Source of the DNA: Cytidiella melzeri
Lineage: Eukaryota > Basidiomycota > Agaricomycetes > Polyporales > Irpicaceae
Assembly (NCBI GenBank): GCA_022592445.1
Contig: JABYQR010000163.1
Location: 34,034-98,033, forward strand
Direction of reading: 5' to 3'
DNA length: 64,000 bases
Shown here: positions 1 through 64,000 of the stretch, piece after piece
Numbering within the stretch: the stretch's first letter is position 1
Layout of the letters: every line of letters starts with the position of its first letter
The notes under the pieces: generated by a model
The model's input: the letters and a program-made list of their open reading frames with translations, nothing else
What the model was told of the DNA's origin: nothing
Database searches by the model: none
Position numbers and translations under genes: made by a program

Positions 1-495
1 CGAGAGCTAGAGCTGGGTCAATAGACCTGAACATGCAAAGGAAGTGCTCTGACTTTTTCGCCAGTACAAGCCGTAATCAGGTCGCTATTGTCAACCCAGA
101 CTTGGTGAGTAATACAAAGCTACGTATACACAGAATATCACACTATTATTACATAGAAGAAAAAAGAACGAAGTTGAGAGCTCATAGCCGTAAGCCGCTA
201 GAAATGTGCAAAATGCCGCCGTCTGCGAACGAGTTCTCGCCCACCGGAGTAGGTAGCTCTCCCTTGCTGGAAAGGAAAGGAGGGTCTATGCTGTCAATTT
301 CTACCGCACTCGAACCGATGTCAGTGACACAGTGGATGCTTTTTTCCACATTAATCTGAAGCTGCTATATGAGATTGACGAATCAGCGGCGATTCGACAG
401 CTCTTGAAGTTGCGCTACTTACGCTTGTTGAGGGAGGAGGTTCCTTTTGGGTCTGTCGTAGATGGATATTAGTTGAGATCAGTGCTAAGGTGAGG
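1..495. other. Intergenic, no gene seen
   Basis: No convincing coding region. Short open frames lack splice logic or family motifs. This is the 3' side of the minus-strand DUF6534-like gene, whose stop codon is at 496-498. The far left edge could belong to the 3' end of a gene outside the window. Confidence 0.4.
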
Positions 496-2415
496 TTAAG
501 AAAAAAAAACACGCACAGCATCGCTGTTACCGCGGCGTAGCGACGCGGAGGTCATCATTGTGGGAAGATGCAGATTGTTGCTGTTATCTCGCCAATGTCG
601 TTCACTGTGAGAAGATTTATCCTGTATGTGCCTCCTGGCGTTCAGTCTGTAAAGCGATTCAGGAGCATGCACGAAGAGGTCGCAACAGTGTGAGAGTGTG
701 ACTTACGTTGCCAGCAAAGAGTTAGCGTACACTAGAGGATAGAGCGCATGAAGGATGGCACTAAGGGCCAATGAATGACGGAGACGTACTCTTTGAGATG
801 ACGAAGTGCAAAGCCAAAAAGATGAAGTTGGTGGGCATCGTCAACCACTGTGCAATTGAAATCGCTCGAATGCAGTTCAACTGTAGATGGGTTCGATACT
901 TACGCAAATTAACGACGCGAGAACCGATATCCTAAGTAGGAATGTCAGATAAGATTTGAACTGAAGTAGTGCAGACTCACGACGTGAGCAAGCCATTCTC
1001 GATCGCATACAGCATGATAGTGTCGATGATATAATCCATACTATGGCAAGGTTGCGTCAGCGGATTCGTCGTCGTCTAAACATTGATAGACCTACTTGGA
1101 GAATCCAGTGCGACTCTGACTGAGATAGTAGACCAGCGACAGCGTGATCAGGAAGTCGACACAGGCTGAGATCACGAGGCCCGTAGTGAAAGACCACTGG
1201 AGAGGCAGAATTATTATAGGTCAGCCGAGCTCCTCTGGGGGAACTAGACAATGTACGTACCGCTGCAACTTCGTGGAACCTGACCCATGTATGTAGACGA
1301 GACCTATTATAATCATGACCTTGTGAGCATAGTGTCGCGCACGTAAATCCATTGAGCGACTTACATTTGAATAACCGTGCCTGAATAGAAAGGAGCAAGG
1401 TGTGCTATCAGCATACAAGTGGAAACATTCCAATGATGCAGAGACATACCAAATGCGCTAACTAGCACAATCGGCAATGTTGTGGTGAGTTACGATCATT
1501 CAACAGCAGAATGTGACTTACGCATCCTCAGGAAGGCAAGGCCCATCTGAGGGGAGTAGCTAAGCGAACAAGCCATGCTGAAAGGGCAAATCACCACGTA
1601 CGATTAAGCCCGTTAACCATACGTTGCTTTTGCTTACTGAAACGTCAATAAGCTACAATCGTACCAGTATGTAACAATAAGAACGTACGTGTCCATACGC
1701 GATGCGCGAAGAAGCTGGAAGATGAGCTGCTCTAAGCTTGAACAGGTCACCCGAAAAAAATGACACGTACAAGTGAATGATAAACGTGAGAATGCCCTGC
1801 GAATGGAATAAACACCGCTACCAGGCAGCTCACTAACACGAACATACCGTTATGGATATCGTGACCTGCTTCAACTGTCAGCGCCGCAAGCTTTGTGCTA
1901 AGGAATATGACAAGCACTCACACTGACGGACCTATGACACAGCGCGAATCAGATAAGACAAAATGGGAGAGCTTGAAATTCGATGCATACCAGTTAATGC
2001 CTGGAGCAACCTTCGTGTTATTGAATCCATCAATAAGGTAATACCAGACCGTCGTCACGACGAAAGTCGAGTGTAGGAAGTCAAGAAACCTTGATAATGT
2101 TGCCTCAGTGTATCTCCGTCAGAATTGTGAGTTTGATTGTCGGCTTACCACAGCGCTGCAACCTAAGGTATGGGAATGTCAGCGACTATCAAATGAGCAA
2201 GCCTGTGAGTTACCAGGGCCTTTACCCTCCATCTATCCTTGTAAAAGGAACGAAAATACAGGAAACATTGTGTGCACACAATACCCGAGAAACTACGGTA
2301 AAGGGGGGTTAGGGCGTCTAACAATCGGAGCACACGCATAGCTACAAAGTGCTCACAATACTGCAAGCAGCCCTCCAATAAGCAGAGCCCCGTAGGTCGA
2401 GCTGACCTGAGTCAT
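496..2415 (-). CDS. DUF6534-like multi-span membrane protein, about 18 short exons
   Basis: Assembled from very short exons. Clear ones are 2357-2415, 2226-2292, 2149-2162 (14 nt), 1991-2089, 1096-1196, 981-1040, 904-931, 790-847, 707-731 and 496-646; five to eight small exons between 1230 and 1900 are less certain. Family-like pieces appear in order: TYGALLIGGLLAVFF near the N-terminus, then WFLDFLHSTFVVTTVWYYL, LTGILTFIIHFFFAHRVW, DFLITLSLVYYL, MLYAIENGLLTS, WLTMPTNFIFLALHFVISK and YANSLLATLNAR. This is the usual order of basidiomycete DUF6534 proteins, which have about seven membrane spans and no known function. The start is the ATG directly before the first membrane segment. The exon joining W to the LTG segment is ambiguous (acceptor choice near 1897). 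Expected length is about 320 residues. It is transcribed away from the Ser/Thr-rich membrane gene on the other strand. Confidence 0.75.
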
Positions 2416-3366
2416 CGCTGCAGTGGAAGATGGGAGTTGAAGAGACAGAAACGCGAAACTCGTGCATAACACGCCGACTAGAGACAATAAATAGCTGTCT
2501 ATAGTCCGGATACTAATCCGCGGAGGACATCCGCTAGACTAATCGCCAGACAGAGAGGCGTCAGCTGCCTCGTCCGTCAAGGTTTGCTCCCGGCGTAGCA
2601 CGGGCTTTGCTGGAAATTCTTAGTTTAGCTTCAACCACGAGTTGCATGTCGTAGTTGGTAGTAGCAGTGTGCGAGTTTTGAGTGGAAGATCGCTGCTGAA
2701 ACACCTGTAGGTAAAAAAAAAATAGAGTGACGGAGGGACTAAAAAGATCAAGTTCAACTTACTTTGTTTCAGGACTGAATCCTTCCCACAACTTGTATGT
2801 CACAGCGCAGAGTTCAACGAATGCGATATGCTTACGTAATCTGATCCCGCCTCTGACCACATCCGGCAATACGCGCCTTGCTCCTCACTGCCAGTACCAG
2901 CGAGCTCACGGTACGCTTATGTTGTGCAAACAACTCTACACCGCAGTTCTGCAACGTGTTGGGTCACCTGTAGGTGATCACATGCCAAACTGAATGCTAC
3001 CAGGGTTGATTTGGCCGAGTGACTGTCCAGACTGAGTCTAGTCAGCTCAACTGTCGACATACTATGGACACGGTCGCCTACAAAATGGCAAGCCTCAGCC
3101 GCGACTGCGCCGGTATGTACTGTATCCTGCACTGCCCACTTGCTCGCTGCCCATCCCGACGCAGACTACTGGCCAGTGCGGAGAGGAATTGACCCTAAAT
3201 CCCACCGATCAAGCGACGTTGCTTAACTGGTGCGAGCCGCGACGGATGCCTAGGGCAGCTTCTCCCCCCTCCTTTCTCTCTTAACCCGACCATCGAACGG
3301 CAAAGTTCTCCTTTTACCCTTCCAAACCCCACCTCACCCCTTGCGCAGCTGTCGCTTGCTGCAGCC
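2416..3366. promoter_or_regulatory. Divergent intergenic region
   Basis: 951 bp between the start codons of the minus-strand DUF6534-like gene and the plus-strand Ser/Thr-rich membrane gene, so it must hold both promoters. Pyrimidine-rich stretches precede the plus-strand ATG (about 3250-3350). No coding sequence is supported. Confidence 0.4.
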
Positions 3367-4742
3367 ATGTCAGTATGTGTGACGACCCCAACCGCCACCC
3401 AGTTCGGCACTGTCACCACGAATAGCCTCTCAACGACAGCTTCAGCAAGTGAAACGACACTTCCCGCCTCTGTCACCACCATCGAATCAACAGTATGTAC
3501 AACCTTGTCCGCAGGAGTGACCGGAGATTGCGTTACCTCAGAGATAGTCAGTACTATCAGCCCAGGTGAGTAGCGAATATTTTAGTTCAGGTGATAGTTC
3601 AACTTAAGTTCAAACGATCGTAGCGCAAGTTATCACGACTCAGATACCAGTCGTCGTAACCGTCCCTGTTACTCTCACGACACCAATCGCGACTCTGTTT
3701 GGCACCACCTGTTCTGGTGGTAGTATTAGCAGTATTAGCAGTAGTGTTACGCCGCCGCCTGTAAGCAGCTCAAGCATACCCCAAAGCTCTACCTCCACTC
3801 TCCCTCCCACAACCTCGGATACCGTAATCCAATCATCGTCTACTCTCCCGGGTGGCTCTGTTGTTGTTGTCTCCAGCACATCGACGACTGTGATAACACC
3901 GACGACTGTGGTGCCCGTGTCCGGCAAAGGAGGCTCTCCGACGAACCTTGGTGCCATAATCGGAGGCGTTGTTGGTGGCGTAGCTCTCATCGCTGCCATA
4001 TTGCTTCTTGTACTGTTCTGCCTGTGAGTGGCTAGGTTTGCTTGTGTGGTCACCCATCTTTACATATAATCATAGTCGAAAGCGGCATAAAAACCGTGAC
4101 GACGATTTCGACCATACGGACGGCAAGATTAATCCGTTCCCTATCCGGCTTCACAAGAATTCAGGGAAAGGTGGCTCGGGTGGAATGACAATAGACGACC
4201 CGAATCCATTTGACCCATACGCAGGCGCTACTCCCGCCGCCGCCGCATCTCAAGACGGCACCGCTGTCAGTGGTGCAGCAGCGTCTTTACCCGCAACATC
4301 AAGTGTCCGACGACGTACAGGGACGATGTCAGATTCCTTCCCCAACCCGTACAATGCCGTACCCTCCTCAACGGACGAATACCATCGAGCCGGTTCTCCA
4401 CCTGCCCCCGCCAGTGACTCGAGTGTGGTGAGCGAGTCCGTGTACAGCCAACAATCCCGCCGACCGCTACATGTTGCCAATCCTTCTGGTTATCCTCCAA
4501 TAGGAGATATACAGCACTCCCGCCAGCCCCCTCGTATGCCCTTGCCACTCATGGAAGAATCCGAGCCTTCTGTATACGCACCAACGTCAGTTGGGGAGCC
4601 CACTAGCCCTCATGCTGGTACATCGTCCGCGCCATTTGTTCATCAAGATGCCGGCCCAGGTCCACGTAGGACTAAAGCTGCAGAAGCGCGGAGCGACGCT
4701 GTTCATGAACAGGTCGAAGCACCTCCTGCGTACGAGGCGTAG
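3367..4742 (+). CDS. Ser/Thr-rich single-pass membrane protein, SKG6/MID2-like
   Basis: Three exons: 3367-3565, 3624-4023, 4076-4742, giving 421 residues. The ectodomain (residues 1 to about 175) is almost entirely Ser, Thr, Val and Pro, with few Cys, suggesting heavy O-mannosylation. One transmembrane helix lies near residues 176-200 (GAIIGGVVGGVALIAAILLL), followed by a basic stop-transfer stretch, RKRHKNRDDD. The roughly 220-residue cytosolic tail is disordered, rich in Pro and Ser, and ends APPAYEA, a PPxY motif that WW-domain ubiquitin ligases of the Rsp5 type can bind. Both introns have GTGAGT donors. The layout resembles fungal wall-stress sensors and polarity-associated SKG6/AXL2-like proteins, but no cadherin or WSC domain is present. 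No cleavable signal peptide is visible, so an upstream exon cannot be excluded. Confidence 0.75.
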
Positions 4743-5235
4743 CCGGGACTATTTGGACATTCTCCTTCATTTATAGCATCGTGTTTTCTTTTTATGGACT
4801 TTGACCCCTTCGGATGTATAATGACATTCCCAATTGCCCATCTCTTCACGTTCTGTTTGTTATACGGTCGTCTGCATGTTTGTACTCTATCGTTTAATTT
4901 TCGATCAATGTCACGAGTAAGCTTGAGTGCCTTGATCAAACTCTCTTGAACCAAGAAAAGTTATGCACAGAGAATACGTTAACAGGCGGGTTTATTAGAG
5001 AGGTCTACTGTACATGCACAGCTTATTACCCTGAGATAAAGCTACATCTGCTATATGAACAAAGAATATCGCTAAGAGCTCGCAGAGTCTGGTGTGTGAG
5101 TGTGATTGTCCATCAGCGTGTAAAAATACATGAAAGCGTCCGGAGATTTAGCATGGCGAAAGAGCGTTAGGTGTGGTGTAGTAGAGCCTGGTGTGGGCAG
5201 CGTTCTGTACGTCGTGTTGTTATGTGGAAGCGTCT
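4743..5235. other. Convergent intergenic region
   Basis: 493 bp between the stops of two convergent genes. It must contain both 3' untranslated regions and polyadenylation sites. No gene is supported. Confidence 0.4.
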
Positions 5236-6224
5236 CTAGATAGCGTAGTTGCTGGACTTGAATCTAGGCTCTGGCGTACCAGTACGAGAGCCCCCGGGTT
5301 GTTCTGTTCGGGGAGGTGGTGCTGCATAGCGAGGAAGGGTCTCGAGAGGCTTTGAGATCAAGAAGCCTGTGTACAAACCATAAGTACACAATCTTGACGA
5401 CGGATGGTGCTGGGACGTACCTTTCAACCCTGCCTTTTTCTCGCCCGCAGAACCGAACCCGTATCCAGCGGTCTTGTCCTCACGAGAAGGCTTTTCGCCG
5501 TTTCCGCTGAACAGCGAAGATATGAAGCCCGACTGTGGCCTCGCGAATGCCGGACGGAGATCGTGCGTGGTAGGGAGAACGCCCTTGGCTTCTGCGCGCC
5601 ACGAGGTTATGGAACGCTTGCTCTTGGCACGTTCGCGGAAGATGAGGCCGAGGAGCATGTTGAGGCATCCCAACGCGAAGAGGAAGAAGGCTGCGACGAG
5701 GGTGAAGTCGTCGACGTGATGTGACAGGATGGTGGCTCCGATGAGACATTGGAATATGCCGAGAGGACCGAGGCCAAAGTTTTCGCCCAGGACTGGGAAG
5801 AAACGGTCGAAGAACGCGGCTGGCCAGCCAAGCTCAGAGAAGATGAGGACGATAATCTGGAAGATGATGAGGAGACGGTTGACGACGGCCCAGAAGACAC
5901 CTGCAGGCTGGTTAGGTACTGTGCTGTTCCTGCAGAGTCCGCAAGTGTTAGGAAACCAGGAAGGTCCTGAAGACGCGCAGGACACGTACTCGATGTATTC
6001 GCAGTCTGTGAGATCGGCGTCGCTTGAGTCCTTCATAAAGCGATTGACGGCCTGAATATCGTTGACGAGCACAAAGATGCTGCTCGCAAACACCAAGAGC
6101 ATCGCAATAATGCTGAGTGCGCGTATGCCGTTAAGGCCGATGAAAATATCTGTCGACAACGATGAGAAGCTTGTCCAACATGTGTCAAAGAGACAATCGA
6201 CTTACAAGCACGTGGAGGAAGCAT
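5236..6224 (-). CDS. DUF7598-like four-span membrane protein
   Basis: Three exons: 6206-6224 (19 nt), 5421-6149, 5236-5366, encoding 292 residues. The first intron (6150-6205, GTAAGT donor) joins MLPPRA to YIFIGLNGIRALSII, which gives a family-like N-terminus; a start inside exon 2 would miss it. The second intron (5367-5420) is 54 nt and keeps frame, so it can be overlooked. Hydrophobic segments near residues 12-32, 85-105, 120-145 and 150-170 suggest four spans, with a Cys-rich loop between the first two (CEYIEYVSCASS, then NTCGLC). The C-terminal about 110 residues are disordered and basic. Basidiomycete proteins with this plan carry the DUF7598 label; function is unknown. Confidence 0.72.
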
Positions 6225-7526
6225 TGCTAGTATCGTGGAATGGGTTTTGCTGGCTAGACGTTATAAAAGACGTTGTGTAATGAGGTGTCTAGGGAGTGAG
6301 TGGAAGGCGGAGAGGTGGCCCAGCACCAAGAGAAAAAAGTGGAAAGGGAGAGAAGATGGGGGCAGGAGACGATGCCTGAGCTTAAAGATATAGGAACTGG
6401 AAGCCATTATCCTTCTGCCCTTTTTATCAGAACTGAGACCCGTTGCACAATCGTTGTTATTGTGTTCCTTCGACCATTGTCGCGAGCCCTTTTTTGCAAG
6501 GTAAAAGAACAATAGCGCGGGAAGGCGCTGTCACATTGTGTCACAGATGGTGTGACCGTACGCATCGAATACTCCGGACGATTGTGACATCAACGACAGC
6601 CCGTTAGCCGGTAATTATGAGCGTTGAACGTCGAACCACTGCACTGACTATGTGCGTCGTCACGCAATGACTACACTGCAACAGATAGCTGCCTCCAATC
6701 ACGTCTGAGGTGTTGTGTGGTGGGATGGCCTGGTGCTTTCAACGGTGGGATAGGATTCTGGGCCTGGTGGGTCGTGGTCTGTGGCTGTTCTCTGGTGAGA
6801 TCGACACTCTCCGCTACGTCACATGTACAAGCGTGACGGTGTCAATGGCTACCGGCAGGGAGAGCACCCTGGAATACTCATCAAGAGGGTATATTAAGCA
6901 CCAGACATTGCTCAACCCTCTCAAGGCAGGACATCCAATTTTTTTGAGGATATAACGACTGGGATTTTTGGGCCAAGGTTTAATGTTTTGAGAGAACATA
7001 ACAGCCCTTGGAGGACCAGTTTTGGTAGGGAACTTCAATCTTTTGCTGGCAGGTCAACCACCAATTTATAGGATGTGCCAGCACTGAACAACCCTATTAT
7101 CTGAACACTTATAGCTTTTCACTGGAAAATAGGTGTACAGCTGTCTTGCATGGCGTACATGTGAGCCTTGCCACCTGAACATCCACCAAGCTTGTGACAT
7201 GCAAGTGCAGGTATACTACCATGTACAAGCTAGCAATACTGTATCTGCAGTTTATCTCTGAAATCACAGAGGATGGAAAGTTGTGAGGCAAATCTTTGGA
7301 CATGTTGACTCACCAGATTTTAACAGTAAATTTGCTTGCAATAGCCCCACCACTGTTAAATTGGATTGAGCTTGCATTGGAATTCTGAAAGAAGTAAGCA
7401 GCCGACACCTTCTGTCTTGCATTGAAGCTCAAGAAGGAACTTTGCATTTGTAAAGTCTGGCTGATTAAAGACAAGGCAACAACAGCAGCATGGATTGGCT
7501 GAGTAGGATTGCAACTGTGCAAGACC
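6225..7526. other. Intergenic, no gene seen
   Basis: Non-coding. The part up to about 6700 is the upstream region of the DUF7598-like gene. From about 6880 onward composition changes to the AT-richer, TG/CA-rich style of the repeat DNA seen at 15 kb and 52-57 kb. No gene or bounded element was recognised. Confidence 0.35.
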
Positions 7527-7716
7527 ATTCAGAGGTGCGGGAAATTGAAATTTTGGACATTGTGCACATAGCTGATGTGCATTCTTGTAGCCACACTTGG
7601 TGAGATTATATGCCATTCCTTTGAATGCACCATAACATGCAGGGTCAGGTTGTCCAACAAGAAATGAATGGAACTGTCTGACAGAAGTTCATCTGTCATC
7701 AGACAGTAATCCTTGT

Positions 7717-8173
7717 CTGATGCTTCTAAGATGCTACAAAGGTGAGAAATGGCGGAATTGACATGCTCCCAAGCACATATCTGCCTGTGGAGGTCCCTAC
7801 AGGCTGGGGGACTGTAGAATTCATTCAGAATAATGTTTAACATACATAATTCAGTATGTGCAGTATTTTATTTGAAGGGGATTGAAGCCCTACAGCCCCA
7901 GATACATGAAAAAGCCGTCAGGAAGACCAGGAGGACCCGGCACAAAGCTTCTTGAAACCAGCTTTGCTCTCGGGTCATTTTCATGTATCTGGGGCTGTAG
8001 TGCTTCAATCCCCTTCAAATAAAATATTGTACATACTGAATCATGTATGTTAAACATTATTCTGAATGATATCTACAGTTTCCCAGCCTGTAGGGACCTC
8101 CACAGGCAGATATGCGCTTGGGAGTATGTCAATTCCGCCTTTTCTCACCTTTGTAGCATCTTAGAAGCATCAG
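7717..8173. repeat. Foldback palindrome with 195-bp arms
   Basis: Imperfect inverted repeat: left arm about 7717-7912, right arm about 7978-8173, spacer about 65 bp. The arms are nearly complementary throughout; both contain an open frame starting MLNIILN on opposite strands. The spacer has a second small hairpin (CCCGGCACAAAGC against GCTTTGCTCTCGGG). The left-side similarity to coding frames continues outward to about 7530. It may be a foldback or MITE-type element or a collapsed duplication. No flanking target duplication was identified. Confidence 0.75.
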
Positions 8174-9339
8174 AATTAGCGGCGGGGAAGATAAAATACC
8201 TTGTACTATTGCTTTTTAGGGTGCTATAAATGACTGAATAGGTGCACCAAGCCTGCGCTCCATGATTACACAGTGGGAGGGCGCTTTGTACCTTTTGGGA
8301 GGCAGGAGGGGAGCAGGTGCACTACAATCGGCCCAACTGCTATTACGCCAATCAGGCACATTATTTTATGTCAATATACATGGGAAAACACTTATAATTA
8401 AGTGTGCAATTTATTGTACAAGATGATCCCATGTGTGGCCACCCATCTCCACTCTCCACCATGTTCAATGCATAGCACCTTCTCCTTTGTCTCAAATAAC
8501 ATGGTTTCTTCACCAATTCTTCGCATATGTATCCAAAATAATTGAACAAAGCCACTAGACGTTAGGAACAGTACATGTATATACAGAGGGCCAGACACCC
8601 CTGTGGCCACTACAGATCTGGCTACAGTGAGAGATCTATCAAGTAATTATTGAATCGGACTTCATAATCGTATTCTACACTTGATTACTCTATATAGCCA
8701 AAAATAACTAAGTGAATCGAAGGGGAAGCCATGGAATTATATTATACAGCGCTCATTGTTGTAGACAGTGAGCGCGGGAGCGGGGACATTGCCAGAGATA
8801 ATCCGTGTGTCATTCGCCTCGCCTTTTCCCTTTCATCACTCCTGTCTCACTATCATTGTTCGCTGTCCTTGCCGCTTCTGCTTGAAATGTTTTATTCACA
8901 GGTAATTCCCTTATATATACAAAACATTCCTACTCCCTACCCCTAATGCAATAGTATTACCTTTCGTTTGCTAGTAGCTCTTCTCTCTGTGTCCCCAACC
9001 ATGATTTTTGCCACAAGTACCATTACTACTGCAACTTGAAGCACTGATACCACAGCAGTTGACAATGACTACACAAATGATCATACCAACTGCCACCACT
9101 ACATTCTACCACCTCTCAAGGTAACCCCAAACCCTTTCCAACCTTGAGCTTCAAGCTGCATTCATTAAGCCTCCACAATATGAGCTCTTCCTTTGTTATC
9201 TCTCTTGTCAGTGGATCTGTCTGCTGGCTGAGCCTCTAGAACTGCCACTACTATTGGGCCTGTTCTCTCCCACATCTTAATGCTCAATATAATGCATGTG
9301 TCACATGTGTAATTTCCCAGTGTGTAAACAATATTATTG
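8174..9339. other. Intergenic repeat-derived DNA
   Basis: No intact gene. Around 8998-9130 a stretch reads as Ser/Thr-rich codons in the plus direction after an ATG but hits a stop after about 14 codons, so at best it is a fragment of a Ser/Thr-rich gene. The rest is unassigned. Confidence 0.35.
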
Positions 9340-9628
9340 TCATGCCCGCGGACTGAGCAGGTGTCTGACCTGTTCTACAAATAACTCCATGGAGATCTCT
9401 TCATTCTGAGTAAATACATAATTGTCATTGAATGGCAAACCCTGCTTCTTTTTCAACAATTCCACATATTTCTCTGGGTTTTTCACCAACAGCAGGTGCA
9501 GGGGATTGAAGATTGCTTGCCCCTTTTTCAAGTCTGCTTCGACAAATTGCATCATGGCAAACTCTTGTTCTGATGTAAACCCATCACTTGGAAGAAACCA
9601 ACCATTCTTAGCCAGAGCAGGGTCATCA

Positions 9629-9843
9629 TGTCAGAATAAACAGTCTGGCACAGGGTAAGCAATAGATAGAATTGTTTGAGCATAGGCAGCGTACCTGGCA
9701 CAGGGTAAGCAATAGATGCTGACCCCTGTGCCGGTCGTGGCCCTTTTATACATTTGATGCGGATGTCCGTGTATGGTAACCGCCATCACCGAGCCCTCCG
9801 CCTCTTTCCTAATCCGTCTCCTTAGGCGGGTCATCACTTGACA
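9629..9843 (-). repeat. 3' LTR of the copia element
   Basis: 215 bp, with TGTCA/TGACA terminal inverted repeats. In element sense, TATAAAAG (9743-9750) lies 26 nt before a 23-nt block (9695-9717) ending CCAG, followed by GTACGC. A second exact copy of the block (9645-9667) ends 16 nt before the LTR end. The pol frame runs about 35 nt into this LTR before stopping at 9809. Confidence 0.95.
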
Positions 9844-11863
9844 CCCCCCCTTGACCCGCTAACACTCCTAGCATCTCCATCCCTCGCGTGTGTAGAATAC
9901 AAGTTAACGGTTTTGTGAATATATCTGCCTTGTTCTCAGTTCCAGCTACTCGTGTGACTGCGATTTTCCCTTCGTTGACGCTATTCCTGATGAAGTGAGC
10001 GCGTATGTCGATGTGCTTCATGCGTGTGTGGCCGTGAGGGTCATGCGTGCAGGCAATTGTGCCGTTATTGTCACAGTATAGTTTCGTAGCCTCTGATTGC
10101 GGGAATCCAAGTTCTTCTAGTAGTTGACGCATCCATATGATTTGACATGCGGCGTGTGAACATGCAATGTACTTGGCTTCGCAGGACGATAAGGCGACTA
10201 CAGCTTGCTGCTTCAAGCTCCATGCGACCGGTGAACGATAGACTATCATCACATATCCAGAGATGGACTTTCTCCCTTCGCCAAAACCCCAGTCGGAGTC
10301 CGTGAATCCGTGGAACAGTGGATACGCTGGGTCGAGGTTTCCGAACGTCAGTCCTAGAGAACGAGTGCCTTGCAAGTATCGTAGGAGGTGCTTGGCTGCT
10401 GCCCAGTGGGTGTGTCCGTAGCATGACATAAATTTGGCGAGTTCGCGCACTGCGTAGGCAATGTCCGGTCTTGTGGTAGTAGCGAGATACATGACCTTCC
10501 CGACAAGAACACAGTACGGGAGATCTTTGACCTCGTCGCGGTCTACTGGAGTTTTAGATGCATCTTCTCGCGACAATGAAACCTTGGGTGGCAGTGGCGT
10601 TGTGGCCGCGTTACTGTACTCCATACCAAAAAGACGTAGAATGGATATCGTGTATGTCTCCTGCGAAAGGAGGATCGAACATCGCTGTCAATTTCTGGTG
10701 ACTTTGCAGCCAAGTAACCACTCAACTTCGCCGTTGTCTGTGATATCGAAGAGGTGCTTGAGGCCTTGCGTCACTGAGTCAGATTCGGCTGAGGAAGAAG
10801 TGGCCAACAGTATGTCGTCGACACTGGTCGCAGACAGAGCTTTGGCACTGTTGACGTCCCGTACATGGACGCTCCAATCCGATTCGCATCTTCGGAAGCC
10901 TAGCGTCTGATATTTTTCGTTGAACTCGAGGTACCACGAGCGACCTGCTTGCTTCAGGCCGTATAGACCTTTGAGCAGACGCCAATAACCGGGTCCTGCG
11001 ATCGACGGCTTCTTCATGTAAATCTCCTCAGTGAGCGGTCCGTTCAGAAAAGCCGTCTTGATGTCGATGTGGCAAAGATGGAGGTCATGATGTGCGGCAA
11101 TGGCGAGAATTGTTCTAATTGAGTCCCATCGGGCTACCGGGGCAAATGTGAAGTTGAAGTCTTGCCCAGGGATTTGTGTGAAGCCCTTGGCCACGAGTCG
11201 CGCTTTGAATCTTGCAATGTGTCCGTCGGCATTGCGTTTAAGATGGAGGACCCACTTGGAGTCCACAGGTTTTCTTCCAGGTGGTACGTCCTTCACTTCC
11301 TCGTATACGCCCTTTACTCGTAATGCCTCAAGTTCCTCATGAATGGCGGCCAACCACTCCTCCCAGTACTTGCTCCGTTCCGCCTCTGAGACGGATCTTG
11401 GATCCTGTTCACTAACGTCGTCGATAGGTGTCGTCGCATTGGCATATGTGTCTGGGTAGAACTCAATCTCATCGCTTTCGATTTCAGTGGTGTTGTAGGC
11501 TGCGTTGAGGGCAACTTTGCGATTCGCAACGAACCCCCCCTTGTCCGAATACGCGCTGTTGTTCATTCTGTAACGCAACGGTAATGTAATTTTATGACGA
11601 CCTGTGGATATTGTATGAGTGTAGGGTACATATTGTCTCTGCAGGAGACGTACCGATGGTCTCTGACGGAGATCCATCAAGCCCCTGGGGGGTGCGTAGT
11701 TCCTCGGGAACAGCCTCAGTGGATGGCTGGGCCATCGACAATTCTCTGTAGGAGAAGAGTCAGGTTGAGGGTGCGTCACTGGACGGTGGGACGTACTTGG
11801 ACAATGCTGTGGCATCGCCATTACGTTTGCGGTAGCGAGCGTCGTTGTCAACCGCGAAGTCAT
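9809..11863 (-). pseudogene. copia reverse transcriptase and RNase H, interrupted
   Basis: Two same-frame pieces separated by TGA at 10688-10690. The first (10688-11863) holds reverse transcriptase, with SKWVLHLKRNADG, FKARLVAKGFTQ, HIDIKTAFLNG and the polymerase SVDDILLATS in place of the usual YVDD. The second (9809-10624) holds RNase H, with YCDNNGTIACTHDP, HIDIRAHFIRN and ADIFTKPL. The stop falls in the conserved LG-KVTR segment just after the polymerase domain. The catalytic pair DD is present, but Tyr to Ser or Val changes and the stop make self-mobilisation unlikely. Confidence 0.9.
9844..9852 (-). other. Polypurine tract of the copia element
   Basis: In element sense the sequence AAGGGGGGG directly precedes the 3' LTR, the expected site of plus-strand priming. 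It lies inside the end of the pol reading frame. Confidence 0.85.
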
Positions 11864-12794
11864 CCCACATGGGACTGAGCGGCAATGTAGGGTTGGACGC
11901 GGTGTGCGTGCTGGTCATGTTGTCGTTGTCTAGGAAGGTGACATCCCTTCGTGAGCGTACAACACGTGCGTTTGTGAACCAAATGAGGTATCCTTTTGCG
12001 TCTTGTGCGTACCCAACAAAACGGCCTTCTTCGCCACGCGGTTGCATCTTATTGAGTGAGTCTGCATCCATTCGGCGCGAGATGACTCGTGAGCCGAATA
12101 TGCGGAAGTGTGATATGTCGGGATTGCGCTTGTGCCAGATGTGATACGGTGTGGTGTTCGGTGGGAGCGCGGACGTGGAGAGCCTGTTGAGAATGTGGCA
12201 GGCGCACTGTACTGCGAGTGGCCAGAAGAATTCGGAGAGGCCGCTGTCGATGAGCATGGCCCTGGCCATCGACGCAAGGGTCCAGTTGGACCTTTCAGCA
12301 ACGCCGTTTTGTGGGGATGCGTCAGGGACGGTCTTCTCGAAAGTGATCCCCTCTTTTTCGCAGTAGATACGAAATTCGCCCTGTAAGAGTTCGGGCGCAT
12401 TGTCTACGCGGAGAACTGCGACCTTTTCGCCCGTGAAGCGTTCCGCGGCCGTTTTCCATCTTGCGAATTCCGTCTGAGCGTCTGAGCGTAATTTTAAGAA
12501 AAGGGGAGTTCTCCACCTTGAGTTGTCATCGACACAGGGCAGAAAATATTTGATACCGCCATATCCAACAGGAAAAGGGCCGCATATGTCAATGTGTATG
12601 CGGAACAGAGGGCGATTGGCTTGGGAGGTGGTGAACTTCGGAAATGGTAATCGTTTGATGTTCGCGCGCGCGCAGGCCTCGCAAGTGTGTGTCGTAGTTG
12701 AGCCAGGCGTGATGCGGATACCGGACGTGGTAGTTGCTAGCTGTTTTACGCCCACATGGCCTAGTAGGCGGTGTAAAAATCCTGTGTGACGGAT
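11760..12794 (-). pseudogene. copia integrase region, frameshifted
   Basis: This frame differs from gag-protease upstream and from reverse transcriptase downstream. Zinc-binding HRLLGHVGVKQL precedes CEACARAN (HHCC-type), then the core with HIDICGPF, the DNAPELLQG motif and SPQNGVAERSNWTLA. The core D-D-E triad is recognisable. The shifts at about 12790 and about 11860 could be ribosomal frameshift sites, but two different shifts plus a later stop fit mutation better. Confidence 0.88.
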
Positions 12795-14464
12795 CGAGGG
12801 GCAGCAGTAGTCGATGGTTCCGAGATGCGATCAATTAAAGAGTGTTGGATGATTGGCGTAGGCGCCTTTGACGTAGAGTCAGAAGTGAACGGACAAGTTG
12901 CGACGTGTAGACGGTACAAATTATTGTCGTCGAGTTGTCCTGTGATGAGAGTTGTCCCATTGAGATCTAAGGAAATGCTGCCGTTCATGGTCCTGGATCC
13001 AACTCCTCTGCGCGCGAGGCAGCCCTGAGACACGAGGTTCATGCGTGCGGTGGGTACATGTAATGCGTCAGTTAATTTCACGACATGTGTTGATCCGTCA
13101 ACTATGGCCCGGAGATAGACATCTCCAGTTCCGACGGCAGAGGTAGTCAGGGTTGATCCAAACCCGCGCACTTTCAAGGGTTGAATTTCGCGATAGTTGG
13201 AGAACACGTTCCGATCAAAGAATATATGCCGGTTAGCTCCCGAGTCATGGAAAACCGAAGGGAGTCTGGTGTGATCTTGAGACAATGCAGCGTTGTGGCA
13301 CTTGATTTCCGTCTTAGGGTCGGCCAGGATCACGGTGTTCAACACGTAGGTTGCTTCTTGTGCTAGAACGCCGGCAGTGTTGGCTTCAACAACAGAGGTT
13401 TCGTTCGCATTGGCCTCACTGGTACTGGCAGTATTGACACTGGAATTCTTCTTTGGTGTAAATGTCTTAGAGACGTTCTTGGATTTCTTTCGTTGATTAG
13501 GGGGCAAGTGAATATCGCGCCTGAATCTCCACCAGTCAGGATATTGGCCGCACTTCTCCCCTCCATACGCGAGACAGTCGTGGATAGTGTGTCCGCGTGG
13601 CCGAGGGCAGTCCGGGTTCACGCACCATTCGGTCATTTTCTTGTTCCTGGGACCATCAGCTTGGCTCGTGGCGGTGGCAGCGACTGTGGAGCGCTTTCTA
13701 TACATTGAATTGGTTTCATAGATCTGAGCAATTACGTCCTCATCATTCTTCGTCTGCGCCCAGTCCTCTTCTTTGATGAGTTCAATGACCCTCGAAGAAG
13801 ACATTGGCCTGCCGTTGTTGAGTGCCGTCGCCATGTCTTGATGGAGTGAACAGGAGAACATGCGCCAACTGTTGCTTGTAGGAATGAGGTCCGCGAGTGT
13901 GCTCGCGAAGTTGGCATCAGAGAACCGATTTGGATCTTGTTCGCAAAGATCCGCATAGAGAGCACAGATCTTGTCTGCCCATTTGCTAACGACCATTTCG
14001 TCTTTGCAGACGAAACTCATGATTTTCTGGTGTAGTGACGCCGCGCGGAGATTGTTCACTGGGCAATATTCTGATTGAAGGATACGCCAAGCTTCTCTCA
14101 CGGTCTTCACGCGGCCAATGAGATGAATTTTCGAACGGGGTATGGCTTCCAACAGAAGGGCTAGTGCGTTCATGTTTGCGTCATACCAAGGCTGTGCTTT
14201 CTCGACAGCTTCATCTACCTCAGCTTCGTTTCCCCTTTTGATCCCCTTTGTCACGATCCCGGTGTCGGGATCTTCCACCTCATCTTCGTACGTCTTCCGA
14301 AGTTTTGGAATCAATGGGGGAATCGATTGTGTTCCCTCGATGTATTTCCAGAGATGAATTGATCTTAGTTTCGCTTCGACTTGTACTACCCATGATCCGT
14401 ACGAATTTGTATCTCCGTCGTCGTCGAGTTTAGGGAGTTTGCTCTGAGAGGACTCATGCGACAT
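12761..14464 (-). CDS. copia gag and protease
   Basis: 567 residues in one frame. The N-terminal about 270 residues are gag-like with a helical UBN2/DUF4219-type region (SYGSWVVQVEAKL, then YDANMNALALLLEAI). A Cys/His cluster CVNPDCPRPRGH...CLAYGGEKC replaces a classic CCHC knuckle. The aspartic protease motif is FHDSGANRHIFFD near residue 415. The frame ends just before the integrase zinc finger, which continues in another frame. The start ATG lies about 110 nt inside the right LTR. Confidence 0.88.
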   Translation of the reverse strand: MSHESSQSKLPKLDDDGDTNSYGSWVVQVEAKLRSIHLWKYIEGTQSIPPLIPKLRKTYEDEVEDPDTGIVTKGIKRGNEAEVDEAVEKAQPWYDANMNALALLLEAIPRSKIHLIGRVKTVREAWRILQSEYCPVNNLRAASLHQKIMSFVCKDEMVVSKWADKICALYADLCEQDPNRFSDANFASTLADLIPTSNSWRMFSCSLHQDMATALNNGRPMSSSRVIELIKEEDWAQTKNDEDVIAQIYETNSMYRKRSTVAATATSQADGPRNKKMTEWCVNPDCPRPRGHTIHDCLAYGGEKCGQYPDWWRFRRDIHLPPNQRKKSKNVSKTFTPKKNSSVNTASTSEANANETSVVEANTAGVLAQEATYVLNTVILADPKTEIKCHNAALSQDHTRLPSVFHDSGANRHIFFDRNVFSNYREIQPLKVRGFGSTLTTSAVGTGDVYLRAIVDGSTHVVKLTDALHVPTARMNLVSQGCLARRGVGSRTMNGSISLDLNGTTLITGQLDDNNLYRLHVATCPFTSDSTSKAPTPIIQHSLIDRISEPSTTAAPRSVTQDFYTAY

Positions 14465-14561
14465 AGTGGAATAGGATGATAGGGGTCGAACTCGAGTGAA
14501 TCGAATGGAGTAGCGGTGCGATAGCGATGCAATAAAATTTATAGCAATTTACGCTGAGCCG

Positions 14562-14573
14562 GGGCTCATAACC
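14562..14573 (-). other. Primer-binding site matching a half initiator tRNA-Met
   Basis: Read on the plus strand, GGGCTCATAACC directly abuts the LTR. It equals the anticodon arm of eukaryotic initiator tRNA-Met, ending just past the CAU anticodon loop. The element RNA would therefore pair with an internal part of the tRNA, as described for Drosophila copia, which uses a half tRNA-iMet as primer, not the tRNA 3' end. Confidence 0.8.
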
Positions 14574-14788
14574 TGTCAGAATAAACAGTCTGGCACAGGG
14601 TAAGCAATAGATAGAATTGTTTGAGCATAGGCAGCGTACCTGGCACAGGGTAAGCAATAGATGCTGACCCCTGTGCCGGTCGTGGCCCTTTTATACATTT
14701 GATGCGGATGTCCGTGTATGGTAACCGCCATCACCGAGCCCTCCGCCTCTTTCCTAATCCGTCTCCTTAGGCGGGTCATCACTTGACA
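14574..14788 (-). repeat. 5' LTR of the copia element
   Basis: 215 bp, apparently base-for-base identical to the left LTR, including the duplicated 23-nt block. Its antisense open frame encodes the same 68 residues as the one in the left LTR. Identity implies recent insertion. Confidence 0.95.
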
Positions 14789-15098
14789 CATCATAAGGCC
14801 GTGTTGACATGTCAAGGACCATTTTGAATAATTGCTTGAACCTGTCTGGATTTGTGAACATCAGCTGTTCCAAGACATTGTTCCCCTGAACGTTGGGGGC
14901 CCGTTTGGTAATGTCAATCTGATCATGTGGATCTGGAAACCTGGCTGTACTGTGTCTCTCCAAGTTTGCACTGATAGAGGAAATGGGATGTTGGGACCCT
15001 ATACTGCTGTATTGGGTGGCAGACACATTCATTGTGTAGAACATGCTGGAAAAAATGGCAGCAAACAACATAAGAGGGGTAAAGATGAAGGGCCACAT

Positions 15099-15690
15099 GA
15101 TGGTATAGAATGGTGAAGGGTGATGTGAAAGGGTAGCTGTAAGAACAATTTCAGAACAGTGACTCAAGGCATGTGCAATGGGAAGAACAAGGTACCAACC
15201 GACCAGCGCTTAAGAATGATCCTGAGTGTACTTGGAGTGATGGAGGTGTGCTGAGGTAGAAGACTGGCAGCAAGGGTCTTTATATATATCTGTTGGTTTG
15301 TGGGCAGTGCTGATGCAACAATCAGATGAGCACAGGTTGCAAATTGTAACCCTGGCGCGGGTTGGCACAGTGCTCGGAACAGCATATATACTCCGATAAG
15401 ACTGAGATAATAACATCTCAGTTAAACTGCCTTTTGGCGTAACGGTTATGACGTCGGAGTTCAGATCGCTTACACAAATGTCTTTGATTAGCTTCCATGC
15501 TGCAAATGTAACAGACAGTACTACTTAGTGATGTACTTAGCACAGGTTAGGCTGTGCTGTCTACCTACACTCCTAAGATCTAAGGATAACATCTTGCCCC
15601 TGTACTAGGATTATTCCTGCTATTCAGCTATGAAACATGTCAGAGACCAGTCTCCTGCTTCCACAGCGTTTTACACAGCAGGCTCGTAAC
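15099..15690 (-). promoter_or_regulatory. Upstream region of the split secreted gene, duplicated at 51 kb
   Basis: This stretch matches, inverted, the upstream region of the paralogue (about 50945-51822). Shared pieces include the TTTGATTAGCT segment, ATCTTGCCCCTGTA, TCTGATTGTT..ATCAGCACTGC, the TATA region and CACACCTCCAT. Near 15427-15470 the sequence TGGCGTAACGG fits a tRNA A box but no B box follows, so a tRNA-derived fragment is only a possibility. Confidence 0.65.
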
Positions 15691-16384
15691 CACCACCGGT
15701 CTTGAAAGATGCACCTGGCACAGGAGCTTTGCCACGGCCAAGGACACCTGGGTCCAATGCCATTATGGAGAATATGAGGGGCCAGCTTGGAGGACAGCTC
15801 TGGCTTCACCATGATCAAGCGCGTCTGGCCAATGCACTGAAAATTGTGCCAGTGAAGTTGAGAATGAGGGGGGATTGCCTCTTACAATGCAGCGCCTGTC
15901 ATACACTTGCTTTACGGGCTGACAACCAGACATCTCAGATTCTAAAACATCATATTTATGAAGCTGTTCGGTATTAAGTGGAACGTGTTTCTGAGCAACT
16001 TGCAGCGTGATCCGCGGGTGGAAGTTATATAAAATGCGCCCCTGTAAGATCTTAAAAGGGGCACCTTCCATCAAAGTTGGTGTCAGCCATACATAAGATA
16101 TTCGTTGCATACAGCCACTGCCATAATGATGGGCGGGCGCGTGTCAATCGCCTGGATGGGTCAGACCCTGAGGCACGAAAGGTCGAACGGCCGACTTGCA
16201 TCTAGAAAGGGGAGCGGAACAGTATGGACATCTATTGAGCGTGGAAGAAAACAACAGACAACATGTACGTGTAATAAGTGATACAAATGAGGATGAGATC
16301 ATGAGACTGGAACGAACTGGGATTTATACATGGGAGGGTGTTGTATGGCTAGGAGCGAACATACTTCATGCAGCTCAAGGATTA
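15691..16384. other. Intergenic, no gene seen
   Basis: Lies between the duplicated upstream region and the stop codon of the MFS gene. No coding or RNA gene is supported. Confidence 0.35.
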
Positions 16385-18584
16385 TCATCGGTGTGCGTGC
16401 TTGATGTTCATGCCCTCCGAGATCTTCTTCGACGGCGTGGTACCGAGGATCGCGATGAAGACCATAACGAACACCCACAAATACCTCAACGGCCAGAACG
16501 CGAAGCTCACTGAGAAGGCAAAAAGTGTGGAAGCAAAGGCGGGTGCGAACGCACGGGAGAAGCACTATCATGTCAACAACTCAGCAGGGATTGACTAGGT
16601 GTATGCGGGGGTCCTGAACTTACCATCGCGAACTGAGCTAATCCGTTGGTTTTGCCAAGAGCAGACGGGTTTGGGGCACTGTCCTTGACTAGTAGCATGC
16701 TCACCCTGAAATGCCAATGATTCAGTCAACACTCATCTGGCTGCAACCAATGAACAGCTTAGGGCACTCACGAATACCCAAGACACGCAACCCTCGCCAT
16801 ACCCAACAGCACACCAATCCCACACCACAACAACGCCTTCGTCCCAGGCGTGACACCCACAATAACTGTCACCACCGTCCCTTCCTCCACGCCTGGCACC
16901 TCCCCGACAACGGCGCCCCACCGAGCGATAACATTCAAAGCAGGGATAAACGTGTACACGTACGGCCAGATCCCCATGAAAGAGTTGTACATCTTCGCGT
17001 GGTCGAACCGGCGGAGGAGGTAAGGCATAAAGAAGATTTGGAGGCAGGCGGAGATGGCTCCGGACGTGGCGAGTGCGAGGCCTATTTCTGCTGCCTGTGA
17101 AGATAGAATAGCAGTGCGTCTTGAGAAACCGCCTGAGGATTGGAACTAGGTGGGAGAAATAGGACGTACGGTGAACGCCAGACCACCGGTGTGAATGGGC
17201 GAGTAGCAGTAAAGGACGAATATGACGTCAAACGAGGTGTTTCTGTGGAAATGTGCCGAACGGTCAATAAAATACGTCGAATGCACTAGCTGTGTCTTTG
17301 ACGTACATGAAAGATAGAGCGAGACCGCTCAGGCATAGTGCACGGATGACCGGGATAGATAGCAAGTCCTTGAGACCAGTGGACTGGAGCGGTTTTTCGG
17401 AGATACTGTCAAACGTAGGAGAGGAAGGGGAGGATATTGAGTCATGGCGTCTTCGTCGCTTACTTGGTAGTGTCTGATTATGGGATGAGCTTTGATATGG
17501 AACTGAGACTAGCCTTCACACTGACCTCTTCAAGGAAGAATATGCCAAATATTACGCCGGCGATTGCGATGCATGCCGCCACCATCGACGGTAAGAGGTA
17601 AGGATATGTTCTAAAGAGGTAGGTATCAAACCATGTAGGATACTTCTCGGCCGGGTTGGAGAAGCTTCCACCCAATAATGGTCTGCGATACAGATGTCAG
17701 GCATGGGCTGAACGGGTGTATATCCCTACATACCCTATGACAGCACCCAGAGGCCAACATATTGAGTAAATAGGGAATGCAGTGGCCTGATTTGTGTGGT
17801 CGGTCATCTCAGCGATAACGGAGTGCACGACGGCGACATTGCCGGAGAAGAAACCAGCTGTATGACGGAAAGGTATGAACGAATAATTCTTTGTGAAGGC
17901 GACGAATACAACACACCTAAACTTCGAGCGAAGAGAACCATAAAAAGGCTCTGTGAAAAGCCCATCACCATCGTACCGAACGCGATACCGACGATACCGG
18001 CAAGGACCACCGGCTTGCGCCCTATTTTGTCTACACGCGTATCGAGCACGTTAGCTCTACTGGATGTTTGCGCAGCTGCAGCGTAACGGGGGATCTGCGT
18101 GAGGGATTTACGCTCACCGGATAGTCGGGCCCACTGGTAAATGGACAATAATTGGGCTACAGCAAAACTGCTCTCCTGCATGAGGGACACGTCCAGCAAA
18201 GCACGTTCGGGTTAGCCTGGCAGTAAAGGCGAGTGTCGGGACACTTACAACTAGACCACTGTACAGACCCGTCTTGGAACGGTCTTCTGTCAGGTGTAGG
18301 TGATCCATCATCTCGTTGACGTACGGGAAAATCTGGGTGAACATTATGGGATCGACGAGCCTGACCACACAAAGCGTGGCCAGCTGAGCTTTGGGTATGG
18401 GGGTGACTCCATGTATGCGCTTTGGCATGCTACCGTCGTCGAGCCTGTGTTCGAGCTTGATAGCATCTTCAAGGTCTTCGTCCAAGAAGGGACGCGACTC
18501 GTCTTTTGCTGATAGCGGTGTTGCGACGTCTCCATAGTCATTCACGCGGGAACGACTTGTTCCAGCAGTATCGTGAGCACTCAT
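16385..18584 (-). CDS. Major facilitator superfamily transporter, ten exons
   Basis: Exons 18249-18584, 18118-18175, 17917-18030, 17734-17857, 17526-17682, 17307-17473, 17170-17242, 16772-17094, 16624-16705 and 16385-16564 join in phase to 537 residues. All introns are GT-AG, 51-87 nt. A charged, disordered N-terminus (about 75 residues) precedes the first span. MFS motif A appears split across an intron: RLS then DKIGRKPV. Further spans follow, including GLYSGLVESSFAVAQLL, the FFSGNVAVVHSVIAEMTD segment and GPLLGGSFSNP (loop before span 5). A long central cytosolic loop rich in Arg and Ser divides the two halves. The C-terminal half has SAPNPSALGKTNGLAQFAM. The order matches fungal drug/H+ antiporter-like and ZIF-like carriers with 12 spans; substrate unknown. 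The gene appears intact. Confidence 0.9.
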
Positions 18585-18940
18585 GCTCGCTTGCTGGATG
18601 GACCGTCGAGGTCGGTGGAGGGTGCTGATAGTCCAGGAGGAAGGAGAGAGTAGATTATTAATAAGCTTACTGGCAAGCCGACGGCAGTAGGCCTAGGTAC
18701 TTGGAGCAAATCGTGGGGTCCGAGTCAACTGGCTACCCGTTTTACGTGTGTGAACTTCAACGTTCTCAGACATCCTGTAGCTGGTTCTGATCGTGTGAAT
18801 ATTTTACGAACTTGTGAGCCCATCGTTCTGCAGTGCACTGTACATAAAGCAGGATACTGCAGAGAGGACTAAGTGATTGTGCTGGATGATGGTCGAGGGA
18901 GAGTTACCGCGGAGGAATGATCGCATCGCGTTCCTGACAC
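18585..18940 (-). promoter_or_regulatory. Upstream region of the MFS gene
   Basis: 356 bp between the MFS start codon and the left end of the long-TIR element. The element therefore sits inside the likely promoter region. No clear TATA box was seen. Confidence 0.4.
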
Positions 18941-20096
18941 TGGGTACAGAGTAATATAATAGACAGCATAGTAAGAATGTTTCAGATAAGATTCAACAAA
19001 AGCTCACATATTGGTCGGCTGCTTACTCGATGTGTGTATCAAACAATCTTTGCATTTAGGCTGCTATGTTATTGCATTGTAATTTTTGCATGTCTGTCAG
19101 GTATTCTTTAATATTTAATTGAGTGTCAATGTTCCGGTTTATGCAATGATTACACATATTGATTCGTGTAATCCACTGCAAGGGCTCAGAATACGCAAAC
19201 CTAGACGCCTAATTTCGGGTTTAACCGGAAGGCAGCGTGTTACATCCCATAAAAATCCGGTTTTTACACGTTGTGTACATCAACGCGTGTTCTCCGTATT
19301 CAGCCGCAGTTTATGCAATACCAGCGCCCGTGACGGAGGGTCACTGACAGCAATTCGGATAACCAACCACTGATTATGCAATGTTACATTGTAACATTGT
19401 GATTTGTGACATCTTGCAGCAATCATTCTTTTTTTTTGGTGGAGCCTAAACAGGAAGTGGGCAGTCCGCATTACGGTCCCATCTCCCAGCTGGTACGAGG
19501 GGGTCTTATTCTCTAGATATTCAAACAGTTGTTTAGCACAGGGGAGAAGCTTTCTTGCACACCATGTTAGGGTGGTTGTGTGGGGCTGGATGGTCCATGT
19601 GTTGCTGGGAGAAACCGCTAGGTGTGTAACAAACCAGGGAGGGCAGGACAGCTGTGGTGGCAAAGGAATGCAACTGGACATATGCCTACTGGCCAGAGGC
19701 TATACAAGAACCAAACAAGGATCGAACACATTACAGAAACACAGGATGGGGCAATAGTTGGTGGACTTGCGCAAGAGAGGCTAGAGAGGTTGGAGGGGTC
19801 AACCAAACGCTGGTGGGTGAGTCGCTTCTTATTGCTTCTATGTCTCTATACCACGCCTGACATGCGGACTATCAACGTACAAGTTGCAATGTTCCCTACG
19901 ACGGGCTCAGTGTGATTGCAGGACTCTTTTCCGCTGCTCATCGCTCGAGCAACCTATCTATCTTAGCCAGAACCAAGCTATGCTCTCGATCTTGAGGTAG
20001 CAGAGTATATCAACCCGAAGAACTCAAATATGTATGTACACAAATAATTTTCATTTTCTGACTCTGCTGTGCCAGCCCGCAAGAAGCAGCAATGAC
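18941..20096 (+). repeat. Left long terminal inverted repeat
   Basis: About 1156 bp, complementary to 23862-25063. It includes an A/T run beside GGTGGAGCCTAAACAGG and a small palindrome, ATGTTACATTGTAACAT. The last codons of the internal coiled-coil gene extend into its inner edge. Confidence 0.85.
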
Positions 20097-22937
20097 CCCG
20101 TAATCACAGCCACGCCAAGGAAGAAAAAGCCCATAGGCACATTGATGTCCCAGACCACAGTTTTCCCATTCCAATTGTTGTGACTCAACCCTGTTGTTCG
20201 ACCACTAGCTGGTTCCAACACAGTTTTAGCACCGGGCATTGCAGCATGGGATGGGAGTACGTGAGAGGTATGATTAGACAGGCAATGCTGAATCTGAGTT
20301 GTCATTTGCCAGCCTGGAACAGGACAATTGTTGGTTGGGAGCCCTATGGTGCCAAACATGGTGACCTGCTGCAGCTCTTGCCGTATGTTTGCACGTGAAG
20401 CAGAAGAGAGCTGGTCATGTGCCTCCGTGAGTTCCTGTCAAAGTCAATCTTCCTGTCTCTCTGCCTTGTAGAACTTTTTCTTTGCAGCAGCGAGCTCTAT
20501 TTCAAGCACCCTCTTGCGTTCCACGCTCTGAGTGTAAGGCTGTAACTCAGCAAGCATACCGTTCTGGATATTCACGAGAAATTGCTCATTGCAGCTCTGC
20601 CACTTGTTCAGCCGGTCCTGGATTCCACCCTGTTGCTGGGTGATGTAGAGCTGCTGACGCAATGCCACCACCTGGGCCAACACCTCGGTTTGTTTTGAGT
20701 TCCTCCTGACGTCCCCTGGCTTTGCTACACTCCTCCTGAGCAGCCGCAAGCTGGCGTGTGAGTGCGTCTTCATTCTTCCTGCTGAGCTCTAGTTGCCTTT
20801 TGTGAGTTGCTGACTGAGCTTGGGCACCCGCCTGAGCCTCCTCAAGCATCTTCTGCAGCTCGTCCCGTCAATGATGGCTCTCCCCAACCAGTTTGTTGAG
20901 CCTTGTATGCTCTCCTTCTGCATTGCAAGCCTGCTGACACAATGCCATCACCTAGGCCAACATCTCGATAAGTTTTGTTTGGAGTTCCTCCTGACGTCCC
21001 TTGGCTTCGATACACTCCTCCTGAGCAGCCGCAAGCTGGCGTGTGAGTGTCTTCATTCTTCTTGCTGAGCTCTACTTGCCTTTTGTAAGTCGCTGACTGA
21101 GCTCAGGCACCCGCCTAAGCCTCCTCAAGCATCTTCTGCAGCTCGTCCCGTCAATGATGGCTCTCCCCAACCAGTTTGTCAAGCCTCGTATGCTCTCCTT
21201 CTGCATCACAAACCTGCTGACGTAATGCCACCACCTGGGCCAACACCTTGGTAAGTCTAGTTTGGAGTTCCTCCTGACGTCCTCTGGTTTTGCTACACTC
21301 CTCCTGAGCAGCCACAAGATGGTCATTGAGTGCGTCTTCATTCTTCTTGCTGAGCTCTAGCTGCTCGTTGCAAGTCGCTGACTGAGCTCGGGCACCTGCC
21401 TGAGCCTTCTCGAGCATCTTCTGCAGCTCGTCCTGTCAATTTGCGCCCTCCTCAATTAAATCCTCAAGTCTTGCTTGTTTTTTCTCTGCTCTGTCAATCT
21501 GCTGGTACAACGCTGTTGCCTTCACAATCACCCCTCTGAGCTCCTCTTCAAGTGCCTCTTCGCGATTTTTTGCCTTGTTGTACTCCTTATGCACGAGCCG
21601 GAGCTGGTCATGAAGCGTATGTTCACTGGTTTTGCTATGCTGTAGCTGCTGCTGAAGATCCTTGGAAGCCTCCTTTGCGCCAGAAATTGCGTCTTTCTCC
21701 AGCTCTACAAGCTTTTGATGCAGTTCCGCTTCACAACCCTGCCATGTGTTGTACAACCCTTGGAACCGCTTTACCTCATCCCGCAAGACACGCAGCTGCC
21801 CCTGTGCCTCTGTGAGTTCTTTCTGTGAGTGGCTGTACTAGTCATTCGTGTCCTGAAGCTGCTGGCCCAGTTCCGCATTACTGCTCTGCAGTTTGTTGAG
21901 CTCGCAGTGACAGGAGGCCACAACTTGTGCGTGTTCTTGTTGATGTTTGACTTTGTGAATGTTCCATTCAACCTGCCAGTCCTTGCGGGCTGACTGTGCT
22001 TCAAAGCTCAACTTGCGCAGCTCGCACTGGGTGTTTTTGAGTTCAGATTTGGTGCTCTGGAGAAGATGTTCCATACTGTTCATTTGCTGGTCTAGATGTT
22101 TCTGGGTAGTCTCAACACTGTCTAGCTTAGCTTGCATTTCAGCACACCTCGCACAATTCTTGTGCTCAAGAACATCCTTGTCAATTGAGTGCGCGCTGGT
22201 CAATCGTCCGTCAGAATCCCGGAGCTCTTCCAGCTGTGTTACACGTTCAGACAATAGCTGCTTTTCCGATAGCTAGCTCATTAATCGCTATTCAGTCAGC
22301 TACACTATGGCAAATGAGTTGAACCTGTAACAGCTGGCCCAATTGACCTGCACTATCCTCTTTGCTCTCCACTGCTGCTGCCAGATCTACACAGAGCTTA
22401 GAAATTAGCTCTTTGGCCTGTAACCGCAAATGCCGCTCCTCCTCTAGGCCCTGGTTGATTTGACATTGTACTTCTGTGTTCTCTTTGTGGTGTTCTGTCA
22501 GAGTGTTCTGTTGTGGAGTACTGACTTCTCATGTTGCTGCTTCGTTTCAGAGGTTGTGGTACTACGGGGCTTGAAAGGCCACCGGCTCATGAGTTTTTTT
22601 CGATTTGGGGAGCACCACTGGTTGCTGCAGTTGCTAACTCCAAATTTGCTGAACCCGGAGGCTTGCTGAGGCCCAGTATCAGTATTTAACGTGGGACAAA
22701 ACATCTCCTGGCGGACGACTTGCCTCGCGGTAGAGTCAGCAAGAAGATATGTCTCCATCAATGTGTCCCAATTTGGGCATGCTTGGATAGGTGACAGGGA
22801 GGTTTTTGCTCCCGCACTGTTGTCAATAAGATGGATTTGTATTGTAGACTATCTCTTGAGCTCACCCAATGTACCAGCACTTTCATGAAATCAACTTTGA
22901 ATGCCTGTGCAGTTTTTACTTTTCCTTTTGACATTGT
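20051..22937 (-). pseudogene. Decayed coiled-coil protein gene with C-terminal membrane anchor
   Basis: From an ATG near 22937 (MSKGKVKTAQAFKVDFMKVL) the coding trace runs to a stop at 20051. Successive open segments are 22498-22761, 21838-22254, 21436-21786, 21151-21417, 20586-20849 and 20051-20359. They are rich in Glu, Gln, Leu and Lys with heptad patterns typical of long coiled coils. The last segment ends VPMGFFFLGVAVITGSLLLL, a single hydrophobic helix followed by WHSRVRK, suggesting a tail-anchored membrane protein. Stops and frame changes separate the segments, so either many introns were missed or it is a pseudogene; the latter is more likely. It resembles tethering or golgin-like architecture only in general form. 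Confidence 0.55.
20570..21420 (-). repeat. Three tandem 284-nt coiled-coil coding repeats
   Basis: Units begin, in minus sense, at about 21420, 21135 and 20852 (spacing 285 and 283 nt). Each starts DELQKMLE and contains AQSAT, then QLAAAQEEC, a GRQEEL motif and LVGESHH. A TGA lies at each unit boundary just before the DELQ segment. The middle unit has more stops than its neighbours. Confidence 0.85.
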
Positions 22938-23443
22938 GATGGATTCACTATTGTCAACATAATTCAAAATGAGCGCGGCAGCCGCTCCAACTGTTGTGTT
23001 TTTGTTGAACGCTGCTTCGGAATCACAAAAGAGAGAGCGACGGGCTTTCTCGTAGCCGTCAGGGCTGAGTGGCTTTGCTTGAGTTCAATGCGGCACTGGA
23101 AAGGTTGCCCGGCTCAGAAGCATTTTTGTGCTTATTATGAGGTTCAGAGCTTTTTCTGGAGTTAGAGGTACCCTTCTCTTGTTGTTTCCTTCAATGCTGG
23201 GCTGCGGTGCTGGGCTGCTACCGCTGGCAATCTGGTGACGGATGAGATTCATGAATAGTCATAGCAATGTGGGTGTATGGCCTCTGTGAAGAACTCAGGG
23301 AGACTGCAAGACTTACGTGAGAAGGCGCTGTTAGAAGGAAGCTTTCAATATAACAAGATGAAGAAATAATTAGCAGTTTCCTTCCTGAAATAACCAATGA
23401 TGAGGCAGCCCTCCTTGTCAGACCACCAGAGTGTCAATTTGTT

Positions 23444-23922
23444 CTAAGTGGTGCAAATTCTGACGGTACAGGGTTTGCAGCTGCCACATAGTTGCATCCT
23501 TTGAGCGCCAATCGTTGAGAACAGTGTTGAGGCAGTTGTTGATTTGCAAGAATGTATCTGAGGCCATGACTTTAGTAACTCAACATTGGTGCGCCGTCTG
23601 AACTTATCTAGTGATTCAGAATCATCAATCATAGTGTTTGACATCCATTGCTGGATTTTTGGCTGTGCGCTTGTAAGAATAGCTGCAACTTGATGTGCAA
23701 GGAAATCAGGTGGCTTGGTTTGGTGGCTGAAGATGCGGGATGCATCTTGTATACATCTCCTTGCGCAAATCTCTTCCCCATGACTGTACAAGAGTGATCA
23801 GCAGAGCTACAGCAAAAATAGCGACGTGTGGGTTCCGATGGTTGACTGGCTGCGCAATGGTCATCATTGCTTCTCGTGGGCTGGCACAGCAGAGTCAGAA
23901 AATGAAAATTATTTGTGTACAT
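23444..23922 (-). pseudogene. Second decayed frame in the long-TIR element
   Basis: Open frames of 97 and 115 codons overlap on the minus strand. One contains IQQWMSNTMIDDSESLDKF and could be an exon, but no domain is recognised and the frames are not joined by good splice sites. It partly overlaps the inner edge of the right inverted repeat. Confidence 0.3.
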
Positions 23923-25063
23923 ACATATTTGATTTCTTCAGGTTGATATACTCTGCTACCTCAAGATTGAGAGCATAGTTTGGTTCTGGCTGATGGGTAG
24001 GTTGCTCAAGCAATGAGCAGCGGAAAAGAGTCCTGCAATCACACTGAGCCCGTCGTAGGGAACATTGCAACTTGTACGTTGATAGTCCGCATGTCAGGCG
24101 TGGTATGGAGACATAGAAGCAATAGAAGCGACTCGCCTGCCAGCGTTCGGTTGACCTAATTTGACAACATTGACCCCTCCGACCTCTCTAGCCTCTCTTG
24201 TGCAAGTCCACCAATTATTGCCCCATTCCAGGTAACTGTCTGACCGTGTTTCCGTAATGTGTTTGATCCTTGTTTGATCCTTGTATAGCCTCTGGCCAGT
24301 AGGCGTATGTCCAGTCGCATTCCTTTGCCACCACAGCTGTCCTGCCCTCCCTGGTTTGTTACACACCTAGCGGTTTCTCCCAGCAACACATGGACCATCC
24401 AGCCCCACACAACCACCCTAACGTGGTGTGCGAGAAAGCTTCTCCCCTGTGCTAAACAACTGTTTGAATATATAGAGAATAAGACCCCCTCGTACCAGCT
24501 GGGAGATGGGACCGTAATGCGGACTGCCCACTTCCTGTTTAGGCTCCACCAAAAAAAAAAGAATGATTGCTGCAAGATGTCACAAATCACAATGTTACAA
24601 TGTAACATTGCATAATCAGTGGTTGGTTATCCGAATTGCTGTCAGTGACCCTCCGTCACGGGCGCTGGTATTGCATAAACTGCGGCTGAATACGGAGAAC
24701 ACGCGTTGATGTACACAACGTGTAAAAACCGGATTTTTATGGGATGTAACACGCTGCCTTCCGGTTAAACCCGAAATTAGGCGTCTAGGTTTGCGTATTC
24801 TGAGCCCTTATATGCAGTGGATTACACGAATCAATATGTGTAATCATTGCATAACTGGAACATTGACACTCAATTAAATATTAAAGAATACCTGACGGAC
24901 ACGCAAAAATTACACAATGGGATTCAATAACATAGCAGCCTAAATGCAAAGACAGTTTGATACACACATCGAGTAAGCAGCCGTGCAATATGTGAGCTTT
25001 TGTTGAATCTTATTTGAAACATTCTTACCATATTCTGCTGTCTATTATACTACTCTGTACCCA
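23862..25063 (-). repeat. Right long terminal inverted repeat
   Basis: About 1.2 kb, complementary to 18941-20096, with extra bases near 24155-24180 and 24232-24255 relative to the left arm. Confidence 0.85.
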
Positions 25064-25485
25064 TTGTGATTGGTATTTCTGCTATGCCAAAGTGACCCGC
25101 GCCCCCGTCATTACAATAATTGTAAGCTTAAGTACTCTGACGAAAAACACAAGGTCATTCAGCATGTTATTGACCTCGAAGTGAGCGGATAAATAAGTGC
25201 AAATTTGAATGTATGGATACACGAAGATGAGGCAGCTAACAAAAACGTAACGAACGGGTATTGCGGTACAAGTCAACGCGAAAGCAAGGCGGGAGTGCTA
25301 ACAATACAGAGAGTGCGAATGCGAATATCTATTAGAGTTGTGATGTGCCAAGTAAAGACCGTCGAAAACAAGGACAGGAACACGCCCACAGGGCATAAGG
25401 CCGAATGGTAGAGGGAAGCCAAAATGACAAGCTAGCCCTCGGAGGATATATGTACGCTGTACGCCAAACATGCGATTGTCAACGT
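25064..25485. other. Intergenic, no gene seen
   Basis: 422 bp between the right end of the long-TIR element and the stop of the DUF6593-like gene. No feature was recognised. Confidence 0.4.
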
Positions 25486-26368
25486 CTAGTATTTCTTGTT
25501 TCGGAACAAGGACGCCTTCCAGTTTGCAAAACTACGGCTAGCTTCGCGACGTAGTTTACGGAGAGGGCTCTGGGTGACGGAGAGACGGGATTGATCGCCG
25601 TACACGTATTTTGTTATCCAGTACATTCTTTCGCGCAAGGCGGTGATGAGAACAAAAGTCACTAGATTGCGACATTAAGACTACTTTGAGGGTAGCTGTG
25701 ATTGACTCCACGTACCAAGAATCTCGTCAAGCTCGTCTTCAGGGATGTTATGGAGCTCCAGGAAATTGCTCCCTGCTCCTGGTTTCGACGAAGGTACAAT
25801 GTCGCCGTCTATCATCACGCAGTCGGTATGAAGTGTCCCAATAACTTCCACGTCGTCGTCAAGTAACTGGTTGAACATAAGCGGCAAATATCGCAGACAA
25901 TGTTAGACAACTCACAGTCAGACTTTCCGGTGTCATTCGCCACACGTATTCCATTCGCGTCGGAACGAGTGTTTCGTCCGGTCTGTACAACTGTCAGCGC
26001 AAGGTCTTCATCTGGAACTATGATCATGATACTCACAAGACCTTTGCAAAGGACGCGTCGAAGATTTCTGATGTCCCCGCCAACACCTCCTCGCCAATCC
26101 GAATGCATGTTGACGTGTTCTCTTCCCAGACAATCTCCGCAAGAGGATAGTCCTGAGCGTCCTTCAGCGAGGTAGTCTTTTGTGGCGGAACAGACAGGTT
26201 CTCGCGCGAGAGGGAGCTTGAGCTGGCGAAAGAGTAGAATGACGAGGCGGAAAGAGACCGCGAGCGACTGCACGGTGTCGGAGTACTGAGGCGAAACGCA
26301 ACAGCGCCAGTCGAGCAGTCGATGACTGTCGTGTTCTGAACGTCCGTGGAGGTGAACTTGAACAACAT
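25486..26368 (-). CDS. DUF6593-like small protein
   Basis: Four exons, 26037-26368, 25916-25982, 25716-25866 and 25486-25661, join in phase to 241 residues. The N-terminus MLFKFTSTDVQNTTVIDC leads into a Ser-rich stretch (residues about 32-65), then VWEENTSTCIRIGEEVL, PDETLVPTRMEYVWRM, and FLELHNIPEDELDEIL just before the last exon (VTFVLITALRERMYWI). The order of an N-terminal strand, a Ser-rich insert, beta-rich core and a C-terminal EEIL-type helix resembles basidiomycete DUF6593 proteins, which are compared with tubby-like folds. No enzymatic motif is visible. The first intron could use either of two nearby acceptors; the one chosen (25983) gives the best family fit. Confidence 0.65.
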
Positions 26369-27555
26369 GGCGGGAGAGAGTATCTTGCTAGGGTGGCTGG
26401 TGGTGGGGATGTGCCTACTACTACGAAAATGTGATGCCATGTGGCTAAGCTTATATACTGTATTTTTTCGCTGGACTTGGACTGGCCTAGAGGCGCAAAG
26501 GTCAAACCAACGACCGTTTTGGGCACATAAAGTGGCAACTTACTTGGGACAGTCGCTTCTGATGCATAGATGATTGCGGCCCTGACAGGCGACGCCACGT
26601 TGTTGGGTCGTTCAAGGTAACTTGGCAATATATGAAAGAGCAAACCTTTATGCTGTGGACCCAGATGGTTCACACTGCCCGTCGTCAGCATCGTTTGGGA
26701 CAGCATGCGCCAGAGGTATCCTGCTGCACAGCACCTGTAACACAACAGCCCTAGGAGGAATCAGTACTCAGTGCCATGTCGAGTTGTATGGCTTGAAATG
26801 GCAGGTTGAAGGAGCGTGGGTTGGGTTACCTATTCTGGACGTTCCTTAGTACTTGGGGTGAGTGCGGTAAGAGACGATAGTATGCGATCTTCGCAAGACG
26901 CACTGTTTCATAGAAATCGGAGTGCAGTCAGAGTGTAATTGTAAGGAAGAGCAGTGAGCTCAGCTCACCGCCTTGCCGCGTCATTTAACTGCTCAAGCGA
27001 CATCCTTTTCGTGGACAATGCGTATGCGCCACCATTCCAAAACGACGTGGTGGGCCACAGATGTCAGAGTCTGCCACGACATTTGAGCTCGCGTTAGTGT
27101 TTTGAGCTCGTACGGTTCGCCAAAGAGTCATGACCGCAACTACCAGCTGGGTCGAATGTCAATATCGGTGTGAACGTGACGGGGACGAAACTCACTGTCT
27201 ACGTGTAGGTGACCGTCCAGCAACGGCAACACCTGCTATTATACCTCTTCCCTTGACCATACTGTTCTCTACCCAAACGATAGTCGCGTAGCTTGATGCA
27301 TGATGGGTGTGCACGGTCAAGAGTGCAGTCAGTTAATTCTTCGGCCGACGGAGCGTGCGCCTTCGCATCGGTGTCCCGCCGTATGCCCGGGTCCAGTGCA
27401 CGTGGCGTGTGATTACCCCGCATTCCCCGCCATGCCAGATTACGGTGAACTCCTGCGTCCCCTGTTCGACGTACAAACTGTCCTTGTCGTCGTTCGCCGT
27501 GCATACAAGACATACTGGAGGTTCACCGCGACCCACTAGGCCATTTTGATCCGTC
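26369..27555. promoter_or_regulatory. Divergent intergenic region
   Basis: 1.19 kb between the DUF6593-like gene and the acyl-CoA ligase, transcribed apart. Open frames here lack motifs. No other gene is supported. Confidence 0.4.
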
Positions 27556-30092
27556 ATGACACCAACAGTACTCGAATCTAAGTTTCAACCCACCCCTGCG
27601 AGCATTCCACCTCCTGGCGCACTCAACACGCAGCTGCAGCAACCACAGAATCTACCGGTCCATATTCAACCATTGGTAAGGAAGCTCTTAGTCTAGGTAG
27701 TCGCAGCTACTTATTTCTCACGCGCAGAACCCGCTTTCATTTCTCCTCCGTGCAGCACAAATATACCCTAAGAAACTTGCCATCGCGCATTCAGACGTAC
27801 AACATCCAGTCTTCTATACTTACGCAAACTTGTACGCTCGTAAATTGAGCACTTCCAATGCTTGAGTGCTTAGCTCTCTTCTAGTGCTCAGCGCGTGCAG
27901 AACCTTGCCTACGCACTCATCCAGGCAGGAATACAGCCCGGAGACAGAGTCGCAATAATTGCACCGAATTGGCGAGTCTCCGAGGAATTCGTTCTGATCT
28001 ATCTGCAACTTATACGCTTAATTGTGACGAAAGTCCTGTTATAGCTGGTTTGCATTTCAATCTCCATTCCGCAATGTGCAAACTCTGACATTTGCTGTTG
28101 CACTTCAGAGGCCCATCATGGCGTTATGGCAGCCCGAGCAGTCTTGTGCCCCATCAACACACGTCTCACTGTACCAGAGGTCTCCTATATATTAGAACAC
28201 AGCGGCTCGAAGTTGATCATTGTCGATCACGAATACAAGAATCTTACTGAAAAGTCGAACCTGCCGATCGTTGTCTCGAATGATACGGGTAGGCAGGGTG
28301 ATCCGTACGAGGAGTTTTTGAACCAGGGAAGGCGGTTCAGTCAAGAACGAGGTTGGCCAGGGCTGGAATGGGAGGCGGATGAGAATGCTGGCGCGGCGTT
28401 ATGTTACACGTATGGTTTCGCGTCTTCAGGAGGGTACTCCCGTCTAACTAGATTGTTATAGATCGGGTACCACAGGTCGGGTACGTCTTCTTTCTGCTAA
28501 TGGCCGGCTGCGAACCAACTCGGGCTCTCATACAGCCTAAAGGAGTCCTTACAACACTTCGAGGTTGGTGTGCGAATTGCGCATAGTAACTAGCTATCCT
28601 CACATATTCCAGGATCCTATCTGGCTGGACTTGCAAACGCCTATGAAACAAGGATGACTCCAGAGTCAGTGTACTTATGGTGAGTATGATTTGCGATCTC
28701 TTGTATATTGCGCTGATTCAGATGTTAGGATTCTCCCCATGTTCCACGCTTCGGGTTGGACGTTTCCCTGGGCAATTACCGCTTCTTTTGCTACACAGGT
28801 GAAATAGTTGCGCCCGCCCCAGAGACTCGTTTACTGAACTCAGGCCATACAGATTACCCTTCGTACGGTGGACCCTACAAAAATCTGGTATCATTTTATG
28901 CACTCTGGTGTTACTCACTATTGTGGTGCGCCCACGGTACAGGTATGTAATGGGGCCATACGTCAGCTACACTTTGTACTCAAGAGGATATAGATCAGCC
29001 TTGTCAATGCTCCAGAGGCTCAAGCTGTTCCACAGAAGATTGCCGCGATTATTGCCGGCTCTGCACCTACCGCTCAACTACTCGGTGAGTTGGAAAAGAA
29101 GGGTATTGAGCCTATACATGTGTATGGATTGACGTAAGTTGATTATGTTGTGATATCTTGACATTGTATTGATTCTTCGTATTCTCGATGTAGCGAGGTG
29201 AATGCTTACTTGAATGATCGGCGCCTGCATCTCCTGACAGCGACGTCAAACAGACGTACGGGCCTTTCACTCGGGCTTATGCACAGCCAGAGTGGAAATA
29301 TCTTCCACTCGACGAACGCGCCAGGTATCTTGCTCGTCAAGGTTTCAGTTTCTTAACGTCGGATCCTGTACGCGTCGTGTACCAGCCGAAGGAAGGTGAC
29401 AACTCCGAGCTCGTCGACGTGCCAAACGATGGAAAAACCTTGGGAGAGATAGTCATGAGAGGAAACATTGCCATGAAAGAGTATTTCAGAGATCCTGAAG
29501 CTACAAAGAAGGCGTTTCAAGGCGGGTACTTTCATACTGGAGACTTGGCAGTCGTACAGCCAGACGGGTATGTGGCTATCCAGGACCGCAGCAAAGATAT
29601 CATCATTTCTGGAGGGGAGGTGATTAAACAGTGTGTTGCTCTATCTGGTGTCTGCTGACATGAGATCCTCGTAGAATGCCTCCAGCTTAGCCATAGAACA
29701 AGGTGGGTTTCCATGCACTTTGGCGCATCAATACAACCGCTAATAACCCACGCACAGAGTTAGCTTCTCATCAGGACGTACTTGAAGTGTCAGTGGTGGC
29801 GCGTGCACATCCTAAGTGGGGAGAGAGGCCCATGGCATTTGTGATTCTGCGAACCGAGGTGAAGAGGAAGTGGGATGGCCGCCAACAAGCCTTCGAAGCG
29901 GAGCTCAAGAAGCACGCGAGATCAAGGCTTCCAGGCTTTGCGTGCCCGGAATGGGTAGAGGTTGTTGAGGATTTGCCAGTGAGTATCTCTCGAGTCTGTC
30001 AGGATATTCCAGCAAGCTGAGGGGGCCCATAGAAAACCTCAACTGGCAAAATTCAGAAGGTGGTTCTGCGGCAGCGAGTCGCAAAACTGTAA
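27556..30092 (+). CDS. Peroxisomal AMP-binding acyl-CoA ligase, 16 exons
   Basis: Exons 27556-27675, 27728-27831, 27885-27971, 28034-28047, 28109-28409, 28462-28480, 28536-28563, 28613-28679, 28729-28798, 28853-28942, 28994-29133, 29194-29197, 29254-29619, 29675-29702, 29758-29978 and 30033-30092 give 572 residues. It activates a carboxylic acid with ATP and joins it to CoA. Motifs are YTSGTTGRPKG (P-loop, near residue 207), YGLTETYGPF (near 344), HTGDLAV, QDRSKDIIISGGEN and a C-terminal STGKIQK with the catalytic Lys. The protein ends VAKL, a PTS1-type peroxisomal signal. It resembles the medium-chain acyl-activating enzyme group. Exons of 14, 19 and 4 nt are unusual; the intron after exon 3 has a GC donor (GCGAGT). 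The 4-nt exon is one of two possible models. Confidence 0.92.
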
Positions 30093-30356
30093 GTAGGAAG
30101 TTTGTGTTATCTCAATTCCAATCTGTTGGGACGCAAGTCTTAGTCTCTGTTGTACTCGTATGTATATTTGATGTATATCTACCTACTGTATCCTCGTTTG
30201 CGAACAAGAAGCAGCAGAACAGCGGCAAACATGGGGCGGACCGCGGAATTGCCTTTTCCGACCTATGACGTTACTCTTGATCACGAGACTGTGACCGTGA
30301 CTTCACGATCCTGTTCTTTCTTTGGCTTTGTTTGTGCTCTGTTCCATCCCACCAAA

Positions 30357-30394
<38 letters not shown>

Positions 30395-30528
30395 TCCGTG
30401 GCCTCAGACCTACTGCCGACCTTTAGCTCCACGACAAACAAAGCATTTTGAATCTCACAGCTTCTACCGCCGCTCTTGTTGGCTAGACTTCGTAACACAC
30501 CGAGCTCTGGCGCCTCCGGCTGTACTTG
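30093..30528. promoter_or_regulatory. Upstream region of the kinase gene
   Basis: 436 bp between the acyl-CoA ligase stop and the kinase ATG. An open frame through it reads low-complexity sequence because of a trinucleotide repeat and is not a gene. Confidence 0.45.
30358..30394 (+). repeat. (GAC)n microsatellite
   Basis: About 12 tandem GAC/ACG units with one interruption (GGC), about 135-170 bp before the kinase start codon. Likely in the 5' untranslated region or promoter. Confidence 0.95.
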
Positions 30529-33500
30529 ATGGCCCAACAACGTCGACCAGCACATCGAGTTAATTCTGCTGTAGACAACGCTGCCATTGCACGTCGAAAA
30601 CTACAGTCCCGCCGCATTGTGAACTCACGGAGACGCATATTTACTATCGCGGCTTCATTTCCGCAAACGTCAAGTTCCCACGGTTCAGTCGCGTCGAGTT
30701 CACCTCCGCCATCGGCGCGGGCAGTCCTCGTCCCTCTTCACTGTAATCTGCGTCGTTTACCGTCGCGTCTGTACACGGAAGAAGCGATGCGGGATGCGGT
30801 TGCTGTGGGAGCAAAGCGAAAACGCATTGTAAACGGAAGGGAGAACACGCAGACGAACGGTCGGTCGCGCTCTGCGAGTCGCGTGAAACGTCGGAAGGCT
30901 TCGCAGGACACTAGTGATGATGGGGAAGGCAGTGCAATGGAAATTGATAGTCACTCGCGCTGGGATCTTGACGCCTCCGATTCTAGCGAGGAAGACGACT
31001 TGGACTCATGTATGTTTTTCGTCTATCTATTCGTCTTGTTGTCATACACCTAAGCACAATCATTTCTCAGCCGACAACTACCTCATCCACGAAGCCCCTC
31101 CTCGGCATCTGGTACGCCTTCGTAAAGACGAACTAGTGCGACTCTATTCTGCTGCTGGACTTACTGAGGACGCGGAGCTTCTCACTAAGCACGAGATTGT
31201 CGACTGTATTGTTGCTGCTCGAGATGATCTCGCTTCTCTCCCCCCTTCATCTCCTCCGGGCGCTGCAGATAGCGGGTCCAGTGACTATTCATCCGACGGT
31301 GGCAATGTCGCCGGAGGGGAAGAGACAGACTTCTCAGCCCGATACAGAACTGGTTTGGCGCGACGGAACACGTACAATGCTCTCAGTCGTCCTACTATTC
31401 GCTCGTTACCTGTGGATAGATGCTACTCATTACCACAAATGCAACAGCAACCTAGCCGCGCTCCCGCTGCTCGCATGGTACGTACTGGTTCAATGCAGAC
31501 TGCACCAAGAAGGTATGATTTATACCTGTATTACCTTCAACTGTAACTGATCAAAGGAACAGAAGGGGTCTCAGCCGATCCGGCTCTGGACGGTCATCGC
31601 CAACCACCTCAACTATTTCTGTCTCAATGCTTTCACCGCCAGCGACTCGCACACGCTCTCGCAAGATGTCGAACGAGACTGTTCTCTCTAGCTCTGCAGG
31701 TCCTTCTTCCACCCGGAGCAAAGGGAAAGCCAAACAGGTCGAGTTTAGTGATCGTGTGGAGGTCAAAGCGATACCCGCTGAACAAGAGCAAGACAGCGAT
31801 CTGACCGATCTCGCTGAGCTAGAGGAGTCGATGGCACTCGGGGTCCCCAGTCCACGGCGATTACGTAGCAAAGGCGACAGGCCCAGGGCGGCCAGTCTGA
31901 ACGGCGTGGAGAAACTTGACAGCGAGATTGAAAGCTCGAGGAGGGTGACACCCATGAGAAAGGCAAAGCGAAACATAACATCGTTGAAGGAGAGTGATGA
32001 CGAAAACGAAGCAAGGGACGAGCTGATAGAGAGCGATGCTGAGGATCGCCGTGGAGATGTGGAGGAGCCGGCATCACCAACGCCACGAGCCAACCGGATC
32101 CGCCGTACGCCGCTCCGTCGTCGCTTACGCCCTCGACGCGCGCAGCTGGAAGAGCCTCCCAGCGATGGGGATGACGAGGGAAGTGATGGGGAGAAAGAGA
32201 ACGCAGAGGAGAGCGTGGTTGATGAGGATGAGGATGTTGGGGAGGAGGTGGAGGTGGAGGACGGGGATGAGACCGTTCGGGAGGAAAGTGACACAGAGGA
32301 ACTGGAAGATGAGGACATCACTCTAGACCCCAGGATTCTTCGAAATGGCAAGGTGATTGGGGATGAGGATGCCGATGGTGAAGATGAGGAAGAGGGGGAG
32401 GAGGAAGAGGAGGTGGAGGCTGAAGAGGATGAGGAGGTGGAGGTTGAAGAGGACGAGGAGGTTGAAGAGGATGACGGTGAAGTAGAAGAGGACGGGTCGC
32501 TGATGCAGGATGATGCTAGTGTTGACTTGGAGGCTGATGATGCTTCGGAGGACGACGTAGAGGCGGACGAGGCTATGGAGGATGATGGTACGTTGCTATG
32601 TGTGATTTCGAAGACATCTTGTGCTGATACCTCATTGTCGAGCAGTTGACCTCACCGTTGCCACCGCCAGGACACTCGTCCGCTTACGTCGAGACGATCT
32701 TGTCCGCCTTTGCGAACATCGCGATCTGGAAGTGTCAGGCACGAAGCCACAACTTGCAGATGCCCTACTACAATGGAGAGATCAACACATGACTGACTTG
32801 TCATCTTCCCCCTCCTCTGTTGGCACGGCTAGGCCACCATCCACTGCCCGACCTCGTAGACGAAAGACTCGAAGCGCAGACGATGACGAACAGCCTGTTC
32901 TGCTTCGCGCCGAGCATTTCCACATGGACGAACCTCGCACACCGCCGCTGTCTGAGCGAAACAAAGAGACAGAACCGGAGCTTGAATTAGATCTAGAAAG
33001 TCTGGGCCTAGACGACAGAGAAATCCCGCCAGAGAAAATCATCAAGTTGGAGAAGATTGGTAGTGGAGGGTTTAAGGATGTGTTCATTGGCAAGTTCAAG
33101 GGGCGGAAGGTGGCAATCGCTGAATTCCGTGGGCAACTGAATGCAAGTGAGTAATCACGATCTCCGCTGTGATTAATACTTACGAGTGCGATAGTGGATA
33201 TCAAGGAGTTAAAGCTGTTGGGCGATTTCGATCATCCCAACATAGTTCGCTTCGTGAGTCACATTCAAAGTGATCAAGTCTGTGAAGAATTGGAGACTAA
33301 TCATCCTCTATCAGCTTGGTGTCAGCATTCCTGCCAACACACGTGAGACTCCAGTGATGATTGTCAGCGAGTTGTGTTCGAATGGTGACTTGTTCGACTA
33401 TGTGAGAAACGTTGACCCACCCACACTCTACCGCGTGGTATGTAAGACAACTCGTTATTCTGGGTGGTGTCTCATCTTTCTTCCAGCTCTGCATTATGCT

Positions 33501-34111
33501 CGACATCGCTCATGGTCTAGAGTACCTACATGCCCGCAAGCCATCCATCATCCATCGAGACTGCAAGTCGTCAAACATCCTCATCACGTCCAAGGGTGTC
33601 GCGAAGATCACAGATTTCGGTTTGGCAAAGGTGAAGCAGTCGACCCGTTCGATGGTGCGCAGCTTGGTGGGGACCGTGAATTGGCAAGCACCCGAGTTAT
33701 GGCACGCCCACCCGAAGTATAATCATAAGGTCGACGTGTTTTCTTGCGCCATGGTGTACTGGGAAATACTACAGTGGCATTTGCAAAACAAGAAGTTCCC
33801 TTGGGAGGTATGTAGTCCGTCTAGTGTGACCAATGATCTCGACTCAATTCTTGATTTTGCAGGGCATGAATGAACACGCGATCTATGATCTTGTGGGTGC
33901 CAAACACCAGAGGTATGCAAGCCCTGCGCACTCATGTGCTCCCAAAGCTGACAGATATATTCCCAGGCCTTCTTTGCATGGGCTGCGAAGCCGTTGGTGT
34001 CCGGAGATTGTCGATCTCATTGAGCGCATGTGGGCCCAAGACCATCAAGACCGTCCAACCATGACCGAAGTTGTTCACGAGCTTGAAATACTCGTTCGCA
34101 AGTATCGGTGA
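30529..34111 (+). CDS. TKL-type protein kinase with two SAP-like motifs
   Basis: Nine exons (30529-31009, 31071-31512, 31563-32587, 32646-33146, 33195-33253, 33315-33437, 33487-33807, 33863-33912, 33967-34111) encode 1048 residues. Two SAP-like helical motifs, HLVRLRKDELVRLYSAAGL (near residue 175) and TLVRLRRDDLVRLCEHRDL (near 660), would suggest DNA or chromatin contact. Between them is a basic then very acidic region (Glu/Asp runs, residues about 500-645). The kinase domain spans about 780-1045: IGSGGFKDVF, DIKELKLLGDFDHPNIVRF, HRDCKSSNIL, DFGLAKV, WQAPELW, DVFSCAMVYWE and RPTMTEV. The catalytic loop and DFG are intact, but the beta-3 Lys position reads VAIAE in place of VAIK. Likely a nuclear signalling or pseudokinase-like protein of basidiomycetes; substrate unknown. 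Confidence 0.88.
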
Positions 34112-34663
34112 CCTGTATTGGCCACACCCTCTGCCCGTCATCTCGTCTTGACGGAGCGCTTGACTTATTTTAGCAATTAAATTATATATCCTACTGGCAC
34201 TTACATCCTGGCTTGTTCATAAATCGTCATCTACTAGCATTTCACACTGTGTAACCGTTAGCAATCAATCAATGTAACTTATATCAACTTAAGGTTGTTG
34301 TGGTCTTTGACAGTGTGCGGTGGGAGCTGTCACAGGCTCCTATCCAGCCTTGGGCCCTCCCCGCGGGTGTCCCGCCCTTCCACTTGTCTTAAAAATCAAA
34401 CCTTGGCTTGCAGCTGTAGATAAACAATATACATACACTTCGGTGAATTTTGACATGAATTTAGCGTGGCCAATGTAAAAGTAAAAAAAGAGATTGAAAA
34501 AAATACGCAGTTTTGAGCTCGAACGGAGAGCAAAGAGTTGTGCGCTTACGGTGTCGCAAGACTTTTTGCCGCTACTGTACGCCATACGGCATGACTCCTG
34601 CACAACTCATTCCACTCGACTCGCACTGTAATTTTATTCACGACCTTCCTTCACGCCACCACT
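34112..34663. other. Intergenic region
   Basis: 552 bp holding the kinase 3' end and the promoter of the 2-isopropylmalate synthase gene. A/T-rich runs near 34485-34505 precede the next gene. No other gene is seen. Confidence 0.4.
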
Positions 34664-37465
34664 ATGCCTATGCTGTAAGCCATATGATCCGATATCGTAT
34701 TCCTTCAGTAATTCTAACGTGCATCCAGCGCTGACCCATCCCAAAAGTACAAGCCCTACGTTCCACTAGACATCCCCGACCGTCAATGGCCCTCCAAAGT
34801 TCAACGAACGGCGCCGATATGGCTGTCTACAGATTTGAGAGACGGAAACCAAGCTCTCGCCAACCCGATGACGATCGAACAAAAAACTCGCTTTTTCAAT
34901 ACGCTCATCAAGTGTAATGTGAAGGAGATCGAGGTTGCATACCCTGCCGCTAGCGACACCGACTTCAACTTTGTGCGAGGGCTGGTAGAGGGCGGGCAGA
35001 TTCCAGATGATGTTTGGCTACAGGTGAGCGTTGCCTTCGTTTTGAATTCGTTTTTTTGCGAGGAACGGTTGCAGCATTTCCCTTAGCCGATTAATTGCTT
35101 AGTATGCCCTCTACTTGTGCGTGCAGTAGGGGTAGAGAAGCCTACCGCTTCGCTCGCTCCCTTTGATGAGCTCTCAAGCTCTAGTGGCTCATCAGACACA
35201 GCGACTTTGCATATTTCATGCTGACAATGACCCAACCAATGCAGGTCTTGACACCCGCTCGAGAAGACCTCATAAAGCGGACGGTAGACTCGGTGGCGGG
35301 CGCAAAGAAAGCCATCATCCACATGTACAACGCTACCTCACCATCCTTCCGCAACGTCGTATTCCGTAACAGCAAGGAGGAGACTATCGCTTTGGCCGTG
35401 AAACATACTAAAATCGTTAAGCAGCTCACGGAGGAATGCTCTTCCAAGCACGGTACTCAGTTCAGGTACGAGTACAGCCCAGAATGCTTCACGCAGACGG
35501 AACCGGACTTTGCGATCGAGATCTGTGAGGCAGTCAAGGCAGCATGGGGAAAGGCTGGGGCGGGCGATGAGCGAATCACGTTCAACTTGCCCGCTACTGT
35601 TGAAATTGCTCCACCGAACCACTACGCTGATCAGGTACCCTCTCTTTGACACTGTGTTTTTTTGCATGTCCTAACCATGACTTTCCCCTACAGATCGAGA
35701 ATTTCTGTCGGAAAATATCTGAACGAGAAAAGATCATCGTTAGTTTGCACCCACATAACGATCGAGGCACGTCCCATGTTTATTATTCAACCGTTGCCAA
35801 CTGACGCTGGGTGTAGGGCAAGGCGTCGCGGCAGCCGAGCTAGGTATGCTTGCGGGCGGTGACCGAGTGGAAGGTTGTTTCTTCGGTAACGGCGAGCGGA
35901 CAGGCAACGTTGATCTCGTCACGCTGGGCTTGAACTTATACACCCAAGGCGTCTCACCCAACCTTTATCTGGATGACATTCAATCACTCATTGACACCGT
36001 CACTGCTTGCAACGACCTTCCTGTGCACCCTCGTCATCCATATGCCGGCGAACTCGTCTTTACAGCCTTCTCCGGCTCACATCAGGATGCTATCAAAAAG
36101 GGCTTTGAAGCCCAGCGCGCGCGACACGCGGAGGCAGCTGCTAGAGGCGAGCCTCAGTACTGGGACATGCCTTACTTGCCCATCGATCCTGCAGACCTGG
36201 GTTGCAACTACGAGGCAGTCATTCGAGTCAATGCGCAGTCAGGGAAGGGTGGTATCGCCTACCTTATCCAACAACACCTTGGCCTCGACATTCCTCGCAA
36301 GATGCAAATCGCCTTCTACCAGGTCGTGCAAGAGATTGCCGACCGCGAGGCCCGAGAGATGTCCGTTGAGGACGTCACTACGGCGTTTAGGCAAAAGTAC
36401 CGCTTTGGTGGTTCCAAGTACGAAGGGCGTCTGGTGCTCAAGTCGTTCAAGATTTCTGCGGAGCCTTTGCCTGATTCGGCGGTGGACGATGGTGATAGCG
36501 ATTCCCCAGCCGACGAGCGTAGGCTGTTTGATGGTACGATTTTGGTGGACGGTGTGCTCCGCGTTATCCGTGGCGACGGGAATGGGCCTCTGTCTGCTCT
36601 TCTCGATGCACTTTGCACACACTTGGACCTCGACTATTCTATTCGCGAATACTCGGAGCACTCCGTTGGGGAGGGTTCGAACGTGAAGGCCGGTTCTTAC
36701 GTCGAGATCGTTCGTGGCGGACAAGAAGTCAAGGAGGCTCGCAAGTCGGGAGAGTCGTGGTGGGGTGTTGGCGTTGACTCGGATATTGCTGGATCTGGTT
36801 TACGTGCGGTTCTCAGTGCTGTCAACGGGGCGATTGGTGATCGTATCCTCCCCGAACTGAAACTTAGCGTCGGCTTCAACTCGAAGTCGGGCCAGGGTGA
36901 TGTCGCCTCTGCTGTCCTCAACTCTTTGCACCTCGAGTTGCCTCGCAGGTTCCAGGCATCGTTCTTCGAGGTCGTGCAACGCGCAGCACGGGACAGCAAC
37001 GATGACATTTCCTACACCGATTTAATCCAACTATTTCGAGATACATACCACTACGGCACTGCCACTCCCTCGCGCATCTCTCTCAAAAACTTCACAATGG
37101 AGAACGTCGGTGTCGGCGAGGTTGGAAAGAAGGAATTGAAGGTCGACCTTCTGTGGGATACCAAGGACAGGCAGCTCTCTGCTGAAGGAAGCGGCGCGTT
37201 GTCCTCCATCCTGACGTGTCTCAACTCGCAGATCGAGGGCACGCTGTCTGTTAAAGAATATTCAGAGCACTCTATTGGCGAAGGCTCGAACGTGGAGGCC
37301 GCATCCTATGTTGAATTGGCGTACGATGCCCCTGGCCAAACGAAGAGGACGACGGCGTGGGGTGTGTCCAGTGACACGGACATCACCGCTTCTGGCTTGA
37401 AGGCCGTTTTGCGCGCAGCTAGCTCCCTTCCCATCGTCTCTAGAGATCTTGTGAACGGACATTAA
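34664..37465 (+). CDS. LEU4: 2-Isopropylmalate synthase with doubled regulatory module
   Basis: Five exons (34664-34674, 34729-35023, 35245-35634, 35694-35766, 35817-37465) encode 805 residues. It condenses acetyl-CoA with 2-ketoisovalerate, the first committed step of leucine synthesis. The N-terminus [14 protein letters not shown] lacks a clear mitochondrial leader. The catalytic barrel has [12 protein letters not shown] (metal and substrate site), [20 protein letters not shown] and [17 protein letters not shown]. Fungal enzymes are normally about 570-640 residues. Here the region after the barrel occurs twice in tandem: module 1, about 390-600, with [20 protein letters not shown]; module 2, about 603-795, with [20 protein letters not shown]. 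Each has a helical linker and a LeuA-type allosteric fold. The fourth intron uses a GC donor (GCACGT). The second intron is 221 nt, much longer than the others. Confidence 0.95.
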
Positions 37466-38060
37466 CTGACCCAAAAAAACAAAAAGAGGGTGCTCTCCTA
37501 TCTGTGCACCTTTGCGTGGCAGAAGAAAGAGAAAGGCGACGATTATATTATCGTCGGCGAGGTGCTTGTACTATATCAAATGGCAGATGCAATTGTGCTA
37601 TGGACCTGGACCTTGAGCAGCTGATGGAGATAAGAGCCTGAGTGAGCACGCTGTTTCGACGGTGAGTGATTATGCGGATTCTAGCACATAAGAAGAGGCG
37701 CTGGAATGGTTGTGCGAGGTGGCGTGCTGTGTATGTAGATCATCCGAGTCCGTTCATCTGGGTCCAGGTAAACTTGTAGGTGTTTTATCGATGTTGGACC
37801 CTTTCCAGTTCAATGTGCTTCTGTGCACAGCTGTCAAGATTAATGGGCTTCTCGACAGCCTGTTCGCCCTTCAAGTGAAACTCTTACGTTGTTGCAGTTT
37901 GGACGAGGCACGCACGAAGGAAAACAACATCAAATAATCCTCATAACAGAAAACACTTTAAAAGTTGAGTGCTCTGCTGACATACTGAGCATCGTCAAGC
38001 CACTCTACCTTTGAGAACAACCACCGCAACAGCCTTTACTCCTTCACCCACACGCGCACA
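37466..38060 (+). promoter_or_regulatory. Promoter region of first tandem paralogue
   Basis: Contains two short blocks conserved before all three tandem genes: GCGCTGGAATGGT (near 37696) and GGACCCTTTCCAGTTCAATG (from 37796, about 265 bp before the ATG). Their conservation at similar distances suggests shared regulation, or simply recent duplication. Confidence 0.6.
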
Positions 38061-38771
38061 ATGACTTCTCTCGACGGACCTGTTTACGACCTGCCCATCA
38101 AGCAGCTCATCAACTCTACCTTCACCGACAAGGTCGCCTCCACCACCGGAGACTCTCCATTCCAAAACCCCAACGTCGTCGCCGCCGACCTCGCAGGCAC
38201 CAACATCCCCAAAGCCCAACAGGTTCCTTTTCGTCTCTTGAGCCGTGGAGACACGCTGTCTGACACCTCCTTCTTCCTTTCTTTCTTTCGCCAGTACTAC
38301 GAGATCAAAGTAGTCTTCGGAAGCAGCACCTACTACCTCTACCAGAACGTAATGACAGGTGGCTTCGTCTACGTCGATAGTGTCAGCGTCGGTAGCCCCG
38401 TTACTGAGAGCACCACTGCGACTTTGTGGGTCAAGCCTGGAGGAAACCAGTACACCGCGTACGTCCGAGTCTCCATTCCATTTCCTGATGTTATTTTTTT
38501 TGTTGCGTGATAGCTGATGTTTGAGGCCGACTTTGAACAGCATCGAACCTGCCGTAGGCTCTGGTGTTGACGCTACTTATTGGGCATTACCTAAGGATAC
38601 TAGGGACCAACCGGTGCGTAGTACCAATATCACCAATATCTTTTTTTGGTGTTGGTGGGAGGGAGAGTTTCTTATGCCTTGCCCTTGCTTTTTGTTTTTT
38701 TGCAGATGGTTCTTGCGAGCAGCTCTGGATCTGTTGGCGCTCAGTGGGCTGTGCGGGATGCAGGAAATTAG
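38061..38771 (+). CDS. Tandem family protein A, function unknown
   Basis: Four exons, 38061-38222, 38295-38458, 38541-38613 and 38706-38771, encode 154 residues. First exon encodes YDLPIKQLINSTFTDKVAS and PNVVAADLAGTNIPKAQQ; the second is beta-strand-like with YYEIKVVFG, YYLYQNVMTGGFVYVD; the last ends GAQWAVRDAGN. No signal peptide, membrane span or known motif is seen. The alternation of short strands with Gly and aromatic residues suggests a small cytosolic beta-rich protein. Introns fall at the same codons in all three paralogues. I do not recognise the family. Confidence 0.85.
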
Positions 38772-39861
38772 AACGTCATGCCTTCTTAAGCTTGACGGTT
38801 GTTTACTGCAGGGGGGGTGGTTGAAGGAAATGAATGTTATCGTCAATGTAACCCATAGTTGTCAACGAAATGCTTGCATGTTTGGATTTTGTGGGAAAAT
38901 GGAATTGTACGTTTCATCAAGTGAACGTGTAACAAACTCAGTTTATGGTGAAAGGAATATATTGATAATTATACGCCACAAAGGTGTTGCATATACATGA
39001 CCAAACATCGTCTGAGCCGCAAATGATCATTGTGATCCAAATGACTTTGCACCGCGTTATTGCTCACCACCATATTGCCATCATCCGAGTCATCGGCAAC
39101 TATTAGTCTAATATGGCTTCATTGTGCAGCACTTGAAGCGTCTGGTCAGATGACTCTGTATTACTACTTGATTGTCACAGACCGCGTATAGCTCAGGCTC
39201 AAGCATCAAGGACACAGTGGCACCCCATACCTACTGTACTCAAGCAGTGAATGGGACTCTGGATACCCTGCCAGCACGCTAATCTGCCTGTGGTTTCGAA
39301 GAGGGTTTCCTGTCCACAGTGGTTGAGTTCGAGACGCTGTCACCTTTAAACTACGGAAACTCGGAATCGACGATCTCTCACAGGTCTGCGAAAGCCAGAC
39401 TGTGACTCTCATGCGTTCCTACAGTATATGGACCACTGTTTATATGAAAGTGTACTACTAGTGCTCAAAGAGGGGCGCTGGAATGGTCGACACCAGGTTT
39501 CTTTGCGTTATCGATCCTTCGCGGTTACAGATCATGGGTTCTAACTCGCCCCTTTGCGTCTTGGGTTTTTTCTCGTGGTATCGGATCTGGGCCAAGTCGG
39601 TGGACCCTTTCCAGTTCAATGGGGCTTCTATGTACAGCTGCCGTAGTTAAGTATCAAGATTGTGGACTTCTCGACAGGCTGTCGTTTCTTGATTTTTTGT
39701 AGCTTGGTGGCTTGAGGGAGGCGCGAAAACAAGATAAAGCGATTCGCGTCATTGAAAACACGTATAATTCGAGTGCAATTCGTCCTTAACATTTTTGAGC
39801 CACTCGACGTTCAGAATATCACCGTCCCAGCTGTACTACTAGGATTCATTCTCCCTACAAG
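38772..39861 (+). promoter_or_regulatory. Intergenic spacer A-B
   Basis: 1.09 kb. Its right part repeats the promoter blocks (GCGCTGGAATGGTC near 39475; the GGACCCTTTCCAG block at 39602) and shares further text with the B-C spacer, such as GGTTACAGATC..TGGG. The left part has no gene. Confidence 0.5.
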
Positions 39862-40571
39862 ATGACTACTCTCGATGGACCAGTTTACGACCTGCCCATC
39901 AAGCAGCTCATCAACTCTACCTTCACCGACAAGGTCGCCTCCACCACCGGAGACTCTCCATTCCAAAACCCCAACGTCGTCGCCGCCGACCTCGCAGGTA
40001 CCAACATCCCCAAGGCCCAGCAGGTTTCCTTTTCGTCTCTTGAGCCGTGGAGACACGCTGTCTGACACCTTCCTTCTTCCTTTTCGCCAGTACTACGAGA
40101 TCAAAGTAGTCTTCGGAAGCGACACCTACTACCTCTACCAGAACGTATTAACCGGTGGCTTCGTCTACGTCGACAGCCTATATCCCAACACTTCCGTCAC
40201 TGAGAGCACCTGTGCGACTTTGTGGACTAGATCCGGAGGGAACCAGTACACCGCGTACGTTCAACATGGTTCTGACCAGAAGTATATGGGAGTATATGGG
40301 AAAGCTGACATTTGTTGGTGATTGAAAGCATCGAAGTCGCCTTACCAAGCACCGGCTGGGACCCAGTGTACTTGGCGCTTCCCAAGGATACCAGAGACCA
40401 ACCGGTGCGTAGGACCGATTATAATCGATGAGATGGAGTTCTTCTGATCTGACGTTACTCTGGGTGTTTTTTCCTCCCCTCCCTCCCTCCCTCTCCTCTT
40501 CGCAGATGGTCCTCGCGACCAGACCCAGCGCCGTCGGCGCTCAGTGGGCTGTTCGAGATGCAGGGAATTAG
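39862..40571 (+). CDS. Tandem family protein B, function unknown
   Basis: Exons 39862-40023, 40091-40254, 40329-40404 and 40506-40571 encode 155 residues. Exon 1 is almost identical to that of paralogue A at the DNA level, while exon 3 differs most (IEVALPSTGWDPVYLALPKD). Splice sites are conserved except that exon 3 is one codon longer. No stops, so likely functional. Confidence 0.85.
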
Positions 40572-41548
40572 ACGTGTTGTGGCTTGTGTCATGTTGGTTT
40601 TTGACCGGGGTTATTGTAGGAGATTATTTCCAACGTCAAATGTACTTACGCACGCCAAATAAACCCTATGGTGAGAGGAAACTTTGAAGTCGAGTAGTGA
40701 TAGTAGCATTACAGGCGTCGGTGATTGTGATTGTTTACGCACAAACGGCGCCACAAAGACTATCGCATATACATGGCCAAACACTGTGCAAAAGTTACAA
40801 CCGACAGTGTCACGATGAGTGTTGTCCGACCGAAACCAGATTGCTGTCATACTGCTGTATCGTACCACACGTTGCATTGTCTCTGAACGCTTGCCATTAA
40901 GTAGTACTACAAGCCGCGGACAGCTCAACTACACGCCACATCCTGACTCCTCAAGCGAGAGCCTGGCTCGGTATTTTATTTCCGATCTCCAGGGGATTTC
41001 TGTGTATGATGAGTATCACTAGAAGTTGTCCGCTTTGAACTACGGCGGAAACGCTGGGCTCGGACTGACCAACTCTCAAGCTTGAACCAACCTCTCATCC
41101 ACGGTATCGGCTACTACTGCTTGCGAATATCTTTATGCAGTGGTTGTGCATAGGAGCCCAAAGAGCCGCTGGAATGGTTTTGACTTCGCGATGACTACTA
41201 TGTGTTGTTTGTAGGCCGTTATCGATCCTTGCGGTTACAGATCTTGGGGTTCTGACTCGCCCTTTGTGTGTTTAGGTTTCCTCGTGGTATCGATTTTAGG
41301 CTAGATCAGTGGACCCTTTCCAGTTCAATGGGCTTCTATCCACAGCAGCGATACCTGTCAAGATCAAGGGCTCCTGCCACTGGACACGCCGAGTCGTTCT
41401 CTGAACTCTATGTTGTTGTTGCAGTTTGAAAACAAGATCAAACAATTCTCGCTTTCGAGAACATACATAAGACGATTGAATCTCTTCTTGGTGAGTTTGT
41501 CAAAGCTACTCGACCTCACAACGCCATAACAGCTCTCCCACAAAAAAA
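40572..41548 (+). promoter_or_regulatory. Intergenic spacer B-C
   Basis: 977 bp with the two conserved blocks (CGCTGGAATGGTT near 41168 and GGACCCTTTCCAG at 41311, about 239 bp before the next ATG). No other gene. Confidence 0.5.
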
Positions 41549-42274
41549 ATGACTAGTCTCGACGGACCAGCTTACGACCTGCCCATCAAGCAGCTCATCA
41601 ACTCTACCTTTTCCGACAAGGTCGCTTCCACCACCGGAGACTCTCCGTTCCAAAACCCAAACGTCGTCGCCGCCGACCTCGCAGGTACCAACATCCCAAA
41701 GGCCCAACAGGTATGTGTTTTTCTTTTTCCTCTCATCCATACCCGAATAAAATACAATAAAATACTCTGTATTGACGTCTACTTGCTTTTACCTTCACCA
41801 GTACTACGAGATCAAAGTGGTATTCGGAACAAAGACATACTACCTATACCAGAACGTGTTAACCGGTGGCTTCGTCTACGTCGACAACGTCAAAGCCGGT
41901 ACTTCCGTCACTGAGAGTACTACCGCGACTTTGTGGACAAAGCCCGGAGGGGGTCAGTACACCGCGTACGTATACGTTATTTATCTTATCTGAATACCCT
42001 ACGCGTTTTCGGTTTTATGGAAGCTGACCGTTGGTGACTGGGCAGCATCGAACCTGCCATAGGCATTGATGACAACCCTTCATACTGGGCACTCCCCAAG
42101 GACACCAGGGACCAACCGGTGCGTAGTGCCGATATCGTTTTTTTTTTTGGTGTTTTGGTGGGAGGGAGAGTTTCTTATGCCGTGCCCTTGCTTTTTGTTT
42201 TTTTGCAGATGGTTCTTGCGAGCAGCTCCAGCTCTGTTGGCGCTCAGTGGGCTGTGCGGGATGCAGGAAACTAG
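41549..42274 (+). CDS. Tandem family protein C, function unknown
   Basis: Exons 41549-41710, 41802-41965, 42046-42118 and 42209-42274 encode 154 residues, closely similar to A. Intron 3 and its surroundings are nearly identical in DNA between A and C (the GGTGTT..GGTGGGAGGGAGAG stretch), showing recent duplication or conversion between the first and third copy. Start ATG follows an A-run. Confidence 0.85.
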
Positions 42275-42493
42275 CTATAGATGTGCCGCCGTAGGGATGC
42301 AGGCAACGCGAACATCTGTGTTGACGCAAAGTTGTGGGGACTGATTAAAATATGTTTGTATTTGTGCTGCGAGAAATGCATATCCCAAGTTGTCATCCGT
42401 GCCTCAGGCTTGAAAATCATGGCAAGCGCTGTAGTCAGCGCCCCGTTTTCACTGGGATCACCCAACCTGGTCTGTGCGCAAACTCCCCTCGGG

Positions 42494-42500
42494 TATAAAA
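42494..42500 (+). promoter_or_regulatory. TATA box of U2 snRNA
   Basis: TATAAAA, centred about 33 nt before the predicted 5' end of U2, fitting RNA polymerase II start-site spacing. Confidence 0.75.
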
Positions 42501-42529
42501 CCCCCCTCGCCTCGCCATTCAGAGTTTCC

Positions 42530-42716
42530 TCACCACTCTGGCCTTTTGGCTTAGATCAAGTGTAGTATCTGTTCTTAATAGTTTAACCACTATTATGGAG
42601 GCACCGCCTCCATTCTTGGTTATCTAATTTTTGCCGCCCTTGTCCCTTTTCGAGCTCTGCTTGCAACTCGAGGGCGCGATGACCTTGCCACTGCAGTACA
42701 GGCTTGTGTCGTCGGG
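42530..42716 (+). ncRNA. U2 spliceosomal snRNA
   Basis: The 5' region reads GGCCTTTTGGCTTAGATCAA, then GTGTAGTATCTGTTC, the near-invariant U2 segment that pairs with U6 and with the intron branch point (GTAGTA). Stem-loop IIa follows (AATAGT/ACTATT), then a perfect hairpin GGAGGC-ACC-GCCTCC as IIb, an Sm site AATTTTTG (near 42626-42633), and stem-loop IV with the loop TGCAGTAC that binds U2B''. Length of about 187 nt is typical. Ends are estimated by comparison with known U2 structure. This is an independent gene in the spacer between convergent coding genes. Confidence 0.93.
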
Positions 42717-42812
42717 GGATTTTCTTTTATTTGTCGGATGCTTTGCCTCTTGTCAGTTGACGAGTTGTGCACATTTGGCAAATGGAAGTTGCGCAATTAT
42801 GATTATTACTAG

Positions 42813-43845
42813 TTAGTTGAGTAGATCTACAATTACGGCATTATCACTACTCGGCATGGCTGCATTCACATTGACTCTTTCGTTGGGCATGTCTGGAGAA
42901 GTCATCACAGCTCCGTGCGCTTCATGAATGTGCCCAAAGACATGCAACTTGACATGACAAAGGTCATCGCTAGACAACTGCTCCGCAAGGGTAAGACATC
43001 CAGCATTGACTCCTCGCTTTGTCATGTCGCATGTGCCATGCGGTGGTGTATGCGTCAACAGGATCTCTGTCGACGGAGGTATTCGAGCGTAAATTGACTT
43101 GGCCTCATCACGTCCTACGTATTGAAACGCGCCGAGTCTGTATCTTCGTACTGCCTACAAGAAATAGGGTAAGGTCGGAAACAACCACACGTAAAGATGC
43201 TCATACCGGTGAACCGTACACTTCCCACGTCCGACCAGCCTCCGTAGTAAAGCGGTAGGACTGGTACTCGAGGTAGTGGAGGGTTTTGTACTTTTGGAGT
43301 CGTTCCCGAGCGGATGTGTACTCCTGCCATCATAGTCAGACAGAAAGACACAGAGACTAGTATGTCAATTTTGCAGAGCGTACCTTGAGTGGTAGTCCAC
43401 CTCCAGCATCCTTTGCCGTCGCCCCGCCCTCCGTCCATTCTTTATCGAGGCATAGCTTTATAAAGGTCTGTGAGCGTCGTCAAAGATTGTCGACAGGCTC
43501 CATGGGACGTACGTCGTGGTTGCCTGCTATTATTCTGCATAAAAAAAAGCACTGCGTAAGCACACATGTCCACACCAATACCAACTGATTTACGTACATT
43601 TTTGTAGGATGCCGAAGCCCATGCAGCCATTTCAACGTCTTGTCCAGCTGCCGACATTCACCCCAGCTGGACAAATCTCCAGCGTGCAAAAGTACGTCTC
43701 CAGGAGGGACTTTGTATATCACCGAGTGGGTGTCTGAGATGCAGACGAACCGTGTCCAAGCGGATCCGGGATGAGGCGGAGGGTGGGCGACGTCGTACGA
43801 GGTATACACCCTGGAGGTGGCGGATTCAGATGTCGGGAGAGCCAT
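42813..43845 (-). CDS. Calcineurin-like metallophosphoesterase, MPPED-type
   Basis: Exons 43598-43845, 43513-43534 (22 nt), 43384-43467, 43207-43323 and 42813-43154 join in phase to 270 residues. All five metallophosphoesterase motifs are present: CISDTHS, LLHAGDLSSWGE, KIIIAGNHD (split by an intron), LTHTPPHGTCD and HVFGHIHEAHG. These residues bind two metal ions. Length and motif spacing match the MPPED1/2 family found in fungi and animals, small phosphodiesterases with unclear natural substrates. The C-terminus NVNAAMPSSDNAVIVDL is also family-like. Intact. Confidence 0.92.
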
Positions 43846-44211
43846 AGCCCTTCAAAGCAGTTAGGCTTTGGCAGTAGGTTTCTTAACGCTGTTGGGTGCG
43901 TAGCTGGTGAAGGTGGAACGTAAAGGTACGAAGTGTACTTGTCATTGAGCTGTGGTACTACTGCACAGTAAGTAGTCGTGCACAGCAGAAGGGAGATGTC
44001 CGACCGAGGCAGAGTGAGCAAGGCGCCGGCGACGCGACAGACAGTACCCCGGACAGTCCAATTACAGTCATTGACACGTCCATAATTTAGTCGCGACTGA
44101 CCCGAGTCATCGATTTTGCTCTTCGGACTCAAACCGCTTTATTCTTCTCGTTTCGCCTCGGAAATTGAGCCCAAAACCCCCGCACAAATACAGAGCACAA
44201 AGAGAAAACAA
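43846..44211. promoter_or_regulatory. Divergent promoter region
   Basis: 366 bp between the start codons of the metallophosphoesterase and glutamyl-tRNA synthetase genes. No TATA box is evident. Confidence 0.5.
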
Positions 44212-47123
44212 ATGGCGGGGGTGTTGACAGTGTCTGCTTCTGCCTCTCCGTTCCCCTTTGCGGCTGTCGCGACCGCGACTTTCACGCAAAAAGCGGAAGT
44301 CAGCTTTTCGGACGAGGGAGCAGCGACGGGAGTTTCATTGGAGTTGGATGGGACGACGATTGTAGACGAAGCAGAAGTTGTTCGTGCTCTCGCAAAAGCG
44401 GGTGGATTAGCAGAGGATAGCGCGAGGGTCAGTCCGCCTCGACCTGATCTAAATTGGGAAAACTCACATCGCGAAAAGTCTCAAACTTTCATCGAGCTCG
44501 CGAAAACGTTGGCGAGCTCTACAGCTGTTCCAGAACTCATCGGTGCTCTTGACTCCTTGGACGACCACCTCGGTTTCCGTACCTATCTTGTCGGTCATGA
44601 AATCACGGCAGCGGACCTCATGGTCTGGGGATCAGTAAAAGGTGCGCTTCTGGTTTACATTGTCGTGATCGCAGGCTGCTCAAATACCGTTTGGATTACG
44701 CAGGAAGCGTAAAGATCGTTGGCTTGCTGAAAAACAACAAACACGTCCATCTCATCCGCTGGTTCTCCCACATCGAGTCCCTCGAATCTACCCAACTTGC
44801 CTTAGCTGCCCTCATCGGTGAGTCACATTTATTCAAACCCCTCATTGGGTAACGCTCATGTTTTGCGATCAGAGGCAAAATCACATAAAGCGCGGTCAAA
44901 CAAGACAGCAGCGGGATTCACGCTCGGTCTTCCTAATGCCAAGGAAGGTCAAGTAGTCACTCGTTTCCCACCTGAGCCAAGTGGTTACTTGCACATCGGT
45001 CATGCCAAGGCAGCCATGCTCAACCAGTACTTTGCAAAGATGTACAAGGGGAAGATGCTCATCCGATTCGACGATACCAACCCCACGAAAGAGCGCGTAT
45101 GTTGGTTTTTTTTTTCTCTATCATCTTCTTCCGACCCATTTCAGGTTAACGTTAACTGCGGTTGAAATGTCTAGACTGAGTTCGAAGAGACCATCTTGGA
45201 GGATCTTGCACTGCTAGAGGTCCACGGCGACGCAGTTTCGCACACGTCCGACTACTTTGATCAACTGTACGATCTTGCCGTCAAGATCATCAAAGACGGA
45301 AAGGCGTACGCCGATGACACTGAGCAAATGGAGATGCGCCAGCAGCGTTTCGACGGGATCGCGTCCAGGCATCGCGAAGACAGTGTCGAAGACAACCTGA
45401 AACATTTCGCTGAGATGAAAACTGGCTCCGCCGAGGGCCTCCGGTGGTGCATACGCGCAAAGATGAGTGTAGACAACCCTAACAAGGCCCTTCGGGACCC
45501 TGTCATCTACAGATGCAACGTACTTCCTCACCACCGTACCGGGTATGTACTGAAGGGCTTTTTTTTTTTTAAAAAAAAGAGAACATGAACGTTGATGTGA
45601 TTTTTTTCTCATAGAGATAAGTGGAAGATTTACCCGACGTACGACTTTGCCTGCCCCATTGTCGACTCATTGGAGGGCGTCACGCATGCGCTTAGGACAA
45701 ACGAGTACCGTGATCGTAACCCGCAATACTACTGGATGATCGAAGCTCTCAACCTGCGTCCCGTGTTCATATGGGATTTCAGGTACGTGACAAGAGTGGA
45801 ACTGCACTCGGTCCTCCTGAGATAAATGAAGGATTTAATGAATATGACAGTCGTCTCAACTTCATATACACGCTCCTTTCAAAACGCAAGTTGCACTGGT
45901 TCGTGGACCAAGGTCTCGTCAGCGGATGGGACGATCCCCGGTTCCCAACCGTCCGAGGTACCATGATCTGTCTTTCATATTGTCACACCTACACAGATTT
46001 CTTATATACTGGGGGAGCAGGTATTCGTCGTCGCGGATTGACTGTCGAAGCTCTGCGCCAGTTCATGCTCGCGCAAGGACCCTCTCAAGCCATCGTATCG
46101 CTCGAATGGGACACACTGTGGACACTCAACAAAAAAGTCATCGATCCGGTTGCACCGCGATTCTGGGCGATCAACAAACAAGACGCGTACGTATAGGCAT
46201 TCTTTCTATTTTGTTTTGTTTTGCGTGTATGGTCTCCAACGGCTGAATTTTTTGGACCTGTGTAGCGTACCGGTGACAGTTAGAGGCGGTCCGGTCGATG
46301 TGGAGGTCAAGAAACTCCCGAAGCACAAGAAGAACCCTGACGTAGGCGAGAAAGAGACCGTGTTCTCGTCGAGTATCCTGATTGAGCAAGAGGACGCAGT
46401 CTCGTTCCAGCAAAACGAAGAGGTACGTACACAGCCTATCTGCAGAACTGTACCGTTCATTATCCTGACATTTTCTTTCTTGTGCAGATTACTTTGATGG
46501 ACTGGGGCAACGCCATCGTGCGGTCCAAAACCATCAGCCCCACGGGCAAAATCCTCGACGTCACCGTAGACCTCCACCTCGAGGGCGATTTCCGCAAAAC
46601 AAAGAAAAAGATCACCTGGCTGTCTTCCGCCTCGACGTCGTCGTCGACGTCGTCGTCGCACCCGCTGGTCGAGACCACGCTACTCGACTACGACTACCTC
46701 ATCACGAAAAAGAAGCTCGAGGAGGACGACAAACTCGAAGATTTGGTCACGCCTGTTTCCGAGTTTCGCGAGGAGGCCGTGGCGGACGCGAACGTCAAGG
46801 ACCTCAAGAAGGGGGATATCATCCAATTCGAGCGTAAAGGCTACTACATATTTGATGGGACGGCGAAAGACGACGGCGGACGGTTCGAGTTTATTCATAT
46901 CCCTGACGGCCGTGCTGCGAGTCTTGCGAGCAAGGCAGGTGGGGTGCCTGCTGCTGCTGCTGCCGCCGTCGGTACGCCGCCACTTACCAAGGCGCCAGTT
47001 GCTGTCAATGCGGGCCCAGTCGCTGATACGAAGATGTACAAGGTTGAGAAAGTATACGGCGAGGACGGTGTGATCCCTGTCGCGGACACAAAGATGTACA
47101 AGGTGGACAATGTGTACGCTTGA
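44212..47123 (+). CDS. Cytosolic glutamyl-tRNA synthetase
   Basis: Ten exons (44212-44427, 44479-44641, 44704-44817, 44873-45096, 45175-45542, 45615-45782, 45851-45957, 46021-46186, 46266-46422, 46488-47123) give 772 residues. The enzyme charges tRNA-Glu. An N-terminal GST-like domain (about 1-190) contains [14 protein letters not shown]. The class I core has [18 protein letters not shown] (HIGH motif, near 205), [11 protein letters not shown] and [11 protein letters not shown] (the KMSKS equivalent). The C-terminal beta-barrel anticodon-binding domain ends with the repeated phrase VADTKMYKV. The first intron (51 nt, 44428-44478) keeps frame and is inferred from splice signals. An Ala-rich linker (near residues 715-740) precedes the tail and is an unusual low-complexity insert. 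Confidence 0.95.
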
Positions 47124-47632
47124 GGGAGGGGCCAGTGAACGAACGAGTAGAGAAAGAGAGAGAGAGAGAGAGCAAAAGAAACGAAATTGTTTTCGTCTGT
47201 ATTACTTTGCACATATACTCGCTCACGCGCAGGTTGCCGCGTAGACACCAGCAGTTCCCGTCGTCTGACATCTTCAAGAGATAGCTACAAGAGCTCAGCG
47301 AGCAGCCAAGAACAAGAAACTGACCCGACACGAACAAGATTATCAAGAAACAAAACAATTTTCGATTCCATTCGACTACTACTATTGTGCGATTTTTACG
47401 ACGCTAGGCGTGCTTCAAGCAAACTTTTCGCTTATGATACAGCTATTCAAGACGACAAGAGACTTGCAAGAAACAGAAAACGAAGAGACTACGACCGCAG
47501 TATGATACAAGCAAAGAGTGACAAGTCTGCGCAGTAAAGCCAGCATTTGAGAGAATGGGAAAGTTGGGAAAGAGTGACGGAGAGATCAACACGGAGAGGT
47601 TTAATTCGCGAGCGAGAGATTTAGTGATACCT
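47124..47632. other. Convergent intergenic region
   Basis: 509 bp between two convergent stops. A short GA microsatellite lies near 47155-47173, just after the synthetase stop. No gene seen. Confidence 0.45.
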
Positions 47633-48332
47633 TCAAGCCAGAAGATCCAGCCCAGTTTTGGTGCCGTCGTTCACGACGGGCGAAGGACCAGCCTGGCGGC
47701 GCCTTGGCTGCATGCAAGAAATGAAGGTCTGACCGGTCTTGAGGACTTGAGGAGGCATTTTATTGCGCAAGAAACTACTCACCGTCGATTTGACCAGAGT
47801 GAACACGTCCCTGACCTTCCTTCCAATTTTTGAGAGTGTGCGGGTAGATTTTGCAGAGAATGTGGAAGAATGATGCGTCGCGCTTGGCGATGGAGGGAGA
47901 ATTTCTGCCACGTCTATGTCCACCTCATCCTCCTCAAAGATATCTGACTGAGCGAGTGACACGTATCAAGATTCGTCAAGCCAAGCGGAGAGAAAAGATG
48001 CGACGCACCAAGTCAAAGCTCGAACGGCGAACAGGCGCATAATCAACATGGCGAAAGTCTACCGTTTTCTGGAATGATGGGTCAGGCGTTGTGTTTGAGC
48101 TTGGGTTGCAAGTAGCGTTGCTCACCATCAGGTCATCGGCGGAACTTGGTGCGAAGTGGAGAGGCGAAAAGTACACACTACGCGTACGCTTGTGGCCGTA
48201 GAGCGGAAGACAGCGTTCAGGTGGAAAGTAAGGCGAGAAAGCCACGCAGGGAGGTTCAATATGAGGGAAATTAGGGCGGTTCTGAGCAGAGTGGGCTTGA
48301 TAGGGTAGTCTATAATGTTCGTGGAATGCCAT
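47633..48332 (-). CDS. Small disordered hypothetical protein
   Basis: Four exons with good splice sites (48126-48332, 48009-48068, 47783-47947, 47633-47728) join in phase to 175 residues. N-terminus MAFHEHYRLPYQAH; aromatic and Pro-rich up to residue 69; then an acidic patch SDIFEEDEVDIDV and a basic helix KIGRKVRDVF. No domain, signal or membrane segment. The third intron (47729-47782, GTGAGT donor) is 54 nt and keeps frame, so an unspliced reading is also open. Many Agaricomycete genomes carry such short orphan genes; function is unknown. Confidence 0.55.
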
Positions 48333-50940
48333 AGTGGAGGAAAAGAGGCCAGAGAGCAGAGGAACTAGCAAAGAGAGCGAGAGGAGAGCACGCAAAGAGC
48401 AGAGAAGATGGGAAAGGGAGAGAGAGAACGGGGTGTCGTAACTGCAGGTCAGCTCTCTTAAGGTGCCCTGAGAACAGTAAGCGGGATTTTGGGCTATTTG
48501 AGTCCATGAAGAGCCGAAAGATATCGCGTAACCGAGGTCTGGCAGTCGCTGCTTTAGGGAAAGGCGCGACTGACTCGAGATGCCAACATGCATTGGGCGC
48601 GTACCCTCGGGTTAACCTCTGTTGGCCAGATTTACTTCCGCGTGTCTTCGAGACCAGTGACCTCCCCATTTTCCGCCCTTGCGGTAAACAAACAGGCTTC
48701 TGAGCAAGAGTCAGATTGGAACATGATCTCTAGGCAAAAAGAGCAACGTCAGAGTCAACAGAGCAAGATGTGGACGGATACTGTGAACCTGCTTCCAGTT
48801 CTACGTACTCACCGAAGTCACAGGAGGACGTGCTGCCAACAGCAAGTGGGAGACATAACGTGTCCATATCGCGCTGCCTCACGAATGTATCCGAGCAGAC
48901 AGTTCCTCCTTGGATTACTGTGAAATCGGCGAGGTGGAGGCACAAGTGACAAAATATCCACTGGCTGCAGCCGTAAGCTGATAGTGCCCTCCTTTCCACA
49001 GGTCACAGAGAAGTAAATAACTTCTTTCCATCTCTGCTACTATGAGACAACGCATTTCGCCCCCGCCAACGATCGATGTTCTCCACGTCGTGAACATAGG
49101 TGTGACGATAACGTGACAGACCAGTCACGTCACGACCGCCATCATAAGGCGGGGCGCCGCACCAAGGCAAGTTTCATCCCGACGTCCATGTAGCAAAATT
49201 CTCGTTCACCATCTTTGGCAGAGTGCCTCAAGATCATGAAGAGTGTGATGTGCGCATCAAGAAACTCAAACCAGTGTCTCGATACGACGCAGCCAGGCAT
49301 GAGTCAGCAAGTCATCGACTCGCTAGGCTCAAGCATTGCGCGTAGTCGGCGACCCCAAGAAAAGTACGAACAAAGTTGCAAACAAGAGCGACAGACTCAC
49401 CAGAAAATCCGGCTGTCAACACTATGTGTGACTTCAAGACAAACTGCGGCCGTGCGAGAATGCTTCCAGTGAGATATGCATCCGCGTGTTGTGTGCTGAT
49501 TTGCAGGATGTTATGAGTGTACTCCAGTACACGACGGGTCGAAACCTTCAACTTTGAGCCACTGGACAGAAGACCGCGCTATGGGGCTAGAGACGCAGGT
49601 TTTGAACCGCTAGTGTGAAGTCCAGGACTGTGCAAGTGGAAGCCAATGTTGCCGCTCTTCGAAATAGCCTCAGGCAAGCCAAGCACAGTAGCCTGTCGCC
49701 TAGATGTGTGCTCTTCGATGTCAGCCAGAGGCGACATCTGCAGCTCCAATGGCCAGACATCCTCAAGATCAAGACCGCATATTCCGCTGGTACTCGAGAT
49801 GGTGCATGCCCAAGAAGACGAGGCGACACGTTAAAGACAGCAAGATGTGTGATGAGCGAGAGCGATTTTGTGCGCAGAATCTACGTCGTTTGCTAATTTT
49901 GCCAGACCGTCGCGACCATAGCCATTTTCAGAAGACGTCGACTTGACGGTAGAGGTGGTGCGACGGCGAAGGCATAGCACAGGTCGTGGTCAGGAGCAAG
50001 GTCGTACCCCGCTTGGCCGTTTCGCTGAGTTCTACCCACGCGGCAAACCGATCGACTTTGATCGCCACAAGCTCAACACTCCTCTCCAACTTCAGAGCTT
50101 CAGAGCTTCACCTCCAACCACCTCCCCCAGGCCAACAGCAGCTCTACGTTGTACTCAATCCTCTCTGGTCTTGTGGCATACGTTACGGCCTTGTGATCGC
50201 CAAGAACCGTCTGGGGCTTTCAGGAATCTCCGGCCACTCACTAGTCGTGCAACTCTCCGTACTGCATTTGTTCGACCTTCACATATCCAGCATGGTCTTG
50301 CAAGACGTCGCCTTCAGCTTACCGGGATACAACACTAGAAGAATGGATTAGCGAGGAGTCGTTGCTGTAATGAGTAGAAAGTCGGTGTGTAGTCACTAGC
50401 CTGTGTCGCTCTCAGCTCAATTCGAGCCGGCGAGAATGACAGGTCTTGGACCAGCTTTTCGTACGCAGACAGACGACCAGTCAATGGATCTTTGGTTTGA
50501 ACCGCACACTGTGCCACCCACCAGCACCACGACTTCGTGGTCTTCAGGTCTGGGGGGCTTGTGCCGCAAATATATTCCATATGAAACAGGAAACCTCACA
50601 TCGACAAAATCAACGTCCAGAAGTCAGATGAAGAAGAGCACCAGTCCAGCGCAGTACGAATGGATTGCCACTGGCTGAGCTCGAGCTTTACCTATCCGCT
50701 GTTTTTTTTTTTTCGCTGTAGCGAAGGACAACATTGATCTGCATCGTGCCAGAATGAGGGCTCGAATCTATGTCTCAGCAAGCTCCTTCTTCAACCATCC
50801 TTGTTCGACTGCCAATTTTCATGTACCGCTCGCTGTGTCACGCTAGAAAAGTGGCAACTTGAATGCAGAGATCTGTGTCCCATTCCTTCTCTGGAGTCTT
50901 CAACGTCACCATTTGACCCAAGTGTGTCTTTCAAATCACT
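48333..50940. other. 2.6-kb gene-poor region
   Basis: No convincing gene. Between 49943 and 50351 overlapping plus-strand frames (for example GRFAEFYPRGKPIDFDRHKL) might be a broken or intron-rich gene, but no family was recognised and frames do not join cleanly. The remainder shows no coding pattern on either strand. Confidence 0.35.
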
Positions 50941-51822
50941 GACAGGTGGTTATGAGCCTACTCAGTAACACATTTTGGGAGCAGGAGACTGTCTCCTGAC
51001 ACATTTCATATCTTCGTATTGGGAGCATCTCTACAGGGGCAAGATGCCAAGATAGATCCTAGGCGTTAGCAAGTAAATGTTAGTTACCATGTAGACAACA
51101 ACACTGCCTAGCCTGTGCAAACTGCCTCACTACATATTAATCAGCTCTGTTCTTTGTAGCACAGGAGCTAATCAAAGACATTTCCAACCTGTGTATTATC
51201 TGATTGTTTGATCAGCACTGCACATGAATTGCAAGATATAATATGTTATTTCAAGTAACTGGTACAACGTCCGTCAAGATTCAGGTACGTCCGAAGCATA
51301 CAAATACAATTGCTTACCTGGTACAACGTCCGTCAAGATGAGGAACACTGTACCAGGTTGTTGGGCAATAAGGCCAATCGGCCATTTCCGAGAACCCCTC
51401 TCCATGCGTCTCCCCGCTTTCCCGTCCTCTCTATGTGCCTTCCCGCTCCCATCATCCCGCCCTCTTTCCTATTCCTCTCCCTCGGGCGGGTCACTGTCTA
51501 ACATAATACTCCTTCAAGTTGCCATTCTAAACCTCATCACACCTCCATTTCCCCAGGTTTTTTCATTGCTCAGTGCCGGCCGGTCAGTCATCCTCATGTC
51601 CACATTGCACTTGCCATGGGTCACTGTACTGAAACTGTTCTCAAAGCTAGCTATCTTTGCAAACCCCTCTCAATTGTCCTTCACCATCCTGTACTGTCAT
51701 CATTTGGTCAGTCACCATCACTGTACATTGCACTTTCCTTGGGTCACTGTTCTGACATTGTTTGTGTCACTAGCTATCTCTTCAAGGCACTTTCAAACCA
51801 CCCGTTGCCATTCTACACCATT
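50941..51822 (+). promoter_or_regulatory. Upstream region of secreted paralogue, interrupted by solo LTR
   Basis: Inverted copy of 15099-15690. The solo LTR sits at the position where the other copy has its TATA-like sequence. Downstream of it, a leader segment (TTGCACTTGCCATGGGTCACTG) is present twice, near 51607 and 51727, where the other copy has it once. Confidence 0.65.
51239..51508 (-). mobile_element. Solo copia-like LTR with TAATA target duplication
   Basis: LTR 51244-51503 (260 bp) with TGTTA/TAACA termini, flanked by TAATA at 51239-51243 and 51504-51508. It resembles the complete copia LTR at its far end (CCCTCTTTCCTA, CGGGCGGGTCAC) and in having a duplicated 22-nt block, but differs elsewhere, so it is a related family. 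A solo LTR forms by recombination between the two LTRs of a full element. Confidence 0.9.
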
Positions 51823-52305
51823 ATGCGACTCTCAACCTCTCTCATCTTGTTTTCCTCCATCACTACCAGCACATTCCACACAGTAACTGTGTCTGCCTTC
51901 CCATACAGAACTGGAGTATCTCACTCTTCCACTTTCTCCAGCAATGCCGACTTGAAGAGCCAGAGCACAGTTGGTGTTTGCAACCTGTGCAGTGTAGTTA
52001 CTTACAGTGAGCTTGTTAAAAGGTCAGGCTTATCTCAAAGCTTGACAACCTGGTGGCTGGGATCAGAGCATGAGCAAAGGCTGAAGAGACTAGAGACGTT
52101 GATAAAGTCACAAATTGGTGAACAAAGATACAAAGATCTGCAGGATACTGTTGTGAGGTTAATGACTCCACTGAATGCTCACACTGGGCCTGAAGACGGA
52201 TTTCACAGTGGGAATGGGTGGACAGAACAACATATGAAGGACTGGTGGGATTTAACGGCTCGCATGGATCATCCAAAATTGAAACTAGCTAGTAACAATA
52301 TTTGA
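51823..52305 (+). CDS. Small secreted protein, paralogue of the split gene
   Basis: Single open frame of 160 residues. Signal peptide MRLSTSLILFSSITTSTFHT with cleavage near VSA or SAF. The mature part is hydrophilic, with VCNLCSVVTYSELVKR, a helical region around RLKRLETLIKSQIGEQRY and a DGFHSGNGW motif like that of the split paralogue. The conserved peptide FYTIM just before the ATG in both copies shows that leader DNA is also homologous. No known domain. Expression may be altered by the solo LTR in its promoter. Confidence 0.7.
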   Translation: MRLSTSLILFSSITTSTFHTVTVSAFPYRTGVSHSSTFSSNADLKSQSTVGVCNLCSVVTYSELVKRSGLSQSLTTWWLGSEHEQRLKRLETLIKSQIGEQRYKDLQDTVVRLMTPLNAHTGPEDGFHSGNGWTEQHMKDWWDLTARMDHPKLKLASNNI

Positions 52306-55300
52306 TAAGTTTTCAGTCTCACATGGAACTATGTCACACACAGATATTTGAAATCTGAGATAGAAAAAAAAAGAAACTCCTGTATAAGTAGCAAAATGTG
52401 TACATGTATATCTATTGACAAAGATAATTGCTGAAAAATACAACCACAGAGCTCCCTACACACCCTGAATTTAGATGAAACAGATGTGTGTCAGCATATG
52501 ATCACCTGTGGTTCTGAAGCTTGCCACAGGCTGATAAAGGACAATCAGCCTTGTACCCAGATGCTCTGCATGCTGTCATGTGCACTGAATTCCTGTTTGT
52601 GCAGAAGAGCCCATAAATGAAGATAGGTAATATTTGACTATGTTGAAAGCTTGCAAGCACTGGAGTCAAACTTGAAGTGCTTACTGATTGAAAGATCTAA
52701 ACATGGAAGGAGGTGGGATTATGTGTACATGGTTTGCAGCTTGCACCCTCTTGCCTCTTTTGCTCTCATGAAAGCTAGTATTAGCAGGGCCAGCAAGCGG
52801 CAAGTACAATTTTCTGAAGGTTGGATGAGATAGTAATATTTGAGTTAGATTGGTGGGCAACTTTGCTACTGGTAGTAGCTTGACTAAGTAATCTGGTTCA
52901 GAATAGATACTTGAATGGAAAAATATGAAACTGATAGCATATTGAATCAGTAATATAGCCTGAAAGAGTACTTGAACAAGTGACTTTGCTACCAGAGAGA
53001 ACTTCAGTAAACAGCTTTGGTTCTGGTAATAACCTTGCTAAGTAATCTGGTCATGATTATTGACTTTAGTAAAAATGCATTTGCTATTGGTCACAAGCAT
53101 TTGGCTCTGAGATAAAGCAACTGCATTACAATTGACAGAATTGGTTGCAGGAAAAGCAAGAATGTATTAAGATAGTTACCAATAGTAACAAAAGGCTTCA
53201 CATATCTTGTCATTGATCTTGTGCAGTGTTTACTACTGATGCAACAATCAGTTTCAGTGTTCCATTAGCTCTCACTGGTTGGTGTACAGAACAATTTACA
53301 TGCTCTAAGAATAAAGGGATTGGAGATGTTTGAAATAACTCCCAGAACATGGTACATGTGTCCCGTTGATGTCTGAACTGCCTTATCCTCATTAAAACTG
53401 CAACTGGCTGTGTTCTGATGATAACTGAGAGTGACTAATGTCTGTGAAACTTTGAGACACAATCAGTTGCAATGCTCACTGCTGATGCAACCGATTTCTT
53501 TTCATGTAGGGGTTGGAACTGTTTTTATTACAATCAGCTTCCAAAGTACAGGTAATTCTTGCTTTAGGAGCCAATAATATCTGTGGATTGTGTGTTCTGA
53601 TAGTAATTCTTCCTCAGAGAGCAGGCAATGTGCCTGAATTGCTGCTTATTTCTACAATAGATTTGAGTGCCTGGCCAGAACTTTACATCATCTTACTTAT
53701 ATGCCAGCGAGTACATGAGTGGATCAAATTACTTCGCAAGGTTATTACCATGGATATTGACTTTGATATGTGCATTTGTTAATGGTAACATATTTGATAA
53801 GCAACTTGATCTGGAATAAAGTAACTGTATCACAGTTGATAAGTTTGATTGCAGCCAAAGCAGGCATACAATATCAAAGTAGTTACCAATGGTAACAAGG
53901 TGCTTCATATATCTTTTCATTAATCTTGTGCTGTTTTTGATGATGATGTAACAATCAGCTGCAGTGCTCTTTAGCACTTACTGCTGATGCAAAAAATGAC
54001 AACACATGCTTTAAGAATAAAGGGGTTGGAGATATCTTATTGAAATTGGCTCCCAGAACATGTTACATGTTTCCTGTTGATGTATGAACTGCCTCATTGG
54101 AATTGAAATTACCACAGGCTATGTTCTGATGGTAACTGCTGCTCAGAGAGTGACTAATGTTTGAAGAACTTAGCAGAACAATCAGTGGCAGTGCTTACTG
54201 CTGATGCAGCCAGGATTCTACAGTGATTGGAATGTCATGTTATAATCAGCTTTCAAAACACTGGGGATTTCTGCTCAGAGAGCCAGTAATATTTGTGAAT
54301 TGTGTTCTGATAGTAATTCTCACCCAGAGAGCAAGCAATGTGTGTATGTCTACAATATCTTTGAGTGCCTGGCCAGGATCCAACATCATTTTGCTTATGT
54401 GCCAGCAAGTACACGAGTGCAGTTTCAATCTGAGACTTTTTTCAGTGATATGGCCATACCTTGCTCAACCTCACTTCAAATGTAAGGATTTTTGGGCCAG
54501 GATGTTGGTACAAGATAGGGTTATCCAAAAATGTGGAGTATGTATAGATATGTGAGGATGTGCAGTCTGTTACAATTCCTGAACAATGAAGATGAATTGT
54601 TCCAGTGTACACTAGCACATTGATGCTTTTTTCAGATGTGACCCTCTTGTCAAAGCATGGGAATTTGATGGGAGAATACAGACAGTAACAGTTTGAATAT
54701 CAAAGCAATGAATACAGTTGATGGCATCACACTGGCCTTGTTATCAGCCCTTTATAACTTTGGAGCAGAACACTTTTGCAATCAAAATGCACTTTTTGAG
54801 TTTTACAGACTGCATATGGGTACAAAATTGTACAAATTATACATCATTGAATAGCTTTATCTTGTGGCAACATCCAGGCACAAAGCTCCTTGAGCAAGAT
54901 ATGGGAAGTCTAGTGAAAAAGTCACTCAGACTCACATTCAAACTCCACTCTTGCTGACAATGATGTCGAATTATGGTCAGGTACATGTACAGCAATCTAC
55001 AAACATTGCTTGCTCTCTGAGAAAGGAATACAACATGAAGACGTGCCACACATATTATTTTGGTCTGAGCAAGAATCACAAGTAGCTTGTTAGCTAACAG
55101 AACATTTTCAACTCCCACATTCTCAGAGAATGTATCTTTATAGCTGCATCAGCAGTGAGCCCTGCATCTAATTGTTCCACAAAGTTTCACAACCATTAGT
55201 TGCTCTCTAAGCAGGAGTTACAATCAGAACACAGCCTGTGGCAGTTCCGATGGGGCTGAGGCAGTTCAGACATCAACTGGACGCATGTAACATGTTCTGG

Positions 55301-57881
55301 GAGTCAATCTGATGAGACCCCTCAAGCCCTTCATTCTTGAAGCAAGTAATTTTCTGTCATCAGCAGTGAGTTTTGATGAGCACCACAAGTGATTGTTGCA
55401 TCAGAAGTGAACACTGCACAAGATTTATGATAAGATATATGAAGCCCCTTGCTACCATCGGAGACTACTATTATCAATGTATGGCTCCTTTTCCCACATC
55501 AATTGTAGTATAGTCACTTTATTCCAGATCAAGTTGCTTATCAAACGTGTCACCAATAGCAAATGCCCTTACAACAGTCAATATTCATGACCAGATAACT
55601 TGGCAAGGTCCTTACCAGGAACAAATTTGTTTACTGAGGTTCATTTTGGTCCCAAAGTTACTGGTTCAAGTAACTATCTAAGGCTATATAACAAATGTTA
55701 TTTGCTATCAATGACATAATCACTTGTAACCCTGCTCCTCAGTTTACCCAAGATGAATCTAAATCATGTAACATAGTGCAACACCATTATCAAGAAGATG
55801 TGCACTGACATGGATAGTCCAACAGAGACCGTATTTTTCCAACAGTGTCACAAGTTTACAGCCTTAGGCGCCTATCTAGAGCGCTTATTTTCCGGCTAGG
55901 AGTGTTACCGGACCTAACCCTAACCTGGGTCACGTGACATCCTGCCTTATTTATCAATAGTCCAGACCCAAACCCTAGACTCAATCTGGAGCGGTTCCAG
56001 ATCAACCTAGGCTATTATTCTATTGTTCAACTTCCATTGATAGGGATTCCCCAGGGATTCCCCCAGGTCTTATTGTTCTATTGTCTTTCGACTATTGTCT
56101 TCTATCTATTGTTAGGGATTCCCCAGGGATTCCCCCAGTTTCTATTGTTCTATTGTTCCTATTCTATTGTTCTATTGTTCTATTGTTCTAGCTCTATTGT
56201 TCTACGTACCCTGGTCCTTGACAGTTACTCAGGTCCTTGACAGTTACCCTGGTCCCTTATTGTTCTATTGTTACTCCAGCCCCACAGTCACTCCAGTCCC
56301 TAGTGTGGGAACTGGTGCACAGACCACCCAGACACAGTATATATAGTACCCCTTACCCTCCCTGGTTCTGCATCTTGACCTCTTCGTCATTTGCACTGCC
56401 AGGTGAGTTACTCAATGTAACCTAGTATAAACATGATATTAACTTCGTCATTTGCACTGCCAGTATCCGGCCTCTGAGCCTGCTTGCCTGCTCATCATCG
56501 ACTTTGACTTGTTGTCGTCGTTGGAGATCCACTTCCACTTCCACTCCCCCCTCTTCTCTGCCCTTGTTTAGGGTTTAGCAGTATAGCAGCAGTCGCTCCG
56601 CGACATGCACAAGACAACATTTATCTTCATGCTCCACTCTACAAACTTGTTTTACTTCTGCACTCACACCTGTTGTTGCACTTTAAACAATACAGCACAG
56701 TCCCTTGTCTTTTCTGAATGATTCATGCTCCAGTGAAGACAAATCACAGCTCACTATACACTACTCATCAAAGAAGCTATTCACAATTAAATTACCTAGT
56801 CAAGCTGCTACCAGCAGCAAGTTCACTTACAAATCTGGCTCAGAAAGTGATATCTCATTCGATCTTCAGGAATTGTACTTGCTGCTTGCTAGCCTTGCTA
56901 ACAACACAAATTTCCACAGTTCTAATATTAAAGCAACAAACACAGTTGATGACATTCCAATGGGTTTGTATCAGATCATTTCTCTGAATTCCCCATCACA
57001 ATCTATGCAGCAAATGTAAAGCCTGGCATGCTGAAGCATATGACAGCTAACTTAATCATGATAGGCAGAAAAATACACAGTTATATCACACTGGAGTATG
57101 TCAAGCAGTAATCTGGACAACCTGGCAGTGCCATGTGTTTGCTGCAATTTGCAGCAATCACAATTCCTGAAGAATGAAGAAGAATTGTTCCAGTGTGCTC
57201 CAGCACATTGATGCCTTTTCAGATGTGACCTTTTTGTCCCCCAAAGTGCAGGAGTTTGATGGCAAAATACAGACAGTAACAGTGTCAATAACAGAACAAT
57301 GAATACAGCTGATGGCATCATGCTGGCTTTCTTTATAACTTTGTATCAGATCACTTTTGCAATCAAAGTGCAGTTTTTGATTTTAACAGACTGCATATGA
57401 ATACAAATCTGCACATCTAATACACCATTGGATAGCCCTATCTTGTGGCAACATCCTGGTACAAACATCCTGTCAATTGGAGTGGAATTGAGCAAGTTAT
57501 GGCCAGTCTACTGAAGAAAGTTATCCAGACTCATATTCAAACTCCACTCCTGCTCGCAAATGCTGTCAAAGTCTGGTCAGGTACATGCGCAGCAATCTAC
57601 AGACATTGCTTGTTTTCTGAACAAGGAATACAACCAGAAGACATGCCACACATAGTATTGATTCTGAGCAAGAATTACCAGTACTTTGGAAGCTAACCTT
57701 AAATTCTCAACCCCTACATTCTTGGACAATGTAAATTTGTGGCTGCATTAGTAGTGAGTACTGTATCTGACTGTTCCACAAAGTTTCGCAACTGTTAGTT
57801 GCTCTCTAAGCAGGAGTACAATTAGAACACAGCCTGTGGCAGCTCCAATGGGGGTGAGGCAGTTCAGACATCAACAGGTAA
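52306..57881. repeat. Decayed, internally duplicated repeat block
   Basis: 5.6 kb without an intact gene. Direct repeats: about 53510-53720 with 54220-54425, and about 54568-55277 with 57163-57875 (about 710 bp each). Inverted: about 53970-54160 with 55200-55375. Short frames such as 56705-57019 (104 codons) recur in damaged form at 54707 and 57303 with NTVDG or NTADG phrases, so a lost gene family may be involved. The phrase GATGCAACAATCAG is shared with the region upstream of the split secreted gene. Confidence 0.6.
55846..56494 (+). repeat. Gypsy-like LTR remnant
   Basis: Ends are estimated. It has a TATATATA box (56338-56345), runs of CTATTGTTCTATTG, repeats of GGGATTCCCC, and a 21-nt block at 56382-56402 followed by GTGAGT and copied exactly at 56443-56463. 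The same order (CTATTGTTC runs, TATATATA, duplicated block around a splice donor) occurs in the gypsy LTR at 60702-61377, in the opposite orientation. Confidence 0.55.
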
Positions 57882-58302
57882 TGACGAGTTGAGGGAACGC
57901 AGTCACTTAGGCAAGGTGGATGCGCTGTCGTAAACCCACTGCAGACTGTAGGGACCTAGTACACACGGAGACGAGTTAATCCAGGTGCGAAGATGAGAGC
58001 ACAATGAAATATAGAATGTACCTAGTACACACGGAGACGAGTTAACTAGGTAACAGGCATATGAGCATATAACATAATGCAAGAGCAATGGGGGGAATAC
58101 TCACTCCAGGTGCGAAGATGAGAGCACAATGGAGGAGTAGAGAACCAGGGTGAAAGGGTTATATACTACAAGGAAGCTGGCAACGAGGCAGTGTCCGCGT
58201 GATGAAACAAAAGATGCAATCATACTACAAAGGAGTCATGAGACAGGAGACAAAAGAGTGTCTGATAGGGGCGAAGTCCATGAGTAGCGCCGCAAAAGTC
58301 CA
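57882..58302 (-). repeat. 3' LTR of second copia element
   Basis: About 421 bp with TG/CA ends. In element sense a TATATAA box (58159-58165) is followed 28 nt later by block A (27 nt), a 59-nt intron-like insert, block B (25 nt), a 14-nt spacer, and then A and B again without the insert. The left boundary is supported by the parallel sequence at 55277 in the flanking duplication, which lacks the LTR. Confidence 0.8.
58046..58104 (-). other. Intron inside the second copia LTR
   Basis: 59 nt, GTGAGT donor, CCTAG acceptor. Its boundaries are shown directly by the downstream intronless copy of the flanking blocks (57955-58006). Confidence 0.85.
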
Positions 58303-60701
58303 TTACTCCCCCTCGGCGAGACGATACTGGACGAGTCCAAGAGCCTTGCAATGTCGAGCGTGAACATCATGAGGAAGTGGCTTCGTAAAGATGTCAGCAG
58401 GATTATTGGTTCCAGGGATTCAAATCAGTTCGACGAGGCCTTTGTTGAAGCATTCGTGTACTGCGTGCGCCTTGACTCGGGTATGTTTTGAGCGGTGTTT
58501 GACATTTGGAGATTTTGAAGCATCGACAGCACTCTTGTTGTCGCAATAAAGCGTGATAGGAAGGTTGAGAGGGATGTCGATTTGGTCTGCCAAGTCATTC
58601 AGCCATTTGAGTTGTTCTCAGGCTTCGTGTGCTGCGTAGTACTCAGAGTCGAAGGTGGATTTGGCAACAGACTGCTGCTTGCGAGATGACCAGCATACAG
58701 CTCCATTGCCGAGGAAGAAGGCCCAGCCTGAGGTTGAGAGAGAGTTGTCGGTGTCGCTGGCAAAATTAGCGTCGGTGTATCCAACAAGTTGATCTTCTCG
58801 AGTGTCACTGTGGCCTAGACAAAGTCGGAGGGAGGATGTGCCACGGAGGTAGCAAAGGACGTGTTTTGCAGCCTTGAGATGAGACTGCGTGGGGTTTGAC
58901 TGATATTGACAAAGCCGAGCGACTGCAAAAGCAATATCAGGACGAGTACCGAGCATGGCATACATAAGAGAGCCAAGAAGACTGCGGTATTCATGAATGA
59001 GTTTTGGATCGCATTGTGAAGGATCCTCTTCGTTCTTCTCCAACTTGATACCTGTTGGGAGAGGTGTTGACACAGGATTTGTGTCCTCGTGTCCGAAGCG
59101 CTTGAGAACATTGTTCATGTATACCTCCTGGTCCAGGTATATGCGGCGGCTCCCCCTATCCCTAGTGACGCGGATAGCGAGATAGTGCTTGAGTTCCCCC
59201 AAGTCCTTGAGTTTGAAGTGCGAGCGAAGCGCGGTCTTCGTTTCCTTCAGCAGAGCGATGCTGTTGCCCATCATGGTAAGATCGTCGACATAAACAATGA
59301 GAATTTCGAGGTCTCCCCCTCGTCGACGAACAAAAATAGAGACGTCACCAGCGTCATGACAGGTGAATCCAAGTTGTTCGAGGCATGCCTTTAGCGTGAG
59401 GAACCATTGACGTCCTGCTTGCTTGAGGCCATAGATTGCTTTCCGAAGGCGACATACTTTGCCTTCGGCCACCACGAAGCCTTCAGGTTGCTCCATATAA
59501 ACCTCCTCGTCCAAAGATCCGTTCAAATACGCCTGATGGAAGTCGATTTGGTGGATTTCCCAGTCTAGAGTGGCTGCCAGGGCGACGAGATATCGCCAAG
59601 ATTCCAGACAGGCGACGGGAGCGAAGGTGTCTTCGTAGTCGATGCCTTGAATTTGCTCAAATCCATTAGCTACCAGCCGTGCCTTGAAACAGTCAACATT
59701 GCCGTCCTTGTCGAGTTTGAGCTTGTATACCCATTTACTCTTGATCGCCTTGCGACCTTGAGGTAAATCGACGAGGTCCCACGTCCCTGATTCTTGGAGA
59801 CCTTTGAATTCAGTCTCCATTGCCGCGTACCAGTCATCCTTGTCCTCAGAACCCATAGCCTGTCTGTATGAACGAGGCTCCCCCTGAGGTGTTACAGCCG
59901 CTGCTAGGACTAAGTCAGCTTCGTCTGCGAGGACTGCTGCTGCTCGGTTTTTGCGGTTGTAAGGGAGCTTGTTGCCTCGAGATTGTGTAGCCCGTTGAAC
60001 ATCATCCTCACTTGCTGCCTGCCAGATGGAATCCAGTCGCTTTTGTTCGCGCGTAGTGCGGCGGGGAAGCTGATGAGCAGGATTCGATATGGGCAGATAG
60101 TCGTGTGCTGAGGGACGATTGGGATTTGATTTGACTTTGGGTGATTCTACAACTCGAGACGACGAAGGGGTTGGTCTGGACGGTGAGGATGAGAATTCAG
60201 TCTTCGGCGTGAAGAACTGATCTGGTGCCTTTCCTTTGCCCTGCGAGATGCTAGGGTATGGTGAAGGTGTGGCTGGCGTGGATGGTCGAGGAGTGGAAGA
60301 GGGGCGCGGTATCTGTGACGGCATCTGCGAGGATGGTGTCCATTCCATACGAACGTCCGTAGATGGTGCGCTGAGAGGAGGCAGTTGCTGAGTGGTAGGC
60401 ACATGTGGTGTGATAGTAGCCGGCTGCTGAGAGGGCGTGTGAAAGGATGGAGTTTCAAGTTCGAAGTAAGTGGGCGGTGTTGGTTGAGGTGCGCTCGAAC
60501 GCAGGGGTGTAGAGTTAGGACGGTTAGGAAAGACTGTTTCGTCGAATACTACGTCTGTACTCGCAACAATTTTATGGGTATGTTTGTCCCAGAGGCGGTA
60601 ACCTTTAGAACCCGCTTCTGACACGGAGACAGGGCTCGACGTGACAAACAGGGACACAATGTGTACGACAACGACGAGGTGGTGGCAGGCGTGTAGCACA
60701 A
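58303..60701 (-). pseudogene. Second copia element: integrase end, reverse transcriptase, RNase H
   Basis: Starts in the C-terminal part of integrase (KGYRLWDKHTHKIV), then a Pro/Ser-rich linker, reverse transcriptase (WVYKLKLDKDGNVDCFKARL, FHQAYLNGSLDEEVYMEQP, the YVDDLTMMG catalytic motif) and RNase H. Two TGA stops interrupt it, at 58618-58620 (after YYAAHEA) and 58420-58422, before ADIFTKPLP. The frame ends TAA at the polypurine tract GAGGGGGAG. Upstream it is cut at 60701 by the nested gypsy LTR, so gag, protease and the integrase core should lie beyond that element. Confidence 0.9.
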
Positions 60702-61377
60702 TGCTCTCACCAACTATAAACCTTATTCAGGTAGCTAGCCCAGTAAAGACCAAGTTAGTATTGGGTACTACCAGCTATGTAGTACAGAGGGGGTTTGCTT
60801 ACCTAGCCCAGTAAAGACCAAGAGGTCGAGATGGGGGGCTAGGAGCGTACATGTAGCAGTATATATAGACTTCAGGGACCTGCGCACAGACCATGTTGAG
60901 GGCAGGCTTTGCAAGAAGCCGTGTGAACGAAGAACAAAAGAACTACCTAAAGGAGAACAATAGCTATTGTCTAGACCTTGCCAAGAACTCTACCCGTGAG
61001 AGAATCTATCTAAAAGGAGACCAACTATTGTATTCCATTCCCACACCTGTGAGAACATCCTTCCATAAAGAGAACAATAGGGAAAGAACAATAAGGAGCC
61101 CATGTGGATGGTATCTATGACGTCAAACCCTAGCTATGGGCTGAGCCATGTGTCTGTAGCCATGTGGTCTTACTTAAGCTAAGTCACATGCCAGTGTGAC
61201 GTAGTAGCAAGTAATGTGACCGTGTGGAGCGTCTAAGCCACGTGATACGGGCGCTTAATAGACGTGCAAAGGAGTTTATGCAGAGAGAATTGAAACTAGG
61301 TTGTAGCCCGGAGTTTTACAGATAAAAACAAGAGGTAAATTGCGAAAATTTAAGGGCTAGTCAGGCCATCCATGACA
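60702..61377 (-). repeat. 3' LTR of the gypsy chromovirus
   Basis: About 676 bp, TG...CA ends (TGTCATGG at its 5' end in element sense). Contains TATATATA near 60860-60867 and a 20-nt block at 60803-60822, followed by GTAAGC, repeated at 60735-60754. A perfect TACTAAC branch motif (60754-60760) lies just before the second copy. Confidence 0.8.
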
Positions 61378-61542
61378 TTACCCCCCTCCTAAAATCGAGC
61401 GTCCTCGCGAAGCATCACTGTGCTGTGGTGATAGAGGTCTTCTACCCGTCTACAGGGATTCAGCAGAATTGCCCCGATTGTCTAGTCAGAAGGATGCTAG
61501 GAAGTTTCTCCCCTTCTGGTGTCGTTGACTCGACGTTACCCG
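61378..61542 (-). other. Gypsy 3' untranslated region with polypurine tract
   Basis: In element sense AGGAGGGGGG (near 61381-61390) directly precedes the LTR and is the probable plus-strand primer site. Confidence 0.75.
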
Positions 61543-64000
61543 TCAGTGTGATGTTCTTGAGATATCCAGACCGATGTGTTTGCCTTCATCCCAGCTAAGA
61601 TCATATGTAGATGGATAGATCGTGCGAAGGAAAGCGGGGTCGGTTTGGGTATTGAATTCCCGAAAGTGCGAGCGGAGATCCGCAAAGAGTGAAGCTTTGA
61701 TGACCCGGGGCGCTCCGGGGTTTGCGTTGTAGAAGTCGTCAATCGCTTCTTGACTATTCTCGAGGTTTTCTACTGGTTCCCAGCTATTGTGTCCGTCTGA
61801 ATACCCTTCCCATTTGACTAGGAATTGCAATTTCTTCCAACGTCCGTGTAGCCTGCTGTCTAGCACCTTTTCGACGACGTACTGTTCTTCTCCTTCTATG
61901 ACAATAGGATCAGGAGGTGGAGGTACATCTTTGCCGTTGTCGTGCCAGGGACTTAGACGGTTGATGTGGAAGACGGGGTGGATTCGGAGATAGCTGGGTA
62001 GATCGAGTTTGTAATCGAGATCGCCAATGCGTTCGATGACCTTGTACGGGCCGAGCTGTCGAGGACCGAGTTTAGGGGTAGCCTGATGAATCTGGACGTT
62101 CTTAGCGTTTAGCCAGACCATGTCCCCTACTTGGAAGACGCGTGGAGAACGCTTCTCAGACTCGTAAAGTTGCTTCATCTTTTCTTTGCTTAGACGAAGA
62201 GCTGCTTCGATCTCCTTTTGTACTCGAGCCATATTATCAAGGCGCTCATCGAGTGAAGGGATATTGCTTTGCTTGCCAACTGGTATAGTGAAGTCGGGGC
62301 GATATCCGTAGATGACTTCAAACGGTGTTTGTGAGTTACCCGCATGTACTCGCGAGTTGAGTGCAAACTCAGCCGCCGGCAGATGATCGACCCAGTCGTC
62401 TTGTCGTTGCTGACAGAATAGACGTAGATACTGTTCGATATCCTGGTTTTTGCGTTCGACTTTGCCATTTCCTTGCGGATGATAGGCGGTCGTAAAACCA
62501 GTCTCTATGCCTAGGCGGTGATAGAGCGCACGCATGAAGCGTGCTGCAAACTGGGGTCCTCGGTCAGAGAACACCTTCTTGGGAATGCCGTGAAGTCGGA
62601 ATACTTCTTTGTAGTGTAGATCGGCAATCCCCTCAGCGTTAACCTTAGTGGTAGTAGGGATGATGTGCGTTTGATCGGAGTAATGGTCGACGTAGACCGC
62701 GATCGAATCAAATCCCTTAGAGGGTGGCAGCTGAGTGATGAGATCTACTCCGACGTGTTCCCAAGGTCCGGCCGGAGTTTCCTGAGGCTGTAGTACTGCT
62801 TTAGGGTGTGGAGCTGACTTGTAGCGTTGGCAGCGATCACAACCTAGTACGTAAGTCTCGATGAAGGCATTCATCTTCGGCCACCAATAGTGTCGTGAGA
62901 CTAGCTCTATGGTGCCGTGTTTGCCCGGATGACCAGCCGCGGGTGTGTCATGGCAAGATTTGACGATTTCGTGACGGAGCTCTTTGTTGTTAGGGATGTA
63001 GAGTTTTCCCTTGTAATAGATGAGCCCGTCACTCTCTTCCCATTCGAGTAAACCGCCGACAAGTTTGCGAGGACCCTTTTTGCGAAGGGTAGCGAGAGCT
63101 TGTGCGACTTCTGCTTCTTGCTCCGTGCATTCTCGGATCTTTGATTCGAGTGGAGAAGCAGTGGCGAGCGCACTGGTAGCGAGGATCCGGAAGTGTTCCG
63201 GTTTCAGTACCACCTGATCCTTGTTGTCTTCTTCGTCCGTGACAGCGTGAGAGTGAAGACGAGAGAGAGGATCAGCATGTATCATGGTACTACCGGGCTT
63301 GTGTACCAACACAAAGTCGAAGTCAGCCAAGAGTAATGACCAACGTGCTTGACGTCGAGTGAGGTGTTGCGCAGTCTTCCAGTACTGCAGGTTTGCGTGA
63401 TCTGTCCAGATCTCAAACGGTTCCTTGAGTCCCTCAAGGTAGTGGTGCCAATCTTTGAGAGCCTCGGTGATGGCTAACATCTCCCGATCAAAGATTTCGT
63501 AGTTACGCTCAGCTTCAGTCATAGATGCGGACCGGTAGGCGATAGGGTGATAGAATCCATCTTCCTTTGATTTCTGGGAGATGATTCCACCGGTCGCATA
63601 GCCCGAGGCATCGACTTCTAGACGTGTAGGGAGTTCAGGGTCCCAGACTGCCAAGATAGGCTTAGTGGTAAAGGCCTTCTTTAGCATCGTGAAGGCAGTC
63701 TGTTGTGCTGGACCCCAGACGAACGGTACGTCCTTCTTAGTCAGGTCGTGTAGAGGCCGTGCGTGCTTTGAGAAGTCTTGAATGAAGCCGCGGTAGAAGT
63801 TGGCAAACCCGATGAATCCTCTAACTTCTTTGAGGTTCTTGGGTGTGGGCCACGTAGAAACTGCTTGGACTTTGACAGGGTCCATAGCTACTTCGCCGGC
63901 ACGAATGATCAACCCGAGGTATTCAATCTCAGATTTCTCAAATTCGCACTTTTCCGGCCGAAGGTAGAGGTCATGCTGCTGAAGTCGCTCGAGGGACTTC
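61543..64000 (-). CDS. Ty3/gypsy chromovirus polyprotein, partial at window edge
   Basis: Open through the right edge; the N-terminal part (gag, protease, most of reverse transcriptase) is outside. In order: end of reverse transcriptase (LRPEKCEFEKSEIEYLG), RNase H (VDASGYATGGIISQ, ending with the HADPLSRL phrase), integrase zinc finger (HPGKHGTIELVSRHYWWP, then CDRCQRYK), integrase core (VGVDLITQLP, DRGPQFAARF, YHPQGNGKVERKNQ; D-D-E intact), a GPY-type module (KLGPRQLGPYKVIERIG) and a chromodomain (YVVEKVLDSRLHGRWK, then VKWEGYSDGHNSWEPVENL). Chromodomains guide integration to marked chromatin. No stops in this part, so the copy may be young. Confidence 0.95.
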   Translation of the reverse strand, partial: KSLERLQQHDLYLRPEKCEFEKSEIEYLGLIIRAGEVAMDPVKVQAVSTWPTPKNLKEVRGFIGFANFYRGFIQDFSKHARPLHDLTKKDVPFVWGPAQQTAFTMLKKAFTTKPILAVWDPELPTRLEVDASGYATGGIISQKSKEDGFYHPIAYRSASMTEAERNYEIFDREMLAITEALKDWHHYLEGLKEPFEIWTDHANLQYWKTAQHLTRRQARWSLLLADFDFVLVHKPGSTMIHADPLSRLHSHAVTDEEDNKDQVVLKPEHFRILATSALATASPLESKIRECTEQEAEVAQALATLRKKGPRKLVGGLLEWEESDGLIYYKGKLYIPNNKELRHEIVKSCHDTPAAGHPGKHGTIELVSRHYWWPKMNAFIETYVLGCDRCQRYKSAPHPKAVLQPQETPAGPWEHVGVDLITQLPPSKGFDSIAVYVDHYSDQTHIIPTTTKVNAEGIADLHYKEVFRLHGIPKKVFSDRGPQFAARFMRALYHRLGIETGFTTAYHPQGNGKVERKNQDIEQYLRLFCQQRQDDWVDHLPAAEFALNSRVHAGNSQTPFEVIYGYRPDFTIPVGKQSNIPSLDERLDNMARVQKEIEAALRLSKEKMKQLYESEKRSPRVFQVGDMVWLNAKNVQIHQATPKLGPRQLGPYKVIERIGDLDYKLDLPSYLRIHPVFHINRLSPWHDNGKDVPPPPDPIVIEGEEQYVVEKVLDSRLHGRWKKLQFLVKWEGYSDGHNSWEPVENLENSQEAIDDFYNANPGAPRVIKASLFADLRSHFREFNTQTDPAFLRTIYPSTYDLSWDEGKHIGLDISRTSH

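Follow-up and report, generated by a model that had tools for sequence, protein, structure and literature searches.

A predicted intron in the R region of Cytidiella melzeri LTR retrotransposons ends in a copy of its preceding spliced exon

The window analysed here, a stretch of 64,000 nucleotides from Cytidiella melzeri (contig JABYQR010000163.1), contains LTRs in which a predicted intron ends in a copy of the exon or exons before it, joined as they would be after splicing. This layout is real and is widespread in the genome of this fungus. The edges of the repeats coincide with AG/GT, with AG and with the expected start region, their two copies change in concert, and young LTR pairs carry the layout as well. 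A retroelement RNA that is spliced should lose its intron when it is copied into DNA. Several families seem to store the spliced exon inside the intron, which would make splicing compatible with faithful inheritance of the intron. We propose, with a probability of roughly 0.6, that introns of the R region survive reverse transcription because the last of them ends in a copy of the preceding spliced exon(s). A broader statement, which we consider about an even bet, is that two superfamilies of LTR retrotransposons share an undescribed device: an R-internal intron whose 3′ end copies the upstream exon, onto which the cDNA of the spliced leader would land, restoring the intron and rewriting the copy, possibly with the help of a U3 arm in some families.

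Layout of the window LTR and its copies in the genome

In the 3′ LTR of a copia element (family 1; Table 1), block A is followed by a 59-nt insert, block B, a short spacer and then A and B again in fused form. The initial annotation had described this order and its coordinates, and direct reading of the minus strand confirmed both. It had also given the fused copy as 52 nt; the copy is exact to both halves and, as the next T matches too, runs for 53 nt to 57954. The claim that the 59-nt insert looks like an intron is borne out as well, with a GT donor, an AG acceptor, a branch-like motif and a short length, the sequence features of spliceosomal introns, all present. A second predicted intron, absent from that annotation, comprises the spacer together with the fused copy and hints at a way in which the layout might be renewed. 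Its edges, AG/GT and AG, lie at the repeat ends, and its donor is weak in families 1 and 2 (GTACAT/GTACAG). A1 starts 34 nt after its TATA, the end of B2 lies 75 nt from the end of the LTR, and the purine-rich GCCGAGGGGGAG precedes the LTR. Family 1 belongs to Ty1/copia by its RVT_2-type reverse transcriptase. A gypsy element (G1, window 60640-63999) appears nested in the family-1 copia pol, and the pol ORF is cut at its start. The region adjoining the LTR (window 52700-57900) is dense in imperfect direct and inverted repeats, which are about 70-96% alike.

Table 1. Features of the LTRs and elements in the window
Feature	Position	Strand	Description
3′ LTR of copia family 1	57879..58305	-	427 bp, TAATG...CATTA
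TATATAA	58159..58165	-	read from sequence; 27 nt upstream of A1
A1, predicted first exon	58105..58131	-	27 nt
Predicted intron 1	58046..58104	-	59 nt, GTGAGT...TGCTCA...CCTAG
B1, predicted second exon	58020..58045	-	26 nt; ends CTAG, then GT
Spacer	58007..58019	-	13 nt (14 nt if B1 is taken to 58021)
A2, first half of spliced-form copy	57980..58006	-	exact copy of A1
B2, second half of spliced-form copy	57954..57979	-	exact copy of B1
Predicted intron 2 (spacer + fused copy)	57956..58021	-	66 nt, GTACAT...CTAG
Truncated copia pol ORF, same element as window LTR	58618..60699	-	Pfam RVT_2 1.2e-72
5′ LTR (matched part), TGACA-type copia element	14574..14789	-	216 bp
5′ LTR parts	X1 14640-14662; predicted intron 14590-14639 ending in X2 14590-14612; U3 arm 14663-14686	-	
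3′ LTR (matched part), TGACA-type copia element	9629..9844	-	100% identical to 5′ LTR over 216 bp
3′ LTR parts	X1 9695-9717; predicted intron 9645-9694 ending in X2 9645-9667	-	
G1 X1	60803..60822	-	window scan and copies
G1 predicted intron	60735..60802	-	68 nt, GTAAGC...TACTAAC...CTAG; last 20 nt (60735-60754) = X2
Gypsy chromovirus ORF upstream of G1 LTR	61543..63999	-	Pfam RT_RNaseH, rve, Chromo
G2 X1	56382..56402	+	window scan and copies
G2 predicted intron	56403..56463	+	61 nt, GTGAGT...CCAG; last 21 nt (56443-56463) = X2
X1 of further LTR-like unit (51318 unit)	51318..51339	-	window scan
51318 unit predicted intron	51259..51317	-	59 nt, GTAAGC...CCAG; last 22 nt (51259-51280) = X2

Other copies of the family, which the initial annotation had suggested looking for, were sought in the 49.7-Mb genome around the window. 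All 40 family-1 LTRs that were scored, the window copy among them, have the A-intron-B-spacer-A-B layout; since these were drawn from 253 candidates, the family-1 copy numbers are lower bounds. The alignment covers all 427 positions in 36 of the 40 fetched copies. A related copia LTR (family 2), adjoining a family-1 copy on contig C645 and 76% identical to family 1 over the matched part, has the same layout with different A and B sequences, and 40 of its 218 candidates were scored (96-100% identity). A pattern of intron 1 with the start of B occurs at 145 places in families 1 and 2 together. Among the distinct LTRs, the GT..AG ends of intron 1, its TGCTCA motif and the AGGT at the end of B1 are each found in 37/38 of family 1 and 42/42 of family 2, and the AGGT at the end of B2 in 38/38 and 42/42, respectively. 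On C645, a family-1 element (L019/L020) lies inside the U3 of a family-2 LTR with the target duplication CTGTA. Upstream of six LTRs (L034, L035, L037, L040, L041 and L043 of G000), the initial 131-132 nt of the family-1 LTR recur as a tandem array with a period of 137; as these LTRs share their flanks, they may be copies of one host repeat.

Seven family-1 LTR pairs are flanked by matching 5-bp target duplications and differ at 0-8 of about 429 positions. Both LTRs of each of these young pairs have the layout, which therefore passes through retrotransposition. The primer-site motif GGTTATGAGCCCC, which we take to resemble a half tRNA-iMet site, follows the 5′ LTRs. Searches with a single tRNA pattern for a tRNA complementary to the primer-binding site, and with a single pattern on viral contigs, gave 0 matches each.

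The initial annotation had also asked whether some copies consist of A-intron-B or of A-B only. A first copy without the intron was found by exact pattern at only one place in families 1 and 2, namely in the middle unit of a triple-unit LTR (L109 on C114, A-I-B-s-AB-s-AB), and the corresponding exact pattern for part of the TGACA group described below gave 0 matches. The lack of intron-less LTRs in these exact-pattern searches fits landing of the cDNA on the second copy and equally an intron that is never spliced. The intron-B-U5 pattern without a second copy occurs in one LTR, the single-unit L110 on C414. Because its partner on the same contig (L184) has the usual two-unit form with both copies, L110 was likely changed after, or late in, insertion. 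L109 and L110 show that unequal transfer or recombination also happens.

A simpler form in other LTR types

A simpler form of the layout, consisting of exon X1, a GT donor, a spacer and a second copy X2 ending in AG, so that the 3′ end of the predicted intron repeats the exon in front of it, occurs in a wider copia group with LTRs ending in TGACA and in three more LTR types. To begin with the window, exact repeats of at least 17 nt at a spacing of 35-170 nt were collected with no condition on splice sites. Seven of the eight close repeats end within 2 nt of AG/GT on one strand and have AG at the same place in the second copy; the remaining one is block A, whose end coincides with the donor of intron 1. 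With the splice-site condition included, the true window gave 7 repeats and the reversed and complemented windows 0 each, so these AG/GT ... AG repeats are not due to chance. Two of the seven form the LTR pair of one TGACA element. Another (56041) was rejected as an LTR unit for its low complexity and its poor donor GTCTTA, despite an AG/GT end.

The TGACA group was examined through 19 LTRs picked by their end alone (TGACA before GGTTATGAGCCCC), among about 100 listed of 417. X1 followed by GTACGY or GTATGT and then by X2 is present in 16 of the 19; X2 in these has at most one mismatch to X1 and ends in CCAG (CCGG in one). The remaining three comprise two LTRs of another family and one deletion. 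Further copies were fetched with a pattern requiring the ends of both copies, and X1 equals X2 in 27 of the 32 distinct LTRs compared. The 14 distinct X1 sequences differ on average by 4.6 of 23 bases. When X1 and X2 were re-paired 5000 times, no trial gave as good an agreement. X1 begins 30-35 nt after TATA in 33/33 LTRs (in 16 of these loci the search pattern itself fixed a range for this distance), hence the repeat spans the stretch between the likely cap site and the splice site. The predicted intron of 48-57 nt consists of the spacer and X2.

The TGACA element of the window has copia domains between its LTRs (RVT_2 4.5e-47 at 10688-11863). As the LTRs are identical over 216 bp, this nearly intact element (9629-14789) is a young insertion; several ORFs together encode its pol domains. 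Of 20 LTRs examined with the GGTTATGAGCCCC motif, 17 do not end in TGACA or TGATA, and these 17 had no exact repeat of at least 11 nt downstream of TATA; one of them (L129) has a TGACA-type remnant further upstream. In a TGACA-ended LTR on C37 (L144, 77610-77940), U3 runs straight into the first base of X, without TATA, X1 or spacer, which reflects either a deletion or a misplaced landing of spliced strong-stop cDNA.

Of the remaining types, G1 lies downstream of an ORF with RNase H, integrase and chromodomain, which makes it a gypsy chromovirus as far as the position of the ORF links it to the LTR. The branch-like TACTAAC of its predicted intron spans spacer and X2. G2 is placed putatively with the gypsy chromoviruses by the similarity of its leader to that of G1. 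X1 equals X2 in 9/10 copies of G1 (from 40 scored of 1352 candidates) and in 6/7 copies of G2 (from 40 scored of 694 candidates). X is nearly invariant inside G1 and inside G2 in the sampled copies, so that for these two types concerted change rests on the difference between G1 and G2. The third type is an LTR-like unit at 51318, which has no TATA within the 160 nt inspected. In the TGACA group, G1, G2 and the 51318 unit alike, the second copy has no GT after it.

Concerted change of the two copies and alternative explanations

For families 1 and 2, 80 distinct LTRs (38 and 42, respectively) were compared, after L090, L109, L110 and two others had been left out of 85 distinct sequences. Within an LTR, A1 and A2 differ on average by 0.50 bases in family 1 and 0.48 in family 2, and B1 and B2 by 0.87 and 0.40 bases. 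Between the families, A differs by about 7 bases and B by about 6. Since the copies are nearly equal within an LTR although A and B have diverged between the families, the spliced copy is being rewritten. Random re-pairing within a family was as good in 2 of 2000 trials for family 1 and in 0 of 2000 for family 2. The same behaviour is visible in single alleles. In family 2, B1 and B2 share the same allele (CTTCG, CTCTG or CTTCA) in 39/42 LTRs. In family 1, one element (C6) has the variant CAC..TTT in A1 as well as A2 of each of its LTRs, and two other LTRs have ATCA in both A1 and A2. On contig C96, two family-2 LTRs about 5 kb apart (L067 and L106) have the B alleles CTTCG and CTCTG, possibly marking a recombinant element.

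Agreement is not complete, as both blocks are fully identical in only 12/38 family-1 and 21/42 family-2 LTRs. Many of the differences between the copies are, by eye, C-to-T changes at CpG. In the table of mismatches shared by paired LTRs, 12 of 16 contigs had both LTRs represented, of which C645 was unusable. A mismatch common to both LTRs was found on three contigs (C727, C42 and C78, where the LTRs are 12.8 kb apart and may not belong to one element), and in all three copy 1 has T and copy 2 has C. This gives weak support to the predicted origin of inherited mismatches in X1.

The 59-nt insert was never lost from copy 1 and never gained by copy 2 in the 80 LTRs. Because the copies co-vary while the intron stays in copy 1, A and B are homogenised across an intron that copy 2 never received. 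This bears directly on a first alternative, that a tandem duplication in R has been homogenised without any splicing, through reverse-transcriptase slippage, unequal strand transfer or DNA gene conversion. The triple-unit L109 and the single-unit L110 are the kind of products which such events would leave. However, this explanation has to keep the insert in place in 80 distinct LTRs while both A and B are homogenised, and to put the repeat ends at AG/GT and AG in unrelated families, and we regard it as unlikely.

The initial annotation had proposed that a reverse-transcribed spliced leader was joined behind an unspliced one within this LTR. The first half of this proposal fits the data: the fused copy lacks exactly the GT...AG segment, the left edge lies at the expected start, and A and B change together across the intron. 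Its second half, one event in one LTR, does not hold, as two copia families share the layout and other LTRs of the genome have a simpler version. A one-time accident of this kind, a single joining of spliced strong-stop cDNA behind an unspliced R followed by passive inheritance, would still account for how the window LTR is arranged and where its left edge lies. It is nevertheless improbable, given that the two copies changed together after the families split and that unrelated LTRs have the same design.

Introns can arise by tandem duplication of an AGGT-containing segment, with one splice site supplied by each copy and the second unit turned into the intron. Such a duplication could be the origin of the design, and GT does follow both copies in families 1 and 2. 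A repeat whose copies supply the splice sites is common to both cases, but here a spacer separates the copies, the second copy in four LTR types has no following GT, and homogenisation has continued. As duplication would also leave unexplained the absence of intron 1 from the second copy and the concerted change, it is a very poor candidate for the whole pattern. Finally, two tandem A-B units of which the first received an unrelated 59-nt insertion would formally show the same block order. This is hardly credible in view of the concerted change, the other LTR types of the same design, and the occurrence of the insert at one position, with GTRAGT, TGCTCA and AG ends, in families 1 and 2, which are about 76% identical.

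A possible route through reverse transcription

The proposed mechanism would be the simplest that fits the sequences of all the families. Transcription would start at A1, or at X1 in the simpler families, and the introns of the 5′ leader would then be removed, so that X1 is joined to U5. In families 1 and 2, X1 itself would hold one more intron, and its removal would fuse A and B. The strong-stop cDNA made from this leader would read X1-U5. The 3′ end of the RNA would retain its intron, possibly because the exon after X2 would be short, and the cDNA could anneal there to X2, its exact match in spliced form. Synthesis would continue through the spacer, X1 and U3, and the new LTR would regain the intron, its X2 having been copied anew from the spliced X1 of the parent. 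Should intron 2 of families 1 and 2 stay unspliced, the model would instead require the reverse transcriptase to jump from one repeat to the other in these families. This model would explain the AG/GT edges, the left edge at the likely start, the second copy without intron 1 and the concerted change.

If true, the mechanism adds one step to the standard strand-transfer scheme, as outlined in the available parts of PMC12789967 and PMC4668388. It would also provide a mark, readable from the genome itself, of leader introns and start sites in LTR elements, and a DNA record of splicing, in which copy 2 has the look of the parent's spliced leader.

In their pol domains, LTR pairs, 5-bp target duplications and purine tract, the elements resemble other Ty1/copia and Ty3/gypsy (chromovirus) elements, with which they presumably share the usual strong-stop strand transfer. 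They differ in that R has a predicted intron and a spliced-form exon copy, and in that the 5′ and 3′ R would not be the same in the RNA. HTLV-1, BLV and foamy viruses have a splice donor inside R, and hence in both LTRs, with an acceptor far downstream and a subgenomic spliced RNA. A splice site in R is thus common to both, whereas in the present elements R contains the predicted acceptor as well as the donor, and the predicted intron includes a copy of the exon. Spliced BARE1 and copia RNAs also involve a short intron in the RNA of an LTR retrotransposon, which is predicted in our case; as far as the cited account goes, the BARE1 intron has 104 nt, lies at the end of gag, outside the LTR, yields a Gag-only RNA and has no exon copy (PMC3735527). 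The predicted introns of family 1 and of the TGACA element lie within the LTR and not in a coding region. A literature survey at the level of titles and abstracts found no intron wholly within R and no restoring exon copy, a result which does not prove that none has been described.

In LTRs of the TGACA group, X1 is immediately preceded by a U3 segment whose sequence is complementary to X and co-varies with it. The capped 5′ end of the RNA would lack this arm and the 3′ end would have it. Folding of arm and exon gave a mean of -23.4 kcal/mol for cognate and -19.5 kcal/mol for non-cognate pairs; 0 of 5000 re-pairings were as good, although only 6/14 arms had their cognate exon as best partner. 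Complementarity between the 30 nt before the exon and the donor region beats shuffled sequences in G1, G2, the 51318 unit and 14/14 TGACA representatives (p 0.002-0.021), but is no better than shuffles in families 1 and 2 (p 0.067-0.433). The arm could prevent splicing of the 3′ copy or keep the cDNA away from X1. Masking of the donor by the arm found no support in full folding, where the donor was no freer in the 5′ context (mean unpaired 0.28 in 5′ and 0.29 in 3′ context, 14 LTRs), and a role of the arm therefore stays a lead. In families 1 and 2, the intron-1 donor was even more paired in the 5′ context in 6/7. From 5′ to 3′ context, the mean unpaired fraction changed from 0.48 to 0.34 for X1 and was 0.40 and 0.39 for X2.
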